Positions 1 through 64,000 of a stretch of DNA of 64,000 bases are shown here, piece by piece. The notes below the pieces were generated by a model that saw only the letters and a list, made by a program, of their open reading frames with translations, did not search any database and was not told where the DNA came from. The translations under genes were made by a program, and so were the position numbers. Positions within the stretch are counted from its first letter, which is position 1. Each line of letters begins with the position of its first letter. This stretch comes from Pseudomonadota bacterium (GTDB lineage: Bacteria; Desulfobacterota; Binatia; Binatales; Binataceae): contig JAJPIF010000003.1 of assembly GCA_021324885.1 (NCBI GenBank), forward strand, positions 1-64,000, read 5' to 3'.

Positions 1-58
1 CCTCCAGCTGCTTGCGGTCTGCCGCCTTCACTTCCACTCCACCTGCTCTTACGCTCAT
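1..58 (-). CDS. N-terminal start of a truncated ORF, possibly an IS630-type transposase
   Basis: An ATG at 58-56 on the minus strand opens a reading frame that runs off the left edge. The visible peptide begins MSVRAGGVEVKAADRKQLE. The short charged start followed by a helix resembles the first residues of IS630-family transposases, but 19 residues are too few for a firm assignment. The lower GC of the next 700 bases and the broken ATPase beyond fit an accessory edge. It could equally be the start of any unrelated small protein. Confidence 0.3.
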   Translation of the reverse strand, partial: MSVRAGGVEVKAADRKQLE

Positions 59-127
59 GCTGCATAGACGAACAAGACCTGTATTTAATTCAGAGACGGG
101 ACACTAGAGAGCGCCGGGGCTTCTGGA

Positions 128-694
128 CTATTGCTCCAAACCCAGGTCTTGATAGAGTGCCTCGAAGCATTCTTTCCGAGCGATCATGAATTTGTCCAGA
201 ACTGCGTACCAATCAAGCTCAGATTCCTTTTCGCCTTTCGGTTCGTCGGAGTAATGGCGGAACAGAATCACCCGAACGGCGTCATTAAGTTCGTGAATTT
301 TGCCGACAGCCCTTTTAGAGAATAAGTAGTTGGTTTGGTCCGTAGTGGCCATCCAGGCGTTCACCAATTCAAGATATTTGCTGTCGTGAACGTCATACTT
401 TTCTTTGTCAGAGTGAATCTGCTGAATCTGAGAAGCCAACCGGTGTAGTTCCTTCAAGTTAGAGATGCGAGAATCAAATCTTTGCTGACGAACCCAGTAC
501 CGGTGCTGAATCCTCGGAGATATCCATGCGGTTAGGAGACTACTAACAATACCACTGGTCAAACCGATACCGATTAATGGCGCTAGGTAATTGAAGATAT
601 AGCTGGAAACAGCGGCGAGACCGCCAAAGGTGCCTGCCGGAATATGAGTTGGCTGAGGAACCGGGGTGGAAGGAAGTGGACTCGGCTGGCTCAT
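128..694 (-). CDS. Hypothetical protein with N-terminal membrane segment
   Basis: This 188-residue protein matches no family I recognise. It has a Pro/Ser/Thr-rich N-terminus (about residues 1-20), one long or two short hydrophobic segments (about 20-60, rich in Gly, Ile, Leu), then a soluble, charged, mostly helical region ending in DLGLEQ. The layout suggests a membrane-anchored cytoplasmic helical domain. Its base composition is visibly more A+T-rich than the rest of the window, which suggests recent acquisition. The ATG at 694 was preferred; an in-frame GTG at 727 would add 11 residues. Neither start has a good Shine-Dalgarno sequence. Confidence 0.6.
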   Translation of the reverse strand: MSQPSPLPSTPVPQPTHIPAGTFGGLAAVSSYIFNYLAPLIGIGLTSGIVSSLLTAWISPRIQHRYWVRQQRFDSRISNLKELHRLASQIQQIHSDKEKYDVHDSKYLELVNAWMATTDQTNYLFSKRAVGKIHELNDAVRVILFRHYSDEPKGEKESELDWYAVLDKFMIARKECFEALYQDLGLEQ

Positions 695-984
695 CGTTCT
701 AAAAAAAATGCTCCCGATTTTATTCACTTGTCAATAAGCGAAACATCTGCACGAATCGAAACACTACTCCATTTTCTTTTTGGGTTGCTTCTGAAGCGCG
801 GGACCTGGTCCATCGTGGTCAATAGCTATGAGAATCAGGGGCAGGTCTTCAGCCCGTGCCTCCGCGACGTGCCGCTTGGCGTCCGTCATCCTCGGTCCGC
901 GATCGGTTAAAAACACGCCCAGACGGTCGCTTGGCACGACAAGTACGCTGAGGCTGGAGGCGGCCCATGCCGGCAGCGGGCGGA

Positions 985-1354
985 TGATGCGGGAGATGGC
1001 CGAAAGCCTGGAATTGCTCGCCGCCACACGTTCGTTGCTGGTCGTCTGCGAAGACCTGCATAACAGCGACCGTTCCACCGTTGACCTGATCGCTTGCCTG
1101 GCCAGACGGCGCGAACCCGCGCGCCTGATGATGGTCGCTACCTATCGGAGCACCGAGCGCAGCCGGGCCGTGCGGCGGGTCCGGGCGATCGAGCGGGAGT
1201 TGTTGCCCCGGCAAAATTCGCTGGAATCGAGCCTGTTGAACGAAGCTGCGGTTGCCCAATATCTGCGCTATCGTACGGGTAAAGACAAGGTGCCGCTGGC
1301 GCTGACTTCTGAGGTGTCCGGCACACTGGTGGCAATCCGATGTTTATCGCCGCA
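985..1354 (+). pseudogene. Remnant of a STAND/AAA-type ATPase (adenylate cyclase/LuxR-associated kind)
   Basis: The translation from about 985 shows a Walker B-like stretch (LLVVCEDLHNSDRSTVDL), then LARRREPARLMMVATYRSTE and NEAAVAQYL. These are hallmarks of the large ATPases attached to class III adenylate cyclases or LuxR/BTAD regulators. At about 1321 the reading frame shifts by +2, and the family's next motif appears as TGGNPMFIA (1325-1351). There is no Walker A, no N-terminal effector domain and no C-terminal TPR region. It is therefore a fragment of a gene usually near 1000 codons, broken by a frameshift and ending against the 3' end of the polymerase gene. I see nothing coding in 728-984. 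Confidence 0.75.
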
Positions 1355-1368
1355 CCGGGCGGCTCTAA

Positions 1369-3672
1369 TCAATCCTTTTCAACATCGGTTTCGGGTTGAA
1401 TCAGCTCCTGCTGGACGCGTTCTTCGGGTGGGACGAGATCGGCGGCGTCGAACAGGCCGGGGCGATCCAGGTAGGGTTTGAACTTGTTGTATAGTTCATC
1501 GAGTTTGGCCTGGTAGTATTCGACGTTCTCGTCGGGATGATCCGGATCATAGTCGGCGGCCATTTTCGCGGCGGCGCTGACTTTGACCTTCAATCCCCTG
1601 CCGGTGACGTAATAGGAGATCTGATCGCCGCTGCTGTAGGGACGCGACGCCTTCAGCGCCAGCTCATAGGCGGCCGCGACGTTGCGCCGCTTGCCGCTGA
1701 TTTTCTGCCGGTACACTTCGAGCGAATCCTGAAGCGTGTCGGTCTTCATCAGGTCGCGAATCGGCATCTGGTGCTCAGCGATGCGCCTTTTCCAGCTTTC
1801 CAGCCGCTCGGGTATTTCAGCGCGCCGATCTTCGAGCAGCAAACCGAACATCTCCTCCATGAAGCGGCGCTGAAACCGCTCCAGCCCACGCGACCGCAGC
1901 CCCGATCCGCGAATCGTCAGTTCGCCGGTCTCGTCGAGCAATACGTAATTCTTCATCTTGTAACTGAACATCGCGGGGTAGCGCCCGTCGATCTCCAGCT
2001 TGATTCCCTCGGGCAGCACGCCGGCGAGCGATTCGAGCAGCTTTTCCTGTTCGGATTCGCTTTCGCATCCCGGCGGAGCGACAAAATAGATACCGTCGGT
2101 ATCGACCTCGATCACCTGGGCGCCGCGCGCCTCGAGCTCCACCATCGCATGCTGGATCAATTCGCGCCCGCGCCGCGTCACCTCCTGCGCCTGCGCGTAA
2201 TCGTTGAAATGGCCCATCGAGAATCCAAGGTAGCCGTAAAACGAGTTGACGAGGATTTTGAAAGTCTGCTGGAGCGCCTCCATGTAGCGGCGTTCGTTAC
2301 CCTGGAGTTCGCGCACGGCGCCTTTGGCCTGCACCCTGAATTTGCGCAATTCGGCGAGCATCCTGAGGAACACACGCAGACGATCCGAGCCCGGTCCCAG
2401 TCCGAATTGCAGCATCAGCGAGGGGTAAAGTGAAGTGACGTCGCAATGCGCGACCGCGTGCGCAACGCCCAGGCGGCGCACCTCCGTATGGCCGCCGGCA
2501 AACGCGATCGGTTCGCCCGGCACCGGCACGCTATGGTTCTGCGCCAGATAGGCGCGCAGCAAAAGCGAGTCGATCTTGGTGGCGTTGCCGCGCAGGATGA
2601 CGTTTTGGTACGAATACGGGAAAATCTGCGCCTGCACGAAATAACTGAGCGACAGCATTTCCGCGAGCTTCCCGACCTGGCGGGCGTTGTCCAGAGCGAT
2701 CTCCCGCAGCGCCGCCGGATTGGCCATGAAGTCGTTGACCCGCTCGGGTTCGATATAGGTGCGCCCCGGATGGACGAGCTTGAAATGGCGCTCGATCTCT
2801 TCAAGGCCGAAGCCCTCCAGCGCGCGGCTGGAAATATCGTAATGCTGCGCCAGCATCCAGGTATCGACCACGCTGCGCCCATAAATATCGAAGCGGCGAT
2901 AGGCGATCGTTCGCTCCGCGATCTGCATCCGCGACGACCGCGCCTTCATCAGGCTGGCGTCGCGTCCGAGCTTGAGGGCGACGCGATTGCGGCGGGCGCG
3001 CGCCTGGATGTAATCGAGCCCGAAGCGCAACAGGTTGTGCCCCTCGATCACGTCGGGGTCGCGCTCGCGAACGATCGCCACCAGCTGCTCGAGCATCGCT
3101 CTTTCGTCCATCTCCGACGCCATCAGCACGCGCTCGAAGCCGCGTGAATCTGTAATCGCGATCGCCGCGATGCGATCGCCCTCGCGCGCGCCGGAGGGAA
3201 ATTCGAATCCCGGGGTGATGCAAGCCTGCACGTCGATCTGCATCCGATGGAGATGCTCGAACTCCAGGCCGACGAAAAAGGTCATCCCACTAAGCAGCAG
3301 AAATTGCTCGACCGGATCGGTCAGCACGAAATAGGGGATTTCATTGCCGCCCGCGTCCGCCTTGCGCAGATGGCGCTTGGCGGCGTCCAGGGCCGCGGCA
3401 GTATCGAACGTGGCGAGATGGCGGAGTGCGAAGTCTCCTTCCAGTTCGCGGATGGAGTGCGGCGCGGCCAGCGTGGACAGCAGCGACGGGTCGCCCAGCA
3501 GGATAAAGAACTGCGCCGGCGCGCTTTCCCGCGTCAGCTTGCCGTCGACGCGGCGGAAGATCTCGGCGTTGCGCGCGCCGATTTCAACCGCGACGATTGC
3601 GGGCCGCTCGGTGGTGCCGAACAGCAATCGGTTGCGGTAAAACTCGGCGGCGATTTCCTGGTAGCGCGTCAT
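1369..3672 (-). CDS. Family B DNA polymerase with degraded exonuclease motifs
   Basis: This 767-residue protein is a short bacterial PolB-type DNA polymerase. Polymerase motif A (DVTSLYPS, D411), motif B (KILVNSFYG, about 472-480) and motif C (EVDTDG, D524 and D526) are intact, so nucleotide addition is plausible. The 3'-5' exonuclease motifs are not intact. Exo I, normally DxE, reads IDVQA (D147, Q149). Exo II has G218 where the family has Asp (HNLLRFGLDYI). Exo III has N329 where the second Asp is expected (IALDNAR). It probably synthesises DNA without proofreading, perhaps in repair or translesion synthesis. The ATG at 3672 was chosen; an upstream TTG at 3690 is in frame. It stands alone, with its 3' end against a pseudogene. 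Confidence 0.88.
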   Translation of the reverse strand: MTRYQEIAAEFYRNRLLFGTTERPAIVAVEIGARNAEIFRRVDGKLTRESAPAQFFILLGDPSLLSTLAAPHSIRELEGDFALRHLATFDTAAALDAAKRHLRKADAGGNEIPYFVLTDPVEQFLLLSGMTFFVGLEFEHLHRMQIDVQACITPGFEFPSGAREGDRIAAIAITDSRGFERVLMASEMDERAMLEQLVAIVRERDPDVIEGHNLLRFGLDYIQARARRNRVALKLGRDASLMKARSSRMQIAERTIAYRRFDIYGRSVVDTWMLAQHYDISSRALEGFGLEEIERHFKLVHPGRTYIEPERVNDFMANPAALREIALDNARQVGKLAEMLSLSYFVQAQIFPYSYQNVILRGNATKIDSLLLRAYLAQNHSVPVPGEPIAFAGGHTEVRRLGVAHAVAHCDVTSLYPSLMLQFGLGPGSDRLRVFLRMLAELRKFRVQAKGAVRELQGNERRYMEALQQTFKILVNSFYGYLGFSMGHFNDYAQAQEVTRRGRELIQHAMVELEARGAQVIEVDTDGIYFVAPPGCESESEQEKLLESLAGVLPEGIKLEIDGRYPAMFSYKMKNYVLLDETGELTIRGSGLRSRGLERFQRRFMEEMFGLLLEDRRAEIPERLESWKRRIAEHQMPIRDLMKTDTLQDSLEVYRQKISGKRRNVAAAYELALKASRPYSSGDQISYYVTGRGLKVKVSAAAKMAADYDPDHPDENVEYYQAKLDELYNKFKPYLDRPGLFDAADLVPPEERVQQELIQPETDVEKD

Positions 3673-3738
3673 TCGCTGCGATGCAGCCAAGATTGTAGCG
3701 CCGCAAGCCGCCGGGTCACAGACGGCCGGGCGGATGCT

Positions 3739-4866
3739 CTACTGGATCCCGTAAAGACGCGCGGCGTTGTCGCGCACTATCCTGCGCTTGAGGTCGGCGG
3801 AAAGATCCGCGAAATCCTTCGCGATCTGCTCGCGCGAATGCGGGAAGGTGCCCTCGGTGTGCGGATAGTCGGAGCCCCACATCAAGCCGTCCGCGTTGAG
3901 CATCGGCAGATGCATCAGGCCCGCCTTGTCGTCCTCGAAGGTGTGATAGAACTGGCGGCGCGCGTAGAAGCTGGGCTTTTCCTCCAGCTTGGGCTCCAGC
4001 CAATGATGATGATCTTCCCACCAGTGATCCATCAGCCGGGTGACGGCGGCGATCCAGCCGATCCCGCCCTCGACGATCACGAAGCGCAGCTTCGGATAAG
4101 ATGCGGCTACCCCCGAGGAGATCAAACTCGCGAAGGTGCGGAGCTGTCCGGCGATTTTCAGATGCACGGTGGCCATCATGGTGCCGCCGGCGGTAGGCAG
4201 AAACTCCTGGGGGTCGAAGCGCTCGGTTGCAGCATTGTGGAATGCGACCGGCAGTCCGAGGTCCTGGAGCGCCGCCCACAACGGCGCGTTGCGCGGGTCG
4301 CCATAGGGAATCCTGGGCATGTCGGCCGGCAGCAGCACCGACTTCAGTCCCAGTTTCGCGCAGCGCTCGGCCTCCTCGATTGCCCACTGAACGGGCTCAC
4401 CCCACGGCAGCATTCCCGCGCCGAGGATCCGGTCAGGTGCTGCCGCGCAATATTCGCTCAGCCAGGTGTTGTAGGCGCGCAGGCATTCGCGCCGGTATTC
4501 GAGATCGGGGGCGGCGTAAACGAACATCGCGTCGTTGGGGTACACGACCTCGGCGCTGAGGTTGTCGAGGTCCTGATCCTTAAGGCGCAGCAGCGGATCG
4601 AGCGCGCCCGGCCTTACGTTCGCGTAGCGGTTGTGATTGCGCGACAGGATTGGTTTGCCCTCGGCCTTCTCATTGGCCATCGTGCCAATCAAGTCGGTCG
4701 CCGCCGTGGGCTCAACGCCGTCAATGCACAGGTAGTCGGCGTCCTCGCGCGACTCGACGTGGGGCGCGCGATCGCGGAACCGCTTATCCATCCGGGTGAC
4801 CCACAGGTCCGGCGGTTCCATCACATGGCCGTCGGCGGAAATAAATTTTGATTGGTCGAGGCTCAT
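3739..4866 (-). CDS. Amidohydrolase-2 family metal-dependent hydrolase
   Basis: This 375-residue protein has the amidohydrolase-2 (PF04909) layout: an N-terminal metal motif in SADGHVMEPPDLW, a central TIM-barrel His in PVAFHNA, a VIVEGGIGW strand, and a C-terminal metal Asp in WGSDYPHTEGTFPHS. Family members are decarboxylases or hydrolases of cyclic and aromatic carboxylates; the substrate here cannot be read. A GAGGGA ribosome binding site lies just upstream of the ATG at 4866. It is transcribed in the same direction as the GrdB-like selenoprotein gene upstream. A second member of the family lies at 14288. Confidence 0.88.
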   Translation of the reverse strand: MSLDQSKFISADGHVMEPPDLWVTRMDKRFRDRAPHVESREDADYLCIDGVEPTAATDLIGTMANEKAEGKPILSRNHNRYANVRPGALDPLLRLKDQDLDNLSAEVVYPNDAMFVYAAPDLEYRRECLRAYNTWLSEYCAAAPDRILGAGMLPWGEPVQWAIEEAERCAKLGLKSVLLPADMPRIPYGDPRNAPLWAALQDLGLPVAFHNAATERFDPQEFLPTAGGTMMATVHLKIAGQLRTFASLISSGVAASYPKLRFVIVEGGIGWIAAVTRLMDHWWEDHHHWLEPKLEEKPSFYARRQFYHTFEDDKAGLMHLPMLNADGLMWGSDYPHTEGTFPHSREQIAKDFADLSADLKRRIVRDNAARLYGIQ

Positions 4867-5041
4867 GGCATTCCCTCTTCAAAGCCGCACGTCCTTAGGC
4901 TGTCTGTTTCGTGAGTAATCCAAAGGGCGCGCCGAGGTCAACCAAGGCCAAATCGCTCCTTCGCACATATATCCCGTGTCCCCACCAGGCCTCTGGTTCT
5001 CCTGATGGGAGATGAGGTAGAGGTTCGGGTCCGCGCGTCAT

Positions 5042-5060
5042 AGCGGGCACGGCGCCCGCT
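5042..5060 (-). terminator. Hairpin immediately after the GrdB-like gene
   Basis: A perfect 7-bp stem (AGCGGGC/GCCCGCT) with a 5-nt loop abuts the TAA stop of the selenoprotein gene. It has no clear U-tract on the minus strand, so it is either a weak intrinsic terminator or a 3'-end stabiliser. Confidence 0.4.
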
Positions 5061-5969
5061 TTACTGCGTTTCTCGGCATACCGGGCATTGCTCCGGGTCC
5101 GCCGCTTTCTCCGCCAGGATTCGATCTTCTTCGGTCTGATACTGCGGGGTGTCGAGGCGTTCCGTGCGATCGTCCTGGCCGCTGAATGCTTCGAGCTTCC
5201 AAGCTTCGTCCTCCGACCAGATGAATGGCAGCATCTTGACCGACCCGGGTGTGGCCAGCGACTCGAAGGCTTCAAGCGCCTCGCGCATGATTTCGCGCTG
5301 GAGTTGCGGCTGATGCGGTTTGCCGGTGGTATGGCCCAGCGGGAAGTCAAGGAATGCGGCGCGTGGCGGATTGACGGCGCGGGTGATGTCGAGCGCGCTG
5401 GACATACATAGAGTCGGGATGCCGGCGGCTTCGGCGGCGCGGGCAATCAGTCCGACGGACTGATGGCATACCGGTCAGACCGGCACCAGCAGCGCGAGGT
5501 CCGCGCGTTCGGCCAGCAATCTTTGAGTGATGCGGGGCGCCAGCTCTTCGCGCACGCGCCGGGCCGAATAGATCCCGCCCATGAACGTATAGGCGTAATC
5601 GGCCAGTTCACCGATAAAACCCTCGCACACCAGGGCGCGCAAGGTATCGATTGGAAAGACCACGTTGGGGTCCGCGCGTGCGTCGGTCTTGTCGTAGGCG
5701 AAATGCGAGATCCGCAAATCGCTGGTCCGCACTGTTTTGGGAATCGCGCGCAAGCTGGTGTCGTCCCTGTGATGGAACGCGATCTGGCCGGCGGCGTAGA
5801 TGCCGCCGGAAGCGATTAGCGCCAGGCGCGAATGCGCCAGCGGCTTGCTCAGCGCCTGCCACGGCGGCGGTCCGGGATTGATAACCCATTGATAGGGTTG
5901 GTACCCGAGCTTTGCGTACTGATTGCGAATGCGCGGTATGTATTGCACTGGTCCCATCGGCAATTCCAT
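5061..5969 (-). CDS. GrdB-like (glycine/sarcosine/betaine reductase selenoprotein B family) selenoprotein, in-frame UGA
   Basis: Reading UGA 5477-5475 as Sec gives one 302-residue protein, with U165 in VPVUPVCHQS. Both halves belong to the short family related to glycine/sarcosine/betaine reductase subunit B: SHFAYDKTDARADPNVVFP and AYTFMGGIYS before the UGA, GIPTLCMSSALDITRAVNPP and FLDFPLGHTTG after it. In GrdB the Sec carries out reductive cleavage; the substrate of the short family is unknown. U165-P-V-C168 is mirrored by a C-terminal C295-P-V-C298, which could form an internal relay. A SECIS-like hairpin follows the UGA. The start was taken at MELPMGPVQY from family resemblance; its ribosome binding site is weak, and upstream TTG 6029 is also in frame. 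It is divergent from the UGSC operon. Confidence 0.9.
5446..5464 (-). promoter_or_regulatory. SECIS-like hairpin of the GrdB-like selenoprotein
   Basis: Ten nucleotides after the UGA the mRNA can form a perfect 8-bp stem (AUCAGUCC/GGACUGAU) closed by the 3-nt loop GUC. UGA-to-loop distance is 18 nt and the loop opens with G-U, matching the bacterial SECIS consensus recognised by SelB (short upper stem, guanosine at loop start, 16-37 nt from the UGA). It lies inside the coding sequence. Confidence 0.8.
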
Positions 5970-6034
5970 ATTAGCCGTTTCGCGACTCCATTTGCAGGCG
6001 GCTCTCCTTTGGATTGACGCCGCGGCCAAGGCGG

Positions 6035-6049
6035 GTCTATGTCATAGAC
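6035..6049. promoter_or_regulatory. Perfect palindrome in the divergent selenoprotein promoter region
   Basis: GTCTATG-T-CATAGAC is a 15-nt inverted repeat with 7-bp arms in the 117-nt gap between the GrdB-like gene and the UGSC-partner gene. A plausible plus-strand -35 (TTGACG, 6014-6019) precedes it by 16-18 nt, so the palindrome would overlap the -10 (TCTATG or TATGTC). This is the expected position for a repressor operator. The regulator is not identifiable from the window. Confidence 0.5.
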
Positions 6050-6086
6050 AGCCTTATTCCGGGTCGCATCAGGGAGAGGATTGATT

Positions 6087-7115
6087 ATGGCAACCGCGAC
6101 CGATGACCCCATCGAGATGATGTATGAGCGCGGGGTAACCGACGGACTGCCCGTGGTTCCTCCGACCCGGGAGCGCGTCGAGCGGATGCTGGCGGGCGCG
6201 CCCTGGCGCAAGCGCGATGAGTTAATCGGCGTGCTCGGCCCGCAAATGGGCAAGGCGACCGTCGAGAAAGTGGCAATCAACGCGGTGATGGCGGGTTGCA
6301 AGCCGGAGTACTTCCCCGTCGTGCTGGCCGGAGTGGAGGGGTTGTGCGACACGGCCCTTTGCGCGCATGGGCTTAGTATCACGCTGATGTCGGGCGCGCC
6401 GCTGGCGATTATCAACGGCCCGGTGCGCAACCGGATTGGCCTGAACTGCGGCCACAACGCGCTTGGCCATGGGTTTCGCGCCAACGCGACCATCGGCCGC
6501 GCGATGCGCCTGGTGACGATGAATATCGGCGGCGCGCGGCCCCATGGAGTGACCAAGGCAACGATGGGCCATCCGGGCCAGTACAGTTTCCTGGTCGCCG
6601 AAAACGAGGAAATCTCGCCGTGGGAGCCGTTGCACGTCGAGCGCGGTTTTAAGCGGGAGGACTCGACCATCACCTTTTTCGGCGGGACGGGATTTTTCCA
6701 GATCGCCGATTTCGGCAGCAGCACTGCCGAAAAGCTGGTCTCGACGATCGGCGGCACCATGGGCGGCGGGATCAATAATTATCGCGAATATCCCCTGATG
6801 TCCGACACCGTGCTGATCCTGAGCCCAGAGCATGCCCATACGATTGCGCGCGACGGATGGTCGAAGCAGGACGTCAAAAAATATTTGTACGAGACGGTGG
6901 TGCGCCGTCCCGAGGAGCCGCGGCCGGCCCCCCGCGGGCGCGCCGCCAAATGGACGACGGCAGACGGCGCGGTGCGCAAATTCCGCTCCCCTGACACAAT
7001 CATCATAGTAGTGGCGGGCGGTACCGCAGGGCGCCTTTCGGTGGTCATACCGGGATGGGTTTCCGAGGAATTGGCCGGCAGCGCGCCCGTGAGCAAATTG
7101 ATCAGGCTTGAATAG
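6087..7115 (+). CDS. Conserved protein, probable partner of the UGSC selenoprotein
   Basis: This 342-residue soluble protein has no signal peptide or membrane segment. Recognisable conserved blocks are TDGLPVVPPTRERVERML near the start, INAVMAGCKPEYFPVV, a Gly/Asn/Cys-rich core (NGPVRNRIGLNCGHNALG), and a Gly-rich GGTMGGGINNY. I recognise it as a protein that recurs beside UGSC-type selenoproteins, from recall and not from a search; its activity is unknown. The UGSC gene starts 59 bp downstream on the same strand, so co-transcription is likely. ATG 6087 follows AGGGAGAGG; the TTG at 6081 is less likely. The conserved Cys residues could exchange electrons with the Sec protein, which is inference. 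Confidence 0.75.
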   Translation: MATATDDPIEMMYERGVTDGLPVVPPTRERVERMLAGAPWRKRDELIGVLGPQMGKATVEKVAINAVMAGCKPEYFPVVLAGVEGLCDTALCAHGLSITLMSGAPLAIINGPVRNRIGLNCGHNALGHGFRANATIGRAMRLVTMNIGGARPHGVTKATMGHPGQYSFLVAENEEISPWEPLHVERGFKREDSTITFFGGTGFFQIADFGSSTAEKLVSTIGGTMGGGINNYREYPLMSDTVLILSPEHAHTIARDGWSKQDVKKYLYETVVRRPEEPRPAPRGRAAKWTTADGAVRKFRSPDTIIIVVAGGTAGRLSVVIPGWVSEELAGSAPVSKLIRLE

Positions 7116-7174
7116 GCGGTGTGAAAATCGCTATGCAGGATTGGACAGGGATTTATGCAAAAGGAGGCGCGTGA

Positions 7175-7717
7175 ATGGCAGACGATATTCTGGACCCGAC
7201 TGGTTTTGACAGCAGCCAGCCGGCCAAACCGATGGCCAAGCGTCTGGATACTCTGAAAGGCAAAAAAATCGGCCTGCTGGATATCGGTTTCCCCAACGGC
7301 GGCGTCTTCCTGGATCGGGTCGAGGAGCTGCTCAAGACCAGGTATGGCGTAGCTGAAACGATGCGGCGCGCCAAGCCCAGCCCCGCCCGCCCGGCCAAGG
7401 ACGAAGTGCGAAAGGAGTTGATCGAGGGCTGCGACGCAATCGTCGAAGGCCTGAGCAGTTGAGGGTCGTGCATGTCGTGCAGTTCGCACGACACCGCATA
7501 CTTTGAGGAGCAGGGGGTGCCGACGGCAAACGTCGCCACCACCGAATTCCGCGAGGCCGGCCGGATCCAGTACACCAATCTCGGCTTTCCCGACTATGAC
7601 ATCGTTTTCGTGCCGCATCCAATCTTTCCCCAGACCCGGGAAGAGACATTTGCCAAGGCGGACGCCGTGGTCGAAGAGATCGTAAAGCGGCTGACCCAAG
7701 AACAGGGCAAACGCTGA
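7175..7717 (+). CDS. UGSC-motif selenoprotein, in-frame UGA
   Basis: Reading UGA 7460-7462 as Sec joins two half-frames into a 180-residue protein with the motif U96-G-S-C99-M-S-C102 followed by HDTAYFEEQGVPT. This is the diagnostic motif of the UGSC (seleno)protein family. The N-terminal half (KIGLLDIGFPNGG...GCDAIVEGLSS) looks like a Rossmann-type beta-alpha fold that places the Sec at the end of a strand; the C-terminal half (GFPDYDIVFVPHPIFPQ...) completes it. The U-x2-C-x2-C arrangement suggests a thiol/selenol redox centre; the substrate is unknown. AAGGAGG lies 7 nt before the ATG. A SECIS-like hairpin follows the UGA and a strong terminator follows the gene. A caller treating UGA as stop would report a 95-residue and an 81-residue ORF. 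Confidence 0.93.
7474..7492 (+). promoter_or_regulatory. SECIS-like hairpin of the UGSC selenoprotein
   Basis: Eleven nucleotides after the UGA lies a perfect 7-bp stem (GUCGUGC/GCACGAC) with the loop AGUUC. The loop begins 18 nt after the UGA and has G-U at positions 2-3, as expected for a bacterial SECIS. A second GUCGUGC at 7465-7471 could pair alternatively and form a competing structure with a larger loop. Confidence 0.82.
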
Positions 7718-7747
7718 AGTTCTCCCCCTTGCCGTGGCTAAAGTCGG

Positions 7748-7793
7748 CGGCGGCCGCGGACCGGCAAAGGTCTTGCGCGGCCGCCGCGCTTTT
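7748..7793 (+). terminator. Strong intrinsic terminator of the UGSC operon
   Basis: An 11-bp GC stem (CGGCGGCCGCG at 7748-7758 with CGCGGCCGCCG at 7776-7786) is followed by a short T-run at 7790-7793, 30 nt after the UGSC stop. It would end the partner-UGSC transcript before the convergent membrane protein gene. Confidence 0.7.
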
Positions 7794-7859
7794 CAGCGTC
7801 TTTGCCAGCTGGGGGCGCCGGAAATGACCGAGTGCAATGGAGTGGCCACACAGCCAAAG

Positions 7860-9023
7860 TCAAATATTATCCCGCACATCAGCGCGGCGCATCTTCCACA
7901 GAAAACCGTCCATGTAGAAATGGACGAGCGATTCGTAAACGGCGTAATAAAACAGCCACGCGGCGCCGGTCAGGCCGAAGAACTCCATCGGATGCGCCGA
8001 CTTCATTATGATCGTGCCCCACGACGCCTGAAGCATCCCGAGCGCCGCGAATATCGCGATGAAACCGATGTACCAGGCCCGGGGACAGCGCAGCAGCCGT
8101 TCCATCGTCGAGGGCTGCGGCTGCGGACGGGCGTAGCGGCGGCGCTGAAACGCCCACACAAACACCATGTACTCGACCGCATGGCTGAAGCCGAACGCGA
8201 TGTACGCTTCCACCGGGTTGGCCCAGAACAGCGTGGTGGAAAGCGCCAGCATCCCGGCGGCGGCGGACATTCGCGGACGGTTCTGGAAGCGGCGCGTGCG
8301 CCATTCGTGCCATAACCATAATCCGACGCCGGCAGCCGCAATCGCGGCGGTGGGCGCGATCAGCCAGCGCTCGCTTCGTTCCATGAAAGAGATGATCCAC
8401 GACAGGGGCCCTTTGACGTCAGAACCGTTGGCCAGGATCAGGTACTTGTATTTGGGCGCCAGGAAACTCAGGTAAAGCGGAATCCAACACAGAATAAAGT
8501 ACTTATCGACCCAGGCCGGCGTATTGGGCCGGAGCGCAGCCGCATGCTTGGCCTGATACAGCCGCAAAATCCCGAATTTCTGCATGTAAACGTGCCAGAG
8601 GTTCCACAGCAGCGAGAAGAAAACCATCGTACCCACAACGGCGGCGCCGATCGCACCCCCACGATTCAGCAGCAACGGCGTCGCCGCCAACATCAGGATA
8701 CAGAGCTGCGGAAACCAGGTGAGCTGGCGTTCGAAGCGATGGAACACGTCACGGTCGAGATAAGCGTAGGGCAGTCCAAAATGGCGATGGGCCAGGTTGG
8801 CGCCCATCACGAACGCATAGATGTAGTAGACGGTCATTTCCTGGCGGGCGAAGAACATCGGCAACAACACCCACGCCCAACTGAAGTGATAGGCAACGAT
8901 GTCGATCGCCGGCGAGACGTGCCAGTCGGGGCTGCTCTGCTCAGGAGCGAGCGGGCGAACGTAGCGATCCCAAAATCCGGGCACCGCCGAGTCCGGGTCG
9001 ATTTTTTGCGCCAGCGCCCCCAT
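7860..9023 (-). CDS. Multi-pass integral membrane protein of unknown function
   Basis: This 387-residue protein has about eight to ten hydrophobic segments spread along its length. Several His residues sit in or beside them: AYHFSWAW, NLAHRHFG, LLWNLWHVYMQKFG, AFGFSHAVEYMVF, and SLVHFYMDGFLWKMR near the C-terminus. The His pattern recalls membrane di-metal or haem enzymes, but I cannot place it in a family. It is convergent with the UGSC gene and separated from it by the terminator. It starts at ATG 9023 with no strong ribosome binding site. Confidence 0.7.
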   Translation of the reverse strand: MGALAQKIDPDSAVPGFWDRYVRPLAPEQSSPDWHVSPAIDIVAYHFSWAWVLLPMFFARQEMTVYYIYAFVMGANLAHRHFGLPYAYLDRDVFHRFERQLTWFPQLCILMLAATPLLLNRGGAIGAAVVGTMVFFSLLWNLWHVYMQKFGILRLYQAKHAAALRPNTPAWVDKYFILCWIPLYLSFLAPKYKYLILANGSDVKGPLSWIISFMERSERWLIAPTAAIAAAGVGLWLWHEWRTRRFQNRPRMSAAAGMLALSTTLFWANPVEAYIAFGFSHAVEYMVFVWAFQRRRYARPQPQPSTMERLLRCPRAWYIGFIAIFAALGMLQASWGTIIMKSAHPMEFFGLTGAAWLFYYAVYESLVHFYMDGFLWKMRRADVRDNI

Positions 9024-9084
9024 CGGGATGATCCTATGCGACGGCGTTTAGCTATATCATCCGCAGGCAGTGTTTCACAGCACG

Positions 9085-9221
9085 AGCAGGTTGCGGAAAA
9101 ACGATTTTCCGCACCCTGCTCCCCTCACTCCAGTCTCTCCCAGAGGGAGAGAAGTAAAGGAAAGTAGCAATCTTTTATCCAGGGTGCGGAAGGCAAGCTC
9201 GTCTTTTTTCCGCACCCTGCT
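9085..9221. repeat. Palindromic REP/BIME-like repeat cluster
   Basis: A 16-nt element (TTTTCCGCACCCTGCT) occurs as a perfect direct repeat at 9105-9120 and 9206-9221. Inverted copies lie at 9085-9100 (15 of 16) and 9180-9191 (core of 12). Each inverted/direct pair can fold into a hairpin (loops of 4 and about 14 nt). Between the pairs lies a second small palindrome, CTCTCCCAGAGGGAGAG. The alternating orientation resembles REP/BIME or MITE-type intergenic repeats. It sits between the divergently oriented membrane protein and phosphotriesterase genes. Confidence 0.65.
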
Positions 9222-9289
9222 AAGCTTTGACACCCGCGCCCGAAGGTGCGATTCGTAAGGCCAGCAATCCCGCTTCGAGGAGCGTACGC

Positions 9290-10255
9290 ATGAAGATCAA
9301 TACGGTTTTGGGAAGCTGCGACGCCGCCGATCTGGGCCCGACCCTGGTCCATGAGCATCTGCTGACCGGGATGCCCGGCTCACACCTGGACGCTGCGGAC
9401 TTTGATCGTAAGCGCGAATTCGGCAACGTCGTCGAGGCGGTGGACAAGGTCAAGGCGCAGGGAATTTCCACCATCATCGACCCGTGCCCGATGGAATTGG
9501 GGCGCGATCCTGAATTCGCCGCCGCCGTCTCCGACCGCACCGGCTTGCGCGTGATTATGTCCACCGGGCTTTACAACGACGCGATGGGAATCCCGACCCA
9601 TTTCCGCATGCTCGATTCAGACGAGATCGCGGAGTTGTACGTGCGCGAAATCACCGAAGGGATCGGCTCTACCGGCATCAAGGCCGGCCTGATCAAGGCG
9701 GCCAACAGCGGGATGAAGGGATTTCCGGGAGAAAAAGGCATCACGCACGTCGAGGAGAAAGTGTTCCGGGCGGCGGCGCGCGCGCAAAAGGCGACCGGCG
9801 TGCCGATCCTGGTCCATAACAGCGAAACCGCGCCCTTCGGACGCGAGGTGCTGGACATCCTGGGCAGTGAAGGCGTGGAACCCAAGCGCGTGATGATCGG
9901 CCACGCCTGCGGGGTGGGCGATATGCGCTACTACTTCGATATCCTTGAGCGTGGCGCCTGGCTCGGCTTCGACCGCTTCGGGATCGAGATGGTCGCGCCG
10001 GACCGGCTGCGGCTGGCGTCGCTCATCGGGCTGATCGGCGTGGGGCATGATCGGATCATGCTGGCCCACGACACCGTCAACTGCTGGTTGGGACGGCTGG
10101 GCAAGAGCATGCGCAACATGCTCAAGAACTCGCCGAAATGGAAACTGACTCACATAAGCGAGGATATCCTGCCCGCGCTGCGCAAGGCCGGCATCACCGA
10201 AGACGCAATCGATAAACTGATGGTAAGAAATCCACGCGATTATTTCGCGGCGTAA
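9290..10255 (+). CDS. Phosphotriesterase-family metal hydrolase
   Basis: This 321-residue TIM-barrel amidohydrolase belongs to the PTE family. Metal ligands are visible in order: HEH at the first strand (LVHEHLL), the bridging carboxylated Lys candidate in GIKAGLIK, the His residues in PILVHNSE and MIGHACG, and the Asp in LAHDT. Family members are lactonases, phosphotriesterases or formamide hydrolases; the native activity is more often lactonase than organophosphate hydrolysis. The start at MKINTVLG follows a GAGGAG site; an upstream in-frame ATG (9227) falls next to the repeat cluster and is unlikely. It is followed 47 bp on by another amidohydrolase, probably in one operon. Confidence 0.88.
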   Translation: MKINTVLGSCDAADLGPTLVHEHLLTGMPGSHLDAADFDRKREFGNVVEAVDKVKAQGISTIIDPCPMELGRDPEFAAAVSDRTGLRVIMSTGLYNDAMGIPTHFRMLDSDEIAELYVREITEGIGSTGIKAGLIKAANSGMKGFPGEKGITHVEEKVFRAAARAQKATGVPILVHNSETAPFGREVLDILGSEGVEPKRVMIGHACGVGDMRYYFDILERGAWLGFDRFGIEMVAPDRLRLASLIGLIGVGHDRIMLAHDTVNCWLGRLGKSMRNMLKNSPKWKLTHISEDILPALRKAGITEDAIDKLMVRNPRDYFAA

Positions 10256-10302
10256 AACAGGCCACGGGCACGGCGGACCATGCAAGATCAACGGAGGCGA
10301 TC

Positions 10303-11994
10303 ATGGATTACGATCTTAAAATTACCGGCGCAACCGTAATCGACGGCACCGGCAAACCCGGCGTGCCGGGCGACGTCGCGATCAAGTCAGGAAAAATCGC
10401 GGCACTTGGAAACGTCCGCGGCGACGCCGCGCGGACGATCGACGCGGGCGGGTTGGCGGTCACACCCGGCTTCGTCGATATCCATACCCATTACGACGCA
10501 CAGATTCTGTGGGATCGGATGCTGACGATCTCGCCCTGGCACGGCGTGACCTCAGTGGTGTTCGGCAATTGCGGCTTCGGCGTCGCGCCGACCCGCCCCG
10601 AGCATCGCGGGCTGATCATGCGCACGCTGGAGAAGGTCGAGGGCATGAGTATCGACGCGCTGGAGGGCGGACTCGGCTACGACTGGCCGTTCCAGACCTT
10701 TCCCGAATACCTCGACGCGCTGGAGCGGCGCGGCGCCGCGATCAACTTCGGCGCCCTCATTGGCCATACTCCCGTGCGCCTGTTCGTGATGGGCGAGGAG
10801 TCGATGGAACGCGCCGCGACCGAAGCCGAGATCGCCCGGATGCGCGGGATCGTGCGTGAGGCACTGGACGCCGGCGCGATCGGATTTGCGACCTCCAAGG
10901 CATTCACGCACATCGGTTATTTGGGTAAACCCGTTCCCAGCCGCTTCGCCGAGTTCAGCGAGATCGAAACGCTGACTTCGACCCTGGGCGAGGCCGGGCG
11001 CGGCGTGGTGGAAGTAACTCCCGGCACCGGCCTGATGTACGACGAATTCGCCCAGATCGTGCGCCGCAACGGCCGGCCAATCACGTTCGCGATGGTGACC
11101 GGCGCGGGCGGTCCCGGCGCCCATCGCAAGGGCATGCAGAGGGCGCACGAACTGATCGAACAGGGACTGCCGCTGGTGCCGCAGGTGATCGGCCGCCCGG
11201 TCGTCAACGAGGTCTGCTTCAAGGATCCGTTCGTGTTCGAGAACCTGGATTTCTTCCGCCCGGTTTCGCAGGCGCTGGAGATCGACGGCAAGATGCGCGT
11301 GTACGCCGATCCCGCGTTCCGCCGCACCTTCAAAGAACACGTCGCGGCGGGCAAAGGGCCGCTGGGCCAGCGATGGAACTACGATCAGACGTGGATCACA
11401 TACTGCCCCACTGAGCCGGAACTGGAGGGGCGGACGCTGGCCGAAGTAATGCGCGAGCGCGGCAAGGACGCCGTCGATCTGACATTGGATTTGGCGATCG
11501 CGTCGCGGCTGGAAGCGCGCTTCCTGATGTCGCTGTTCAACAACGACGAGGACGAAGTCGCCCAGCTTTTGACCGATCGCGCCACCGTGATGGGCCTGTC
11601 GGATGCGGGTGCCCACATGAGCCAACTCTGCGACGCCTGCTCATACACCCATCTGCTGGGCCATTGGGTGCGCGAAAAGCAACTTCTCGCGCTCGAAGAA
11701 GCGGTGCGTATGATCACCTCCCGTCCTGCCGAGGTGTTCGGACTGCGGGATCGAGGCGTGCTGAAGGTAGGCGCGCCGGCCGATGTCACGGTGTTCGATC
11801 CGAAAACGGTCGGCGCCAGCCGTCTGCGCCGCGTCAACGACCTGCCGCGCGGCGCCGCCCGTCTGGTTGCCGACGCGATCGGCGTCGAGATGGTGATCGT
11901 CAATGGCACACCGATCCGCGAGCACGGCAAGGACGTCGTCGATTGTGCGGGTCCGCTGCCGGGCAGGCTATTGAGAGGCGGCGCCGCCGCATAA
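10303..11994 (+). CDS. N-acyl-D-amino-acid deacylase-like amidohydrolase
   Basis: This 563-residue protein is of the D-aminoacylase/amidohydrolase-3 type. It shows the N-terminal beta-sandwich start (YDLKITGATVIDGTGKPG), the first metal motif in FVDIHTHYDAQILWD, a catalytic Asp region in VMGLSDAGAHMSQLCDA, and the C-terminal strand region APADVTVFDPKTV. Its length is typical of the longer members found in environmental bacteria. It would hydrolyse an N-acyl amide or cyclic amide; the substrate is not determinable. GGAGG lies just upstream of the ATG. It probably shares a transcript with the phosphotriesterase-family gene upstream and the CoA-transferase downstream. Confidence 0.88.
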   Translation: MDYDLKITGATVIDGTGKPGVPGDVAIKSGKIAALGNVRGDAARTIDAGGLAVTPGFVDIHTHYDAQILWDRMLTISPWHGVTSVVFGNCGFGVAPTRPEHRGLIMRTLEKVEGMSIDALEGGLGYDWPFQTFPEYLDALERRGAAINFGALIGHTPVRLFVMGEESMERAATEAEIARMRGIVREALDAGAIGFATSKAFTHIGYLGKPVPSRFAEFSEIETLTSTLGEAGRGVVEVTPGTGLMYDEFAQIVRRNGRPITFAMVTGAGGPGAHRKGMQRAHELIEQGLPLVPQVIGRPVVNEVCFKDPFVFENLDFFRPVSQALEIDGKMRVYADPAFRRTFKEHVAAGKGPLGQRWNYDQTWITYCPTEPELEGRTLAEVMRERGKDAVDLTLDLAIASRLEARFLMSLFNNDEDEVAQLLTDRATVMGLSDAGAHMSQLCDACSYTHLLGHWVREKQLLALEEAVRMITSRPAEVFGLRDRGVLKVGAPADVTVFDPKTVGASRLRRVNDLPRGAARLVADAIGVEMVIVNGTPIREHGKDVVDCAGPLPGRLLRGGAAA

Positions 11995-12109
11995 CATTGG
12001 CTATAACACATGCTCTTGCCCGGCGAGCTGGCGGGGTTAGGCGTCCCTGCCCGCCCCACCAGCTCAAGATGACGAAGGAAAAACTCCACTCATTCGGAGA
12101 CATCGAAAC

Positions 12110-13360
12110 ATGACGGACGCTTTGGACGAGGGCGCGCTGGACGGGGTGCGGGTGATCGATTTCACCAATTACATCGCGGGGCCGATCGTTACCCGCTTTC
12201 TGGCCGACATGGGCGCGGAGGTGATCAAGCTCGAACTGCCGCCGCGCGAGACCACCGTCTCGCCGCGCTTCAACAATAAAAACTTCGGCGCGGCTTATCT
12301 GTCCGTCGCCTTTGCCCTATGGAATCGGGGCAAGAAAAGCGTCTGCCTGGATTTCCACAAACCGCAGGGACTGGCGATCGCCAAAGAATTGGTGCGGCGC
12401 GCCGATGTCGTGGTGGAAAACTTCAGCCCCGGCGTGATGGAACGCGCCGGACTCAGTTACGACGAACTGCGCAAAGTCAATCCCCGCATTATCATGGTAT
12501 CGGTCTCCGGATGCGGCCAGACGGGACCGCTGGCCCATCGTCCCGGCAACGACCACGTCGCCCAGGCGCTGTCCGGCGTGATGGATCTGACCGGGTACCC
12601 GGACCGTGCGCCCGCGCTGCCCGGATACTTCATCGCCGACAACAACGGCGGCGTGCATGGCGCGATTGCGGTGTGCGCGGCGCTGTTCCGGCGCGAGCGC
12701 ACCGGGCGCGGCCAGCATATCGATATTTCGATGGTCGAAGCGCTGTTTCATCTGCACGACATGGGACTGGTCGAGCATCTGGCCAGTCACGGCGAAGCCA
12801 GGCCGGCGCGGATGGGGTCGCATCATCCGAGCACCTCGCCCTGCGGAGTGTTCGAGGCGCGCGACGGCTATGTCGTGATCACCGCCCTGGTCCATCATTG
12901 GGAGCATTTCGTAAAGGTCATCGGCAAGCCCGAACTGCTGGCCGATCCACGCTTCAATCCAGCCCAGCGGCGCGCGGAAAACCGTTTGGAGCTGGTGCCG
13001 ATAATCGAAGGATGGCTCAAGTCATTCCCCAGCCGCGACGACGCGCTGAAGATCCTCAACGCCAATCATATCCTGGCGGCGCCGGTGCTGAGCGTGGCAC
13101 AGGCTATGGAGCAGCCGCAATTCGCCGAGCGCGGTTTTATCCAGCACGTCGAGCATCCGGAAGTGGGCGACCTACCGCTGCCGTTAACGCCGCTGCGTTT
13201 TTCCGAAAGTGCAACCAGGATCGCGCGCCCGGCGCCGCGAATCGGTGAGCACAACTTGAGCGTGCTGAGCGCTTACCTGGGCTATACCCAGGCGCAGGTC
13301 GAAGAGCTGACCCGCAGGGGAATACTGGTCCGCGAACCTGCCGCCGCGCAATGCTCGTAG
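12110..13360 (+). CDS. Type III CoA-transferase (CaiB/BaiF family)
   Basis: This 416-residue protein has the family III CoA-transferase signature: GVRVIDFTNYIAGP at the start, LADMGAEVIKLE, the SVCLDFHKPQG segment, VVENFSPGVMERAGL, and the catalytic Asp in LSGVMDLTGYPD. The enzymes move CoA between carboxylic acids through an enzyme-aspartyl anhydride. Together with the upstream hydrolases it suggests activation of a carboxylate released by hydrolysis. It is one of four CoA-transferase genes in the window (also 22305, 62723 and the right edge). Confidence 0.92.
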   Translation: MTDALDEGALDGVRVIDFTNYIAGPIVTRFLADMGAEVIKLELPPRETTVSPRFNNKNFGAAYLSVAFALWNRGKKSVCLDFHKPQGLAIAKELVRRADVVVENFSPGVMERAGLSYDELRKVNPRIIMVSVSGCGQTGPLAHRPGNDHVAQALSGVMDLTGYPDRAPALPGYFIADNNGGVHGAIAVCAALFRRERTGRGQHIDISMVEALFHLHDMGLVEHLASHGEARPARMGSHHPSTSPCGVFEARDGYVVITALVHHWEHFVKVIGKPELLADPRFNPAQRRAENRLELVPIIEGWLKSFPSRDDALKILNANHILAAPVLSVAQAMEQPQFAERGFIQHVEHPEVGDLPLPLTPLRFSESATRIARPAPRIGEHNLSVLSAYLGYTQAQVEELTRRGILVREPAAAQCS

Positions 13361-13467
13361 TCAGCGCTCTCAGGACGAATCATCCGACGTTCGCGCCGCA
13401 GTTGACGGCGCAGGCTCGGTAGAGCAATTAACATAGGGGTTCTAAAGCCGCGTGGAGATTTGGGCTG

Positions 13468-14100
13468 GTGGAAGCCTTCAAATCCCAAAAGCTGGAGGAA
13501 GAGCAGGGCGAAGTTCTGCGGGCGGAACGCTCGCTGCTGGCCGGCGTTCGCCAACTGATCGGAATCCAGGAATTATTGACCGTCATGATGGTGGTGGCGG
13601 CCGTTTCCAGCGCGATCGCAACCTGGAAGGCGACGCAGATCTATGCGCGCGGCGAGCGTCCCTATATCGGCGTGGCTTCGATCAAGCTGAGCACCGACCT
13701 GGCTAATCGCCCCTACGTCGCGGTGGATTACCGGAATTTCGGCACGGTGCCATCGCGCCACACCGTATTGACGGCATGGACCACGGTCGATGGCGCCATC
13801 GCGAGCTACAATCCGCGCAAACCCGGGCAGCGCAAGGTGCATCTGAAGCTGGGAATTCTGTCTCCCGACTCACCGCACCTGTTGGCCGCCTATTTCACAC
13901 CCGACGCGCTGCCCGCGATCCGCGATGGCCGCGCCAAGCTGAAGGTCTCAGTAGCAATCAGCTACCAGGGCGCCGACGGCCAGCCGTACTGCTACCGGAT
14001 GGATTTCCGCTATTTCTGGCCAACCGCCACGCTGGACCCTGACGGAGGTTCGGACGACTGCGGCAAGGACGGCGCTTTACCAACCGACGCCGCCGATTGA
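13468..14100 (+). CDS. Hypothetical membrane-anchored protein
   Basis: This 210-residue protein of no recognised family starts at GTG. A charged N-terminal helix (about 1-30) precedes a single transmembrane segment (about 35-57, LLTVMMVVAAVSSAIATW). A probably periplasmic beta-rich domain follows, with YIGVASIKL, YVAVDYRNFGTVPSRH and AISYQGADGQPYCYRMDFRYFWP, ending in an acidic tail with one Cys pair. The domain organisation resembles other single-pass proteins with an Ig-like external domain. It follows the CoA-transferase by 107 bp. Confidence 0.6.
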   Translation: MEAFKSQKLEEEQGEVLRAERSLLAGVRQLIGIQELLTVMMVVAAVSSAIATWKATQIYARGERPYIGVASIKLSTDLANRPYVAVDYRNFGTVPSRHTVLTAWTTVDGAIASYNPRKPGQRKVHLKLGILSPDSPHLLAAYFTPDALPAIRDGRAKLKVSVAISYQGADGQPYCYRMDFRYFWPTATLDPDGGSDDCGKDGALPTDAAD

Positions 14101-14287
14101 ACGCCACCGCTTCTTCGTCCCCGCAGGGCCCGGCGGGTACGACGGCACGCTTGACCGCTGAGCTTTTTGGCGCGTTTATAAGCTGTCCCGCTCGCAGCCG
14201 TCCGAGGACACTTGAAGCAGCGCTGCCCAGCGGAGCAAGCTTGTACCATAAAAGCGTTATCGCGTGATTTTCGCATTGGAGGACGGC

Positions 14288-15493
14288 ATGGCCACCGCAA
14301 ATCAGGAGACGAAGACCAACGGAGCTGCCCGCGATTCCCTGGCCGGGATCAAAGTTATCGACGTCGACACCCATCTGACCGAGCCGCATGACCTGTGGAC
14401 ATCGCGCGCGCCCGCCAAATGGAAGGATCGCGTGCCGCAGGTCAAAATGGTGGACGGCAAGCGCCAATGGATTATTGACGGCGACCGCCCGATGGCGGTG
14501 GCCAATCCATCCAGCGTGGTGAAACCCGACGGCGCCAAGGCCCGCGGCATCGAATTTCTGAAATGGGAAATCGAAGAGGTCCATCCCGGGTCCTATGATC
14601 TCGAGCCGCGTCTGGCCTTCATGGACGGCGAAGGCATCTGGGCCCAGATCATCTATCCCAACCTGCTCGGGTTCGGCGGCTTGCGCGCGGCCACACTGGA
14701 TCCCGAATTGCGCCTGCTGTGCACCCAGATCTTCAACGATGCGATGGCGGAGATGCAGCAGCAGTCGCGCAACCGCATTTTCCCGATGGCACTGATGCCG
14801 TGGTGGGATATCGACGCCACCGTCAAGGAAGCGCGGCGCTGCCATGCGATGGGACTGAAGGGTGTGAACACCAATTCCAGCCCCCAGGACCATAAGGTGC
14901 CCGACCTCGGCGAGCGCCACTGGGATCCGTTCTGGGAGGTTTGCGCGGAACTCAATCTCCCGATCAATTTCCATATCGGATCGAGCACCGAAGGAATCGA
15001 CTGGTTCGGCAAGGCGCCATGGCCTTCACAATCGGTGGACCGCCGGATCGCACTGGGCTCGACGATGCTGTTCATGCACAATTCGCAGATCTTCGCGAAC
15101 ATCATCTACTCCGGTCTGCTGGAGCGCTTCCCGACGCTGAAGTTTGTGTCGGTCGAAAGCGGGGTCGGCTGGATGCCCTTCCTGCTGGAAACACTGGACT
15201 ACGAACTGGAAGAGGCGGCGCCCAAGGCCAAAAAAATTCTGACCATGAAGCCGTCGGAGTACTTCAAGCGCAACGTCTATTCCTGCTTCTGGTTCGAGGA
15301 CGAGGGGCTGCACAACGCGATCCGGTCGGTGGGCGTGGATAACATCATGTTCGAGACCGACTTTCCTCATCCGACCTGCCTGTATCCCAATGCGCTGGAT
15401 CGCGTCGCCCATACCCTGGAGGGTCTGGACTTCGAGGCCAAGCGCAAGCTGCTCAGCGCCAACGCCGCGCGCGTCTATTCGATTCCGGTCTGA
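14288..15493 (+). CDS. Amidohydrolase-2 family metal-dependent hydrolase
   Basis: This 401-residue member of the amidohydrolase-2 family is a distant relative of the protein at 3739. Markers are VIDVDTHLTEPHDLW (first metal motif), INFHIGSSTEG (barrel His), KFVSVESGVGWMPF and the C-terminal metal Asp in IMFETDFPHPTCLYPN. Family members decarboxylate or hydrolyse aromatic and alicyclic acids. The ATG at 14288 follows GGAGG; a GTG at 14264 would add 8 residues. The next gene encodes a flavin-dependent monooxygenase, and the pairing is common in catabolic loci. Confidence 0.88.
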   Translation: MATANQETKTNGAARDSLAGIKVIDVDTHLTEPHDLWTSRAPAKWKDRVPQVKMVDGKRQWIIDGDRPMAVANPSSVVKPDGAKARGIEFLKWEIEEVHPGSYDLEPRLAFMDGEGIWAQIIYPNLLGFGGLRAATLDPELRLLCTQIFNDAMAEMQQQSRNRIFPMALMPWWDIDATVKEARRCHAMGLKGVNTNSSPQDHKVPDLGERHWDPFWEVCAELNLPINFHIGSSTEGIDWFGKAPWPSQSVDRRIALGSTMLFMHNSQIFANIIYSGLLERFPTLKFVSVESGVGWMPFLLETLDYELEEAAPKAKKILTMKPSEYFKRNVYSCFWFEDEGLHNAIRSVGVDNIMFETDFPHPTCLYPNALDRVAHTLEGLDFEAKRKLLSANAARVYSIPV

Positions 15494-15697
15494 TTCCGGG
15501 TCAGGCGACTCCGTCCACCTTTTTTCCGCAATGCAGTGCGCCGAGGCGACAAGGGTGCGCGCCCGGGCGCTCTTGCGCTCAGCGCTCACTTGTGTTCGCT
15601 TGTCGCTGCGCACTTGGGCATTTCCGCAGGAGTGTGTTATCCAAGTCATGGCGGCTGGATCTAACTTCGCCGCGCGCCGTTGCGGAGGGATTTCGGC

Positions 15698-16942
15698 ATG
15701 AAGATCTCCATGTTCCATCTGATGCCGTATCGCGAACTACCCGCGGATTTCGAAAAGCGTTACCACTCGGTCTGGGTCGATCCGCCGTTTTGGGAACTGG
15801 CCGAGCCGGAGAAGGTGGGCCAGTACTACAACTGGACGCTGGACGAATTGATCCACGCGGCGCGCTGCGGGATGGACGGGATCTGCGTCAACGAACACCA
15901 CCAGAACGCCTACGGCTTCATGCCCTCGCCCAACGTGATGGGTTCGGTGCTCGCGCGCGCGACCAACGGGATGAACACGGCGATCGTGCAGATGGGGGCG
16001 ACGCTGCCGACTACCAATCCGCCGATCCGCGTGGCCGAAGAGTACGCGATGCTCGATTGCATCAGCGGCGGGCGGCTGGTTGCGGGGATGCCGCTGGGCT
16101 CCCCGATGGACGTCAACCTGTGCTACGGAATCAGTCCAATCGAACAGCGCGAGCGTTACTACGAAGCCCACGACCTGATTCTGAAAGCGTGGCAAAGCCG
16201 TGAGATCTTTGCCTGGAACGGCAGGTTCTTCCAGTTGCCGATGGTCAACCTGTGGCCGCGTCCGATCCAGAATCCACATCCACCCGTCTGGGTGCCGGGC
16301 AGCGGCAGCCTGAGCACGTGGGACTTCTCGGCCAAGCACGATCACTGTTACTGCTTCCTGAGCTATTATGGGAACAACGTCGGCAAGAAAATCATGGACG
16401 GGTTCTGGGAATTCGTTTCAAAAACGAAGCTCGAACCCAATCCCTATCGCGCGGGCTTTCTGCAGCTGGTCGCGGTTTCGCAAACCGACGCCCAGGCCGA
16501 GCAGGAGTATTTTCCCCATATCCGCTACTTTTATGACAAATGCCTGCACATCGCGCCGGAGCTGCTCGCAATCCCGGGCCATCAGGACTATCGCAGCCTC
16601 GTGCATTCGGTGAAAAATATCGCGCCCGAGCAGATGCAACTCATGGCGCAGGTGCCGAACTGGAGGTACCGCGACTTCGTTGAAAACCAGTTCGTGATCG
16701 CCGGCAGCCCCGCCACCGTGCGCGATCAGCTCATGGCCGCGGTCAAAAAGCTGCGCGTTGGCAATTTGATGGTGCTGCTGCATATCGGGTCGATGCCGCA
16801 CGAGTTGACGCTCAAGAACATCGAACTGTTTGCGCGCGAGGTGATGCCCCATTTCCGCAGCGTTTGGGACGAGGACGGATGGGTCAACAACTGGTGGCCG
16901 CAGCGTCTGCGCAATGGCGCCGCCCGGGCCAGCGCGAATTAG
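15698..16942 (+). CDS. LLM-class flavin-dependent oxidoreductase (luciferase-like monooxygenase)
   Basis: This 414-residue protein has the bacterial luciferase-like TIM barrel: MKISMFHLMPYREL at the start, GMDGICVNEHHQN, GATLPTTNPPIRVAEEYAMLDCISGGRLVAGMPLGSP, and a C-terminal part with VIAGSPATVRDQL. These enzymes use FMNH2 or F420 to oxidise or cleave small organic substrates. The GGAGG site at 15684-15688 fixes the start at ATG 15698. An alpha/beta hydrolase and an SDR follow at short spacing (36 and 16 bp), giving a likely three-gene unit. Confidence 0.9.
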   Translation: MKISMFHLMPYRELPADFEKRYHSVWVDPPFWELAEPEKVGQYYNWTLDELIHAARCGMDGICVNEHHQNAYGFMPSPNVMGSVLARATNGMNTAIVQMGATLPTTNPPIRVAEEYAMLDCISGGRLVAGMPLGSPMDVNLCYGISPIEQRERYYEAHDLILKAWQSREIFAWNGRFFQLPMVNLWPRPIQNPHPPVWVPGSGSLSTWDFSAKHDHCYCFLSYYGNNVGKKIMDGFWEFVSKTKLEPNPYRAGFLQLVAVSQTDAQAEQEYFPHIRYFYDKCLHIAPELLAIPGHQDYRSLVHSVKNIAPEQMQLMAQVPNWRYRDFVENQFVIAGSPATVRDQLMAAVKKLRVGNLMVLLHIGSMPHELTLKNIELFAREVMPHFRSVWDEDGWVNNWWPQRLRNGAARASAN

Positions 16943-16978
16943 CCGTTCAGCCGGAGCGCAACCGGACGAAAGGGAATT

Positions 16979-17767
16979 ATGATGGCGGCCATTTCGGAAC
17001 GCACAGTCACGGTTTGGCACAATCGGGTGGAGGCGCGCGTCAAAGTCGCCGGCAGCGGACCACCCCTGCTTTATCTGCATTGCGGCTACGGTCTGGTATG
17101 GGATGAATTCCTCGAGTTGCTGGCGCGCGATTTCACCGTCTACGCGCCGGAACATCCAGGCACCAGCGACGGCCTGCCCGACGCGGTCAAGCCGCTGGAC
17201 GACGTCTGGGACCTGACGCTCTTTTACGATGAGCTGTTCGACCGCCTCGGCCTGCGATCGGCTGCGGTTGTGGGCCATTCCTTCGGCGGGATGATGGCCG
17301 CGGAGCTGGCAGCGTCGGCGCGAGATCGCGTAAACAAACTGGTCCTGATCGACGCCCTGGGTTTGTGGCGCGACGACGCACCGATCAGGAACTACATGGT
17401 GATGGCGCAGCCCGACCTGGAGCCGCTGCTGTTTTACGATCGGACCCATCCGGCGCGCAAACACGTCTTTGCCAATCTCGAAGACACCGATTCGGTGATT
17501 CGGCTGACGTGGGCGCTGGCCTGCACCGGCAAGTTCATCTGGCCGCTGCCCGACAAAGGGTTGAAAAAACGTATCCATCGCATCACCGCGCCCACGTTGA
17601 TCGTGTGGGGCAAACACGACGGCCTGACGCCCCCGCTGTACGCCGCCGACTTCGCTCGGCTGATTGCGAACTCGAAGACCGCGATGGTCGAAGGCGCGGC
17701 GCACATGGCGCCGCTGGAGCAGCCTGCCGCGGTGGCAACGTTGGTGCGCGACTTCATCCAGGGATAG
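16979..17767 (+). CDS. Alpha/beta hydrolase
   Basis: This 262-residue alpha/beta-hydrolase-fold enzyme has nucleophile S101 in VVGHSFGGMM, an acid in LIVWGKHDG, and catalytic His in EGAAHMAPLEQP. The oxyanion region is LYLHCGYG, Cys replacing the more usual Gly after His. It probably hydrolyses a C-C bond or an ester formed by the upstream monooxygenase, as meta-cleavage hydrolases do; that role is inference. It starts at tandem ATGs 16979/16982. Confidence 0.88.
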   Translation: MMAAISERTVTVWHNRVEARVKVAGSGPPLLYLHCGYGLVWDEFLELLARDFTVYAPEHPGTSDGLPDAVKPLDDVWDLTLFYDELFDRLGLRSAAVVGHSFGGMMAAELAASARDRVNKLVLIDALGLWRDDAPIRNYMVMAQPDLEPLLFYDRTHPARKHVFANLEDTDSVIRLTWALACTGKFIWPLPDKGLKKRIHRITAPTLIVWGKHDGLTPPLYAADFARLIANSKTAMVEGAAHMAPLEQPAAVATLVRDFIQG

Positions 17768-17783
17768 CCGGGAGGATTGTGTC

Positions 17784-18719
17784 ATGGCGAAACGACTGGC
17801 CGGCAAGGTTGCGATCGTTACCGGCGCGGGCCGCGGAATCGGACGCTGCGAGGCGCTGCTGCTAGCCGCCCAGGGCGCCAGCGTCGTGGTCAATGATCTC
17901 GGCGGCGCGCCGGACGGCAAAGGCGCCGACAAAAGCGTCGCGCAAGGCGTGGTCGAAGAAATCAAGGCCGCAGGCGGAAAAGCCGTCGCCAATGGCGACA
18001 GCGTCGCCACGATGGCGGGTGCGAAGGCGATCGTGGACTGCGCGCTCAAAAATTTCGGCCGCCTCGATATACTGATCAACAACGCCGGCAACCTGCGTCC
18101 AAAACCAATCTGGGAGATGAGCGAAGAGGATTGGGACGTGGTGGTGAGCGTCCATTTGAAGGGGACATTCTGTTGTACCCGGCATGCGGCGCCGATCTTT
18201 CGCGAACAGCGCAGCGGCGTGATCGTCAACACCGCGTCGGAATCCGGGCTGGGGCATTACGGGATGGCCAACTACTCGGCGGCCAAGGAAGGTATCGTCG
18301 GTTTTACCCGCACCGTGGCGCGCGACCTGGGTCAGTTCAATGTGCGCGTCAACGCGATCCGGCCGCGAGCCGGCACCCGGATGGCGACTCCCGAGGTGCT
18401 GGAGACAATACGGATCCAGCAGGAAGTGTTAGGTTTCCCTGCGCTCGGCAATTCCTGGTTGTCCTCCGATGACGAGGAGATCAGACCCGAACAGCCGGCC
18501 ACGCTCGCCGTCTGGCTATGCACCGACGCGTGCGCCAACGTCAACGGCCAGGTATTCGAAGCCAGCGGCCGCCAGATTGGCCTGTGGCCCGAAGAGGAGA
18601 TGAGCCGCGTAATCCATCGCCCCGACGCGGACTGGGACCTCGACACGCTGGACATTGCGGCCACGCGCAACTACCTGATCGGCCATCTCACGAACAAATT
18701 TTCGGGGAGGAAAAAGTGA
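17784..18719 (+). CDS. Short-chain dehydrogenase/reductase
   Basis: This 311-residue classical SDR carries the NAD(P) motif TGAGRGIG, the segment VVVNDLGG, the NNAG motif, and catalytic Ser (NTASESG) and Tyr/Lys (YSAAK). The VVNDLGG segment resembles the 3-hydroxyacyl-CoA dehydrogenase-type SDRs of multifunctional beta-oxidation enzymes. An extension of about 50 residues past the Rossmann core (ending in NKFSGRKK) is longer than in minimal SDRs. GGAGG lies 8 nt before the ATG. It converges on the SDR gene at 18721. Confidence 0.9.
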   Translation: MAKRLAGKVAIVTGAGRGIGRCEALLLAAQGASVVVNDLGGAPDGKGADKSVAQGVVEEIKAAGGKAVANGDSVATMAGAKAIVDCALKNFGRLDILINNAGNLRPKPIWEMSEEDWDVVVSVHLKGTFCCTRHAAPIFREQRSGVIVNTASESGLGHYGMANYSAAKEGIVGFTRTVARDLGQFNVRVNAIRPRAGTRMATPEVLETIRIQQEVLGFPALGNSWLSSDDEEIRPEQPATLAVWLCTDACANVNGQVFEASGRQIGLWPEEEMSRVIHRPDADWDLDTLDIAATRNYLIGHLTNKFSGRKK

Positions 18720-18720
18720 G

Positions 18721-19485
18721 CTAATTCCCGCCGCCCCCGGCGCCGGCGCATAAGCCGCCGTCCACCACCAACGCGTGACCGGTTACGAACGACGCGTCGT
18801 CGGAGGCCAGGAACAGCACGCAGCGCGCGATTTCTTCCGGTTTCGCCATCCGTCCCAGGGGATGCGCCCGATGCAGCGTCTCACGAATCTTCTCGGTCTT
18901 GCCGAAGGCGTTGGCGACCAGGGGCGTATCCACTATTCCGGGACAGATGCAGTTGACCCGCACGCCCGCCGGAGCAAACTCCAGCGCGGCGGTGCGCGTG
19001 ATCCCCACCACGCCGTGCTTGGCGGCGTTGTAGGCGGACAGCCCCTGGCTGCCGCGGATTCCCGCCACCGACGCGGTATTGACGATCGCGCCGCGCTTTT
19101 GCTGGACCATCACGCGACCGGCAAACTTCAACCCCCAGTAAACGCCGTCCAGGTCAATTCTGAGGGTGTTGAAATAAAGGTCTTCGGGAGTTTCGAGCAG
19201 GGGCGCGACAATGCCGATGCCGGCATTGTTGAACATGATATCGAGGCCGCCCAGCTTGTCGCAGGCGGTCTGCACCAGCCGCTCGATCGCTTTGGGATCG
19301 CGCACGTCGGTGGGAACGAACATCCCGCCCGCCGATTTTGCGATCGCCTCGCCGTCGCTGTTGGGCAAATCAGCGACGACAACTCTGGCGCCTTCGCGCG
19401 CGAACAGTTCGACCGTGGCCTTGCCGATTCCCGAAGCGCCGCCCGTGACTATTGCAACGCGATCCGCGATTCTGCCCTGAGCCAT
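18721..19485 (-). CDS. Short-chain dehydrogenase/reductase
   Basis: This 254-residue classical SDR has the cofactor motif TGGASGIG, FNNAGIG, catalytic Ser in VNTASVAGIRG, YNAAKHG for Tyr and Lys, and the substrate-loop motif CPGIVDTPL. VVADLP after the second strand suggests NAD preference through Asp. It has a C-terminal Gly-rich tail (VDGGLCAGAGGGGN). Its stop is one base from the stop of the convergent SDR. It is probably co-transcribed with the EthD-type gene upstream (23-bp gap). Confidence 0.9.
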   Translation of the reverse strand: MAQGRIADRVAIVTGGASGIGKATVELFAREGARVVVADLPNSDGEAIAKSAGGMFVPTDVRDPKAIERLVQTACDKLGGLDIMFNNAGIGIVAPLLETPEDLYFNTLRIDLDGVYWGLKFAGRVMVQQKRGAIVNTASVAGIRGSQGLSAYNAAKHGVVGITRTAALEFAPAGVRVNCICPGIVDTPLVANAFGKTEKIRETLHRAHPLGRMAKPEEIARCVLFLASDDASFVTGHALVVDGGLCAGAGGGGN

Positions 19486-19508
19486 CCGCGTTTCCTCCGG
19501 TCAAGCGA

Positions 19509-20213
19509 TCACTTGAGATTGTATTGCGTGGTGTAAAAGGTGACGATCTTTTCGAGATTGACGAAGCTTTTGACGTCGGCAGCGATTACTTCGGCGTTTT
19601 GCGGGGTGTCGTAAAGCCGCTGCTCGAGGTCTTCAAGGGTCGGGAAATACAGAATGGCGACGCCGTTGTACGGCGGCGCGTCTGGCGTCAGCGCCTGCTC
19701 GACAAAATTCTGGACATAGCGGGTCATCCCGATATGTACGCGGCAGGCCAGCGGCCCGTGATTGCGCCATCCCTGCCGCCCTGCCTGATCGGTTTTGCCC
19801 GCAGCCCACATAATGGCCGAAACCAGATTGACGCCGGGCGCGCGCTGACCCACTTCGAAAGCCTGGCGATTCTTCTCGACGATCTCGGTAACCAGGTAGG
19901 AATGGCAGGCAGCTTCACGTGAACGCAGACTTTGAGCGATCACCGGCTCAATCGCCGCATTGTAGATGGCAGCGGCTGAGCGCGGGTCGCCGGACTCCTC
20001 GATCCACATTTCGCTCACCGCGTCGTAAGGGACCGGAGCGGAATCCAGCGGGGCAACCCCCATCTTGGGCGAGGCGTCATTGACGTTGACTACGTAATGC
20101 GCCAAAACCCGCACCGATTTCAGCATCGCCGGCGCATGCTCGCGTACGAACCATCTTTGGAAATCAGCACTGTCCTGTCCCGGTCCGCGGCTGATCAGCG
20201 AAACCACTTTCAT
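19509..20213 (-). CDS. EthD-like dimeric alpha-beta barrel protein
   Basis: This 234-residue protein appears to have two ferredoxin-like repeats. Each contains an Arg/Trp-rich start (MKVVSLISRGPGQDSADFQRWF and the second-half segment AGRQGWRNHGP...CRVHIGMTRYVQN) followed by a strand-helix with Pro/Tyr (YDAVSEMWIEE and YNGVAILYFPTLEDLE). This fits the EthD family, small proteins found with P450 or other catabolic genes that often act as stand-alone barrels. The start was set at MKVVSLIS because GGAGGATCAAT precedes it; the upstream frame start is not supported. Confidence 0.75.
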   Translation of the reverse strand: MKVVSLISRGPGQDSADFQRWFVREHAPAMLKSVRVLAHYVVNVNDASPKMGVAPLDSAPVPYDAVSEMWIEESGDPRSAAAIYNAAIEPVIAQSLRSREAACHSYLVTEIVEKNRQAFEVGQRAPGVNLVSAIMWAAGKTDQAGRQGWRNHGPLACRVHIGMTRYVQNFVEQALTPDAPPYNGVAILYFPTLEDLEQRLYDTPQNAEVIAADVKSFVNLEKIVTFYTTQYNLK

Positions 20214-20271
20214 ATTGATCCTCCAACCCCAACTGCGCCATTGACGGCGCATTTGCCGGTCGAGTCTGTGC

Positions 20272-20673
20272 TCAGGCTGGACTGCCCGAGTAGTCCCAAA
20301 AGGCCTTGCGTTCAGCCAGAAGCCACTTGCCGTCCACCTTGCGAAGCTGATCCTCGTAACGCCCGATCGCGATCAATTCGGTGTGTCCGCGATGAGTCCG
20401 GTAATGCAGGACGTAGCAGCTTCCTCGCGCGCGGTCTCCCTCGATGTCGAGCAGAATGTTGGTGACCACGTGACGCATCTGGAACATGTGCGTGTCGGCG
20501 CGGTACCTGGCCAGGAACTGCTTGAGTTGCTCCCGTCCCACAAAGCGCCCGAAATTTGCGCCCTCCACCGCCCCGTCCGCGGTAAAGCAGTCCAGCCAGT
20601 CGTCGTGCCGTTTCTCATCCAGACTCAAATTGTAGCGCGAATACAGTTGCTGAATTTGCGCGTAGTCGTCCAC
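20272..20673 (-). CDS. NTF2-like/SnoaL-type protein
   Basis: This 133-residue protein has the NTF2-like cone fold of the SnoaL/ring-hydroxylating beta-subunit type: DDYAQIQQLYSRYNLSLDEKRHDDWLDCFTADGAV at the start, FVGREQLKQFL, and RYEDQLRKVDGKWLLAERKAFWD at the end. Such proteins are isomerases, dehydratases or dioxygenase small subunits; this one cannot be specified further. A GTG at 20673 preceded by GGAGG is the best start. It is divergent from the seleno-peroxiredoxin gene (172-bp gap). Confidence 0.82.
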   Translation of the reverse strand: MDDYAQIQQLYSRYNLSLDEKRHDDWLDCFTADGAVEGANFGRFVGREQLKQFLARYRADTHMFQMRHVVTNILLDIEGDRARGSCYVLHYRTHRGHTELIAIGRYEDQLRKVDGKWLLAERKAFWDYSGSPA

Positions 20674-20845
20674 GGTCCTGTCCTCCACGCCTGGGCGTCC
20701 TAGCTTAGCACCAGCGGGCGGCAATGAAACTGTTTGCGCCATACCAGGATGGAGTAGGGGCCTGCTTTTTTGGCCCGGCTGGACAGGGACGGTACCGGAA
20801 TATAGCGTTTTAGCCAGCGAAATACCGTCAGAGGAGGCGGATTGT

Positions 20846-21292
20846 ATGTTGAAGGCCGGAGACCCGGCGCCTGATTTCACGCTGCAAACGCATGAAGGTC
20901 AGCCGCTGACGTTATCATCCCTGCGTGGCCGCAAAGTTCTGCTTTGGTTCTACCCCAAAGCCGATACCCCTGGTTGAACGACCGAAGGTCGCGGGTTCCG
21001 TGACCTCTATTCCGATTTCGAAAAGAACAACATCACGGTTTTGGGCATCAGCTTCGACAGCGTCGAACAGAATGCCGCCTTCGCCAAAAAGTTCGATTTC
21101 CCTTTCAAATTGCTCTGCGATACCGAACGCCAGGTGGGACTGACTTACGGCGCCTGCAGCGACGTCAAAGCCGGTTACGCCAGCCGCATCAGCTACCTGA
21201 TTGATGAGCAGGGCAAGGTCGCGGCGGCCTACCCCAAAGTCAGCCCCCGCGAGCATCCGGGCGAGGTGCTGGCCGACGCCGCCCGCCTGTAG
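20846..21292 (+). CDS. Peroxiredoxin (BCP/PrxQ type) with selenocysteine at the peroxidatic position
   Basis: Reading UGA 20975-20977 as Sec gives a 148-residue thioredoxin-fold peroxidase. The start is MLKAGDPAPDFTLQTHEG; the active-site motif is YPKADTPGUTTEG, with U44 exactly where BCP/PrxQ proteins have the peroxidatic Cys of DTPGCT. Downstream lie TVLGISFDS, FPFKLLCDTE and SYLIDEQGKV. The position that often holds the PrxQ resolving Cys (TEGC) is Arg49 here, so only C91 and C104 remain, and a 1-Sec mechanism using an external thiol is likely. It would reduce hydroperoxides. GAGGAGG precedes ATG 20846. A SECIS-like hairpin follows the UGA and a terminator follows the gene. Confidence 0.93.
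20986..21006 (+). promoter_or_regulatory. SECIS-like hairpin of the seleno-peroxiredoxin
   Basis: Eight nucleotides after the UGA an imperfect 9-bp stem (A20986 to G20994 with C20998 to U21006, one G-U pair) closes a GUU loop 17 nt from the UGA. This is the same geometry as the other two UGA genes of the window. Confidence 0.78.
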
Positions 21293-21319
21293 GATTTTTT
21301 CAACTTCGGCAAAGCCGAC

Positions 21320-21356
21320 GGGGACGGCCGCATCGATCGCGGCCGCTCCCGTTTCT
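21320..21356. terminator. Intrinsic terminator between convergent genes
   Basis: A stem formed by GGGA-CGGCCGC (21321-21331) and GCGGCCG-c-TCCC (21339-21350, one bulged C) closes a 7-nt loop. It is followed by GTTTCTT on the plus strand. It lies between the seleno-peroxiredoxin and the RraA-like gene and may serve both. Confidence 0.6.
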
Positions 21357-22064
21357 TCAATGGATTTGAGAGGATTCGGCGAAAGCCTTGCGCAACTGCT
21401 CGATCGAAAAGCCCGGCTTTCTGCTGGCTTCGACGATCACTTTTTCGCGCCGGGCCAGCAAATCCGCCGCTTGCGGAATCGCCTTGATCACGTCCGCGGG
21501 CACCACGACCGCTCCGTGCCGATCGGCGTGAATAACGTCATTGGGCGAAACTACCATCCCTGCGACGTTCACAATTGTGCCGATATCAACCACGTGGACA
21601 TGCGCGTGCGAGGGCATGATCGAGCCGGCCAGCACAAAAAAGCCTTCCGCCCAGGTATCGAGATCGCGCACGGAACCGTCGGTGATTACGCCGGCGCACC
21701 CCAAACCCTTGTGCATCGCACTGTTGACTTCGCCGAAAAACGCACCCAGACCGATGTCGGGGCCGTCGAGATCCTGAACCACCGCGATAGTCGGGGTCGG
21801 GGCCGCGGCCAGATGTTCGTAATAGGCGAAACTAATCCGGCCCGCCTCGCGCATCCCCTTCGGATGCGGCTCGCGACATCGGATCGTCGCGGTACGCGCG
21901 AACCCCACGACCGGCTTCAGGTTGGGAAAGGGAGCGATGAGCGGGCGGCGGTTGAAGCCAAACGCGCGCCGATGCGGCGCCACCACTTCCAGCGCGTTGC
22001 AGATCGTTGGCGTATCGTAAGCGCGCAGGGCCTCGAGGTCGGCGGCGTCGGGCAATGCTGACAT
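21357..22064 (-). CDS. RraA-like protein (HMG/CHA aldolase or demethylmenaquinone methyltransferase-like fold)
   Basis: This 235-residue protein has the RraA fold. Its core motif is GVITDGSVRD, with the Arg-Asp pair that binds divalent metal and carboxylate in the HMG/CHA aldolases; DTPTICNALE and HADRHGAVVVP are further family segments. Many members in catabolic loci are aldolases or decarboxylases acting on 4-carboxy-4-hydroxy-2-oxo acids, whereas RraA proper inhibits RNase E. The neighbouring catabolic genes favour an enzyme. GGAGG before MSALPDAAD fixes the start at 22064. Confidence 0.85.
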   Translation of the reverse strand: MSALPDAADLEALRAYDTPTICNALEVVAPHRRAFGFNRRPLIAPFPNLKPVVGFARTATIRCREPHPKGMREAGRISFAYYEHLAAAPTPTIAVVQDLDGPDIGLGAFFGEVNSAMHKGLGCAGVITDGSVRDLDTWAEGFFVLAGSIMPSHAHVHVVDIGTIVNVAGMVVSPNDVIHADRHGAVVVPADVIKAIPQAADLLARREKVIVEASRKPGFSIEQLRKAFAESSQIH

Positions 22065-22304
22065 GGCTGATCCTCCCGGGCAGTGTCTTGAAATCCTGGA
22101 TTCAAATCTTGAACCACGTATTTCGCACGGTCCGGCGCGCCCGATCAACTGCGAAACAGTAAGCCGTACCCGATTTCAGAAAAGCGGACTGCCGAACCTC
22201 GTCCGTTGATGACTCCGCTAGATCTGCTACAGCCAGCTCGAGGGTGCTGAAGAGCGCAAAGACACAGGCCGGCCGACAACACCAAAAACGTTGCGAGACC
22301 AGGT

Positions 22305-23528
22305 TCAGATTACCCGTTTTTCCTTCAGGCGCGCGATGTCGTCCCAGGTGTGGCCGAGTTCGAGCAGAATTTCTTCGGTATGCTGTCCCAGTTCCGGGGC
22401 CGGTGTGCGGATGCTCCATGGGGTCAGGTCGAAATCGATTGGCGCCGGCACGATTTCGAGGTCCTGACCTTTAGCCGTAGGCAGACGCGTCAATCCGCCG
22501 GCCGCGCGCATCTGCGGATCGCGGAGCAGATCGTCGCCGTCATTGACCGGGGTCCACCAGATGTCTTCGCGCTCGAACAGCGGCTCCCATTCCTCCAGGG
22601 GCCGCTGCGCGAACGCCCGATCCAGTATCGGCGTCAGCACAGTGGCGTTTTGCCCGCGCGCCTCGAGGCTGTTGAATCGGGGATCGTTCTCCAGTTCGGG
22701 GCGGCCGATCACCCGGGTGACGGCGGGCCACATCCGATCGCCCTGCAATCCCAGCAGCCAGAACCATTTGCCGCGCGAATCCTGGTAGCAGTTGTTCATC
22801 GGATTGAGAATTTCCGCGCGCGATTTGACCGCCCGCGGCGCCGATCCCTGGGCGATTCGATCCAGATGCGCGCTGATCGCATAAGCGCCGGTGCGCAGCA
22901 GCGACGCCAGCACGCGCTGCCCCTGACCAGTCCGCTGGCGGGCGACCAGCGCCGCGCACACGCCGCCCGCCGCCGACATCGCGGTGTAATAATCGCCGAA
23001 CGCCCCGCAACGCATCATCGGCTCATCCCCCGGCGGCAGCAGCGTCGCGGCGACGCCTGCGCGCGCATAGAACGCGCCGACATCGTAGGCCGCCTTGTCG
23101 CGCCATTCGCCCTGGAGCCCGTAGCCGGTCACATGGCAGTAGATCAGCGCGGGTTCGAGTTGGTGCACCGTATCGTAATCAAGCCGCATCCGCTCCAGCG
23201 CATTCGTGCGCAGGTTGGTCAGAAAAATGTCGGCCTGGTGGATCAACTCGAGCGCAATCTGGCGGCCCTCTTCGGTGCGGACGTCGAGCACGATGCTGCG
23301 TTTGGCGCGATTGTTGACCAGGAATTCGATGCTGGTTTCGGTGACGGTTTCCTGTCCGGGACGCAGGTTGAGCGCGCGAAAGGGATCGCCGTCAGCCGGT
23401 TCGATCTTGACAACGTCGGCGCCCCAATCCGCCAGAATCCCTCCGACCATCGGCCCCGCCGCCCACATCGCCAGTTCCACAACCTTGAAACCCTTGAGCG
23501 GACCGGTGGCATTGCTGTTTGCGTCCAT
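22305..23528 (-). CDS. Type III CoA-transferase (CaiB/BaiF family)
   Basis: This 407-residue protein shows GFKVVELAMWAAGPMVGGILADWGADVVKIE, the segments RSIVLDVRTEEGR and NLRTNALERMRLDYD, and the catalytic Asp in KAAYDVGAFYARAG. It would transfer CoA to an organic acid. It forms a probable minus-strand operon with the DUF35 protein (21-bp gap) and the thiolase-like protein upstream, a trio typical of acyl-CoA side-chain degradation. Confidence 0.92.
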   Translation of the reverse strand: MDANSNATGPLKGFKVVELAMWAAGPMVGGILADWGADVVKIEPADGDPFRALNLRPGQETVTETSIEFLVNNRAKRSIVLDVRTEEGRQIALELIHQADIFLTNLRTNALERMRLDYDTVHQLEPALIYCHVTGYGLQGEWRDKAAYDVGAFYARAGVAATLLPPGDEPMMRCGAFGDYYTAMSAAGGVCAALVARQRTGQGQRVLASLLRTGAYAISAHLDRIAQGSAPRAVKSRAEILNPMNNCYQDSRGKWFWLLGLQGDRMWPAVTRVIGRPELENDPRFNSLEARGQNATVLTPILDRAFAQRPLEEWEPLFEREDIWWTPVNDGDDLLRDPQMRAAGGLTRLPTAKGQDLEIVPAPIDFDLTPWSIRTPAPELGQHTEEILLELGHTWDDIARLKEKRVI

Positions 23529-23549
23529 GAATTCTCCTGAGATGAGCCG

Positions 23550-24005
23550 CTAGCGCGCCAGGCGCCATTGCAGCAGCGTGTAGCCTTTTTCCCTGTGATC
23601 CTCGAAGACCGCTTCGACCGGCGCGCCGATTTCAATTGGCTGCTGAGGATCGCCCAGCAGATTGCCCGCGATCCTCAGGTTGTTGGCCTGCGGCAGTTCC
23701 ACCAGCACCACAACGAAGGGACAGGCGGGCTTAAGCGCCGCGGGCACCGGATGCCAGATGCGGACCCAGCTATAAATCCGTCCCTTGCCCTCGACCTGCT
23801 GCCATCCGCGATCGAACGAGAGGCATTTGTGGCACAGCCATTCGGGCTCCATCTGAAGATTGCCGCAACTGTTGCAGCGCTGCACGACGATCTGATGGCG
23901 CTTGAGCGCTTCCCAGAATTCCAGGTCGCGTCCATCGGGCGCGGGGTGAGGCGGCGGCAGCGCTTCGGGGAGATAATATTGAGACCCGCTGGTTTCGGTT
24001 GCCAT
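23550..24005 (-). CDS. DUF35 OB-fold/zinc-ribbon acyl-CoA-associated protein
   Basis: This 151-residue protein has an N-terminal zinc ribbon with C-x2-C-x11-C-x2-C (CNSCGNLQMEPEWLCHKC) followed by an OB-fold (GRIYSWVRIWHPV...PFVVVLVELPQ...RIAGNLLGDP). This is the DUF35/ChsH2-like family, which binds acyl-CoA and forms complexes with SCP-x-type thiolases or MaoC-like hydratases. The thiolase-like gene lies 21 bp upstream, so a 1:1 complex like those of steroid side-chain degradation is likely. Confidence 0.92.
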   Translation of the reverse strand: MATETSGSQYYLPEALPPPHPAPDGRDLEFWEALKRHQIVVQRCNSCGNLQMEPEWLCHKCLSFDRGWQQVEGKGRIYSWVRIWHPVPAALKPACPFVVVLVELPQANNLRIAGNLLGDPQQPIEIGAPVEAVFEDHREKGYTLLQWRLAR

Positions 24006-24026
24006 TTCTTCCTCCTGGCGCGCCGT

Positions 24027-25193
24027 TTACCGGTGCAGGATCAGGTTGCTGGCCGGCGTGGTGACCGAGCCCGAAATCATCATCGAAATTTCAGCGTCCT
24101 TGACCTGGCAGGTCGAGTCGCCGCGGACCTGACGCGCCGCCTCATTAACCAGTTGCATCCCGATTACGTAGCACTCCGCCAGGTTGCCGCCGCTGGTGTT
24201 AAGCGGAAGTTTGCCGTTGGGCCAGGTCAAATTTTCGAGCGTGCAGAAATCCATCAGCTCGTCGGGATGGCAAAAGCCGTGCTCGGCCAGCGTGATCACG
24301 ACGGCGCCGCTGAAATGGTCGTACGATTGCACAACATCGACGTCCTTGGGCTCGATCCCAGCCATCTCGTAAAGCCGGCGCGACAGATGCTTGTAGTTGG
24401 CGCTGGGGAAGTCCGGAACGTTTTCCGAATCGTGGATGTCGCGGTAGTCGGAGCCCTGCGCCGCCGCCATGATATAGGCGGGCTTCTGGCGGAGGTCGCG
24501 CGCGCGTTCCGCGGTCGTCACGATCACCGCCGACGCGCCGTCGTTCTCCATGCAGCAGTCGTAGAGATGGAACGGCTCCACGATCCAGCGCGAATTGTCG
24601 TAGGCTTCGCGCGTCAGCGGACGCCCGTACATCACGGCACGCGGATTGAATTGCGCATGATGGTAGGAGGCGAGCGACACGGCGGCCAGTGCGTCCTGGG
24701 TGATCTTGTGCTCGTGCATGAAGCGGCGCACGCGCATCGCGATCTTCTGGGCCGGCGTGGTCAGGCCGTAGGGGACGGTAAATCCCATCAGGCCCGCCAT
24801 TCCAGGCCCGGTCGTACCCTGCCCGAAACGGAAGGTCTGGCCCTGAGCCAGCGCGCGAAACACCGCGACGTAGCGGGCGTATCCGCACGCGACCGCCGCA
24901 GCCGCATTGGCCACGGCCGCCGCCACGCCGCCGCCCCCGGTCCAGGCCATGTTGCAGAAGTTCAGTTCACGCAGGCCCAGGCCGCCCGCCAGACGGCTGG
25001 GCTCATTGGCTTCCATCGCAAAAGAAGCCAGCCCGTCGATGTCGGTCACTTTGATCCCGGCGTCGTTGGCGGCGTTGATGATGGCCTGACAGGCGAGCCC
25101 GAATTCGGGAACCGGCGAGCCGCCGCGCTTGTAATACGCGCTTTCGCCCACGCCAACTATGGCGGCCTTGTCCTTGATCGTGTTGTGTTCCAT
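24027..25193 (-). CDS. SCP-x-type thiolase family protein
   Basis: This 388-residue protein has thiolase-superfamily architecture: DKAAIVGVGESAYYKRG at the start, AIINAANDAGIKVTDIDGLAS, a Gly-rich TGGGGVAAAVANAAAAVACG, and NTSGGNLAECYVIGMQLVNEAARQ near the end. The C-terminal Cys motif of classical thiolases is replaced (MMISGSVTTP), as in many lipid-transfer-type members, which can act as retro-aldolases with a DUF35 partner. MEHNTIKDK (25193) was chosen as the start since similarity begins right after it; the 45-residue upstream extension looks non-coding. Confidence 0.88.
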   Translation of the reverse strand: MEHNTIKDKAAIVGVGESAYYKRGGSPVPEFGLACQAIINAANDAGIKVTDIDGLASFAMEANEPSRLAGGLGLRELNFCNMAWTGGGGVAAAVANAAAAVACGYARYVAVFRALAQGQTFRFGQGTTGPGMAGLMGFTVPYGLTTPAQKIAMRVRRFMHEHKITQDALAAVSLASYHHAQFNPRAVMYGRPLTREAYDNSRWIVEPFHLYDCCMENDGASAVIVTTAERARDLRQKPAYIMAAAQGSDYRDIHDSENVPDFPSANYKHLSRRLYEMAGIEPKDVDVVQSYDHFSGAVVITLAEHGFCHPDELMDFCTLENLTWPNGKLPLNTSGGNLAECYVIGMQLVNEAARQVRGDSTCQVKDAEISMMISGSVTTPASNLILHR

Positions 25194-25564
25194 TGCTGCT
25201 CCGTTCACGTCCGCCGTTGCGATTCGAACGCACTCATAGCACAGGCGCGCACCCTCCGAAACGGCGAGATTGGAAGGGATGCGGCCCGCACAGGCAACCC
25301 GCAAATCCGCCGGTTGTGAAAATCGCATGGCTTGAGCGCCTGGTTAATCCATGCGGGGCTCCCAGGCACGGCCAGTTCCCCCACCCGGTTGCTCGTTGCC
25401 GCATGCCGGAAAGATTCCCACGGTTGGGTTTCTCAATTTTGAATTTGCGCGAATTATACTGTAGAATCATACGTGCGGTTATGGTCATCGAAACCAATAG
25501 TTAGTCGATTGTAAGCATCTGTTTGACAGTTAATTAAGCGAGTACGTTTGAAGGGGGGCGGCGG
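25194..25564. other. Intergenic region between divergent genes
   Basis: 371 bp without a supported gene. The right part (25430-25530) is clearly A+T-rich and holds a TATACT at about 25455 that could be a -10 element for the plus-strand gene at 25565. No convincing -35, RNA gene or repeat was seen. Confidence 0.4.
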
Positions 25565-26656
25565 ATGCTCAATCGAACCTCAGGACGGTGGCGGTTCGCG
25601 CGGGAACTTCTGGCCGTTGCTATCGGGCCGGGGTTCCTGTCATTCGCGCTGCTGTTTCCCCCTGCGCTCCACGCCTACGACGACCCCGGTCACTTCTTCA
25701 CCGTGTCGGCGATTCTACACCATCTGCGCTCCTCGGTACTCAGCCGCGACGAACGCGAGGTGGTCGCGTTTTGCGCGTGGTTGCCGGATGAGACGCGCGA
25801 GCTCAACGCTGTGAGTGTTGCCGCGGATGCCGGCTTGGAAAGCGGCGCGTGGTTTGCCTGGTATCCGGTTTGTGAGATCGAACGCCTGTTTGGAGGTTGT
25901 CCCACCATCCTGCCCAAAGACACGGGCGGTCCGATGGTCATCGTGCAGCAGTTGCTCCATGGACTGACTGGCGGGAATTCGGCCGCGGTAACGGAGGTGG
26001 CATCTGACCTGGTCAAGTCGTTCGCCGAGAAGGTGCGCGAATCAAAACCCGATCGGGATTCTGACTATGGCAATCGGCTCTGCGCTTTGGGCTTTTCTCT
26101 GCACCTGTACGGCGATTCATTTGCGCATCGCGAACTCGAAAATGATTCCCGTATGTATGACACCGGATGGGGACACGCGCGCGCGCAGAATCATCCCGAC
26201 CACCCCTGCATCGCCACCAGCCGCGAACGCGCATGGAAGGGTTACGCCCTCAGGGTTGGAGAGTTTTTTGACGCTCAGTCGCCGCCAGTCGATAATGTCG
26301 CAGCCACAAAGCTGACTTATATCGATGGCCATTGCGTTGGCGCGCCTGATTCCACAGATGATGACGATAACGATACGACCCTGCGCAATCTGCTTGAACA
26401 GCTGCTGCCGCCGGCGAACGGCGGGCAATGGTTTACGCAACCGCGCCATTACGTCCTCAAAGATCCCTGTGAAGCCTATGTGAGGAGCAATCGCCGCGCA
26501 GGAACGATACCCAGTATAACTTTCAGCTGTCGCCGGACATGGCACATCTACAAGGAGCAGGCGTACAAGGCGTTCTTCAACTCGCCGGTGCGGGGAGCAA
26601 TCGGCTTCAAGTATCCCGCTGACTATTACGAGGTCGAGCCGCAATGGCTGCAATAA
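25565..26656 (+). CDS. Exported protein with a phospholipase C-like His/Asp pattern
   Basis: This 363-residue protein carries a signal peptide (about 1-37, RWRFARELLAVAIGPGFLSFALLF...LHAYDD). The mature part has DDPGHFFTVSAILHH, an acidic DERE/DE region, and LGFSLHLYGDSFAHRELEN followed by GHARAQNHPDHP. The LHxYxDxxAH pattern is shared with DUF6765-like and zinc-dependent phospholipase C/S1-P1 nuclease-like proteins, which suggests a secreted zinc hydrolase; this is a pattern-based guess. An Asp-rich STDDDDNDTT segment may bind calcium. The following gene overlaps its stop by one base. Confidence 0.6.
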   Translation: MLNRTSGRWRFARELLAVAIGPGFLSFALLFPPALHAYDDPGHFFTVSAILHHLRSSVLSRDEREVVAFCAWLPDETRELNAVSVAADAGLESGAWFAWYPVCEIERLFGGCPTILPKDTGGPMVIVQQLLHGLTGGNSAAVTEVASDLVKSFAEKVRESKPDRDSDYGNRLCALGFSLHLYGDSFAHRELENDSRMYDTGWGHARAQNHPDHPCIATSRERAWKGYALRVGEFFDAQSPPVDNVAATKLTYIDGHCVGAPDSTDDDDNDTTLRNLLEQLLPPANGGQWFTQPRHYVLKDPCEAYVRSNRRAGTIPSITFSCRRTWHIYKEQAYKAFFNSPVRGAIGFKYPADYYEVEPQWLQ

Positions 26657-27216
26657 TGGAATCCCCTGGCGAGCGGCATCATCAGCGCATCAGGCGTTCC
26701 GCGATATTGGGACTCGCCGGCGGAATCCTTTTTATACCCGCCCTGTTGGCGTTCCTGCTGGTCCGTACGCTGATTTGTCAGGGCAACGAGCGTGACCTGG
26801 GAAGATTGATGATACTCTGTCCGATAGTAAATTACCTGCTTCCAGGCCTGGCGCTTCTCCTACCGATCGCCCTGTTCATCATAATTTTCGAACTGCACTC
26901 GCTGGGTCAGAGCGCCGAGGCCGAGCTGCGCCATCGCTATGCCGCTGCACGCGCCACGCAGGCATCGCGGATGCCGGCGGCGTTGGGCGCCGTAAAAGAG
27001 GCGATAGCGATCATCGGAGCGCGCATCGCGCAGGGCCATCGACGGCTCGACAGTACGCACAAGCGGCATGTCCGTCGTACTTTGATTGTGCTGGTTATCG
27101 TTGCGTTGGCGCTGGGGATATTGTGGGCCGAATGGGGGCTGCGCGGTTCTCTGGGCCTGCCCCCTCCGTTCGATCAGCCGGTGAGTTCGCGGCCGGGGCC
27201 GCCGTCCAACCGGTGA
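26656..27216 (+). CDS. Hypothetical membrane protein
   Basis: This 186-residue protein has three hydrophobic segments (about 18-38, 50-78 and 140-160), a charged helical stretch between the second and third (rich in Ala, Arg, His), and a Pro-rich C-terminus. No family recognised. Its ATG overlaps the stop of the upstream exported protein (TAATG), so the two are translationally coupled. An in-frame ATG at 26644 would add four residues. Confidence 0.6.
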   Translation: MESPGERHHQRIRRSAILGLAGGILFIPALLAFLLVRTLICQGNERDLGRLMILCPIVNYLLPGLALLLPIALFIIIFELHSLGQSAEAELRHRYAAARATQASRMPAALGAVKEAIAIIGARIAQGHRRLDSTHKRHVRRTLIVLVIVALALGILWAEWGLRGSLGLPPPFDQPVSSRPGPPSNR

Positions 27217-27390
27217 ACTCTCACCGCCGGCCAACTTTCGCTTGCGACAGACGCTGACGTGATCGTTCGGGACAAGGGCGCGACATTTCGAAACCTCACG
27301 CCGCTTACCATACGGCTTTATCAACTAATCGCACCAGACAGGCCACAAATCCCTGGGTTTTCGGCCGAAACTGTGCCGGAGGGTCAGAAC

Positions 27391-28302
27391 GTGATCCGAA
27401 CAGCCTTGATTTACATCGTGTTATTGGCGCTTTTTGCGGTGAGCTGCACGTATCAGGAGCCGCGGATCCGGTCCGAGCCGCTGCTGCGATTTCCTGCGCC
27501 TTTCGCCTTGTCGTCGCCCGTTCCTTCGGCTGCCGGAACACCATCACTTGGATTTTACTGTTCAGAATGGAACCCATGGCCCACAAGGTTTTATGATTCG
27601 GTTTCTTCATCGCTCACAGGCGCAAGCAGCGCCCTGAACGAATGCATATACGTAAGCATCAACGTGTCTGATGTCGCGGCCGCGATGAACACCATCAGCA
27701 ACCCCGATTTGCAGAATGATATTATTCGCCAGCTGATGTACTGGTCGGATTACAACTGCAACAATTTCCGCGCCAGGGTGTTCAGTTTCAGATCGAACGT
27801 GACTTATGTCGGAGCCGTAACGAGCGGCCTGTTAGCCAGTACCGGTGCCATCACCGCGTTGGTTGCAGGTCCGGTGGCGGCGGGTCTGTCGGGCGCGAGC
27901 GCGGCGGTCACCTCGGCGATAACCCCAATCAACAATAGCTATTACGCGGACTACACGATGGGTAAGCTCGACGAGCTTATTGTACAAGAGCGGGCGGACA
28001 TGAAGCATTGCATCGAACAGCGAATGGCCGCGACGGAGCCAACTCAAACCTCGTCCACGGGGGCCGATAACGGTAAAACCCCGCTCCCTGCGCCGGCGCC
28101 TCCAAGCGGAGCAGCGAACTGCCCCATTGCGTCCCGCTATACCTGGGCGGCAAAGATCTCGGATCTGCAGACGTATGACAGCATGTGCTCCCTGGAGATC
28201 CTCGCGGCCAATCCAATGGCTAGCGCCGCACCCGCTCCGACGCCTCAGCTCACCCCGGCAAGCACCGCCACACCACGTCCAGCCCGCTCAATTCCTTTCT
28301 GA
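27391..28302 (+). CDS. Lipoprotein of unknown function
   Basis: This 303-residue lipoprotein starts at GTG with a signal peptide and lipobox (IRTALIYIVLLALFAVSC), so the mature protein would begin at the Cys in SCTYQEP. The mature region has many Cys residues (FYCSEWNPW, DYNCNNFRAR), a hydrophobic Gly/Ala-rich segment (SGLLASTGAITALVAGPVAAGLSG) that may insert in a membrane, and a Pro/Thr-rich tail. GGAGGG upstream supports the GTG; the frame opens further upstream without a signal sequence. It probably belongs with the two preceding exported or membrane genes. Confidence 0.62.
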   Translation: MIRTALIYIVLLALFAVSCTYQEPRIRSEPLLRFPAPFALSSPVPSAAGTPSLGFYCSEWNPWPTRFYDSVSSSLTGASSALNECIYVSINVSDVAAAMNTISNPDLQNDIIRQLMYWSDYNCNNFRARVFSFRSNVTYVGAVTSGLLASTGAITALVAGPVAAGLSGASAAVTSAITPINNSYYADYTMGKLDELIVQERADMKHCIEQRMAATEPTQTSSTGADNGKTPLPAPAPPSGAANCPIASRYTWAAKISDLQTYDSMCSLEILAANPMASAAPAPTPQLTPASTATPRPARSIPF

Positions 28303-28622
28303 AGGCGGCGCGGCGGTTAGGGTTGATGCTCGAAGAATCGAGCGTACCGGCCCCGGACTTGAAACGGGCGATATTACAGCGGTCGTAACGCCCGCCTTTC
28401 GACGCGCTTGTTTGCCATGGGCCGGAGGAGTTTCATCCAGTAGTTCTATATTCTGGCGCGCCGGCGCCGGACCTCCGATGATTGGTTCTGGCAGCGCTCG
28501 TAAAGGTTGGACGGCCTTTGATTCGGCGAGCGCAAGGCCGGATAATTATATGACTCACTCAGGCCGTTGGTTTAAGTCGCTGGTCGAGCCGAGGCGATAA
28601 AGTGATCTATCAAGAGGGTTAA
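28303..28622. other. Intergenic region upstream of leuC
   Basis: 320 bp with no supported gene, tRNA or repeat. No T-box or leader-peptide array of Leu codons was evident. A weak AAGAGGGTT just before ATG 28623 is the leuC ribosome binding site. Confidence 0.4.
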
Positions 28623-30026
28623 ATGCCAGCAGCGACGCTGTTTGAAAAGGTCTGGAACGATCACATTGTGCATCAGGAGGCGGGGCAGCCGGCGCTGCTT
28701 TACATTGACCTTCATCTGGTTCATGAGGTGACTTCGCCGCAGGCGTTCGAGGGCCTGCGTAGCTCGGGCAGAAAGGTGCGGGCGCCGATGCGGACTTACG
28801 CCACGCAGGACCACAACGTGCCCACGACCGACCGCAACCTGCCGATCGCCGACCCCGATTCGGCCCGGCAGGTCGAAGCCTTGCGCACCAACTGTCACGA
28901 ATTCGGCGTGCGCCTGTTCGATTTGGGCGCCCCCGAGCAGGGGATCGTTCACGTAATCGGTCCCGAACTGGGACTGACCCAGCCGGGGATGACGATTGTG
29001 TGCGGCGACAGCCACACAGCGACCCACGGAGCCTTCGGCGCACTGGCCTTCGGAATCGGCACCAGCGAGGTCGAACACGTGTTGGCCACGCAATGCTTGT
29101 GGCAGGAACGCCCGCGCACGATGGAAATTCGGGTGGACGGCAAGCTGGGGCTGGGCGTGAGCGCCAAGGACATCATCCTGGCGATCATCGGGAGGATCGG
29201 CACCGACGGCGCCACCGGCCATGTGATCGAATATCGCGGCTCGGCGATCTCGGCATTGTCCATGGAAGAGCGGATGACGGTGTGCAACATGTCGATCGAG
29301 GCGGGAGCGCGCGCCGGCATGATCGCCCCGGATCAGATCACGATTGATTACTTGCGCGGACGCCGCTATGCGCCACAGGGCGCGCAGTTCGATCGCGCGG
29401 CGGCGCGATGGCTCACGCTGCGCACCGACGAGGGAGCGCGATTCGACTCCAGCCTGGCGCTGTCCGCGGCCTTGATTGCGCCGCAGGTCACCTGGGGAAC
29501 GAATCCCGCAATGGTCGCGGAAGTGACAGACAAGGTACCCGACCCGCGCAGTTTCTCCGACCCCGATCGGAGAAAGGCCGCGGAGCGCGCGCTGGAATAC
29601 ATGGGGCTCAAGCCGGGAACGCCGATCACCGACATCAAACTTGATCGGGTTTTCATCGGTTCATGCACGAACTCGCGCCTGCGCGACCTGCAAGCTGCCG
29701 CGCAAATCGTCAAGGGGCGCAAAGTCGCCAGCCATGTGCAGTCGATGGTGGTGCCGGGTTCGCAGCAGGTTAAAGCTGAGGCTGAATCGCTTGGGCTGGA
29801 TCGCATTTTCATCGAGGCGGGTTTTCAGTGGCGGGAGTCGGGATGCAGCATGTGCCTGGGCATGAACCCCGACATTCTCAAGCCGCAGGAACGATGCGCC
29901 AGCACCTCCAACCGCAACTTCGAGGGACGCCAGGGCAAAGGCGGACGGACCCACCTGGTGTCGCCGCAGATGGCGGCGGCCGCCGCGATCGCCGGCCATT
30001 TTGTCGATGTCCGACAATGGAGCTGA
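28623..30026 (+). CDS. leuC: 3-isopropylmalate dehydratase large subunit
   Basis: This 467-residue aconitase-family protein isomerises 2- to 3-isopropylmalate in leucine synthesis with LeuD. The [4Fe-4S] ligands are visible: one Cys in [12 protein letters not shown] and two in [12 protein letters not shown]. Substrate segments include [11 protein letters not shown] and [14 protein letters not shown]. Length and order match the bacterial type. leuD follows 19 bp downstream. The leuA and leuB genes are not in the window. Confidence 0.97.
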
Positions 30027-30045
30027 GGGCAGGGGTTAACCGAAC

Positions 30046-30651
30046 ATGCGCGCATTCAAGACATTTACCGGACTGGTCGCGCCGTTGGATAAGGCCAACG
30101 TGGACACCGACCAGATCATTCCCAAGCAGTTTCTCAAGGCGATCGTCCGCAGCGGGCTGGGCAAGGGGCTGTTTTTCGACTGGCGTTATCGTCCCGACGG
30201 TTCCGAGGATCCGGGCTTTGTTCTGAACCAGGCACGGTACAAGGACGCCACAATCCTGGTGACACGCGCCAATTTCGGCTCGGGCAGCTCGCGCGAGCAC
30301 GCGGTATGGGCGCTGGACGACTTCGGCATCCGCGCGGTTATCGCGCCCTCGTTCGCCGATATCTTCCGCAACAATTCGATAAAGAACGGACTGTTGCCGG
30401 TAATCCTGACCGCCGCCGCCGTCGATCATGTTTTCGCGATGGAAGCAGAGCATCACGGCTACAGCCTGACGATCGATCTGGACAACCAGACGGTGAGCGA
30501 CCGCTACGGATGGTCGGCGCGGTTCGAAATCGAACCGTTCGCTAAAAAATGCCTGCTCGAAGGACTCGACGATATCGGCCTGACGCTGATCCATGAGGCC
30601 GAGATCGCCCGTTATGAGGCGGCGCATCCGCTTGCGTACCCTGCCCGTTGA
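30046..30651 (+). CDS. leuD: 3-isopropylmalate dehydratase small subunit
   Basis: This 201-residue swivelling-domain subunit has the family markers VDTDQIIPKQFLK near the start and NFGSGSSREHAVWALDDFGIRAVIAPSFADIFRNN, which holds the Ser/Arg that bind substrate carboxylates. It forms the heterodimer with LeuC. ATG 30046 is 19 bp after leuC, and a pseudouridine synthase gene follows within 16 bp. Confidence 0.97.
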   Translation: MRAFKTFTGLVAPLDKANVDTDQIIPKQFLKAIVRSGLGKGLFFDWRYRPDGSEDPGFVLNQARYKDATILVTRANFGSGSSREHAVWALDDFGIRAVIAPSFADIFRNNSIKNGLLPVILTAAAVDHVFAMEAEHHGYSLTIDLDNQTVSDRYGWSARFEIEPFAKKCLLEGLDDIGLTLIHEAEIARYEAAHPLAYPAR

Positions 30652-30666
30652 GGCATTCTACTCCAA

Positions 30667-31731
30667 ATGCATCAGGCACCCTCGCCCTCGTCCACGGATG
30701 AGTCCGCGAGAGCGGACGGAAGTCAGAGCCGGCATTTTGTCGCCCGCCTGGAGGGTCGGATGCGGATTGACGTTTACCTGGCGCGGGAACTGGCGCCCGA
30801 GATTTCGCGCTCCCAGATTGCCCGGGCGATCAGAGCGGGCCTGGTGCGGATGAATGATCGAACTGCGCACGCTTCGCATCAGGTTGGGGCAGGCGACCGG
30901 ATCGAGGTCCGGTTTCCGCCGCCCGCTTCGCCCGCGGTCGCGCCGGCTGCTCCTGCGATCGAGGTGCTGTGGGAGGACGCCGACCTGATCTTTGTCAACA
31001 AGCCGGCCGGGATGGCGGTGCATCCTTCGCCCGGCCATCCCCATTCGACTTTGGTCGACGCGCTGGCGGCGCGCTTTCCTGATCTGGCCGCCGTAATGGA
31101 GATCGACGGAACCTGGCGGGCCGGCATCGTCCATCGCCTGGACAAGGACACGTCGGGGGTGATGGTGGTGGCACGCAACGCTTTTGCGCGTACGGCGCTG
31201 TCGGAGCAGTTCAAACAGCGGACGGTGGTCAAAATTTACATCGCAATAATAGCCGGCCACCCCAGCCGCGACCAGGTGACAATTGACCGGCCCATCGGAC
31301 GCCATCAGATCGAGCGCAAGCGGATGTCAATCCAGGCCAAAAACGGGCGCGCAGCCTACAGCGAGGTGACGGTTCTGAAGCGATGCCATCTGAGGGCCGA
31401 CAACGGGCCGGCCATTCCCATCAGTGTGGCCGCCGTACATCCGAGGACTGGCAGGACCCACCAGATCAGGGTCCATCTCGCCTCCATCGGCCATCCCTGT
31501 GTGGGCGATCCGATTTATGGGCGGCAGGACCGCCAGCGCATGCCGATAAAGAGGCAGGCCCTGCACGCCTTTTATCTCGCGGTGAGCCATCCGCGGCGGC
31601 GCGAACCTGTCGCGGTGATCGCGCCAGTCGCGCCGGACCTGGCGCAGCTGATTGAGAACTGCGGCCTGGACGCGGCGGTAGTGGCCGCGGCCGCGCTCGA
31701 AAAACCAGGGAGCCCGACCTGCGGGTGTTGA
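30667..31731 (+). CDS. RluA/RluD-family pseudouridine synthase
   Basis: This 354-residue protein has an S4 RNA-binding domain (RIDVYLARELAPEISRSQIARAIRAGLVRMN, about 32-65) followed by the catalytic domain with the HRLDKDTSG motif containing the catalytic Asp. Later motifs are HPRTGRTHQIRVHLASIGHPCVGDPIYG. This is the RluC/RluD class that modifies large-subunit rRNA; which uridine cannot be decided. The N-terminal 30 residues before the S4 domain are not conserved, and translation may begin at MRIDVYL. Confidence 0.93.
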   Translation: MHQAPSPSSTDESARADGSQSRHFVARLEGRMRIDVYLARELAPEISRSQIARAIRAGLVRMNDRTAHASHQVGAGDRIEVRFPPPASPAVAPAAPAIEVLWEDADLIFVNKPAGMAVHPSPGHPHSTLVDALAARFPDLAAVMEIDGTWRAGIVHRLDKDTSGVMVVARNAFARTALSEQFKQRTVVKIYIAIIAGHPSRDQVTIDRPIGRHQIERKRMSIQAKNGRAAYSEVTVLKRCHLRADNGPAIPISVAAVHPRTGRTHQIRVHLASIGHPCVGDPIYGRQDRQRMPIKRQALHAFYLAVSHPRRREPVAVIAPVAPDLAQLIENCGLDAAVVAAAALEKPGSPTCGC

Positions 31732-31762
31732 AGAATGGAAAGGTCGGGCCGGTCAAAGCAGG

Positions 31763-31791
31763 TTGACAGATTGACTTTAGTTGGTTAGGTT
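31763..31791 (+). promoter_or_regulatory. Candidate sigma-70 promoter upstream of rho
   Basis: A consensus -35 (TTGACA, 31763-31768) is followed after 17 nt by TAGGTT (31786-31791). It lies about 230 nt upstream of the rho ATG, leaving a long leader as expected for an autoregulated rho gene. The leader contains a small hairpin (AGCGC-TAG-GCGCT, 31862-31874) with a T-run. Confidence 0.45.
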
Positions 31792-32022
31792 TGCTTTAGG
31801 TCTCTCACCAAGACTCCTTCGGGGATCGGGACTTTAAGCTCGCACGCCCCCCCTCTCCAAGAGCGCTAGGCGCTTTACCAGTCTTTTGAAATCCGTCGAG
31901 CGGGGAGCGGTAAACAAGCTCTAAACGGCGAGGTCATCCGAACAGGGATCAGTTTCAGGCAGCCGTTTGTGGAGGGTTAGTTGCAACATCAGACATCAGG
32001 CAGGAAATATCGTGGGCGAAAT

Positions 32023-33528
32023 ATGGGTAAGCAGCGTGCGCCCAAAAACGACGTCCAGCAGATCGACGACAACGGCTCGCTTGCGGCAACGAAGGACGAC
32101 TCGACAGCAGGCGCCGAGGAGTCCAACGGCAGCGGCGCGGCAGCCGCGATTGCGCCAGGCGGCGGTTCCAATCTGGCCATGGATGCCGGAGCCGGAGCGG
32201 CGGCCAACCTACCTGCTGAGCCGCGTGCAGCCACGTCCGCCGCGGGTCTGAGCTCCGGTGTGGTAAACGAAGTCGGGGTTCTGAATCTCAAGGCGCTCAA
32301 GGGGGCCAAGATCACCGACCTGGCTCATATCGCCCGCGACTACAACATCGACGGCGCGACCAACATGCGCAAGCAGGAGATGATCTTCTCGATCCTGCAA
32401 GCGCAGGCGGCCAAGAACGGATCGATCCTGGGCGAGGGGGTTTTGGAAATCCTGCCTGATGGGTTTGGTTTTCTGCGTGCTCCGGACTACAACTATCTGC
32501 CCGGCCCCGATGACATCTATATTTCACCCAGTCAGATCCGGAAATTCAATCTGCGCACCGGCGATATCGTCTCAGGGTTGATTCGTCCGCCGAAGGAGGG
32601 CGAGCGTTACTTCGCGCTGCTTAAGGTCGAGTCCATCAACTACGAGGAGCCCGAGAAGGCACGCGACAAGATCCTGTTCGACAACCTGACGCCGTTGTAC
32701 CCTCAGGAACGGATCAAGCTCGAATACGATCACGAGGATTATACCACCCGGATTATCGATTTGGTCGCTCCGATCGGCAAGGGGCAGCGCGGGCTGATCG
32801 TCGCCGCGCCTTTTACCGGCAAGACTATGATGCTGCAGGCGCTGGCACGGGCGATCGCCCATAACCATCCTGAGATCGTCCTGATCGTGCTGCTGGTGGA
32901 CGAACGGCCGGAGGAAGTCACCGACATGCTGCGCTCGGTCAAGGGCGAGGTTGTCAGCTCCACTTTCGACGAGCCTGCGACCCGCCACGTCCAGGTCGCC
33001 GAGATGGTAATCGAGAAGGCCAAGCGGCTGGTCGAGCATGGCCGCGACGTCGTGATTTTGCTCGACTCGATCACGCGTCTGGCGCGCGCTTACAACACGG
33101 TGGTGCCGCCTTCGGGCAAGATCCTGTCGGGCGGCGTCGATTCCAACGCGCTGCACAAGCCCAAGAAGTTTTTCGGCGCCGCGCGCAATACCGAAGACGG
33201 CGGCAGCCTGACGATCATCGCCACTGCGCTGGTTGATACCGGCAGCCGGATGGACGAGGTAATCTTTGAGGAGTTCAAGGGGACCGGCAATCAGCAGGTG
33301 GCTTTGGACCGGCGCTTGCTTGAGAAGCGGATCTTCCCGACGATCGATATCCAGCGTTCGACCACCCGCAAAGAGGAGCTGTTGCTGCCGCGCAGCACCC
33401 TCAACCGGGTCTGGATATTGCGCAAGCTGCTGTCGCAGCTCAATGCGGTCGAGGCGATGGAGTTCCTGCTCGACAAGATGCAGGGGACCAAGACCAATGA
33501 CGAATTTCTCGAATCGATGAACAATTAG
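32023..33528 (+). CDS. rho: Transcription termination factor Rho
   Basis: This 501-residue protein is the hexameric RNA-dependent ATPase. The N-terminal 70 residues are a low-complexity Ala/Ser/Gly-rich insertion; the Rho N-terminal helix domain follows ([21 protein letters not shown]). Next comes the RNA-binding cold-shock-like domain (LPDGFGFLR), then the ATPase core with Walker A (APFTGKTMM), Walker B ([15 protein letters not shown]) and [20 protein letters not shown] 32023 is conservative. A TTG at 31981 with GGAGGG just upstream would add 14 residues and is a serious alternative. Confidence 0.97.
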
Positions 33529-33624
33529 CGGTGGCCAGTCGGGGAGGCAGGCTTGAGGGCTGGCTTTGCGCGCCAAAGCGGCGCTTGATAAAACGATGAG
33601 AGCAAGGGAAATAAAGGAAAGTCC

Positions 33625-34392
33625 ATGACGGAAATCAGTATGAAGCAGCTTCTGGAGGCCGGCGTCCACTTCGGCCATCAGACCAGCCGCCGGAATCCCA
33701 AAATGAAGCCGTACATCTTCGGCGCCCGCAACGGCATCCACATTATCGACCTGCAGCAGACGGTAAAAATGTTCCGCACTGCTTTTGACTTTGTACGCGA
33801 TTTGGCGGCGGCGGGCGGCACCATACTGTTCGTCGGGACCAAGAAACAGGCCCAGGACATCGTGCGCGAAGAAGCCGAACGCGCCGGAATGTTTTACGTC
33901 AACAATCGCTGGCTGGGCGGGATGCTGACCAACTTTCAGACCATCCGGGCTTCGATCGATCGGCTCAAGAAACTCGAAGAACAGATGAGCGACCCGGCAA
34001 TGGTCAGCGCGTTGACCAAAAAGGAAATGAGCGAATTGGCGCGCGAGCACGCCAAGCTGATGGCGACGTTGGGCGGAATCAAGAACATGCGCCGGCTGCC
34101 CGATGCATTGTTCGTGATTGACACCAAAAAGGAAGAGATCGCAGTCGCCGAGGCCAACCGGCTCAACATCCCGGTGGTCGCGGTGGTCGACACCAATTGC
34201 GATCCCGACCTGATCGCCTACCGCGTGCCCGGCAATGACGATGCCATCCGCGCGATCAAGCTGTTTACCGCCGCCATTGCCGACGCGGTCATCGAAGGCA
34301 AACATCTGCAGGAGGAGCGGCAAAAGGGTGTGGCGGACCTGGGTATGGCGGAAGAGCCGGCACCTGGCCCGCAATCGCCGCAAGCGGTTTAA
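33625..34392 (+). CDS. rpsB: 30S ribosomal protein S2
   Basis: This 255-residue protein has the S2 signatures [27 protein letters not shown] and [15 protein letters not shown], with the coiled-coil insert around 100-150 and [37 protein letters not shown]. It heads the rpsB-tsf-pyrH-frr cluster. A 96-bp gap after rho and a 186-bp gap before tsf contain no gene. Confidence 0.98.
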
Positions 34393-34578
34393 CAGCAGCG
34401 TGGCTTCCTGAACATGATTGAGTGGCAGATGCGCGCTATCCTGGCGCGGCGGCATCGCGGGTTTGCAGTTGGACAGCTAAGCCTCATGCGTCGGCGCCTG
34501 GTTTGACGCATTCGGAAGCGGACAGCGGGCGGCAGCAAACCGCCCTCCAAAAAACCATCTTTGGCATAGGGAAAATTA

Positions 34579-35199
34579 ATGGCTGAGGTCAACGCCAACA
34601 TCGTCAAGGAACTGCGCGAGAAGACCGGCGCGGGGGTAATGGATTGCAAAAAGGCGCTGGCAGAAAACGCCGGCGACCTTGACAAAGCGATCCTCTGGCT
34701 GCGCCAGAAAGGCATCGCCGCGGCAGCCAAGCGCGCTGGACGGGTCGCGTCCGAAGGGAGCATCGGCTCCTACATTCATGCCGGGGGCAAACTCGGGGTG
34801 CTGATCGAGGTCAATTGCGAGACTGATTTTGTCGCGAAAACTCCCGAGTTTCAGTCGCTGGTCAAGGAGTTGGCGATGCAGGTGGCGGCGGCTAATCCGC
34901 GCTGTGTGTCACGCGAACAGCTTGCACCGGAAATTATCGCCCAGGAGCGTGAGATTTATGCCGCCCAAGCGGCCGACAAACCGGCAGCAGTCATTAACAA
35001 AATTGTCGAGGGTAAATTGGAAAAATTTTACCGCGACGTCTGTCTAATGGAACAAGGCTATATTCGTGACCCTGCGCGCACCATCAGCGAAATCGTCACC
35101 GAGTATTCCGCCAAGGTCGGTGAAAAGATCGAAGTGCGCCGGTTCGTACGCTTTCAATTGGGCGAAGGACTGGACAGTTCCAACCCAGAAAACAACTGA
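34579..35199 (+). CDS. tsf: Elongation factor Ts (short form)
   Basis: This 206-residue EF-Ts is the nucleotide exchange factor of EF-Tu. It has [21 protein letters not shown] at the start, the TDFV motif in [13 protein letters not shown], and a single core subdomain. The protein is short compared with the roughly 280-residue E. coli form and matches the compact type of many deltaproteobacteria and Thermus. Confidence 0.97.
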
Positions 35200-35222
35200 A
35201 TTGCACTTTTGGCGGCGGGTAA

Positions 35223-35978
35223 ATGGCAGTCTCTGAGGAATCGGCGGCTTCCGGGGAAGGAAAAAGCCAGCCCCGCTATTCCCGCGTCCTCCTGAAATTA
35301 TCCGGTGAAGCTCTGGCGCCCGCCACGGGCTTTGGTATCGACCATCAGGTTCTCGCCGCCATCGCGGAACAAATCAAAGAAGTGGCCGATCTTCCGGTCG
35401 AGGTCGCGGTGGTAATTGGGGGCGGCAACCTGATGCGCGGCGCCAGCTACGAGGCGCGTGGAATGGATCGCACTACGGCCGACCACATGGGAATGCTGGC
35501 GACGATCATGAACGCGCTGGCCTTGCAGGACGCGCTGGAGCATATCGGGGCCAGGACCCGCGTCATGTCCGCCCTGACCATCCAGGCGGTATGCGAACCC
35601 TACATCCGGCGCCGCGCCATCCGCCATCTGGAAAAGGGACGCATCGTGATTTTCGCGGCTGGGACCGGCAGTCCATACTTTACCACTGACAGCGCGGCCA
35701 GCCTGCGCGCAATGGAAATCGGCGCTGAAATTATCCTGAAGGCCAGTCACACGGTGGACGGGATTTACGATCGCGACCCGGCCAAGCATGCGGGTGCACG
35801 ACGGTTTGAGCATCTCACCTACATGGAAATTCTGGAACGCGGCCTCAAAGTAATGGACAGTACGGCAATTTCGATGTGCATGGACCACCGGTTGCCAGTA
35901 CTGGTTTTCAATCTGCAAAAACTCGGTAATATAAGACGAGCGGTTCTGGGTGAGCATATCGGCACGCTGGTAAGTTAG
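35223..35978 (+). CDS. pyrH: UMP kinase
   Basis: This 251-residue amino-acid-kinase-fold enzyme phosphorylates UMP to UDP. Markers are [41 protein letters not shown], and [17 protein letters not shown]. An N-terminal extension of about 18 residues ([15 protein letters not shown]) precedes the conserved core. It lies in the conserved tsf-pyrH-frr order, 23 bp after tsf. Confidence 0.97.
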
Positions 35979-35995
35979 GAAGCGAGTCGTAAGCC

Positions 35996-36556
35996 ATGAA
36001 AGACGAAGTTATCGACGAAGCTCGGCGTCAGATGGAGGCGGCTTTAACCGCTTTCAGGCATGAACTCGCGCGGGTCCGTACCGGGCGGGCCTCCACCGCG
36101 CTGATCGAGGGGCTGGTGGTCAACTACCACGGCGCCAAGGTCAGCCTGCGTCAATTGGCAGGGTTAGCCGCGCCGGAGGCGCGGCTGCTGGTAATTACGC
36201 CATATGACCGCACTTCGATTCACGAAATTGAAAAGGCAATTCAACAGACTCCAGAGCTGGGTTTGACGCCAATCAATGACGGCAAGGTGATCCGCTTGCC
36301 GATCCCTGAATTGACCGAGCAGCGGCGCAAAGAACTGGTCCGGCACATTCGCAAAATCGCCGAGGATTTCCGCGTGTCGATTCGCAATCATCGGCGCGAC
36401 GCCAACGACATGCTCAAGCAGTTGCACAAGGAGAAGGAAATCACCGACGACGACCTTCGCGCCGCCGAAGCGAAAGTGCAGCAATTCACGACCGAATACA
36501 TCGAGAAATTGGACAAGGTGTTGGCATCAAAAGAGGCGGAGGTGATGGAGGTTTGA
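35996..36556 (+). CDS. frr: Ribosome recycling factor
   Basis: This 186-residue protein has the RRF three-helix bundle and hinge. Typical segments are LARVRTGRASTALIEGLVVNYHG, ITPYDRTSIHEIEKAI, and NDGKVIRLPIPELTEQRRKELVRH. It splits post-termination ribosomes together with EF-G. Its stop overlaps the TTG start of uppS. Confidence 0.97.
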   Translation: MKDEVIDEARRQMEAALTAFRHELARVRTGRASTALIEGLVVNYHGAKVSLRQLAGLAAPEARLLVITPYDRTSIHEIEKAIQQTPELGLTPINDGKVIRLPIPELTEQRRKELVRHIRKIAEDFRVSIRNHRRDANDMLKQLHKEKEITDDDLRAAEAKVQQFTTEYIEKLDKVLASKEAEVMEV

Positions 36557-37383
36557 GCTCTCCGGGGGGTTCAGGCACGCCCGCCAGAATAAGGAAAAAA
36601 TTGGAATCGCTGCCATTGAATGAGTTTCCGGGGCTTTCGCTCGATCCGGACCGATTGCCTCGCCATGTTGCGATAGTCATGGACGGCAATGGACGCTGGG
36701 CGACGCGGCGCGGCTTGGCCCGCCTGGAAGGCCATCGGCGAGGTAAGGATTCGGTCCGCGCGGTGGTTGATGCGGCCCGCGAACTGGGGATCCGCTATCT
36801 GACGTTGTTCGCCTTTTCCAGCGAGAACTGGCAACGCCCGAGTTCCGAAGTCCGTTTCCTGATGCAGCTTCTGCATCGCTATCTCATCACCGAGACCAAA
36901 CGGATGATGAAGCGTGATATTCGCCTGATAGCGCTGGGCGACTGCAGCCGCTTACCGGTGCACGTGCAACAGGCACTGCACGAGACCATCGATTGCACGG
37001 CGGATAACCGCTCGATGACCGTCGCGCTGGCGGTATCGTACAGCGGGCGGCAGGAAATCGCGCGCGCCGCCCGGCGCATCGCGGCGCAGGTCGCTGCGGG
37101 CAAGCTGCGTCCCGATGAAATCGACGAATTCACAGTCGCCGGCAATCTGGATACCACGGGCGTCCCCGACCCGGACCTGCTGATTCGGACCTCCGGAGAA
37201 CTGCGCATTTCCAACTTCTTCCTCTACCAGCTTTCCTACACGGAACTCTATTTTACTGACACTTTGTGGCCCGATTTCCGCGAACGCGAATTCCTGGCCG
37301 CGCTGGATGCCTATCAGCGCCGGGAACGGCGCTTCGGTGCGGTGCAACCCACCTCGCGTCCGCCGCTGCGTGTTGCGAACTAG
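36553..37383 (+). CDS. uppS: Isoprenyl (undecaprenyl) diphosphate synthase
   Basis: This 276-residue cis-prenyltransferase makes the C55 lipid carrier of cell-wall synthesis. Family motifs are HVAIVMDGNGRWATRRG (catalytic Asp), LTLFAFSSENW, and RTSGELRISNFFLYQLSYTELYF. It starts at TTG overlapping the frr stop (TTGA), which indicates translational coupling. About 35 N-terminal residues precede the conserved domain. Confidence 0.95.
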   Translation: MSSPGGSGTPARIRKKLESLPLNEFPGLSLDPDRLPRHVAIVMDGNGRWATRRGLARLEGHRRGKDSVRAVVDAARELGIRYLTLFAFSSENWQRPSSEVRFLMQLLHRYLITETKRMMKRDIRLIALGDCSRLPVHVQQALHETIDCTADNRSMTVALAVSYSGRQEIARAARRIAAQVAAGKLRPDEIDEFTVAGNLDTTGVPDPDLLIRTSGELRISNFFLYQLSYTELYFTDTLWPDFREREFLAALDAYQRRERRFGAVQPTSRPPLRVAN

Positions 37384-38182
37384 ACTGCTCACCGCGGCGG
37401 TGACTTTACCGCCGCTCATCGCGCTGATCGTTTTCGCTCCCGCCTGGTCGATCAGCCTGTTTGTGGGTCTGTGCACCGCCTGGGGGCTTTACGAAATAGC
37501 CGCGATGGCACCGGCTGGCGCCTCGGCCGCAATACCGATATTGCTGATCGCGGGCGTCCTTCCGGCAGGGGTGGCCCTCGGGCAGCTTGCTCCGCTCCCC
37601 AGCGGCGCGCTGGCGGCGACGGCAGTGGTGATCATGTGCGGCCTGATTGTTTGGGTAAATCAGCGAGGCTCGCGGGCCGCGGTTGCGCCCCCCTTGCTCC
37701 TCGCAATCGGGGCGCTTTACGTGGGTGCTCTCTTCCCCTATTTCGCCTTGCTCCGCAACCGCGTCTTGGGAACCAGATTTCTGCTCCTGGTCTTATCCGC
37801 CGTAGTCGCCGGTGACTCGGGCGCCTACTTCATCGGGCGCGCCTTCGGTCGCATAAAGCTGATTCCGGCCGTCAGCCCCGGCAAAACGGTCGAGGGCGCC
37901 CTGGCCTATGTCGCCTGTGGGGTTGCCGCGGTATGTGCGTTGGCGCCTGTGCTTGGGGTAAGCTGGAGTGCGGAAACTGCGGTTGGTTTCGGGATAATGG
38001 TGAGTATAGTCGCGCAAGTTGGCGATTTGGCGGAGTCGGCCTTTAAACGTCTGGCCGGTGTGAAGGATTCGGGATGGCTGTTTCCGGGTCATGGAGGCCT
38101 GCTCGACCGCACCGACAGTCTGGTTTTTGCAGCGTTTGTTGCGTATTATTACACCTGCTGGCTATGGGTTAGCTCCACCTGA
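37370..38182 (+). CDS. cdsA: Phosphatidate cytidylyltransferase
   Basis: This 270-residue multi-pass membrane enzyme makes CDP-diacylglycerol. The CDS signature near the C-terminus is present (AFKRLAGVKDSGWLFPGHGGLLDRTDS). About seven or eight hydrophobic segments precede it. A GTG at 37370 overlapping the end of uppS is the likely start. The gene order is frr-uppS-cdsA-rseP; the dxr gene that often sits between cdsA and rseP is absent. Confidence 0.93.
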   Translation: MLRTRLLTAAVTLPPLIALIVFAPAWSISLFVGLCTAWGLYEIAAMAPAGASAAIPILLIAGVLPAGVALGQLAPLPSGALAATAVVIMCGLIVWVNQRGSRAAVAPPLLLAIGALYVGALFPYFALLRNRVLGTRFLLLVLSAVVAGDSGAYFIGRAFGRIKLIPAVSPGKTVEGALAYVACGVAAVCALAPVLGVSWSAETAVGFGIMVSIVAQVGDLAESAFKRLAGVKDSGWLFPGHGGLLDRTDSLVFAAFVAYYYTCWLWVSST

Positions 38183-38201
38183 ACGGCCCTTCGAGGTCTT
38201 A

Positions 38202-39635
38202 ATGCTCACATCGATAATTGCCGCAGTCGTAATTCTTGGTTCCCTGGTTCTGATCCACGAAGCCGGACATTTTCTGGTGGCCAAGCGTTGCGGTGTCCGC
38301 GTCCTACGCTTTTCCATCGGCTATCCCCCCAAGCTGTTCGGGGTGCGCTGGGGCGAGACCGAGTACGTGATCGGCGGCACTCCCTTCGGTGGGTATGTCC
38401 GGATGCTGGGCGACGAGATTGGCGACGAACTGGGGCCGTCCGACGTGCAGACCTATTTGAACGAGGTTGCCCACGACCTTACCCAGGCAGCTGACAAGGC
38501 GGCGGCTGCCGATCCTGAAGTAAGAAATCTCCTTGAGGCGGGATGGGAGCAGGCCCGCCAACTAGTGGCGGTTCAGACTGCCGGCAACCTGGCGCTTGAA
38601 CAACCTCAGGTCGAGCCGCTGTTTGCGCTCACCCAGGCCTTGCGGCGTAGTCCGGAACCGGAAGCACTTCTGCGCAAAATTTTGGGCCGGCCGCCGCGCG
38701 AGGAGGAACGCGACCTGATTGATGAAGTCCAGCGGCGGCGGGACCGCGACGATGCCATCAAGTTCCTGTCCGAGCATCGCCCGCCGGCCTTGGCCCGGGC
38801 GATCGAAAAGCGCTCCTTCCCGACTCAGAGCTTGGCCAAGCGCTTCGCTATCGTACTGGCGGGACCGGCGGCCAACATAATCCTGGCGCCGATACTGCTG
38901 GCGATCGTCTTCATGTATGGCGTACCCACGCTGCTGCCCGTGGTCGGCAAATTGCAAAAGGACATGCCGGCGGTGAAAGCAGGGCTGCAAAAGGGTGACC
39001 GCATCGTCTCGATCGACGGCAAGCCAATCAAGAGTTGGGAAGATCTCTCTGCGGCGATCAAGGAAAGCAAGGGCGCGCACTTGCAGATCGTGCTGGACCG
39101 CAAAGTCAATGGAGTGATCCGAACCGAAAGCGTTGGGATCACGCCGGTCCGGATGAACGAACCGGGATCGCTGGCTGGTCCGCAATGGGTAATCGGCGTG
39201 CTGCCCGAGGGCGAAAGCGTTATCGAGCGGGAAAATCCGGTTTATGCGGTCCCTCATGCCGTGGTGGAAACCGGCAGGATGGTGGTGCTGCTGGTGGTTG
39301 GAATCGGTAAGATATTTACCGGTTCGACCCCCGTCCGCCAGGCCTTGGGCGGTCCTATAATGATTGCTCAGATGGCGGGGCGGGAGGCTCGGCAGGGCTT
39401 GGCGGACGTGTTGACGTTTACGGTAATGTTGAGTGTGGAGTTGGGAATCATCAACCTGCTGCCGGTTCCGATGCTGGATGGCGGCCATTTGTTCTTTTTC
39501 ATTATCGAGGGGTTGCGCGGGCGCCCGCTTAAGGTTCGCCATCGCGAAATCGCGCAACAGGTGGGTCTGTTTCTGCTCGTGATGCTCATGGCATTCGTGA
39601 TTTTTAATGACATCTCAAGGATTGTTCAGGGCTGA
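38202..39635 (+). CDS. rseP: Site-2 protease family RIP metalloprotease with a long insertion
   Basis: This 477-residue intramembrane zinc protease has H19-E-A-G-H23 in the first transmembrane segment, a PDZ domain around 240-310 (VKAGLQKGDRIVSIDGKPIKSWEDL), and the second metal motif in LLPVPMLDGGHLFFF. It would cleave anti-sigma factors or signal-peptide remnants. Unusually, about 110 extra residues (roughly 73-207) lie between the GGYVRMLGDE loop and the second membrane segment, where the family normally has a short loop. The insert is charged, rich in Leu/Ala/Glu and probably helical. A GAGG site before ATG 38202 defines the start. Confidence 0.93.
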   Translation: MLTSIIAAVVILGSLVLIHEAGHFLVAKRCGVRVLRFSIGYPPKLFGVRWGETEYVIGGTPFGGYVRMLGDEIGDELGPSDVQTYLNEVAHDLTQAADKAAAADPEVRNLLEAGWEQARQLVAVQTAGNLALEQPQVEPLFALTQALRRSPEPEALLRKILGRPPREEERDLIDEVQRRRDRDDAIKFLSEHRPPALARAIEKRSFPTQSLAKRFAIVLAGPAANIILAPILLAIVFMYGVPTLLPVVGKLQKDMPAVKAGLQKGDRIVSIDGKPIKSWEDLSAAIKESKGAHLQIVLDRKVNGVIRTESVGITPVRMNEPGSLAGPQWVIGVLPEGESVIERENPVYAVPHAVVETGRMVVLLVVGIGKIFTGSTPVRQALGGPIMIAQMAGREARQGLADVLTFTVMLSVELGIINLLPVPMLDGGHLFFFIIEGLRGRPLKVRHREIAQQVGLFLLVMLMAFVIFNDISRIVQG

Positions 39636-40377
39636 CCTCATTCTCCGGCAAAGCCGCTTCATCGGCCCGGTGCTCGGGCTTGAGACTGGCAGTCCGCAAG
39701 CTAGCCTGGCAATTTGCTCTCACGGCAGTCTGCTTGCCGTGGACCGGCCGGCGCGGCGGGCGCATGGCGAGTCGGTGGTCGGCGCAATCGACCAAATGCT
39801 CCACCGCTGCGGCCTGACGGTCGGAAAACTGGCCGCGATTGCGATCGGCATCGGCCCTGGATCCTTTACCGGGTTGCGGATCGCGCTAAGCTACGCGAAA
39901 GGAGTAGCGTTGGCGACGGGCTGCGCGATCGTGGGTGTTCCGAGCCTCGATGCGATGGCTCTGTGCGCTCTGGAGTTGCCGGACCTGGCGCCTCAAGCCA
40001 CGATCTGCCCGATCCTCGATGCCCGCAAGGGCGAAGTCTACGCTGCTCTTTACCGGCGGGTGCAAAACGGGTTAGAGAAAATATGCGATGAGTTTTTGGC
40101 TCAGCCGCAGGCTCTGGCCAGACAACTGATGGGGGGAGAAACCATAGTTTTTCCGGGCGACGGCGCGGCTGCTTGGAGCGATGCACTGCGGGATTTGGGA
40201 GGCGGCGAGGGTGTGAAATTGGCCGCCGCCAGCGCGACTTTGCCGCCTGCTGCGATGATCTCGGCGTTGGGTGCGGTGCGGATGGCGTGTGGTCAACCTG
40301 ACGCGGCCGGCGGGCTTCAGCCTCTGTATGTCAGGCCGTCTGAAGCCGAACTCAAAGCCAAATCTCCGGCAAAATGA
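39607..40377 (+). CDS. tsaB: tRNA threonylcarbamoyladenosine biosynthesis protein TsaB
   Basis: This 256-residue ASKHA-fold protein supports TsaD in making t6A at position 37 of ANN-decoding tRNAs. Markers are VLGLETGSPQASLAI, the motif AIAIGIGPGSFTGLRIALSYAKGVA, and LDARKGEVYAALY. The start at ATG 39607 overlaps the 3' end of rseP by 29 bp; the conserved domain starts about 20 residues in, so a later start is possible. Confidence 0.92.
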   Translation: MTSQGLFRADLILRQSRFIGPVLGLETGSPQASLAICSHGSLLAVDRPARRAHGESVVGAIDQMLHRCGLTVGKLAAIAIGIGPGSFTGLRIALSYAKGVALATGCAIVGVPSLDAMALCALELPDLAPQATICPILDARKGEVYAALYRRVQNGLEKICDEFLAQPQALARQLMGGETIVFPGDGAAAWSDALRDLGGGEGVKLAAASATLPPAAMISALGAVRMACGQPDAAGGLQPLYVRPSEAELKAKSPAK

Positions 40378-40395
40378 CGCCGGTTTGGAGGCCTT

Positions 40396-40614
40396 ATGGA
40401 GCAGAGAGAAGAAGAGCTCATCCGCGAACACGTCAATCACGACCAGGAATTGAAAGCTCTTTATGAGGAGCACTTGCAGTACAAGCGCAGACTCGAAACC
40501 TTCCGGGAGAAACCCTATCTGACCGCCGAGGAAGAAATGGAAAAAAAGCGACTTCAAAAGATCAAACTGGCGCAGAAGGACCGGATTATGGAAATTCTGG
40601 CCCGCTACCGCTGA
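40396..40614 (+). CDS. DUF465/YdcH-family small coiled-coil protein
   Basis: This 72-residue, highly charged, all-helical protein of the YdcH (DUF465) family has DQELKALYEEHLQYKRRLE and YLTAEEEMEKKRLQKIKLAQKDRIMEIL. Its function is not established. It sits 18 bp after tsaB, and the short Glu/Lys-rich heptad pattern is typical of the family. Confidence 0.88.
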   Translation: MEQREEELIREHVNHDQELKALYEEHLQYKRRLETFREKPYLTAEEEMEKKRLQKIKLAQKDRIMEILARYR

Positions 40615-40667
40615 CAGACCCTGATCAACCTCAGTTGTGGATTCTTTAAGGTTTGGACGCCGGACCG

Positions 40668-41189
40668 ATGCGGAGTCATACCATAAGCGTTTTAGTTGAA
40701 AATGAGTTCGGCGTGCTCGCCCGCGTTGCCGGTCTCTTTTCCGGCCGTGGTTACAACATCGAATCGCTGACCGTCAATGAGGACCCGATCGACCCCACCG
40801 TGTCACGCATCGTGCTGGTAACATCGGGTGACGATCAGGTTCTGGAGCAGGTCAACAAGCAGCTCAACAAGCTGGTCTCGGTAATCAAGATCATCGATTT
40901 CAAGGACGTCGATACCATCGATCGGGAACTGGTGATGGTGCGGGTGGCGGTGGATGATCGCACGCGCTCGGAGTTCGACTCGATTGTATCGGCGTTTCGC
41001 GGACGCGTGGTTGATATCGGACCGCGTTCGATCACGGTGGAACTGACCGGCGACAGCGAGAAAATCAAGGGTTTTATCAACCTGTTGCGCCCGTTGGGGA
41101 TCAAGGAGATCGTGCGCTCGGGCAAGATCGCCATGGCCCGTTCGGTCCAGCTAAACGGCGGCGTCCGCCGCAGCAAGGAGATTGCCTGA
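40668..41189 (+). CDS. ilvN: Acetolactate synthase small (regulatory) subunit
   Basis: This 173-residue ACT-domain protein regulates acetolactate synthase by valine binding. The ACT domain is at the start ([33 protein letters not shown]) and the second domain contains [24 protein letters not shown]. It would need a large subunit (ilvB), which is not in the window. Its stop overlaps the ilvC start (TGATG). Confidence 0.96.
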
Positions 41190-42205
41190 TGAAGGTGTTT
41201 TTTGATCGCGACGCCGATCTCAGCGCCTTGAGACCCCACAAGATCGCGGTTATCGGGTACGGCAGCCAGGGCCATGCGCATTCGCTCAACCTGCGCGACA
41301 GCGGGATGGACGTGCGTGTCGGCTTGCCCAGGGACAGCAAATCATGGAACAAGGCAGCTATGCAGGGGCTGCCTGTGTTTGAAACAGCGGAAGCCGCCAG
41401 GCAGGCCGACATCATCATGATGCTGGTTCCGGACGAAGCCGGCGCCGACATTTACAAAAAAGAGGTCGAACCTGGACTCAAACCGGGCAAGTACCTGGCT
41501 TTCGGCCACGGCTTCAACATCCATTTCAAGGCGATCGTCCCGCCCAAAGACGTCAACGTGTTCATGGTCGCGCCGAAAGGACCGGGGCATCTGGTGCGCT
41601 CGGAATATACCAAGGGCCGTGGCGTGCCGTGCCTGCTTGCGGTCCAGCAGGACCCCAGCGGCGATACCCGGAAAATCGGCCTGGCATGGGGGGCTGCGAT
41701 CGGCGGCGGCCGTGCCGCAATCATCGAGACTACCTTCAAGGAAGAGACCGAGACCGACCTGTTCGGCGAACAATCGGTGCTGTGCGGTGGTCTGACGGAA
41801 CTGATCCGCGCCGGCTACGAGACGCTGGTGGAAGCCGGCTATGCGCCGGAAATGGCGTACTTTGAATGCCTGCACGAGGTGAAGCTGATTGTTGACCTGA
41901 TTTATGAGGGCGGCATTTCCAACATGCGCTACTCGATCAGCAACACCGCGGAATACGGCGACATGACCCGCGGCAAACGGATAATCGGTCCGGCGACGCG
42001 CCAGGCCATGAAGGATGTCCTGGCCGACATCCAATCGGGCAAGTTCGCCCGCGAATGGATCGACGAATACCGGGCCGGGATGCCGAATTTCCGCCGTCTG
42101 CGCCAGGAAGCCGAACAGCATCCGATCGAGGAAGTGGGCCGCAAGCTGCGTTCCTTTATGCCATGGCTGGCCAGCGATCGGCTGGTGGATAAGGCAAAGA
42201 ATTAG
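41189..42205 (+). CDS. ilvC: Ketol-acid reductoisomerase (class I)
   Basis: This 338-residue enzyme carries out the NADPH-dependent isomerisation and reduction of acetolactate in valine and isoleucine synthesis. The cofactor motif is [21 protein letters not shown] and the knotted C-terminal domain contains [17 protein letters not shown] and [13 protein letters not shown]. The metal-binding acids are in the DLFGE segment. The length is that of the short class I form. It is translationally coupled to ilvN. Confidence 0.98.
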
Positions 42206-42213
42206 TTGTAGCC

Positions 42214-42903
42214 GTGCCGGCTTCATCACCGCATCGCGCGTTGCCGCAGGCCGCGGGCAAGCGCTCGCGGCTGCCAATGGCCCCCGAAGGGGCGAAGATT
42301 ACGCTCGTATTGTTGGGCGCTGGCGTGATCCTGATGGTGCTGCGGCTCCCGGCAGCAGGTGCCATCCTGATTGTAATCGGTGTGTTGGTTGCCTGTTTTT
42401 TTCGCGATCCCGAGCGAACACCGCCGCACCGCGACGGTATCGTGGTTTCGGGAGCCGATGGCAGAGTGGTGGACGTAAGCGAAGGGCCGGCGCCATATGC
42501 GCCGCTGACGCGATGCCGCCGGATTTCGGTCTTCATGTCACCGCTTAACGTCCACGTCAATCGCGCGCCGGTGGAAGGCGAGGCGGTCGAAATCAAGCAT
42601 ACGGCGGGAGCGTTTCGGGCGGCGTTCCGCGACTGCGCCAGCGAGCAAAACGAACGCAACCTGATTGTGTTCATTGACAAGCAGGGGCGCCGTCACGCGA
42701 TGGTCCAGATTGCCGGATTCCTGGCCAGGCGAATCGTCTGCCGGTTGCATCCACACGAGCCGGTGCTGATTGGGCAGCGCGTCGGGCTGATTATGTTCGG
42801 CAGTCGCGTGGATCATTTTCTACCCACCGAGTACCGCGCGGCAGTCAAAGTTGGTGATCACGTCAAGGCCGGCGAAACCGTGATCGGAGAATTGGCCCAA
42901 TGA
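42214..42903 (+). CDS. psd: Phosphatidylserine decarboxylase (short type)
   Basis: This 229-residue proenzyme of the short PSD type makes phosphatidylethanolamine. The conserved self-cleavage motif near the C-terminus reads MFGSRVDHFLP; the Ser becomes the pyruvoyl group. There is an N-terminal membrane segment (ITLVLLGAGVILMVLRLP...LVACFF) and the segment SVFMSPLNVHVNRAP. It starts at GTG 8 bp after ilvC and overlaps pssA by 4 bp. Confidence 0.94.
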   Translation: MPASSPHRALPQAAGKRSRLPMAPEGAKITLVLLGAGVILMVLRLPAAGAILIVIGVLVACFFRDPERTPPHRDGIVVSGADGRVVDVSEGPAPYAPLTRCRRISVFMSPLNVHVNRAPVEGEAVEIKHTAGAFRAAFRDCASEQNERNLIVFIDKQGRRHAMVQIAGFLARRIVCRLHPHEPVLIGQRVGLIMFGSRVDHFLPTEYRAAVKVGDHVKAGETVIGELAQ

Positions 42904-43760
42904 GAGAACCATCATTCGAGCAGGGGCGGCGACCCCGGGTTCGGCTGATTTCCGGCCGCCTGAAGGTGCGCAAAGATGTCGCCGAACCGCTCAGACGCAG
43001 TGTCTTCCTGGTGCCGGCGGCAATTACTTCGCTCGGACTGCTCTCCGGCTTCTACTCGCTGATTTCCAGCATCAACCACCATTTCGAACTGGCCGCAACC
43101 ATGATCGTGGTGGCGTTCATCTGCGACGGGCTGGACGGCAGGGTCGCCCGGATTTCACGCACCTCCAGCCAGTTCGGAATCGAATACGACAGCCTGTCTG
43201 ACGTGGTCGCGTTCGGTGTCGCCCCGGCCGGGTTGATCTACATGTTCGCGCTCAGTTCGATGGGCGATCTGGGGTGGGTCCTGAGCGGCGCCTATGTGGT
43301 TTGTGCGGCGCTGCGGCTGGCACGCTTCAATACCCAGGTCGGGTCGGTAGACAAACGGCGCTTCGTCGGGCTGCCGGTTCCTGGCGCCGCCGCGATGATC
43401 GCCGGACTGGTGCTGGCGTGGAGCTATTTTGAATTCAATTCCGCACGCCTGCTCGTCGCGGTGGCGGGGCTTTTGACGCCGGTGCTGGCCTGCCTGATGA
43501 TCTCGCGCATCCCCTATCCCAGCTTCAAGTCAATCAAGCATCGCGATCGCGTGCCGGTCGAGTGGCTGGCGATCGTGCTGATCTGCGTTGCGGCGATGAT
43601 TACGCTCCCGCAGCTAACGCTGTTTTTCCTTTCCAGTCTCTATGTGCTGTCGGGACCGCTGCTGTTCATGCGCGGCGAGCGCATCGCGCCCACCGGTTCG
43701 AGCGAACCCGGCAATCGGCGCAGCGAAGGCGACAAGACCACCCAGCCCTTCCACGCCTAA
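42900..43760 (+). CDS. pssA: CDP-diacylglycerol-serine O-phosphatidyltransferase
   Basis: This 286-residue CDP-alcohol phosphatidyltransferase has the motif D-G-x2-A-R-x8-G-x3-D-x3-D in CDGLDGRVARISRT...QFGIEYDSLSD. It has six or more membrane segments. It makes phosphatidylserine, the substrate of Psd. Its ATG overlaps the psd stop (ATGA), so the two steps of phosphatidylethanolamine synthesis are coupled. The C-terminal tail is short and charged. Confidence 0.95.
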   Translation: MREPSFEQGRRPRVRLISGRLKVRKDVAEPLRRSVFLVPAAITSLGLLSGFYSLISSINHHFELAATMIVVAFICDGLDGRVARISRTSSQFGIEYDSLSDVVAFGVAPAGLIYMFALSSMGDLGWVLSGAYVVCAALRLARFNTQVGSVDKRRFVGLPVPGAAAMIAGLVLAWSYFEFNSARLLVAVAGLLTPVLACLMISRIPYPSFKSIKHRDRVPVEWLAIVLICVAAMITLPQLTLFFLSSLYVLSGPLLFMRGERIAPTGSSEPGNRRSEGDKTTQPFHA

Positions 43761-43808
43761 TCCATATCCCGGGCGGCCGCTCCCAGTTGGGGCTTGCGAA
43801 AAAGGCAC

Positions 43809-46172
43809 TCATTTCAGCGTGAAGGCGCCGCCAGGATCGCTTCCCGTACCGGTGAACGGAACGAAAGGCGGATTTAACGCCTGCACGTACGATGCTCCCG
43901 GCTGTGCGCCGGCCGGAGTTGTGAAAGTGAACTGGTCCGAGTTGATCAGGGTCAGCGCAATTACCGGTGCGCCGCCCGAACCAAGTCCGCCCAGGTTCAC
44001 GACGCCTGTGCCTTGCGTATTGAAGAAGTTGATCACGGTCAGGGTCGAGAACCCGGTGCCGTTGACCGTGATCGTGGTACCGGACTGCGTGACCGAGCTA
44101 ATCGAAATCTCCTGGCCGATTGGCACCGATACGGCATTGCTCTTGACCGCATAGCTGTGCGAGGCGGTGGCGTTGCTCACCACGAACGATCCGGGGCCGG
44201 TTAAGGGTGCGTTCATACCGCTGGCCGGCACAGTGAAGCTAATCTGCGTGCTGGTCAGTCCCGCATCGCCCGGATTTAGGAAGAAGGGCCCGACCTTCCC
44301 GCCCGTGCAGGCGCAGAACAGGTCCACTGCCACACCGTTGACGGTATCGAATCCGCTGCCTCCGAGGTTCACCACGCTTCCCTGCACCACCACCGTCTGC
44401 ACATTGTCGATAGCGTAGCTCGGATTGCTGCTGGTCGCCGCCAGTCCCACACCATTGACGCTGCTGATGGTCGGGATGCCGGCGGCGGCTGAACCCGCCA
44501 GCAGCGCCGGCGCCAGGTTGGATGCCACATAGCCCTTGTCGGTGTTGACCACCTGCACCTCGACAAAGCCCTCGCCCAGAATCGTCGAGGCTGGAACATT
44601 GACCGTCAATTGCTTCGGCAGACTGCGGGCGGAAGGTGTCAAGGGACCCGCGTTGACAGCTCCGGTCGAAGTGGCCACGAAAAAATTAACCACGGAGCCG
44701 GCCGTGAAATCGGTGCCGGTTACAGTGAAGCTGCCGCCCACCTGGATCACCGCTGGCAAACTGGCAATAAACGGAGTCGGCGCGGGTGTTGGAGTAGGCG
44801 CGGGCGTACGAGTGGCGCTCGGTGTGGGCGTGCGACTGGCCGCGGTGGCGGTGGGAGTCGGCGTCGGTTTCGGAGTAGGCATCGCGGTAGGCGTGGGCGA
44901 AGCGGGCTTGACGCATGGCGTGGTATTGCCGCACAGGAGCATATCGCTGCCGGAAATCAGCCCATTCACATCGTCCGAGGTCAGGCCAATCGTGCCAGTG
45001 ATGGTCATGGTCTTAAGCGCGTCGATCGAACCTACTCCGCTAACTGAGCCGTTGATGGTCAGATTGCCTTGGACGCAAAGGACCCCCATGTTTAAATTCA
45101 GGTCTCCGTCAATCGTCAGATCGCCCTTGGAACAGTAAAACCCATTCAAATTGAGTGGCCCTGCCTGAGTCCCGGGAGTGAGTTGGGTTACGCCCGGCGC
45201 AGCGCAATCGCAGGCCGAATTGGAACTGGGCCCGCCAGCCAGCGCCGGCACCTTGACTACCTGATTGCCCACGCCGAGGTAGAGATTTCCGCTATCGATG
45301 CTGACTATGCCGTCAACCAAGCTAAAACCATGCTGAGCATCGGGAATTCCGGAATTGAAGGACACCCACGCTCCGCCCGCTCCACCGGGTACGGTGATGA
45401 GCGCAGCTCCAGGATTGGTCGCCTTTTCAGACGCGCATATGAAACTACCGACCTGGGGATTGCTCCCATCGGTGCAAATCGATGCGCCTCCTGGTGGAAC
45501 GACCGTGAAGAGGACCTGCGCAGTATTTATGGGATTCCCCGCAACCTCCGCATCGACCTCCAGCGCGCCCTGGATCGCGCGCACCAGGCTGCTGCATTGA
45601 GTGCTGGGATCGGCGTCATCAAAGCTCGGGATCTGAAAGCCGTAATCGTTGTAGTAATCGGGATTGCCCCCTCTGGAAACTTGCAGCGGCACGATCCCGC
45701 AAAGCGCAGGGTTGATATCTTCCCACCCGTTCAGACAATACGGCAGGTTCGTGCAGGTGGTGTTATCAGAGGTGTCGCCGGTATTGCTGAATCTCCCGCT
45801 GGAGTCGGGAGTGCAGGTACCAATGAATTCCGAGTCGTAGAACATTTGCACCGTCGTGCCGGGCTTCCATCCGGAACCGGCAAAGAGAACGCCAGCGCCG
45901 GGAGTCAAGTCGTACCACTGCCCGAAGGCGGCTTGATTCTCGGCGCCCAATGCACTCATGCAGGTGCTGCCCGAACAGCAAAGGTCGCTGCTGCCGTTTT
46001 GATCGCCAAGGCATCGTTGGATGGTCGATGGGCTCGGCATGGGGGTCGGAGAGGACTGCGTAAGCCCGGGCTTGGGCATCGAGATCACCCCGACAACGAC
46101 GAGCAATCCAATAACACTTACGACGTAACCAAAAGCTCGGGGCAGAATTCTGGCCGACGTTGTTGATCTCAT
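43809..46172 (-). CDS. Secreted surface protein with Pro/Thr linker and IPT/TIG-like domains
   Basis: This 787-residue exported protein has a signal-like hydrophobic segment at about 15-35. An N-terminal Cys-rich region follows (CCSGSTC, ICTDGSNPQ, ACDCAAPG). Next come a short beta-helical repeat with LTIDGDLNLNMGVLCVQGNLTING (polymer-bactofilin-like), a Thr/Pro/Ala-rich linker (about 430-475, PTPT repeats), and two or three IPT/TIG-like Ig folds, each with GTxFxxxxVVNFF. It resembles adhesin or matrix proteins of the outer surface. It starts at ATG 46172; TTG 46178 would add two residues. Confidence 0.75.
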   Translation of the reverse strand: MRSTTSARILPRAFGYVVSVIGLLVVVGVISMPKPGLTQSSPTPMPSPSTIQRCLGDQNGSSDLCCSGSTCMSALGAENQAAFGQWYDLTPGAGVLFAGSGWKPGTTVQMFYDSEFIGTCTPDSSGRFSNTGDTSDNTTCTNLPYCLNGWEDINPALCGIVPLQVSRGGNPDYYNDYGFQIPSFDDADPSTQCSSLVRAIQGALEVDAEVAGNPINTAQVLFTVVPPGGASICTDGSNPQVGSFICASEKATNPGAALITVPGGAGGAWVSFNSGIPDAQHGFSLVDGIVSIDSGNLYLGVGNQVVKVPALAGGPSSNSACDCAAPGVTQLTPGTQAGPLNLNGFYCSKGDLTIDGDLNLNMGVLCVQGNLTINGSVSGVGSIDALKTMTITGTIGLTSDDVNGLISGSDMLLCGNTTPCVKPASPTPTAMPTPKPTPTPTATAASRTPTPSATRTPAPTPTPAPTPFIASLPAVIQVGGSFTVTGTDFTAGSVVNFFVATSTGAVNAGPLTPSARSLPKQLTVNVPASTILGEGFVEVQVVNTDKGYVASNLAPALLAGSAAAGIPTISSVNGVGLAATSSNPSYAIDNVQTVVVQGSVVNLGGSGFDTVNGVAVDLFCACTGGKVGPFFLNPGDAGLTSTQISFTVPASGMNAPLTGPGSFVVSNATASHSYAVKSNAVSVPIGQEISISSVTQSGTTITVNGTGFSTLTVINFFNTQGTGVVNLGGLGSGGAPVIALTLINSDQFTFTTPAGAQPGASYVQALNPPFVPFTGTGSDPGGAFTLK

Positions 46173-46613
46173 TAGCAACTCGTGTTCGAAAATCCACTAA
46201 ATTAAAGACTAAAACGTAAAGTAAGACAAGAGTGATAAAAATGCAATTCCAGGCCACTAAACCTGGCCTGCAGAGGATGTTCGCCTGACCAGCCCGAAAG
46301 GGTCGTTACCGTGAATTGAATGACAAAAGGTATTTACGACGTTTTAGGATTCTGCAGCGAAGCGGCGCCCGCGATGTCTTCAACGAGCCCTGATCCTTTT
46401 GCAGCCAGCAGGCGAAACAGTTGTGGTCAGGGGTGAAAACGGTGTCCGGCGATGCGGCTCAGATGTTCATGCAACGCTGGCCACGCGCCCGCAAGACGGG
46501 CTCGTTTTGGGCGCAGCCTGGCAAGCAAGATTTCGTCGGTATCCGTATAAGTTCTCCAGCACAACCAGACCCATTGAGCGTCCTCATCAGGCCAGTCGTC
46601 TGGGCGCCATTCA
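46173..46613. other. Intergenic region downstream of the glucoamylase gene
   Basis: About 440 bp with no supported coding region. The left part (46173-46260) is A+T-rich and probably holds the promoter of the secreted surface protein. I see no tRNA, hairpin terminator or repeat that stands out. Confidence 0.35.
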
Positions 46614-49004
46614 TCAAGACCTGATCCGGACCTCGAAGTCCTTTCCTTCCCATCGGTTGTCTTCCAGCCAGCGGAAGGTGAACTTTACCGGCGCCTGCTG
46701 CGATTGGGAAACGGCGATATCGACGTAATGCAGGCCGATTACGGTGGCTTTCGAGTTCGAATCGGTCTTGTTGCTCCATTCATCCAGTGTCCAATGCAGC
46801 GCAAATGGCCGGGGGCACAGGACGCGCAACGTCGCTCCGGGCCGGATCGCAACGATCTGGCGATTGAACTTCCACACCTCTATTCGGGGGCGGCGGCGGC
46901 CGGTGCGGAAATGGCCGGCGACCTCCGCAATCAGGTCGAAGACTTTGCCATCGCGCGCGGAGCGCAGCAGCTTGATGTACTCCGCGTGAGCCCACATCAG
47001 CGGCATTGCCGACCCGGTCGGCATTCCCAGGTACATCAGCTTGGAAGGTACGTCGGGCTGATCCCAAACCTGTTCGGGAAGCAGTCCGGTGGCCGAGGCG
47101 AAACGCTCGATCGTTTTGATATAGGGACGCACGTCGCGCCCGGCTGCCAACTCATAATGGGCCCGCTCGCCGGTCAGCAGCGGCCATGGACGTCCCACAC
47201 CGTAGCCGTGCCATGAACTGCCGTCGGCCTGCTGGCCGTAGCTGTCATAGTTATAACGGCGCCAGCACGGGCCTTGCGGAAGGTCGGCCTTCAGGCATGC
47301 ATCAACGACGCGCAGCGAATCTTCGATCAGCGGGTCGCCGGGCGCGCGCACCCCGTATCGCACCAATTCCAGAAAGCCCGCGTCCACGACGTGATTGGCA
47401 GGGAACTGGCACGGTTCGCCGGGCGGACGATTCTTGATTTGAATGATGGCATGGTTGGGATCCTCTGGGGCGTGGGGATCGGACAGGTCCACGGGAAGAA
47501 TCCGGATGAAATGACGCTTGATACCGGGCAGCAGGTCGCCCTGCGTGGTAACCGTCCAGGCTTCCAGATGCGACTCGAGAAAGTCGGCGTAATCCAGCAG
47601 GAACTCGCCCTTGCGTCCCTCCAGCCGGCGCAGCATCTGCGAGGCGCAAACCAGCGCGGCGATCACGGCCGCCAGCGTCGAGGGCGAATAGCCGGCGTTC
47701 TCCTCCCATCGCTCCTGTCCGGTGGCGGGACCGTTGAGGATCAGAAATTTCGCCGCGGCTTTGACCATCGGCATCGGATCGAAATTTTTCAGCCCGTCCA
47801 TTTCGAGCAACCGCCACGCCAGGATAATCGGAAAGGCGACTTCGTCGAGTTGAACGCCCTTCCAGTAGGGCACGCCATCGATCCAGAAATTCTGGTAGAA
47901 GCCGCCGTCGTCGCGTTGCGTAGCCGCCAGATAGATCAGGGCGCGAAGAGCCAGCGCGGAATTACCGCTGGCCAGCAGCCCGGTCGCGCTGTTGACCATG
48001 TCGCGGGTCCAGACGAGGTGGTATCCACCCAAATCCTCATCGCCTTTGACCTCGCCCCACGGGATACTGAGCGAGGCGATAAGTGCGCCCGGATAGGTCT
48101 TGTCTTCATGGGCCATCAGCAGGCTGTGACTGGTGCGATAGAGTTTGCCGCCATCGCAGGCCGATTCGTCCAGTGCCAGCACGTGGTTGCATGCGCGCGT
48201 CCATTGGAGGATGAAGCGGTCGCGATTTTCCTGGTACGGCACCCCCATCGACTGAAAAAGCGTCGTCACGGCGCGATGCAGGCTGTCGCCGAAGGCCAGG
48301 CCCAGCGTGAATTCATATCCGCGCCCGAGGTTGATCTCGCCGATCAGCGCGATATTGCCGTTGGTGGCCGAATCGAACTCGTAATCCATCTGAAAATTGT
48401 CGGCCAGGTCCTGCCATCCGTCGGTGGTGCCGACATAGCCGCAGGATCGGCGCACGAAACCGCTGCTCACGTCCATCGCCAGCCAGGTGTTGTTCTTGTG
48501 CGCCGTCAGGATCCGGCGGCCCGAGACTTCAACCACGTTGCCGCTGTTATTGGCGCCCCCGACTTCCAAATGCGGCGCCAGCAGGACGTACAACTGAAGA
48601 CGCTCGATCACTTCCGCCTTGCCCTCAAGCCGGGCATTGATCAGCAGGCATTCCTGATGCGGATCGGCGATCACCTCATTAACGATCCGGTAGTCCCGTT
48701 CAGGGTCCGAGTTGATAAGCTTGAGCCCCAGCGCTGGCATCTGGAGGTACTCGATTTGATGGGACATGCTGCGCTGGTCGCGCACGAACGTCTTGCCGTC
48801 GGTGACCAGGAACTGGAGGTCGCGGATTTGCGGCCGATCGATGGTCGGATAATAAACCTCGTTGATGATACCGGCCGACAGCGTGAACCAGATGCTCGAG
48901 GCCACCGAATAGGCGGTACCGATCGCATCCTTGGAGCCCCGCGTCCATCGCGGCGCTATTCCGGGACCGCCGGTCGCGGGCCGCGAAGAATAGATGATGG
49001 CCAT
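46614..49004 (-). CDS. Glycoside hydrolase family 15 glucoamylase-like protein
   Basis: This 796-residue GH15 protein has an N-terminal beta-sandwich with IWFTLSAGIINEVYYPTIDRPQIRDLQFLV, then an (alpha/alpha)6 barrel. The barrel has the GH15 segments GYHLVWTRDMVNSATGLLASG, GGFYQNFWIDGVPYWKGVQLDE, and the catalytic Glu pair region GQERWEENAGYSPSTLAAV. A C-terminal beta domain completes it. It would release glucose from alpha-1,4/1,6-glucans or act on trehalose-like substrates; there is no signal peptide, so it is probably cytoplasmic (glycogen or trehalose metabolism). A long antisense ORF in this gene is a shadow. AGGAGG precedes the ATG. Confidence 0.92.
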   Translation of the reverse strand: MAIIYSSRPATGGPGIAPRWTRGSKDAIGTAYSVASSIWFTLSAGIINEVYYPTIDRPQIRDLQFLVTDGKTFVRDQRSMSHQIEYLQMPALGLKLINSDPERDYRIVNEVIADPHQECLLINARLEGKAEVIERLQLYVLLAPHLEVGGANNSGNVVEVSGRRILTAHKNNTWLAMDVSSGFVRRSCGYVGTTDGWQDLADNFQMDYEFDSATNGNIALIGEINLGRGYEFTLGLAFGDSLHRAVTTLFQSMGVPYQENRDRFILQWTRACNHVLALDESACDGGKLYRTSHSLLMAHEDKTYPGALIASLSIPWGEVKGDEDLGGYHLVWTRDMVNSATGLLASGNSALALRALIYLAATQRDDGGFYQNFWIDGVPYWKGVQLDEVAFPIILAWRLLEMDGLKNFDPMPMVKAAAKFLILNGPATGQERWEENAGYSPSTLAAVIAALVCASQMLRRLEGRKGEFLLDYADFLESHLEAWTVTTQGDLLPGIKRHFIRILPVDLSDPHAPEDPNHAIIQIKNRPPGEPCQFPANHVVDAGFLELVRYGVRAPGDPLIEDSLRVVDACLKADLPQGPCWRRYNYDSYGQQADGSSWHGYGVGRPWPLLTGERAHYELAAGRDVRPYIKTIERFASATGLLPEQVWDQPDVPSKLMYLGMPTGSAMPLMWAHAEYIKLLRSARDGKVFDLIAEVAGHFRTGRRRPRIEVWKFNRQIVAIRPGATLRVLCPRPFALHWTLDEWSNKTDSNSKATVIGLHYVDIAVSQSQQAPVKFTFRWLEDNRWEGKDFEVRIRS

Positions 49005-49089
49005 CCGTTGGCTTCCTCCTATCGCCCAATCTCAAAAAGGAACCTGAGCAAGCCTGGGTTAAAGACGTGGCTTTTGCAACGCCGCCCCA

Positions 49090-49893
49090 TCATCTGGGTA
49101 CGGAGGCGTCGCTTCCAGCCGGACTTTGGATTTCCTCCCGCTGCTGGCGGAACACGTAGGACACCCCGATGCTCAGGGCGTACAGCAGCAGTAGTGGAAT
49201 GGCGAGCAGAAATTGCGAAATAAAGTCGGGCGGCGTCAGCGCGGCTGCGATTATGAAGATTATCAGGATCGCATAGCGCAACTGGTGGATCATCCAGTGA
49301 TAGTCAACTATTCCCAGGCGGGTCAGGAAGAATGCAAGCACCGGCAGCTCGAAGGTGATAGCGAAAGCCAGCAGCAGCTTGGCGGAAAAATTCAGGTACT
49401 CGCTGATTCTAAGCGTCGGGGTAACGCCTATGCTCGCGTACTGTCTGAGGAAAAAAGCGTAACCAATCTTCAGCACGACTGCCCAGCAAAAGTAGCCGCC
49501 GGCCAGGAAGAACAGCGTCGTAAAGATGACGAACGGCTTGGCCATCTTGCGCTCGGATTCGTACAGTCCGGGCGCAATAAAACGCCATAACTCGTAGAGC
49601 ACGGCCGGGCTGGCCACAAACAACGCCGCGACAAGGGCGACCTTGATCTTGGTGAAGAAAGCTTCACCAATGCCGGTTCCAATCAGCAGAACGTTGTTAT
49701 GGGAGACGGCGCGCAGGGGCACCGTCAGCAGATAAAAGATCTGATCGACGAAGCCATACGCGACCAGGAATCCGACGCCGATCGCGATAACCGAACGGAT
49801 CAACCTGATCCGCAATTCCTTGAGATGCTCTATCAGGGGCATCCGGCCGTCTTCGCCCGGAAACGCCGCCTCGATTTTGGGGGCTTCGCTCAC
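49090..49893 (-). CDS. tatC: Sec-independent protein translocase TatC
   Basis: This 267-residue six-membrane-segment protein recognises twin-arginine signal peptides. Typical segments are PLIEHLKELRIRLIRSVIAIG, an Arg-rich first loop, AFFTKIKVALVAALFVASPAVLYELWRFIAPGLYESERK with the conserved Glu and Phe/Pro, and the last helices ending in a charged tail. It is 4 bp downstream of tatA, making a two-gene operon. Confidence 0.96.
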   Translation of the reverse strand: MSEAPKIEAAFPGEDGRMPLIEHLKELRIRLIRSVIAIGVGFLVAYGFVDQIFYLLTVPLRAVSHNNVLLIGTGIGEAFFTKIKVALVAALFVASPAVLYELWRFIAPGLYESERKMAKPFVIFTTLFFLAGGYFCWAVVLKIGYAFFLRQYASIGVTPTLRISEYLNFSAKLLLAFAITFELPVLAFFLTRLGIVDYHWMIHQLRYAILIIFIIAAALTPPDFISQFLLAIPLLLLYALSIGVSYVFRQQREEIQSPAGSDASVPR

Positions 49894-49897
49894 CTAC

Positions 49898-50200
49898 CTA
49901 ATTCTGCTCCTTGTCGGCGGGCGCAACGGGCCGATAATCGATTGGGAGGGCCGTGGTCTCCTGGTCCGCAGGCGGCGGCTTGTGGTCCTGGTCCAGCGGG
50001 AGTTCAGGGGGGTGGTCTTGAGGGTGCAGAGGCGGCTTTTCCAGGTCGATTGCCTCGGTTATCTCGCGCATCGCTTCATTGGCTGCGGTCCGGATTTCGC
50101 GGATGATCTGGACCGCTACGCGAATCACCTCCGGCATGCGCTCCGGACCAAGGACGATTAGCGCGACGGCAAGGATTATGATGATCTCGAATAGACCCAA
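49898..50200 (-). CDS. tatA: Sec-independent translocase TatA/TatB family protein
   Basis: This 100-residue protein has one N-terminal membrane helix (MGLFEIIIILAVALIVLGPERMPEVIR) with the FG/GP-hinge pattern of TatA/B, an amphipathic helix and a Pro/Glu/Asp-rich tail (PPLHPQDHPPELPLDQDHKPPP). The GPER motif and long tail lean toward TatB, but TatA cannot be excluded. It is followed by tatC. Confidence 0.88.
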   Translation of the reverse strand: MGLFEIIIILAVALIVLGPERMPEVIRVAVQIIREIRTAANEAMREITEAIDLEKPPLHPQDHPPELPLDQDHKPPPADQETTALPIDYRPVAPADKEQN

Positions 50201-50276
50201 TGGAACTGATGCTAGCAGTTAATCTGGCACCGCGGCCACGGTTCATTAATTCGGATTGCCACTGGGGGTGTCAACC

Positions 50277-51311
50277 ATGCTTAAGACCGCGCTCGTAACC
50301 GACCGCCACTACCTCGACCATTGTCCCGGCCGGGGCCATCCGGAGCGGCCCGAGCGGGTCAAGGTGCTGCTCGACATGGCCGAAGGTCTGCGTCGCGACG
50401 GGATCGAGCGGATTGCGCCGCGGCCGGCGACTATTGCTGAAATCGAATTGTGCCACGATCCCCGCTACGTCGCGGTGGTAGGCCAGACCGCGCAGCGCGA
50501 TTCCTACGACTTTGACCCCGACACACACGCCTCGCGGGCGACTTTTGAAACCTCGCTGCTGGCGGCCGGCGGCATCCTGACAGCGGTCGAGGCGGTGCTC
50601 GGAGGCGAAGCGGACAACGGCTTCGCGATCGTGCGTCCGCCCGGGCATCACGCGTTGCCCGACCGTGCGATGGGATTTTGCTTTTTCAACAACGTCGCCG
50701 TCGCAGCCAGCTATCTGACCCGGGTCAAAGGCTTCAAGCGTGTGATGATCGTCGATTGGGACGTCCATCATGGCAATGGTACCCAGGAGATCTTTTACGC
50801 CACGCCCGAAGTGCTTTACTGCTCGTTGCACCAATTTCCGCATTATCCGGGCACGGGATCGATCCGCGAGATTGGCGTCGAGGAAGGACGCGGCTACACC
50901 GTGAATCTGCCCCTGCCGGCGACGTTTGGCGACGCCGAATATCTGTCGGCATTCGACCGCGTTATCCTGCCCATTGGGCGTCAGTTCAAGCCGGAATTCC
51001 TTTTGGTATCGGCGGGCTTCGATTGCCATTTTCGCGACCCGCTGGCCGACATGAGGGTGACGGAAGCGGGGTTTGCCGCGATGGCCCGCCGGCTCAAGCG
51101 TCTGGCCGCCGAATGCTGCCAGGGCCGAATCGCGCTGGTACTGGAAGGCGGCTACGACCTTCAGGCGCTCGCCGCGTCGGTCCGCGAAGTGATCGAAGAA
51201 CTAGGCCGCGACGCCAGCGAGCCGATTACGGCAACCTCGCCGGACCGCGAAGCTTGGCTGCTCGAAAAAGTCGTCAAGCAACTATCACCATTCTGGAGTT
51301 TGTCTTCGTAA
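50277..51311 (+). CDS. Histone deacetylase-superfamily protein
   Basis: This 344-residue arginase/deacetylase-fold zinc enzyme shows RPPGHHALPDRAMGFCFFNNVAVAA, VDWDVHHGNGTQEIFY (zinc Asp/His) and SAGFDCHFRDPLADM with the second zinc Asp. These include the charge-relay His-Asp pairs of the class. Bacterial members are acetylpolyamine amidohydrolases or acetoin-utilisation-type deacetylases; the substrate is unknown. It is divergent from tatA. ATG 50277 was preferred over upstream in-frame codons. Confidence 0.93.
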   Translation: MLKTALVTDRHYLDHCPGRGHPERPERVKVLLDMAEGLRRDGIERIAPRPATIAEIELCHDPRYVAVVGQTAQRDSYDFDPDTHASRATFETSLLAAGGILTAVEAVLGGEADNGFAIVRPPGHHALPDRAMGFCFFNNVAVAASYLTRVKGFKRVMIVDWDVHHGNGTQEIFYATPEVLYCSLHQFPHYPGTGSIREIGVEEGRGYTVNLPLPATFGDAEYLSAFDRVILPIGRQFKPEFLLVSAGFDCHFRDPLADMRVTEAGFAAMARRLKRLAAECCQGRIALVLEGGYDLQALAASVREVIEELGRDASEPITATSPDREAWLLEKVVKQLSPFWSLSS

Positions 51312-51385
51312 CGGTTGGGGCCCGGATCGGAAACGGCCGCCACGGTTCGAAAAAGCGGAGTTAAGAACAGACCGAGGGTGGATCA

Positions 51386-52633
51386 ATGGCAACTTCAACG
51401 CTCGATACAATCGATATCCTGACTCCGGACCTTTACGTTGAGCGCGGATATCCGCACGAGGAATGGACCCTGTTGCGGCGCGAAGCGCCGGTGTTCTGGT
51501 ACGAGCGCGAAAATTGCGCTCCGTTCTGGGCGATCACGCGCCACGCCGACATCATCACCGTCTCGCGCCAGCCGGAGTTGTTCCGCGCCACCCAGCGCCT
51601 GTTTGCCACTATCGATGAACCTGGAGTACCGCCGCCCGAAGAAGCCCTGCTGCGCCAACTGCTCAACATGAATCCTCCCGAGCACGGCGCCTATCGGGCG
51701 GTGGTAAGCCGGCGCTTCACTCCGGCCGCCGTCCACAGGCTGGCGGGCCATGTCCAGGAAATCGCGCGGCAACTGATCGACGAAATAGCCGATCGCGAGG
51801 AATGCGATTTCGTCACGGAGGTTTCCGCCAAGCTGCCCCTGGCGGTGATCGCGGAAATGTTTGGCATTCCGCGCTCGGACTGGCAGATGATGTTCCGGCT
51901 CAGCAACGCCATGATCGGCGCAACCGACCCCGAGTACATGCGCGGAGGGACGATCATGGAAGGGCTGCAACAAGCGCGTCTGGAGTTTTTCCAGTACTTC
52001 AGCCATCTGGTGGAGGATCGGCGCAAAAATCCGCGCGACGATCTGGCCACCGCGCTGGCCCTGGGGCGGGTTAACAGCGAGGAGCTGCCGGCGTTCGAGT
52101 TGCTCTCATATTTCGCGCTGTTGATCATTGCCGGCAACGAAACCACGCGCAACGCGACCACGGGCGGCCTGTTCGCGCTGATTAACAATCCCGAGCAATG
52201 GGAACTGCTCAAACGCGATCCTTCACTGGTTCGCTCCGCGGCCGAGGAAATCATCCGCTGGACTTCGCCGGTGATTCAGTTCATACGCGCGGCAACGGCG
52301 GACACCGAATTGCACGGCCGCAAAATCCGCGAAGGCGACGTGCTGGCGCTGTTTTATCCTTCCGCCAACCGCGACGAGGATGTTTTCGACCATCCTTTCA
52401 AATTCGACGTCAGGCGCACGCCCAATTATCACCTGGCCTTTGGAATCGGCGAGCATTTCTGCCTGGGCGCAAATCTGGCGCGGCTGGAATTGCAGATGAT
52501 CTTCCGCGAGATAGCGGCGCGGCTGGACCAGGTTGAGCTGGCCGGACCAATCGCGCGGATGCGTTCGAGCTTCGTCGGCGGCATCAAACACATGCCGATC
52601 CGGTACAAGATGCGCGCCCGGTCCGCCGCCTGA
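51386..52633 (+). CDS. Cytochrome P450
   Basis: This 415-residue soluble P450 has the I-helix motif AGNETTRN (249-256), ExxR at E288-R291, and the haem Cys359 in FGIGEHFCLGANLARLE. The spacing and the AGNET variant are those of CYP125/CYP142-like and other actinobacterial-type enzymes that act on alkyl chains or sterol side chains. The redox partner is not in the immediate neighbourhood. It is 75 bp downstream of the deacetylase gene and convergent with the F420-type oxidoreductase. Confidence 0.95.
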   Translation: MATSTLDTIDILTPDLYVERGYPHEEWTLLRREAPVFWYERENCAPFWAITRHADIITVSRQPELFRATQRLFATIDEPGVPPPEEALLRQLLNMNPPEHGAYRAVVSRRFTPAAVHRLAGHVQEIARQLIDEIADREECDFVTEVSAKLPLAVIAEMFGIPRSDWQMMFRLSNAMIGATDPEYMRGGTIMEGLQQARLEFFQYFSHLVEDRRKNPRDDLATALALGRVNSEELPAFELLSYFALLIIAGNETTRNATTGGLFALINNPEQWELLKRDPSLVRSAAEEIIRWTSPVIQFIRAATADTELHGRKIREGDVLALFYPSANRDEDVFDHPFKFDVRRTPNYHLAFGIGEHFCLGANLARLELQMIFREIAARLDQVELAGPIARMRSSFVGGIKHMPIRYKMRARSAA

Positions 52634-52640
52634 AAATCGA

Positions 52641-53567
52641 TCAGGCAAATGCGGGCATCACTTCTTTGGCGAAGGTCTCGATCGTTGGCGCCGCCGAACC
52701 GTCGCTGAAGAAGACGATGAAGGTGGTCACGCCTTTGGCGACGCGATCCTTGAGTGCCGCGACCAGTTCCGAGGGTGTTCCCTTGATCGCGGTGGTGGCA
52801 AACGGCTTCATCCGGCTGGCGAACTGCCATTTCTTTTCAACGTCCTCGGTGCTCGATCCGAGGCAGACCAGCAACTGCTCCGAGATTTCGATCTGACTGA
52901 AATCGCGGCCCACCGCCCGGCAATGTTCTTTCAGCGCGGCGGTCAGGCCGGCGATATCGGGATAGCCGCCGGGGATGTTCCAGCGATCGGCATATTTGGC
53001 AACGATGCGCAGCATCACCTTTTTGCCCGCGCCGCCGATCGTGATCGGCGGATGCGGTTTCTGGACCGGCTTCGGATTGTTGTAGGCGTCGTTCACGCTG
53101 AAATAGCGCCCCTTAAACGCCGCCCTGGGCTCGGTGAACATCGCCTTGAGAATCTGGATCGTCTCCTCGAGCTGCTTCAGGCGCACGCCGACCTTGGGAT
53201 ATTCGAAACCGTAGGCCTGAAATTCCTCGCGCATCCAGCCGATTCCCAGGCCCACATCGAGGCGCCCCTTGCTGATTTGATCGATCGCGCACAGCACCTT
53301 GGCGAGCATCGCGGGGTTGCGGTAAGCGTAGCAGATCACCAGGGAGCCCAGCCGGATCCTTTCGGTCTGTGCCGCCAGTCCGGTCAATGCGGCAATCACG
53401 TCAAGATGGTCCAGTTCGGGCATCGCGCGGGTCCACATGTGGTCATCGAGCCAGATCGAATGAAAACCCAGACGCTCGCACATTTGCGCACGCGCCAACA
53501 GTGATTCGAACGACAGACCGCTTTGCGGAGAGAAGATGCCAAACCTGATTTTGCCGTCGTGTGCCAT
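52641..53567 (-). CDS. LLM-class F420-dependent oxidoreductase
   Basis: This 308-residue luciferase-like protein resembles the F420-dependent subgroup: KIRFGIFSPQSGLSFESLL, GFHSIWLDDHMWTRAMPELDHLDVIAALTGLAAQTERIRLGSLVI, LDVGLGIGWMREEF, and PPITIGGAGKKVMLRIVAKYADRWNI. F420 use is inferred from these markers. The start at MAHDGKIRF follows GGAGG. It converges with the P450 gene and has the MFS gene upstream on the same strand. Confidence 0.9.
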   Translation of the reverse strand: MAHDGKIRFGIFSPQSGLSFESLLARAQMCERLGFHSIWLDDHMWTRAMPELDHLDVIAALTGLAAQTERIRLGSLVICYAYRNPAMLAKVLCAIDQISKGRLDVGLGIGWMREEFQAYGFEYPKVGVRLKQLEETIQILKAMFTEPRAAFKGRYFSVNDAYNNPKPVQKPHPPITIGGAGKKVMLRIVAKYADRWNIPGGYPDIAGLTAALKEHCRAVGRDFSQIEISEQLLVCLGSSTEDVEKKWQFASRMKPFATTAIKGTPSELVAALKDRVAKGVTTFIVFFSDGSAAPTIETFAKEVMPAFA

Positions 53568-53658
53568 GGGACCTCCCGGCAATGTCTGAAGCCGTTGAAA
53601 CTGTTTGGCACGGAGCCGCCGTCGCGATCAATACGTCCGCGCCGCGATTCGTTGCTGA

Positions 53659-54921
53659 TTATTGCGCGGCGGCCAGTTCAGCGGACTCGGCAGCCTGCCT
53701 GCTGAACGGCACGCATCCGGCCGGCAAAATCGCGCTCAGGGCCAGGGAGAGGACGAACATGATCAGGGGCGCGGTGTAGCGGCCGGTCGCGTCGAACAGG
53801 CGTCCTGCCGCTACCGGACCAAGGCTGCCGCCGATTGTCGTCATCAGCCCAATCAGCCCGGAAAGCGAGCCGAAGCGCCTGAGCCCAAGGCACTCCGCGA
53901 TGGTCAGCGGCACCATGAAGGCGGGTCCCTGATGTGCGATTCCATAGATCGCCATGAAGGCAATCAGCAGGGCCGGATGTGAAGCGCCCATCAGAAGCAC
54001 CACGGCAACCACGATGCTCGCCAGCGAAGCCGATAAGGCGACCCGGCTGCGCACCTTGTCACCCAACCAGCCGAAGAAAACGTTGCCGGGAACAGCGAAA
54101 CCGAAGGTGATGCCCATCGCAAGCGCGGCTGATGCCGGTTTGAATCCGATGCTGATCAGGTAAGGGATGATGTGGACGGAAAGCGAGATAGTGGCGAAAG
54201 CGAAGAAGAAATTGGTCAGCACAATCAGCCAGAACGAACGCGCCGCCAACGCCTGACCGACTTCGTATCCCGAAGCGGTCTCGCAAACCGCGGGACGGGC
54301 GCGGGCGTGTGCTGAGCTTTCAGCTTCCCAGGGCGGACGGCTGCGGACGAAAATCAACTGGATCGGCAACACCACGGCGATCATCGGAACGGCCAGCAGC
54401 AGGTAGGCGTCGCGCCATCCCACCGCCGTCAGCAGATGGTTGGCAAAAATCGTCATGATCATGGGCCCGGCCGCCAGTCCGACGAACGCGATTCCCAGAG
54501 CGGTACCACGGCGCGCACCGAACCAGTTGGCCACCACGTACGGGATCGTTATGTTGCAGGCGGCGTCAACGCCGACTCCCATCAGTCCGTGGGCGATCAG
54601 CAAAGTGATCAGAGAGTGAGCCCTGGCCGCCATGATGAAGGCGGCGATGCTGATCAGCGCGCCCGCGACCGCGACAATTTTTGCGTCGATTCGATCCAGC
54701 AGCCATCCGATCAGCGGAGCGCCCAAACCCATGGCGAGAAACAAAGTGGCGCTCAGGCTGGACACCTGGGCGCGCGTCAACGCGAATTCCTTGAGCAGCG
54801 GCGTAAAGAAGACGCCATAGACGCCGAAGGTGGGGCCGGCAACCAGGATCATCGCGATCAGCAGGCTGGCGACGAGAAGCCATTGGCGCAGTTCGCGAGG
54901 GTCGGAAAAGCGGCTCATCAT
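53659..54921 (-). CDS. Major facilitator superfamily transporter
   Basis: This 420-residue protein has twelve hydrophobic segments and the MFS loop motif between segments 2 and 3 (PLIGWLLDRIDAKIVA), repeated in the second half (VFFGWLGDKVRSRVAL). It resembles the monocarboxylate/oxalate-formate antiporter-like group by its VYGVFFTPLLKEFALTRAQ start. It may import or export the organic acid handled by the surrounding catabolic enzymes. The two ATGs at 54921/54918 are alternative starts. Confidence 0.93.
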   Translation of the reverse strand: MMSRFSDPRELRQWLLVASLLIAMILVAGPTFGVYGVFFTPLLKEFALTRAQVSSLSATLFLAMGLGAPLIGWLLDRIDAKIVAVAGALISIAAFIMAARAHSLITLLIAHGLMGVGVDAACNITIPYVVANWFGARRGTALGIAFVGLAAGPMIMTIFANHLLTAVGWRDAYLLLAVPMIAVVLPIQLIFVRSRPPWEAESSAHARARPAVCETASGYEVGQALAARSFWLIVLTNFFFAFATISLSVHIIPYLISIGFKPASAALAMGITFGFAVPGNVFFGWLGDKVRSRVALSASLASIVVAVVLLMGASHPALLIAFMAIYGIAHQGPAFMVPLTIAECLGLRRFGSLSGLIGLMTTIGGSLGPVAAGRLFDATGRYTAPLIMFVLSLALSAILPAGCVPFSRQAAESAELAAAQ

Positions 54922-54936
54922 ACGCTCGCTGTCGTC

Positions 54937-55338
54937 TCAGTACGGAAAAAAGAACGGGTCATACATGTTCATCTGCATCGCCGCGCTCTGGTTGAGTTCC
55001 GCCGCCTCTTCCTCTTCCTTCACCAGTTTTTGCTGAAGCCGCAGGTACTGGTAGCGCTGATAGGCCTTTTGATCGCCCTCGTAAAGGCAGTTGCACTGAT
55101 AGGGATCGGCGAAGAAGTAGCGCGGCTTGCCGTCCTTGGCCACGTAATAGCGCATGGTGAGCGGGGTCGTGGAAGCCAGGATATCCTGGCGTTTGGAGGA
55201 GTCGGCCGGGACCATATGGAATCCGGCCGCGGACAGCAGCGAATCGATGCGCTGGGCCTTTTGCGCTGGTGTTTCCTGGAACGCTGAACAGGCCGAAACC
55301 ATCGCGGCCATCAGCAGCATCAGGACATGAGAATTCAT
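54937..55338 (-). CDS. Small lipoprotein of unknown function
   Basis: This 133-residue lipoprotein has a signal peptide and lipobox (MNSHVLMLLMAAMVSAC), Cys17 being the predicted lipidation site. The mature part has QKAQRIDSLLSAAGFHMVPADSSKRQ, a conserved-looking LTMRYYVAKDGKPRYFFADPYQCNCLYEGDQKAYQRY and a charged helix. The YYVKDGKPRYFFADP pattern is known from small proteobacterial lipoproteins of unknown role. A longer reading frame starts at 55389 without a signal sequence. Confidence 0.75.
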   Translation of the reverse strand: MNSHVLMLLMAAMVSACSAFQETPAQKAQRIDSLLSAAGFHMVPADSSKRQDILASTTPLTMRYYVAKDGKPRYFFADPYQCNCLYEGDQKAYQRYQYLRLQQKLVKEEEEAAELNQSAAMQMNMYDPFFFPY

Positions 55339-55699
55339 ACGAAGCCGCGCAATTGATGCGGCGAGGTCGCGACGGTCGGCCAGGGCCATGAACTCGGTCT
55401 CCTGAAGTGTTGCGATTTAGCATTATGGCGAACGCCGCGGCAATCAACGCCGCGTGTCGCGCGATTATAAACATCTTCGCGGCCGCTGTGCAGTGCGCTC
55501 GAATTGGAACTGATTTCCATCGCGGAGAAACCGATCGATGCTGAACCGGCCATTACGATTATTGCGGCGCTTTTGTGCGCGATACCTTGGGCCAGCCCCG
55601 CGCCGACCCGGAACATGGGTGACATGGGCTCGATGGACATAGGCCGGATAAGATTTGCGGCCGGTCCCGTTTCGGATATGGTTCATTGCGGCCTATGCG

Positions 55700-56443
55700 A
55701 TGCGGTTCTATAATTGTGGCGTGCGGTTGTTGGCAAAATTTTTTCTTATCGCATGGCTGGCCGTGGCGATGACTTATATGCCCGTCATGGCGGCGGAAGC
55801 TCCGGTGCCCGACACGGCCGAGAGCGCGCGGCTGACCGATTACCTCCATGCCCACAGGCTGCCCTTGGTCGGCGCCCAGGTGCTTGACTCCGATAATGGG
55901 CGTTCTGTCCTGCTCTATGGATACACGGCGACCGATTTCGGTAAGCGCGACGCCGCCAACAAAGCACGACGATTTCTCAGGGACAGCAGTGTGGCCGTTG
56001 ACAACCATATCCTGGTAAGGCCCGAGTTGTTGTCGATGAAGTCGTCCGCGCCCGCGTTTGCGTCCCCGGAAAACAGCGGCGGGGAGTCGCCCGATGTTCG
56101 TGCCTACAAGGATCAGCAGCAGCAAGAAGCCCAGCAACAATACCTCAATCAGCAGCAGCAGGCCTACGTCAATCAGGGCAGCGCCGCCTCGAACATGGCG
56201 ACCATGTCGAACCTGGCCAGCCTTTTGATTCCGTTGCTGGGAATGGGCTTGGGAGTCGGAATTGGCGGCGGCAGCTCCGGCTTTGGCTTGGGCGCTTACG
56301 GTTCGCCCTTCGGCGGTTACAGCGCGGCTCCATACGGCAGCCCCTACGGCGGTTATCCCTACGGAGCGACGCCCTATGGTCCGGGCCCCTACCCGCCGAG
56401 TCCATACGGCGCATATCCTTACGGCCCATCCACCTATCCCTGA
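55700..56443 (+). CDS. Exported protein with BON-like domain and Pro/Tyr/Gly-rich repeat tail
   Basis: This 247-residue exported protein has a signal peptide (LLAKFFLIAWLAVAMTYMPVMAAE). A small alpha/beta domain resembling BON/OsmY follows (TDYLHAHRLPLVGAQVLDSDNGRSVLLYGYTATDFG). Then come a Gln-rich segment (QQQQEAQQQYLNQQQQAYV), a hydrophobic Gly stretch (LIPLLGMGLGVGIGGG) and a C-terminal repeat of PYG units (YGSPYGGYPYGATPYGPGPY). The tail is suggestive of an envelope protein. No family for the whole protein is recognised. The ATG choice is uncertain within 45 bases. Confidence 0.65.
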   Translation: MRFYNCGVRLLAKFFLIAWLAVAMTYMPVMAAEAPVPDTAESARLTDYLHAHRLPLVGAQVLDSDNGRSVLLYGYTATDFGKRDAANKARRFLRDSSVAVDNHILVRPELLSMKSSAPAFASPENSGGESPDVRAYKDQQQQEAQQQYLNQQQQAYVNQGSAASNMATMSNLASLLIPLLGMGLGVGIGGGSSGFGLGAYGSPFGGYSAAPYGSPYGGYPYGATPYGPGPYPPSPYGAYPYGPSTYP

Positions 56444-56534
56444 TTGATTAAGCGGCAGCGTGCTACAATCGCGCCGCAAGCTGTCGTGATCCGCCGGATA
56501 AGAGTTGGATCGCGATGGCGGGTGAGGGACGGCG

Positions 56535-58514
56535 GTGGAAAAGGTAATTACGCTGCGCGGCGCATCGGATACGCGCCAGGCATCCTTCCGCATCAAATAC
56601 GAGGAGCTGCTTAACCCCGCGCAGCTCGAGGCGGTCACCCACCGCGAGGGCCCGTTGCTGGTCGTCGCCGGCGCCGGTTCCGGCAAAACGCGGACGCTCA
56701 TTTATCGTGTGGCCCGCCTGATCGAAGGACGCGTGCCGCCGCAATCCGTGCTGCTCCTGACCTTCACCCGCCGCGCGGCGCAAGAGATGCTGCGGCGGGC
56801 GGAACAGTTGGTCGGCGAGCAGAGCCGCAACGTAGCCGGCGGAACTTTTCACTCCTTTGCCAACCTGGTCCTGCGCCGGCACGGATCGGCCATCGGCATT
56901 CCGCCCAATTTCACCATCCTCGATCGCGCCGACATGGAAGACGTGATCAATCTGATCCGCACCCGGATGGGTCTGGCGCATAAGGAGCAGCGCTTTCCCA
57001 AAAAAGGCACGCTGGCCGAAATCATCAGCATGGCCCGCAACAAGAACCGCTCGCTTACGGAGGAACTCGAAGAGGATTTCGCCTTCCTGTGCGACCGGCG
57101 CGAGGAGATTGTGCGGCTGGCGCAGGCCTACGACAACTACAAGCGCGAGCGCGGCCTGCTCGATTACGATGACCTGCTATACCGGCTGGTCGAGCTGATG
57201 GAGCAGCAGCCCAGGATTCGCGACCAGTTGTCGAACACCTACCGTTACATCATGGTGGACGAGTACCAGGACACCAACGCGATTCAGGCGCGGATTGTTG
57301 TGATGCTGGCGGCAGCACATCACAACGTGATGGCGGTCGGCGATGACGCGCAATCCATCTACTCGTTCCGCGGCGCCAATTTCCGCAACATCATGGATTT
57401 CCCCAGGCTTTTCCCCGACACCCGGATAATCAAGCTTGAAGAGAACTACCGCTCGCTCCAGGGAATTCTCGATCTGTCCAACCAGGTGATCTCGCAGGCG
57501 GCGGAAAAGTACACCAAGGCGCTGTTTACGCGGCGGCCCGGCGAGGTTCGCCCGATGCTGATTCGCGCCGAAGACGAACATATGCAGTCACGATTCGTGG
57601 CCCAGCGGATCCTGGAACTGCGCGAGGATGGCGTCGATCTCGATCAGATCGCGGTCCTGTTCCGCTCCAGCTTTCATTCCTTCGACCTCGAACTGGAGCT
57701 GCAGCGCTGCGATATTCCGTTTATCAAACGCGGCGGCTTCAAATTCATCGAAACCGCGCACATCAAGGACGCGCTGGCCCATCTGCGCGTGATTGTCAAT
57801 CCGGTCGATGCGGTTTCATGGCTGCGGGTGCTGCTGCTGCTCAAAGGTATCGGCCAGCGCAAGGCGCATCAATTGATCGAAGCGCTGGTCGCCTCCGGAC
57901 AGCCGCATCAGCAGTTGGCCGCCCTTGCGGCATCGGGCAAGGGCGGCCAACCATTGACCCCTCTGGTTACACTGCTGAGAAATCTGGGAGCGGAGACGGC
58001 GCGTCCGGGCGATCAGTTGGCGGCCGTTCTGCAGTATTATCTGCCGCTGATGCGCGAGGCGTATCCCGACGATTACCCCAAACGCGAGCGCGACCTGGAA
58101 CATTTCCAGACGATCGCGGAACGCTACCGCAGTCTGCGCAACATGCTCGCCGATATGGCGCTCGAGCCACCCACTGACTCGATTGGCGATGTCCTGGCGG
58201 TCACGCCCGAGGAGGGCCTGGTGACGCTCAGCACAATCCATTCGGCCAAAGGTTTGGAGTGGAAGGTGGTTTTTCTGATCTGGGCCGCCGACGGCCGATT
58301 TCCGCCGCCGCAAAGTGCCGATCCACAATCGCGGGAAGAGGAGCGGCGGCTGATGTACGTGGCGGGAACGCGAGCCCGAGACGAACTATATATCAGCTAT
58401 CCGATTCACATGTTCGATCGAAGTCTAGGCTACGTGATGGGCCGTGTGTCGCGGTTTTTGGAGGATCTCCCCCCGGAGATCCTGCCCGCGGCACGGCTCG
58501 AGGAAGAAACATAA
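56535..58514 (+). CDS. UvrD/Rep-type superfamily 1 ATP-dependent DNA helicase
   Basis: This 659-residue SF1A helicase carries all seven motifs: Walker A AGAGSGKTRTL (motif I), TFTRRAAQEM (Ia), VDEYQDTNAIQARI (II), VGDDAQSIYSFRGA (III), LEENYRS (IV), ATPase motif V in TLSTIHSAKGLEW and motif VI in EERRLMYVAGTRARDELY. It unwinds DNA in repair or replication restart. It starts at GTG 56535. It is separated from other repair genes, and the convergent RRM gene follows. Confidence 0.96.
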   Translation: MEKVITLRGASDTRQASFRIKYEELLNPAQLEAVTHREGPLLVVAGAGSGKTRTLIYRVARLIEGRVPPQSVLLLTFTRRAAQEMLRRAEQLVGEQSRNVAGGTFHSFANLVLRRHGSAIGIPPNFTILDRADMEDVINLIRTRMGLAHKEQRFPKKGTLAEIISMARNKNRSLTEELEEDFAFLCDRREEIVRLAQAYDNYKRERGLLDYDDLLYRLVELMEQQPRIRDQLSNTYRYIMVDEYQDTNAIQARIVVMLAAAHHNVMAVGDDAQSIYSFRGANFRNIMDFPRLFPDTRIIKLEENYRSLQGILDLSNQVISQAAEKYTKALFTRRPGEVRPMLIRAEDEHMQSRFVAQRILELREDGVDLDQIAVLFRSSFHSFDLELELQRCDIPFIKRGGFKFIETAHIKDALAHLRVIVNPVDAVSWLRVLLLLKGIGQRKAHQLIEALVASGQPHQQLAALAASGKGGQPLTPLVTLLRNLGAETARPGDQLAAVLQYYLPLMREAYPDDYPKRERDLEHFQTIAERYRSLRNMLADMALEPPTDSIGDVLAVTPEEGLVTLSTIHSAKGLEWKVVFLIWAADGRFPPPQSADPQSREEERRLMYVAGTRARDELYISYPIHMFDRSLGYVMGRVSRFLEDLPPEILPAARLEEET

Positions 58515-58569
58515 GCTACGCACGCCAGCGGCGGGTTACGGCTGACGCCGGCGCCGCCGTAAGCTTCAA

Positions 58570-58905
58570 TTACCAGCGCCGGTTACCGCCGCGTCCGGGT
58601 CCGCCTGAACGTCCACCGCGACCCTGATTACCCCCGCCGCCCGCGCCAAAACCGCGCTGCTCCCCTGAACGAGCTTCAGCTACCTTGATGCGGCGGCCTT
58701 GAAATTCGGAGTCGTTCAGCGATTCGATAGCCGCAGCCGCATCGCTGGAATCAGCCATCTCGACGAAGCCAAACCCTTTGGACCTGCCGGAAAATTTGTC
58801 GGTTACGACGGCAGCGCTTTCCACCTTCCCCACCCGCGCGAAAAGTGCCTCAAGGTCCTCGTTGGTGGTCGAATATGCCAGATTCCCTATGTACAACTTG
58901 GGCAT
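58570..58905 (-). CDS. RNA-recognition-motif (RRM) protein
   Basis: This 111-residue small RNA-binding protein has one RRM with RNP2 (KLYIGNLAY) and RNP1 (KGFGFVEM) and a C-terminal Gly/Arg-rich tail with RGG-like repeats (GNQGRGGRSGGPGRGG). It resembles the RNA chaperones of cyanobacteria and deltaproteobacteria, often cold-inducible. AAGGAGG lies just upstream of ATG 58905. A terminator-like hairpin lies 45-60 nt upstream in the leader (see 58951-58966). Confidence 0.95.
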   Translation of the reverse strand: MPKLYIGNLAYSTTNEDLEALFARVGKVESAAVVTDKFSGRSKGFGFVEMADSSDAAAAIESLNDSEFQGRRIKVAEARSGEQRGFGAGGGGNQGRGGRSGGPGRGGNRRW

Positions 58906-58950
58906 TTTTGCCCTCCTTCTGTTTTTGCCGGGAGCTAACAAACAGGAAAA

Positions 58951-58966
58951 CCCGAGGCACTTCGGG
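58951..58966 (-). promoter_or_regulatory. Terminator-like hairpin in the leader of the RRM gene
   Basis: On the minus strand CCCGA/TCGGG forms a 5-bp stem with a 6-nt loop followed by TTTTCC, about 45 nt before the RRM start codon. It could attenuate the leader or terminate transcription from elsewhere. Its stability is modest. Confidence 0.4.
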
Positions 58967-59121
58967 CTTTGGTGAGAGATTGGCTTCCAAGCATCTCAAA
59001 GATTAGCCTTAGGTCGAGTCCACTGTAAAGAAAGAAGGTTACACCATGCGCGATTGTTGCGTGCCGTTTTTGGCTTCGCGCACGCTATGGAACCCGCGCT
59101 TTTCATATGCCACATTAGACA

Positions 59122-60396
59122 TTGAAATTCGCGGAGCGGCATCCGATCGAATCCCCTGATAACATCCCACTGGGGCCGGCCCGGCGACGGTTGCGGAGCG
59201 TGCTTTCGCGCCTTGGACTGTTGCTGATGGGTGTGGCGGTTGGACTGGTGATAGCCGAAGTCGGGCTGCGAGTCTCCGGTCTGGGCCATCCGGGATTGTA
59301 CATTTACGATCGCTACACCGGATGGCGGCTGGATCCCGGCGCGTCGTTATGGCAAACGCAGGAAGGCCACGCGCACGTCGTGGTCAACAGTGCCGGCATG
59401 CGCGACCGCGAACACACCGTCGCCAAACCACCCCATACAATCAGGATCGCGTTTCTGGGCGACTCCTTCACCGAGGCCAAACAGGTGCCGCAACAGGATA
59501 CCTTTTGCGCCGTGGTTGAACGCGACCTGAGATCGTGCCCGGCTGCTGCGGGCAAAAACGTCGAGACGCTGAATTTCGGCTGCGACAGCTACGGCACTGC
59601 GCAGGAATTGGAAACCCTGCGCCATCGCGTATGGCCATTCTCGCCCGACGTGGTGGTGTTGGCGATCTTCACCGGCAACGACATACGCAACGACTCAATC
59701 GTGCTGGAAGGCGACAAATGCCAGCCGTTTTTCAGCTACCGCGACGGCGAGCTGGTGCTCTCCGGCGCATTCGAGGAATCGCCCTGGTTCCGTTTTCAAT
59801 GCATGATGCGATTTGATTCCCAGCGTTTTGCGACGCTCAACCTGCTGGGCGAGCTGCGCAGCGCGATACGGGCGCGCTGGCGCCGCCGTCACGCCGCGCC
59901 GCTGCAACGCTATCAGGCGGGGGCCTCTGAGCTGGGTCTCGACGATTGGATTTACCGGCCGCCGCAGACCGCCGATCAGCGCGAAGCGTGGAAGGTCGCC
60001 GAAGGCGAGATCGAGATGGTGCATCAGGAGGCGGCACGGCACGGCGCGCGTTTCCTCGCCGTAACCTTGAGCACCGGCGTCCAGGTTTACCCGGACCCGG
60101 CCGCGCGCCGCGATTACACGCAGCGATGGGGGATGAACGGTTTGTTTTACCCCGATTTCAGGATCAAGGCGCTCGGACAGCGGATGGGATTCGACGTGCT
60201 GAACATCGCACCGATTTTCCAGGCCTATGCCGACGCGCATCATGTCTTTTTGCACGGTTTCAGCAATACGCGGCTGGGTACCGGCCATTGGAACGCAACC
60301 GGCCATCGCCTGGGCGGAGGCCTGATCGCGCAGCGTTTATGCGAAATACTGGCGCGTCCCGCACCGTTCGCGCCCGCCAGCGCGGAAATCAAGTAA
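59122..60396 (+). CDS. SGNH/GDSL hydrolase-family protein with N-terminal membrane anchor
   Basis: This 424-residue protein has an N-terminal hydrophobic segment (about 29-45, LGLLLMGVAVGLVIAEVGL) and then an SGNH-hydrolase domain. The catalytic Ser is in IAFLGDSFTEAKQ, a Gly/Asn pair in IFTGNDIRND, and Asp/His near GHWNATGHRLGG. Such membrane-anchored SGNH proteins often modify polysaccharides by O-acetyl transfer or esterase activity. The start is a TTG (59122) with no clear ribosome binding site, so the true start may be further in. Confidence 0.82.
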   Translation: MKFAERHPIESPDNIPLGPARRRLRSVLSRLGLLLMGVAVGLVIAEVGLRVSGLGHPGLYIYDRYTGWRLDPGASLWQTQEGHAHVVVNSAGMRDREHTVAKPPHTIRIAFLGDSFTEAKQVPQQDTFCAVVERDLRSCPAAAGKNVETLNFGCDSYGTAQELETLRHRVWPFSPDVVVLAIFTGNDIRNDSIVLEGDKCQPFFSYRDGELVLSGAFEESPWFRFQCMMRFDSQRFATLNLLGELRSAIRARWRRRHAAPLQRYQAGASELGLDDWIYRPPQTADQREAWKVAEGEIEMVHQEAARHGARFLAVTLSTGVQVYPDPAARRDYTQRWGMNGLFYPDFRIKALGQRMGFDVLNIAPIFQAYADAHHVFLHGFSNTRLGTGHWNATGHRLGGGLIAQRLCEILARPAPFAPASAEIK

Positions 60397-60557
60397 AGCA
60401 GCCATGCCGCACCAAAATTCTTTTGTCAGCTCGGCCCCACGCTGGGTTGACGATGTTTCACGGGTTTGCCGTTTATGCATTACTGCGGCTAACATAAAAT
60501 CAGGGTGGGTTAAAAAATGCACAGACAGTGGCCCAAAATGCCGATAGCAGGTCGAGA

Positions 60558-61304
60558 ATGACAACCAGTGTGACGGTGCTTGGCGCCGGCGACGCCTTCG
60601 CCAGCAAGGGCCGCTATCAGGCCGGTTACGTGATCAGCGCGGCCGGACATCATATCCTGATGGATGCTGGCCCCACGCTGTTGTCTTCGATGAAACGCCT
60701 GGGATTATCGACCGCCGATCTCGACCTGGTCCTGATCAGCCATCTGCACGGCGATCACTTCAGCGGGCTGCCTTTTCTGATCCTCGAATACATGTATGAA
60801 ACTCCGCGCAGCCGTCCGCTGATCCTGGCTGGTCCCCCGCTTTTGGAAGAGCGCACCTGGACCCTGTTCGGCGCGATGTTTCCGGAGACCGATCGCACCG
60901 AGATTGCGCGCCAGCTCAGGTTCGTGGTGCTCGAACCCGGCGGACCCAGGCAAATCGCCACGTCTGTCCAGGTTCAAAGCATCAGGACCCCGCACATGGT
61001 GCAACACCTCTCGCTCGGCTTCCGCATCGATGTCGGCGGCAAGACGATTGCATTTTCAGGCGACACTGGATGGACCGAAGATTTGATTGCGCTCAGCGCC
61101 GGCGCAGACCTCTTCCTGTGCGAATGCACCTATTACGATCAGCCCAGCCTTGATTTCCATATCAGCTACACCCAATTCAGCACCCAACGGCCGCGCTTCA
61201 GCGCGCGGCGCCTGGTGCTCACCCACATCGGACGCGAGGTGCTGGAGCGGGAATCACAAATCGCCGACGAAATGGCGAACGACGGAAGCGTGATCGAAAT
61301 CTGA
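60558..61304 (+). CDS. MBL-fold metallo-hydrolase (RNase Z-like)
   Basis: This 248-residue metallo-beta-lactamase-fold protein has the metal motif ISHLHGDHFSG, then FSGDTGWTEDL and the C-terminal His in VLTHIGREV. It belongs to the RNase Z/arylsulfatase-like subgroup, which includes phosphodiesterases and small-molecule hydrolases. ATG 60558 was preferred because the motif TVLGAGDAFASKG begins soon after; 60528 is also in frame. Confidence 0.9.
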   Translation: MTTSVTVLGAGDAFASKGRYQAGYVISAAGHHILMDAGPTLLSSMKRLGLSTADLDLVLISHLHGDHFSGLPFLILEYMYETPRSRPLILAGPPLLEERTWTLFGAMFPETDRTEIARQLRFVVLEPGGPRQIATSVQVQSIRTPHMVQHLSLGFRIDVGGKTIAFSGDTGWTEDLIALSAGADLFLCECTYYDQPSLDFHISYTQFSTQRPRFSARRLVLTHIGREVLERESQIADEMANDGSVIEI

Positions 61305-61326
61305 TCGGCTGCGCTCAATATCCGGT

Positions 61327-61851
61327 TTAATCATCTGAGAAGCTGTCGAGCGGAGGGCCTTCGGGTCTGACCGGAACCATCACGGAATCATGCTCATGGT
61401 ATTGCCCATTGGATTTATCCGCAGGCGCCCGGCGTTGAGATTGAGCTGGCAAGGACAGTGGCTGAGCGTCGCCGGGCAACGCGGTCAGCGTCACGGCGGC
61501 GTGGTCTGACGAAAGCTTGCGTGCGGCTCCGTCTGACGCGTCGATCGCCATCCCCACCACTCCACCGGAAATGATGTTGCCCAGGATCCATCCTGAAGGG
61601 CTGGAGGTCAGATGCGCGGTGGCGTCCCTGAAACCGGCCTTATGAAAGACCAGCGTATGCGACTGGCGCCGGGCCAGCTTCACCGTGGCGGGCGTCGTGA
61701 CACTTTGCCCCGCGTCATCGATTACCACCTCGGCGCCTTCCGGAGTGGAATCGATCTGAACCTGCTCGGTGGTGCCATGCACAACGGTGGCGCATCCGAA
61801 TAGACCGCACAAACAAGCCAGCGCGAGCGCGCCGCTCAGAGTCCTGATCAT
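61327..61851 (-). CDS. PEGA-domain lipoprotein
   Basis: This 174-residue lipoprotein has a signal peptide and lipobox (ALACLCGLFGC), then a PEGA-like beta domain (VQIDSTPEGAEVVIDDAGQSVTTPATVKLARRQSHTLVFHKAGF). A Gly-rich short hydrophobic stretch (GWILGNIISGGVVGMAID) follows, then a low-complexity tail. PEGA domains occur in surface-associated or peptidoglycan-binding proteins. The exact role is unknown. Confidence 0.85.
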   Translation of the reverse strand: MIRTLSGALALACLCGLFGCATVVHGTTEQVQIDSTPEGAEVVIDDAGQSVTTPATVKLARRQSHTLVFHKAGFRDATAHLTSSPSGWILGNIISGGVVGMAIDASDGAARKLSSDHAAVTLTALPGDAQPLSLPAQSQRRAPADKSNGQYHEHDSVMVPVRPEGPPLDSFSDD

Positions 61852-61929
61852 GGCCGGTCCCCCCTTGAATGTTGTCCAGCCGCATCAAACAACCACGCCT
61901 GTACCTGATTTGGCCAGGCCTGCGCAAGC

Positions 61930-62706
61930 TCAATTATCTACCGGAAGCTCCAGGTGCTGACGGTAGATGAAGTCGCGATGTTCATAGAGCAGAGGTGACG
62001 CCGCCGCGGCTATTTCGGGATCGCGGTTGGTATAAATCTGGCGGAACGCCGGCGTCATCGGGCAGAGCTCATCGGGCATCGGATTGATAATTGCGCAAAA
62101 AGCCGCCCAGTATATATCCAGTGCGCTGAGTCGATGTCCGATGAAATATCGGCTTGCGCAGTTGTGCTGCTGTTCAATTTGAGTGGACAGAGCGCGCAGT
62201 ATTTCCACTACCCGAGCTTTGGATTGATCCACCTTGGCCGGATTGTAGCCATACTTGGCGGCCAGGACCCGCGTGGGCGCAAGGTTCTCGTCGCTCCCGC
62301 CCGGCGTCGTAAAGGCGGTATGGAACAAGAGCAGCCGTTTCGCCCATCCGAAGCCGTTTTCACCGCATAACTCATTGCAATAGCCGAACATCAGCACCCG
62401 TTCTTCCACAGATGCGGGAATCAACGCCGGTTCGGGAGCGAGCCGTTCGGCAAGATAAAGCTGCTCGATCCATGTCGAGCGAGGACGCTCATCGTTGTAG
62501 ATCGCGACCGGCGCGCTGTCCTGCGCCGTCCATTGCTTCAAAGCGGGATCGTTGCCCATCTTCTGGCGCACCGGGATATAAGCAATCTTCTTGACGTAAA
62601 AGATGCCTTTGGCGGCTTCGCTCCAGGGTCCCGGCACTCCGGGCGACAATACCAGCCGCAGCCCGGACATCTTGCGGGCGTCATCGACTTCAACATAATC
62701 GGGCAT
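61930..62706 (-). CDS. Glutathione S-transferase-like protein
   Basis: This 258-residue protein has an N-terminal thioredoxin-like domain with GIFYVKKIAYIPVRQ, NDPALKQWTAQDSAPVAIYNDERPRSTWIEQLYLAERLAP and a C-terminal all-helical GST domain with YFIGHRLSALDIYWAAF (the conserved Asp of the folding motif). No obvious catalytic Cys/Ser at the usual position. It may act in detoxification or as a maleylacetoacetate-type isomerase. It is 16 bp upstream of the stop of the CoA-transferase and on the same strand. Confidence 0.83.
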   Translation of the reverse strand: MPDYVEVDDARKMSGLRLVLSPGVPGPWSEAAKGIFYVKKIAYIPVRQKMGNDPALKQWTAQDSAPVAIYNDERPRSTWIEQLYLAERLAPEPALIPASVEERVLMFGYCNELCGENGFGWAKRLLLFHTAFTTPGGSDENLAPTRVLAAKYGYNPAKVDQSKARVVEILRALSTQIEQQHNCASRYFIGHRLSALDIYWAAFCAIINPMPDELCPMTPAFRQIYTNRDPEIAAAASPLLYEHRDFIYRQHLELPVDN

Positions 62707-62722
62707 CGCGCGGTCTCTCCAG

Positions 62723-63931
62723 TTACAGGACGGCGCCGGATTCGCGCAGGCGGGCGACTTCTGCAGCGCTGTATCCGAGCACTTGCGTCAATACTTCGTC
62801 GGTGTGCTGGCCGAGCGCGGGACCGCCGAAATAGTTGGGCCTGAATGCGGAAAAGGCGACCGGCAGACCCGGAATCACACGGCGGCCGACTTCCTGGTGA
62901 TCGACTTCGACATTCATACCCGATTCGACCATCGCAGGATCGGCCAGCAGTTCCGCGGTGTTGTACGTCGGACCAGTGGCGATTCCTCGCGCACGCAGCT
63001 TCGCTATCAGGTCGCCAGCTTCGAATCTGCGGGTCAGTTCGCCAAGTTCGCGCTCCAGTTCCGCCACATTTTGCAGGCGTGCGGCCATCGTCTGAAACCG
63101 CGGGTCAGCGCACAGGCGTGGAGCTTCGAGCACCTCGCATAGACTGGCGAATTCGGCGTCGGAAACGGTCACGATCGCGATCCAGCGGTCGTCGCCGGCG
63201 ACCGGGAAGACGCCGTGCGGAGCGATATCCGGGTCGCGGTTGCCGATGGGGTTTTGCTCACGGCCGTTGAGGAAGAAATCCAGCATCGCTTCGGGCAACA
63301 TCCCGGTAACCATCTCCGCGATCGACAAGTCGAGGTACTGCCCCTGGCCCGTGCGATCGCGGTAATGCAGCGCCGCGAGCACGCCCATCGCCATTACCAC
63401 GCCGACTACGAAGTCCGGCCACGTTCCTCCGATCCCGCTGGGCTCTCCACCCGGATACCCGGTCAGGTGCGAGATACCTGAAAAGGCGAGGCTGTTGGGA
63501 CCGTAACCGATCGCGCCCGACAGCGGTCCGGTCTGACCCAGCGGCGTGCCCGACATCATTATAATGTCGGGTTTGACAGCGCGAAGGTTTTCGTAATCCA
63601 GGCCGAACCTGGTCATCACGCCGGTACCGAAGTTTTCGATCGCAATATCGCTGATCCCAACCAGACGGCGGGCCACTTCGGCTCCGGCTGCGTTGGTCAG
63701 GTCAAGCGCGATGCTGCGTTTGGAGAAATTGATCGAATGAAACAGTCCGCTGCGATTGATACCGATTTTGCCGTCGGTGCCGCCCAGGAAACGGACCAAA
63801 TCGGGACGCTTCGGGCTTTCGATTCGGATCACATCGGCGCCCAGCGCGCCCAGCCAACTGGTGGTGTGAGGGACCGCGAAGATCCATCCAAAATCCGCGA
63901 CCCTGATTCCCGCCAGAGGAAGTTCGTTCAT
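62723..63931 (-). CDS. Type III CoA-transferase (CaiB/BaiF family)
   Basis: This 402-residue protein shows GIRVADFGWIFAVPHTTSWLGALGADVIRIE, RSIALDLTNAAGAEVARRLV, IENFGTGVMTRFGLDYE, and the region GYGPNSLAFSGISHLTGYPGGEPSG where the catalytic Asp would be expected. The position usually occupied by the catalytic Asp (as in the gene at 12110, MDLTG) reads SHLTG, so catalysis may rest with a partner subunit. It overlaps the upstream CoA-transferase fragment, as in two-subunit transferases. Confidence 0.9.
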   Translation of the reverse strand: MNELPLAGIRVADFGWIFAVPHTTSWLGALGADVIRIESPKRPDLVRFLGGTDGKIGINRSGLFHSINFSKRSIALDLTNAAGAEVARRLVGISDIAIENFGTGVMTRFGLDYENLRAVKPDIIMMSGTPLGQTGPLSGAIGYGPNSLAFSGISHLTGYPGGEPSGIGGTWPDFVVGVVMAMGVLAALHYRDRTGQGQYLDLSIAEMVTGMLPEAMLDFFLNGREQNPIGNRDPDIAPHGVFPVAGDDRWIAIVTVSDAEFASLCEVLEAPRLCADPRFQTMAARLQNVAELERELGELTRRFEAGDLIAKLRARGIATGPTYNTAELLADPAMVESGMNVEVDHQEVGRRVIPGLPVAFSAFRPNYFGGPALGQHTDEVLTQVLGYSAAEVARLRESGAVL

Positions 63932-64000
63932 TAAATCACCCCCTGCGATTGCATCGCGTCCAGTTCGTTGCGCCCGATCCCGAGTCGCTCGCAGAAGATC
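63931..64000 (-). CDS. C-terminal end of a second CoA-transferase (cut by right edge)
   Basis: On the minus strand a reading frame enters from the right edge and ends with FCERLGIGRNELDAMQSQGVI at a TAA (63933-63931) that overlaps the next gene's ATG (TAATG). The ending, an Arg-Leu-Gly then a short helix and a Gln/Gly/Ile tail, is typical of CaiB/BaiF proteins. Only about 22 residues are visible. Confidence 0.65.
   Translation of the reverse strand, partial: IFCERLGIGRNELDAMQSQGVI

Follow-up and report, generated by a model that had tools for sequence, protein, structure and literature searches.

The described proteins closest to the one examined here are the selenocysteine (Sec) subunits of the GrdB/PrdB type, found in the reductases for glycine, betaine, sarcosine and D-proline. 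Glycine reductase has a known link to thioredoxin (PMC13188914), and a GrdB-like pair, the fluoroacetate reductase candidate FarEB of Synergistota, is proposed to cleave the C-F bond of fluoroacetate through attack by its GrdB-type Sec protein; unlike the pair discussed below, FarEB consists of full GrdB and GrdE homologues and belongs to anaerobes (PMC10838667). Genes for Sec are also known to travel together with formate dehydrogenase, and transfer has been proposed for fdhA/fdoGHI-selABC(D) clusters, in which the Sec machinery likewise lies beside a selenoprotein gene (PMC1794560, PMC8124441).

The UGSC family itself was described in 2008 from the GOS metagenome, with 255 Sec forms and 21 Cys forms, some of them fused to an unknown domain (PMC2398784). 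Three Geodermatophilaceae genomes combine a tRNA-Sec with anticodon CUA with selenoproteins that carry the UGSC motif (PMC5330540), and a 2026 review lists UGSC among proteins with largely uncharacterised functions (PMC13188914). We analysed a UGSC gene in a stretch of 64,000 nucleotides, called the window throughout. As the family and its Sec are already published, membership of the window gene is not new; what we infer to be new is a distant kinship with GrdB/PrdB, a regular partner protein, a link to thioredoxin and the occurrence of the gene in Sec cassettes. Together these four points give a definite, testable proposal for a family that has long lacked a function.

The UGSC gene and its family

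The preliminary description of this locus had placed an in-frame UGA exactly at the U of the UGSC motif, followed by an uninterrupted downstream half that reaches a C-terminus, and had expected ordinary gene calling to split the gene in two. All of this was borne out. With the TGA at 7460-7462 read as Sec, the first position of the motif is occupied by U96, followed by G-S-C-M-S-C and then HDTAYFEEQGVPT, and the frame stays open to its stop codon (Table 1); under the standard code the same stretch gives two open reading frames, 7175-7462 (95 aa) and 7472-7717 (81 aa). When the joined protein was searched against the UGSC family, residues 4-175 aligned to positions 1-172 of PF24696 in Pfam (E 8.1e-48; 163.2 bits against a curated cut-off of 25), and the NCBIfam model NF041046, 'UGSC family (seleno)protein', was matched with 132.5 bits (cut-off 125). 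Because the joined protein matches the family end to end, the open frame across the UGA is more than chance, and the window gene is very probably a true selenoprotein gene of the known UGSC family. It is no different from the other members of PF24696/NF041046, except that the window copy is unfused.

The earlier remark on a U-x2-C-x2-C pattern held in part. Among 88 distinct UGSC sequences chosen for having exactly one U, so that Cys forms lie outside the count, G follows U in 87 and Cys stands at +3 in 87. The residue at +6 is Cys in 61 and Trp in 19, so the last Cys of the UxxCxxC in the window protein is not a family feature. A selenenylsulfide between U96 and C99 is plausible.

Table 1. 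Features discussed in the text; positions are those of the window, except for the cassette loci, which are given by locus.
Feature	Position or locus	Strand	Basis
UGSC-family selenoprotein gene, 180 residues via UGA, stop TGA 7715-7717	7175..7717	+	TGA read as Sec; PF24696 and NF041046 matches
Selenocysteine codon TGA, residue 96 (U of UGSC)	7460..7462	+	Translation; U position in relatives
Ribosome-binding site AAAGGAGG	7160..7167	+	Sequence
Predicted SECIS-like hairpin, 7 pairs, 5-base loop AGUUC	7474..7492	+	Stability, covariation, RNAalifold
Partner protein, 344 aa from TTG / 342 aa from ATG at 6087	6081..7115	+	ORF; domain also fused to genome's second UGSC
Putative second hidden selenoprotein, PrdB/GrdB-like, TGA at 5475-5477 (LLVPV-U-PVCHQ)	5061..5969	-	PF07355, TIGR04483
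Cassette loci (UGSC pair and sel gene)	L082, L087, L088, L090, L093, L098, L100, L106, L108-L111, L115, L119, L122, L133

A proposed distant kinship with glycine and proline reductase

Compared with an alignment of 21 GrdB/PrdB-type proteins, the UGSC profile gave an hhalign value of 95.5% (E 1.4e-8), in which UGSC columns 82-177 lie on GrdB/PrdB 171-258 with Sec on Sec and the C-terminal half co-linear. The same query gave 1.8% with the reversed GrdB alignment, 0.4% with the thioredoxin-like extensions described below and 0.1% with the partner protein. Hhalign and these controls thus point to a homologous Sec domain, with a weaker match to PrdB-like proteins alone (48.5% and 82.4%). The UGSC HMM found 4 of the 21 GrdB/PrdB-type proteins at E<0.001 in this small search set, and when 921 neighbouring ORFs and reversed decoys were scored, the GrdB/PrdB types ranked next after true UGSC pieces: four GrdB had 30.3 to 25.0 bits, the rest had 9.4 or less, and the best other ORF had 4.7. 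A GrdB-type HMM in turn matched 19 of the 88 UGSC sequences at E<1e-3 (best other ORF 0.076). PF24696 also matches one place in a genome of the same phylum (G358; 4.2e-5, 24.8 bits) that is matched by TIGR04483 as well; judged by eye, this is a GrdB among grd-like genes in what looks like a grd operon.

We infer from these comparisons that the Sec half of UGSC is a remote homologue of the GrdB/PrdB Sec domain, over about 80-90 residues. Both share U-x2-C after a strand and before a helix, and after the helix GIP and a proline-rich HP/PLG stretch. In contrast to GrdB/PrdB, UGSC has 180 residues, aligns only to the C-terminal half, falls below the family models and has a partner that gives no GrdE/PrdA family match. 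The window UGSC protein has no match to PF07355 or TIGR04483 at E 0.001, so it is a homologue of GrdB/PrdB and not a member, and UGSC looks like a cut-down relative of the active-site domain of glycine/proline reductase. The accessible literature on UGSC with glycine reductase, thioredoxin or selenoproteins contained no mention of this kinship.

The AlphaFold2 model of UGSC (pLDDT 93.7) has five beta-alpha units in a run; Sec follows the third of the strands (residues 88-94) and precedes helix 97-112. Among the PDB matches listed for this model are mixed alpha/beta proteins that include receiver domains, lumazine synthases and small GTPases, with VIA Z up to 11.4, a common arrangement; no thioredoxin is among the matches listed, an absence that alone does not amount to exclusion. 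The predicted order of strands and helices makes the 'likely Trx-like fold' proposed for UGSC (PMC2398784) doubtful, and together with the 0.4% against the thioredoxin-like extensions it leaves a thioredoxin fold unsupported.

A regular partner of UGSC

In 31 loci fetched by UGSC alone (L001, L002, L026-L054), the domain encoded at 6081-7115 is adjacent to UGSC or fused to it, whole or in part, in 30 when flanks of 1.5 kb are considered; the sole exception among the 31 is a Sec UGSC in genome G284 (L204, G284:C14), with no partner within about 8 kb. In the reverse direction, the partner, searched for in named genomes, gave at least 585 confirmed relatives, and in the stretches around the best 80 of these UGSC was found at 70, a count that is biased upwards because members of the partner alignment came from UGSC loci or plasmid relatives. 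The U codon could be seen in 69 of these 70 and was always TGA; the remaining stretch, L067, ends before the codon. At the other ten of the best 80 loci the stretch lacks UGSC; five of the ten are from Poribacteria (L069, L070, L071, L076, L079), and these also have a shorter partner match.

Across all loci, 17 UGSC/partner pairs lie in one frame that neither TAA nor TAG interrupts between the two genes, 14 in the order UGSC-partner, and some of the 17 may be separated by a real TGA stop. L132:7383-8984 is a clean fusion, with 534 residues and one TGA. The window genome has a second UGSC on contig C29 (L002, G000:C29:232065-232592, minus strand), which is fused to the same domain as the partner and has an in-frame TGA too. 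Going by gene order and fusion, the gene at 6081-7115 is the usual partner of UGSC, and the 'Unknown_1' domain described as fused to UGSC (PMC2398784) would appear to be the same partner.

Thioredoxin and the proposed reaction

A thioredoxin-like domain accompanies the partner in 54 of the best 80 loci of at least 585, a count from one phmmer query with the match allowed anywhere in the stretch. The domain lies in frame before the partner and carries CxxC, often CPTC. In-frame extensions of at least 100 residues occur in 60 of 84 partner genes, 54 of them with CxxC, or about 51 when corrected for wrong-frame extensions, which include L064, L102 and L122. Built into a profile, 22 of the extensions match thioredoxins of solved structure (2o85_A, E 1e-6), and single extensions reach thioredoxin-like families of Pfam mostly weakly (best 8.2e-7). 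Thioredoxin system genes also occur nearby: Arthrobacter sp. ERGS1:01 has the order trxB, trxA, partner, UGSC; in Roseovarius sp. THAF8 trxB follows the UGSC/partner pair; and in Variovorax sp. SRS16 trxB lies near a partner gene. Clostridial grd operons also start with trxB and trxA. Against such a link, within the best 80 of at least 585 loci a separate trxB (80 bits) was found in only 3 and a separate trxA (25 bits) in none, and the window has a partner with no thioredoxin domain and no match to trxA or trxB. Taken together, these data suggest that UGSC may receive its electrons from thioredoxin.

The reading that we favour, with moderate confidence, is that UGSC and its partner form a two-subunit, thioredoxin-driven reductase that would work like glycine or proline reductase and cleave a carbon-heteroatom bond. 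The partner would hold and activate the substrate; a pyruvoyl-type activation is unsupported, as the partner has no likeness to GrdE/PrdA by family search. The selenolate of Sec96 would attack a carbon and displace from it a leaving group (N, S or halogen), Cys99 would resolve the selenium adduct so that an Se-S bond forms and the reduced product is released, and the Se-S bond would be reduced by a thioredoxin, whether fused to the partner, encoded by a neighbouring gene or supplied by the cell at large. An 'unknown redox protein' would in this way become a specific reductase open to testing, through its likeness to the GrdB Sec domain, its regular partner and its link to thioredoxin.

It is also conceivable, if unlikely, that UGSC belongs with enzymes of the thioredoxin type, as a general thiol/selenol-disulfide oxidoreductase or a peroxidase, which would suit its UxxC motif and the thioredoxin system genes near some copies. 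The five predicted beta-alpha units and the place of Sec behind the third of their strands, the hhalign result against the thioredoxin-like extensions and the separate thioredoxin-like domain that many partners already carry all argue against such a role.

Gene surroundings

Downstream of UGSC, Pfam matches identify a phosphotriesterase-family protein, amidohydrolases, a CoA-transferase III and a luciferase-type monooxygenase. Genes of these kinds, and a cytochrome P450, are found in the window at 9227-16942 and 51386-53579. The gene that adjoins UGSC, at 7860-9023 on the minus strand, encodes a 387-residue protein that neither Pfam nor NCBIfam matches at 0.001 and that looks membrane-bound by eye. 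A Halorientalis plasmid with UGSC carries CoA-transferases, a CoA-ester lyase and a luciferase-type enzyme, and a Natrinema plasmid with UGSC carries a CoA-transferase, an amidohydrolase and lyases. On haloarchaeal plasmids (L056, L198) the UGSC loci adjoin CoA-ester enzymes and the partner gene in one or two copies, and the UGSC of the Halorientalis plasmid, read in L056, is a Cys form. These neighbourhoods give no more than a hint of the catabolism of organic acids or amides, a process in which the proposed reductase might take part. The gene clusters, compared by eye on first residues, indicate nothing narrower than general catabolism and single out no substrate.

Sec is a soft nucleophile, and UGSC could in principle detoxify electrophiles, selenium or metals rather than feed catabolism. 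Such a role would fit locus L176, from another genome of the same family, where the UGSC pair lies among genes that by eye look like housekeeping genes. We regard it as quite unlikely, given that the plasmid loci place UGSC among CoA-transferases, lyases, amidohydrolases and solute transporters.

A second gene near the pair, divergent from it, encodes a PrdB/GrdB-like protein at 5061-5969 that is itself probably interrupted by a Sec codon (Table 1). This protein matches PF07355 (1.2e-10) and TIGR04483 (161.4 bits, under the cut-off of 300), and the hairpin 3' of its TGA is weak (z -1.72, reached by 11 of 200 shuffles). In the phylum, 99 of 395 genomes have a match to TIGR04483, counting those of GrdB type, and all of them stay below the cut-off. 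Used as a phmmer query, the PrdB/GrdB-like protein had no match in the best 80 of at least 585 partner loci, and no PrdB-like gene lies in the 8 kb flanks of the nearest relative, L058. When the phylum lists, with their limited number of candidates per genome, are compared by eye, only the window genome (G000) and G160 have a PrdB-like gene at no more than about 4 kb from UGSC; an overlap of the two in G358 is the one GrdB gene noted above. Since its link to UGSC is rare elsewhere, we rejected the PrdB-like gene as a part of the system and regard it as a neighbour only.

The partner protein

Neither Pfam nor NCBIfam gives a match at 0.001 for the partner encoded at 6081-7115, 26 members of its family show no consistent Pfam match, and a search of the PDB by sequence returned no relative of note, with HisF rows near 0.02. 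Across 50 partners the invariant residues are D19, G20, P22, A63, N65, V67, A69, G70, C71, P77, G111, N120, G129, N133, G137, R138, N146, E172, W179 and G187; C71 is the only invariant Cys, and L053, from an earlier set of 26, has Ala there. The AlphaFold2 model of the partner has a pLDDT of 90.3. UGSC and the partner were modelled apart because mixed rows on the fused L132 misplaced UGSC on the wrong domain.

Foldseek ranks class I fumarate hydratases highest for the partner model (7xky_A, E 1.5e-3, prob 0.77), a likeness which raises the question of whether Sec acts as a nucleophile with no net reduction, making UGSC and its partner a lyase, hydratase or isomerase. We consider this unlikely. 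The fumarase match is weak, with no Foldseek row at E<=0.001 and every VIA Z below 8, and the thioredoxin link implies a reduction step. Class I fumarases have cluster ligands unlike the single conserved Cys of the partner, which is itself replaced in L053. Identification of the partner with GrdE/PrdA or any other named family is not supported by these searches, as there is no family match at 0.001 and the fumarase likeness is weak.

Decoding of the UGA

The preliminary description had tied its reading of the UGA to the presence of selA, selB, selC and selD in the genome and to homologues that do not all stop at this codon, and both were found. The window genome has one SelA (567.6 bits, 1.9e-170), one SelB above cut-off (374.5 bits, 7.1e-112), a SelD (376.4 bits, 1.5e-112) and a tRNA-Sec (70 bits with Rfam, anticodon tca by ARAGORN); a second place above the Rfam cut-off for tRNA-Sec is a tRNA-Ser. 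The gene for this SelD (L020, G000:C21:37640-38566) itself has one in-frame TGA. With up to 8 candidates scored per genome, 38 of 395 genomes of the same phylum have a UGSC family match, one of them by a GrdB only, and of their 85 places 78 have a TGA inside and 7 have none. One of the 78 is the GrdB of G358, so that 77 of 84 UGSC places run through a TGA, one of which also has a TAG and a TAA; the count takes a TGA anywhere within the place, and the position at the motif comes from the separate set of 88 sequences.

The RNA 3' of the UGA in the window folds with -19.8 kcal/mol (z -2.44), a stability reached by 6 of 200 shuffles. In 84 genes of the family, the 45 bases after the UGA are stabler than shuffles of synonymous codons (mean z -1.35), whereas control stretches further downstream (+0.09) and upstream (-0.22) are no stabler than expected; paired tests of the 45 bases against these controls give 1e-10 and 5e-8, values that are optimistic because the 84 genes are related. 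A seven-pair helix derived from the window is formed in 88.3% of the cells in 76 of the 84 stretches. This set omits the 8 most divergent (L048, L050, L047, L053, L051, L052, L002, L135:3558), of which at least L048 and L050 have another hairpin, and all 8 together would lower the paired percentage. The 76 stretches have 33 double changes in the helix against 9.1 in shuffles, and none of 500 shuffles attains any of five helix measures. Helices slid along the alignment have fewer paired cells, fewer double changes and a lower covariation score, with one slide equal in pair types. Pair 16-32 is unpaired in 27 of the 76 and pair 15-33 in 31, and RNAalifold independently recovers the five inner pairs. 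In rows with Trp (TGG) instead of Cys (TGC) at +6, the opposite base is C instead of G, so that the pair is kept; this compensating base is the last of the next codon but one, and in several rows the change, GTG to GTC, is synonymous.

The predicted SECIS-like hairpin after the UGA is thus under RNA-level selection in the UGSC family, with both the stability and the covariation looked for in a bacterial selenoprotein gene. A true stop or a sequencing error that breaks the gene is hardly credible, even with the window genome known from one assembly, in view of this selection, the TGA in related places of the phylum and at the motif in the 88 sequences, and the Sec machinery of the genome.

Sec cassettes

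Of the best 80 of at least 585 partner loci, 15 have selA, 15 selB and 15 selC in flanks that extend to 8 kb at most, at least 4 have selD (a lower bound that rests on one query), and 16 have one or more of the four. These 16 loci (Table 1) are mostly from alpha- and gammaproteobacteria. No cassette of UGSC with sel genes was found in the accessible literature on UGSC or on the transfer of sel genes, which covers few subscription journals. In contrast to the fdhA/fdoGHI-selABC(D) clusters, it is UGSC and not a Sec formate dehydrogenase that lies beside the sel genes in these 16 genomes.

The clusters suggest why Sec, the costly 21st amino acid, is retained by some proteobacteria that lack a formate dehydrogenase of the Sec type. 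More tentatively, and with real doubt, we propose that UGSC and its partner could be a small, perhaps oxygen-tolerant counterpart of glycine/proline reductase, driven by thioredoxin and cleaving carbon-heteroatom bonds in soil and marine bacteria, which would move between bacteria in selA-selB-selC cassettes and give hosts a reason other than formate dehydrogenase to keep Sec. Searches of the 16 cassette genomes, whose completeness is not stated, gave no formate dehydrogenase alpha subunit above cut-off. Weaker matches occurred in 10 of the 16, and the only one that bears a TGA is a fragment of 82 residues with multiple stops. SelD is above cut-off in 15 of the 16 and has no TGA, and all 16 genomes have UGSC with TGA, in 17 places.
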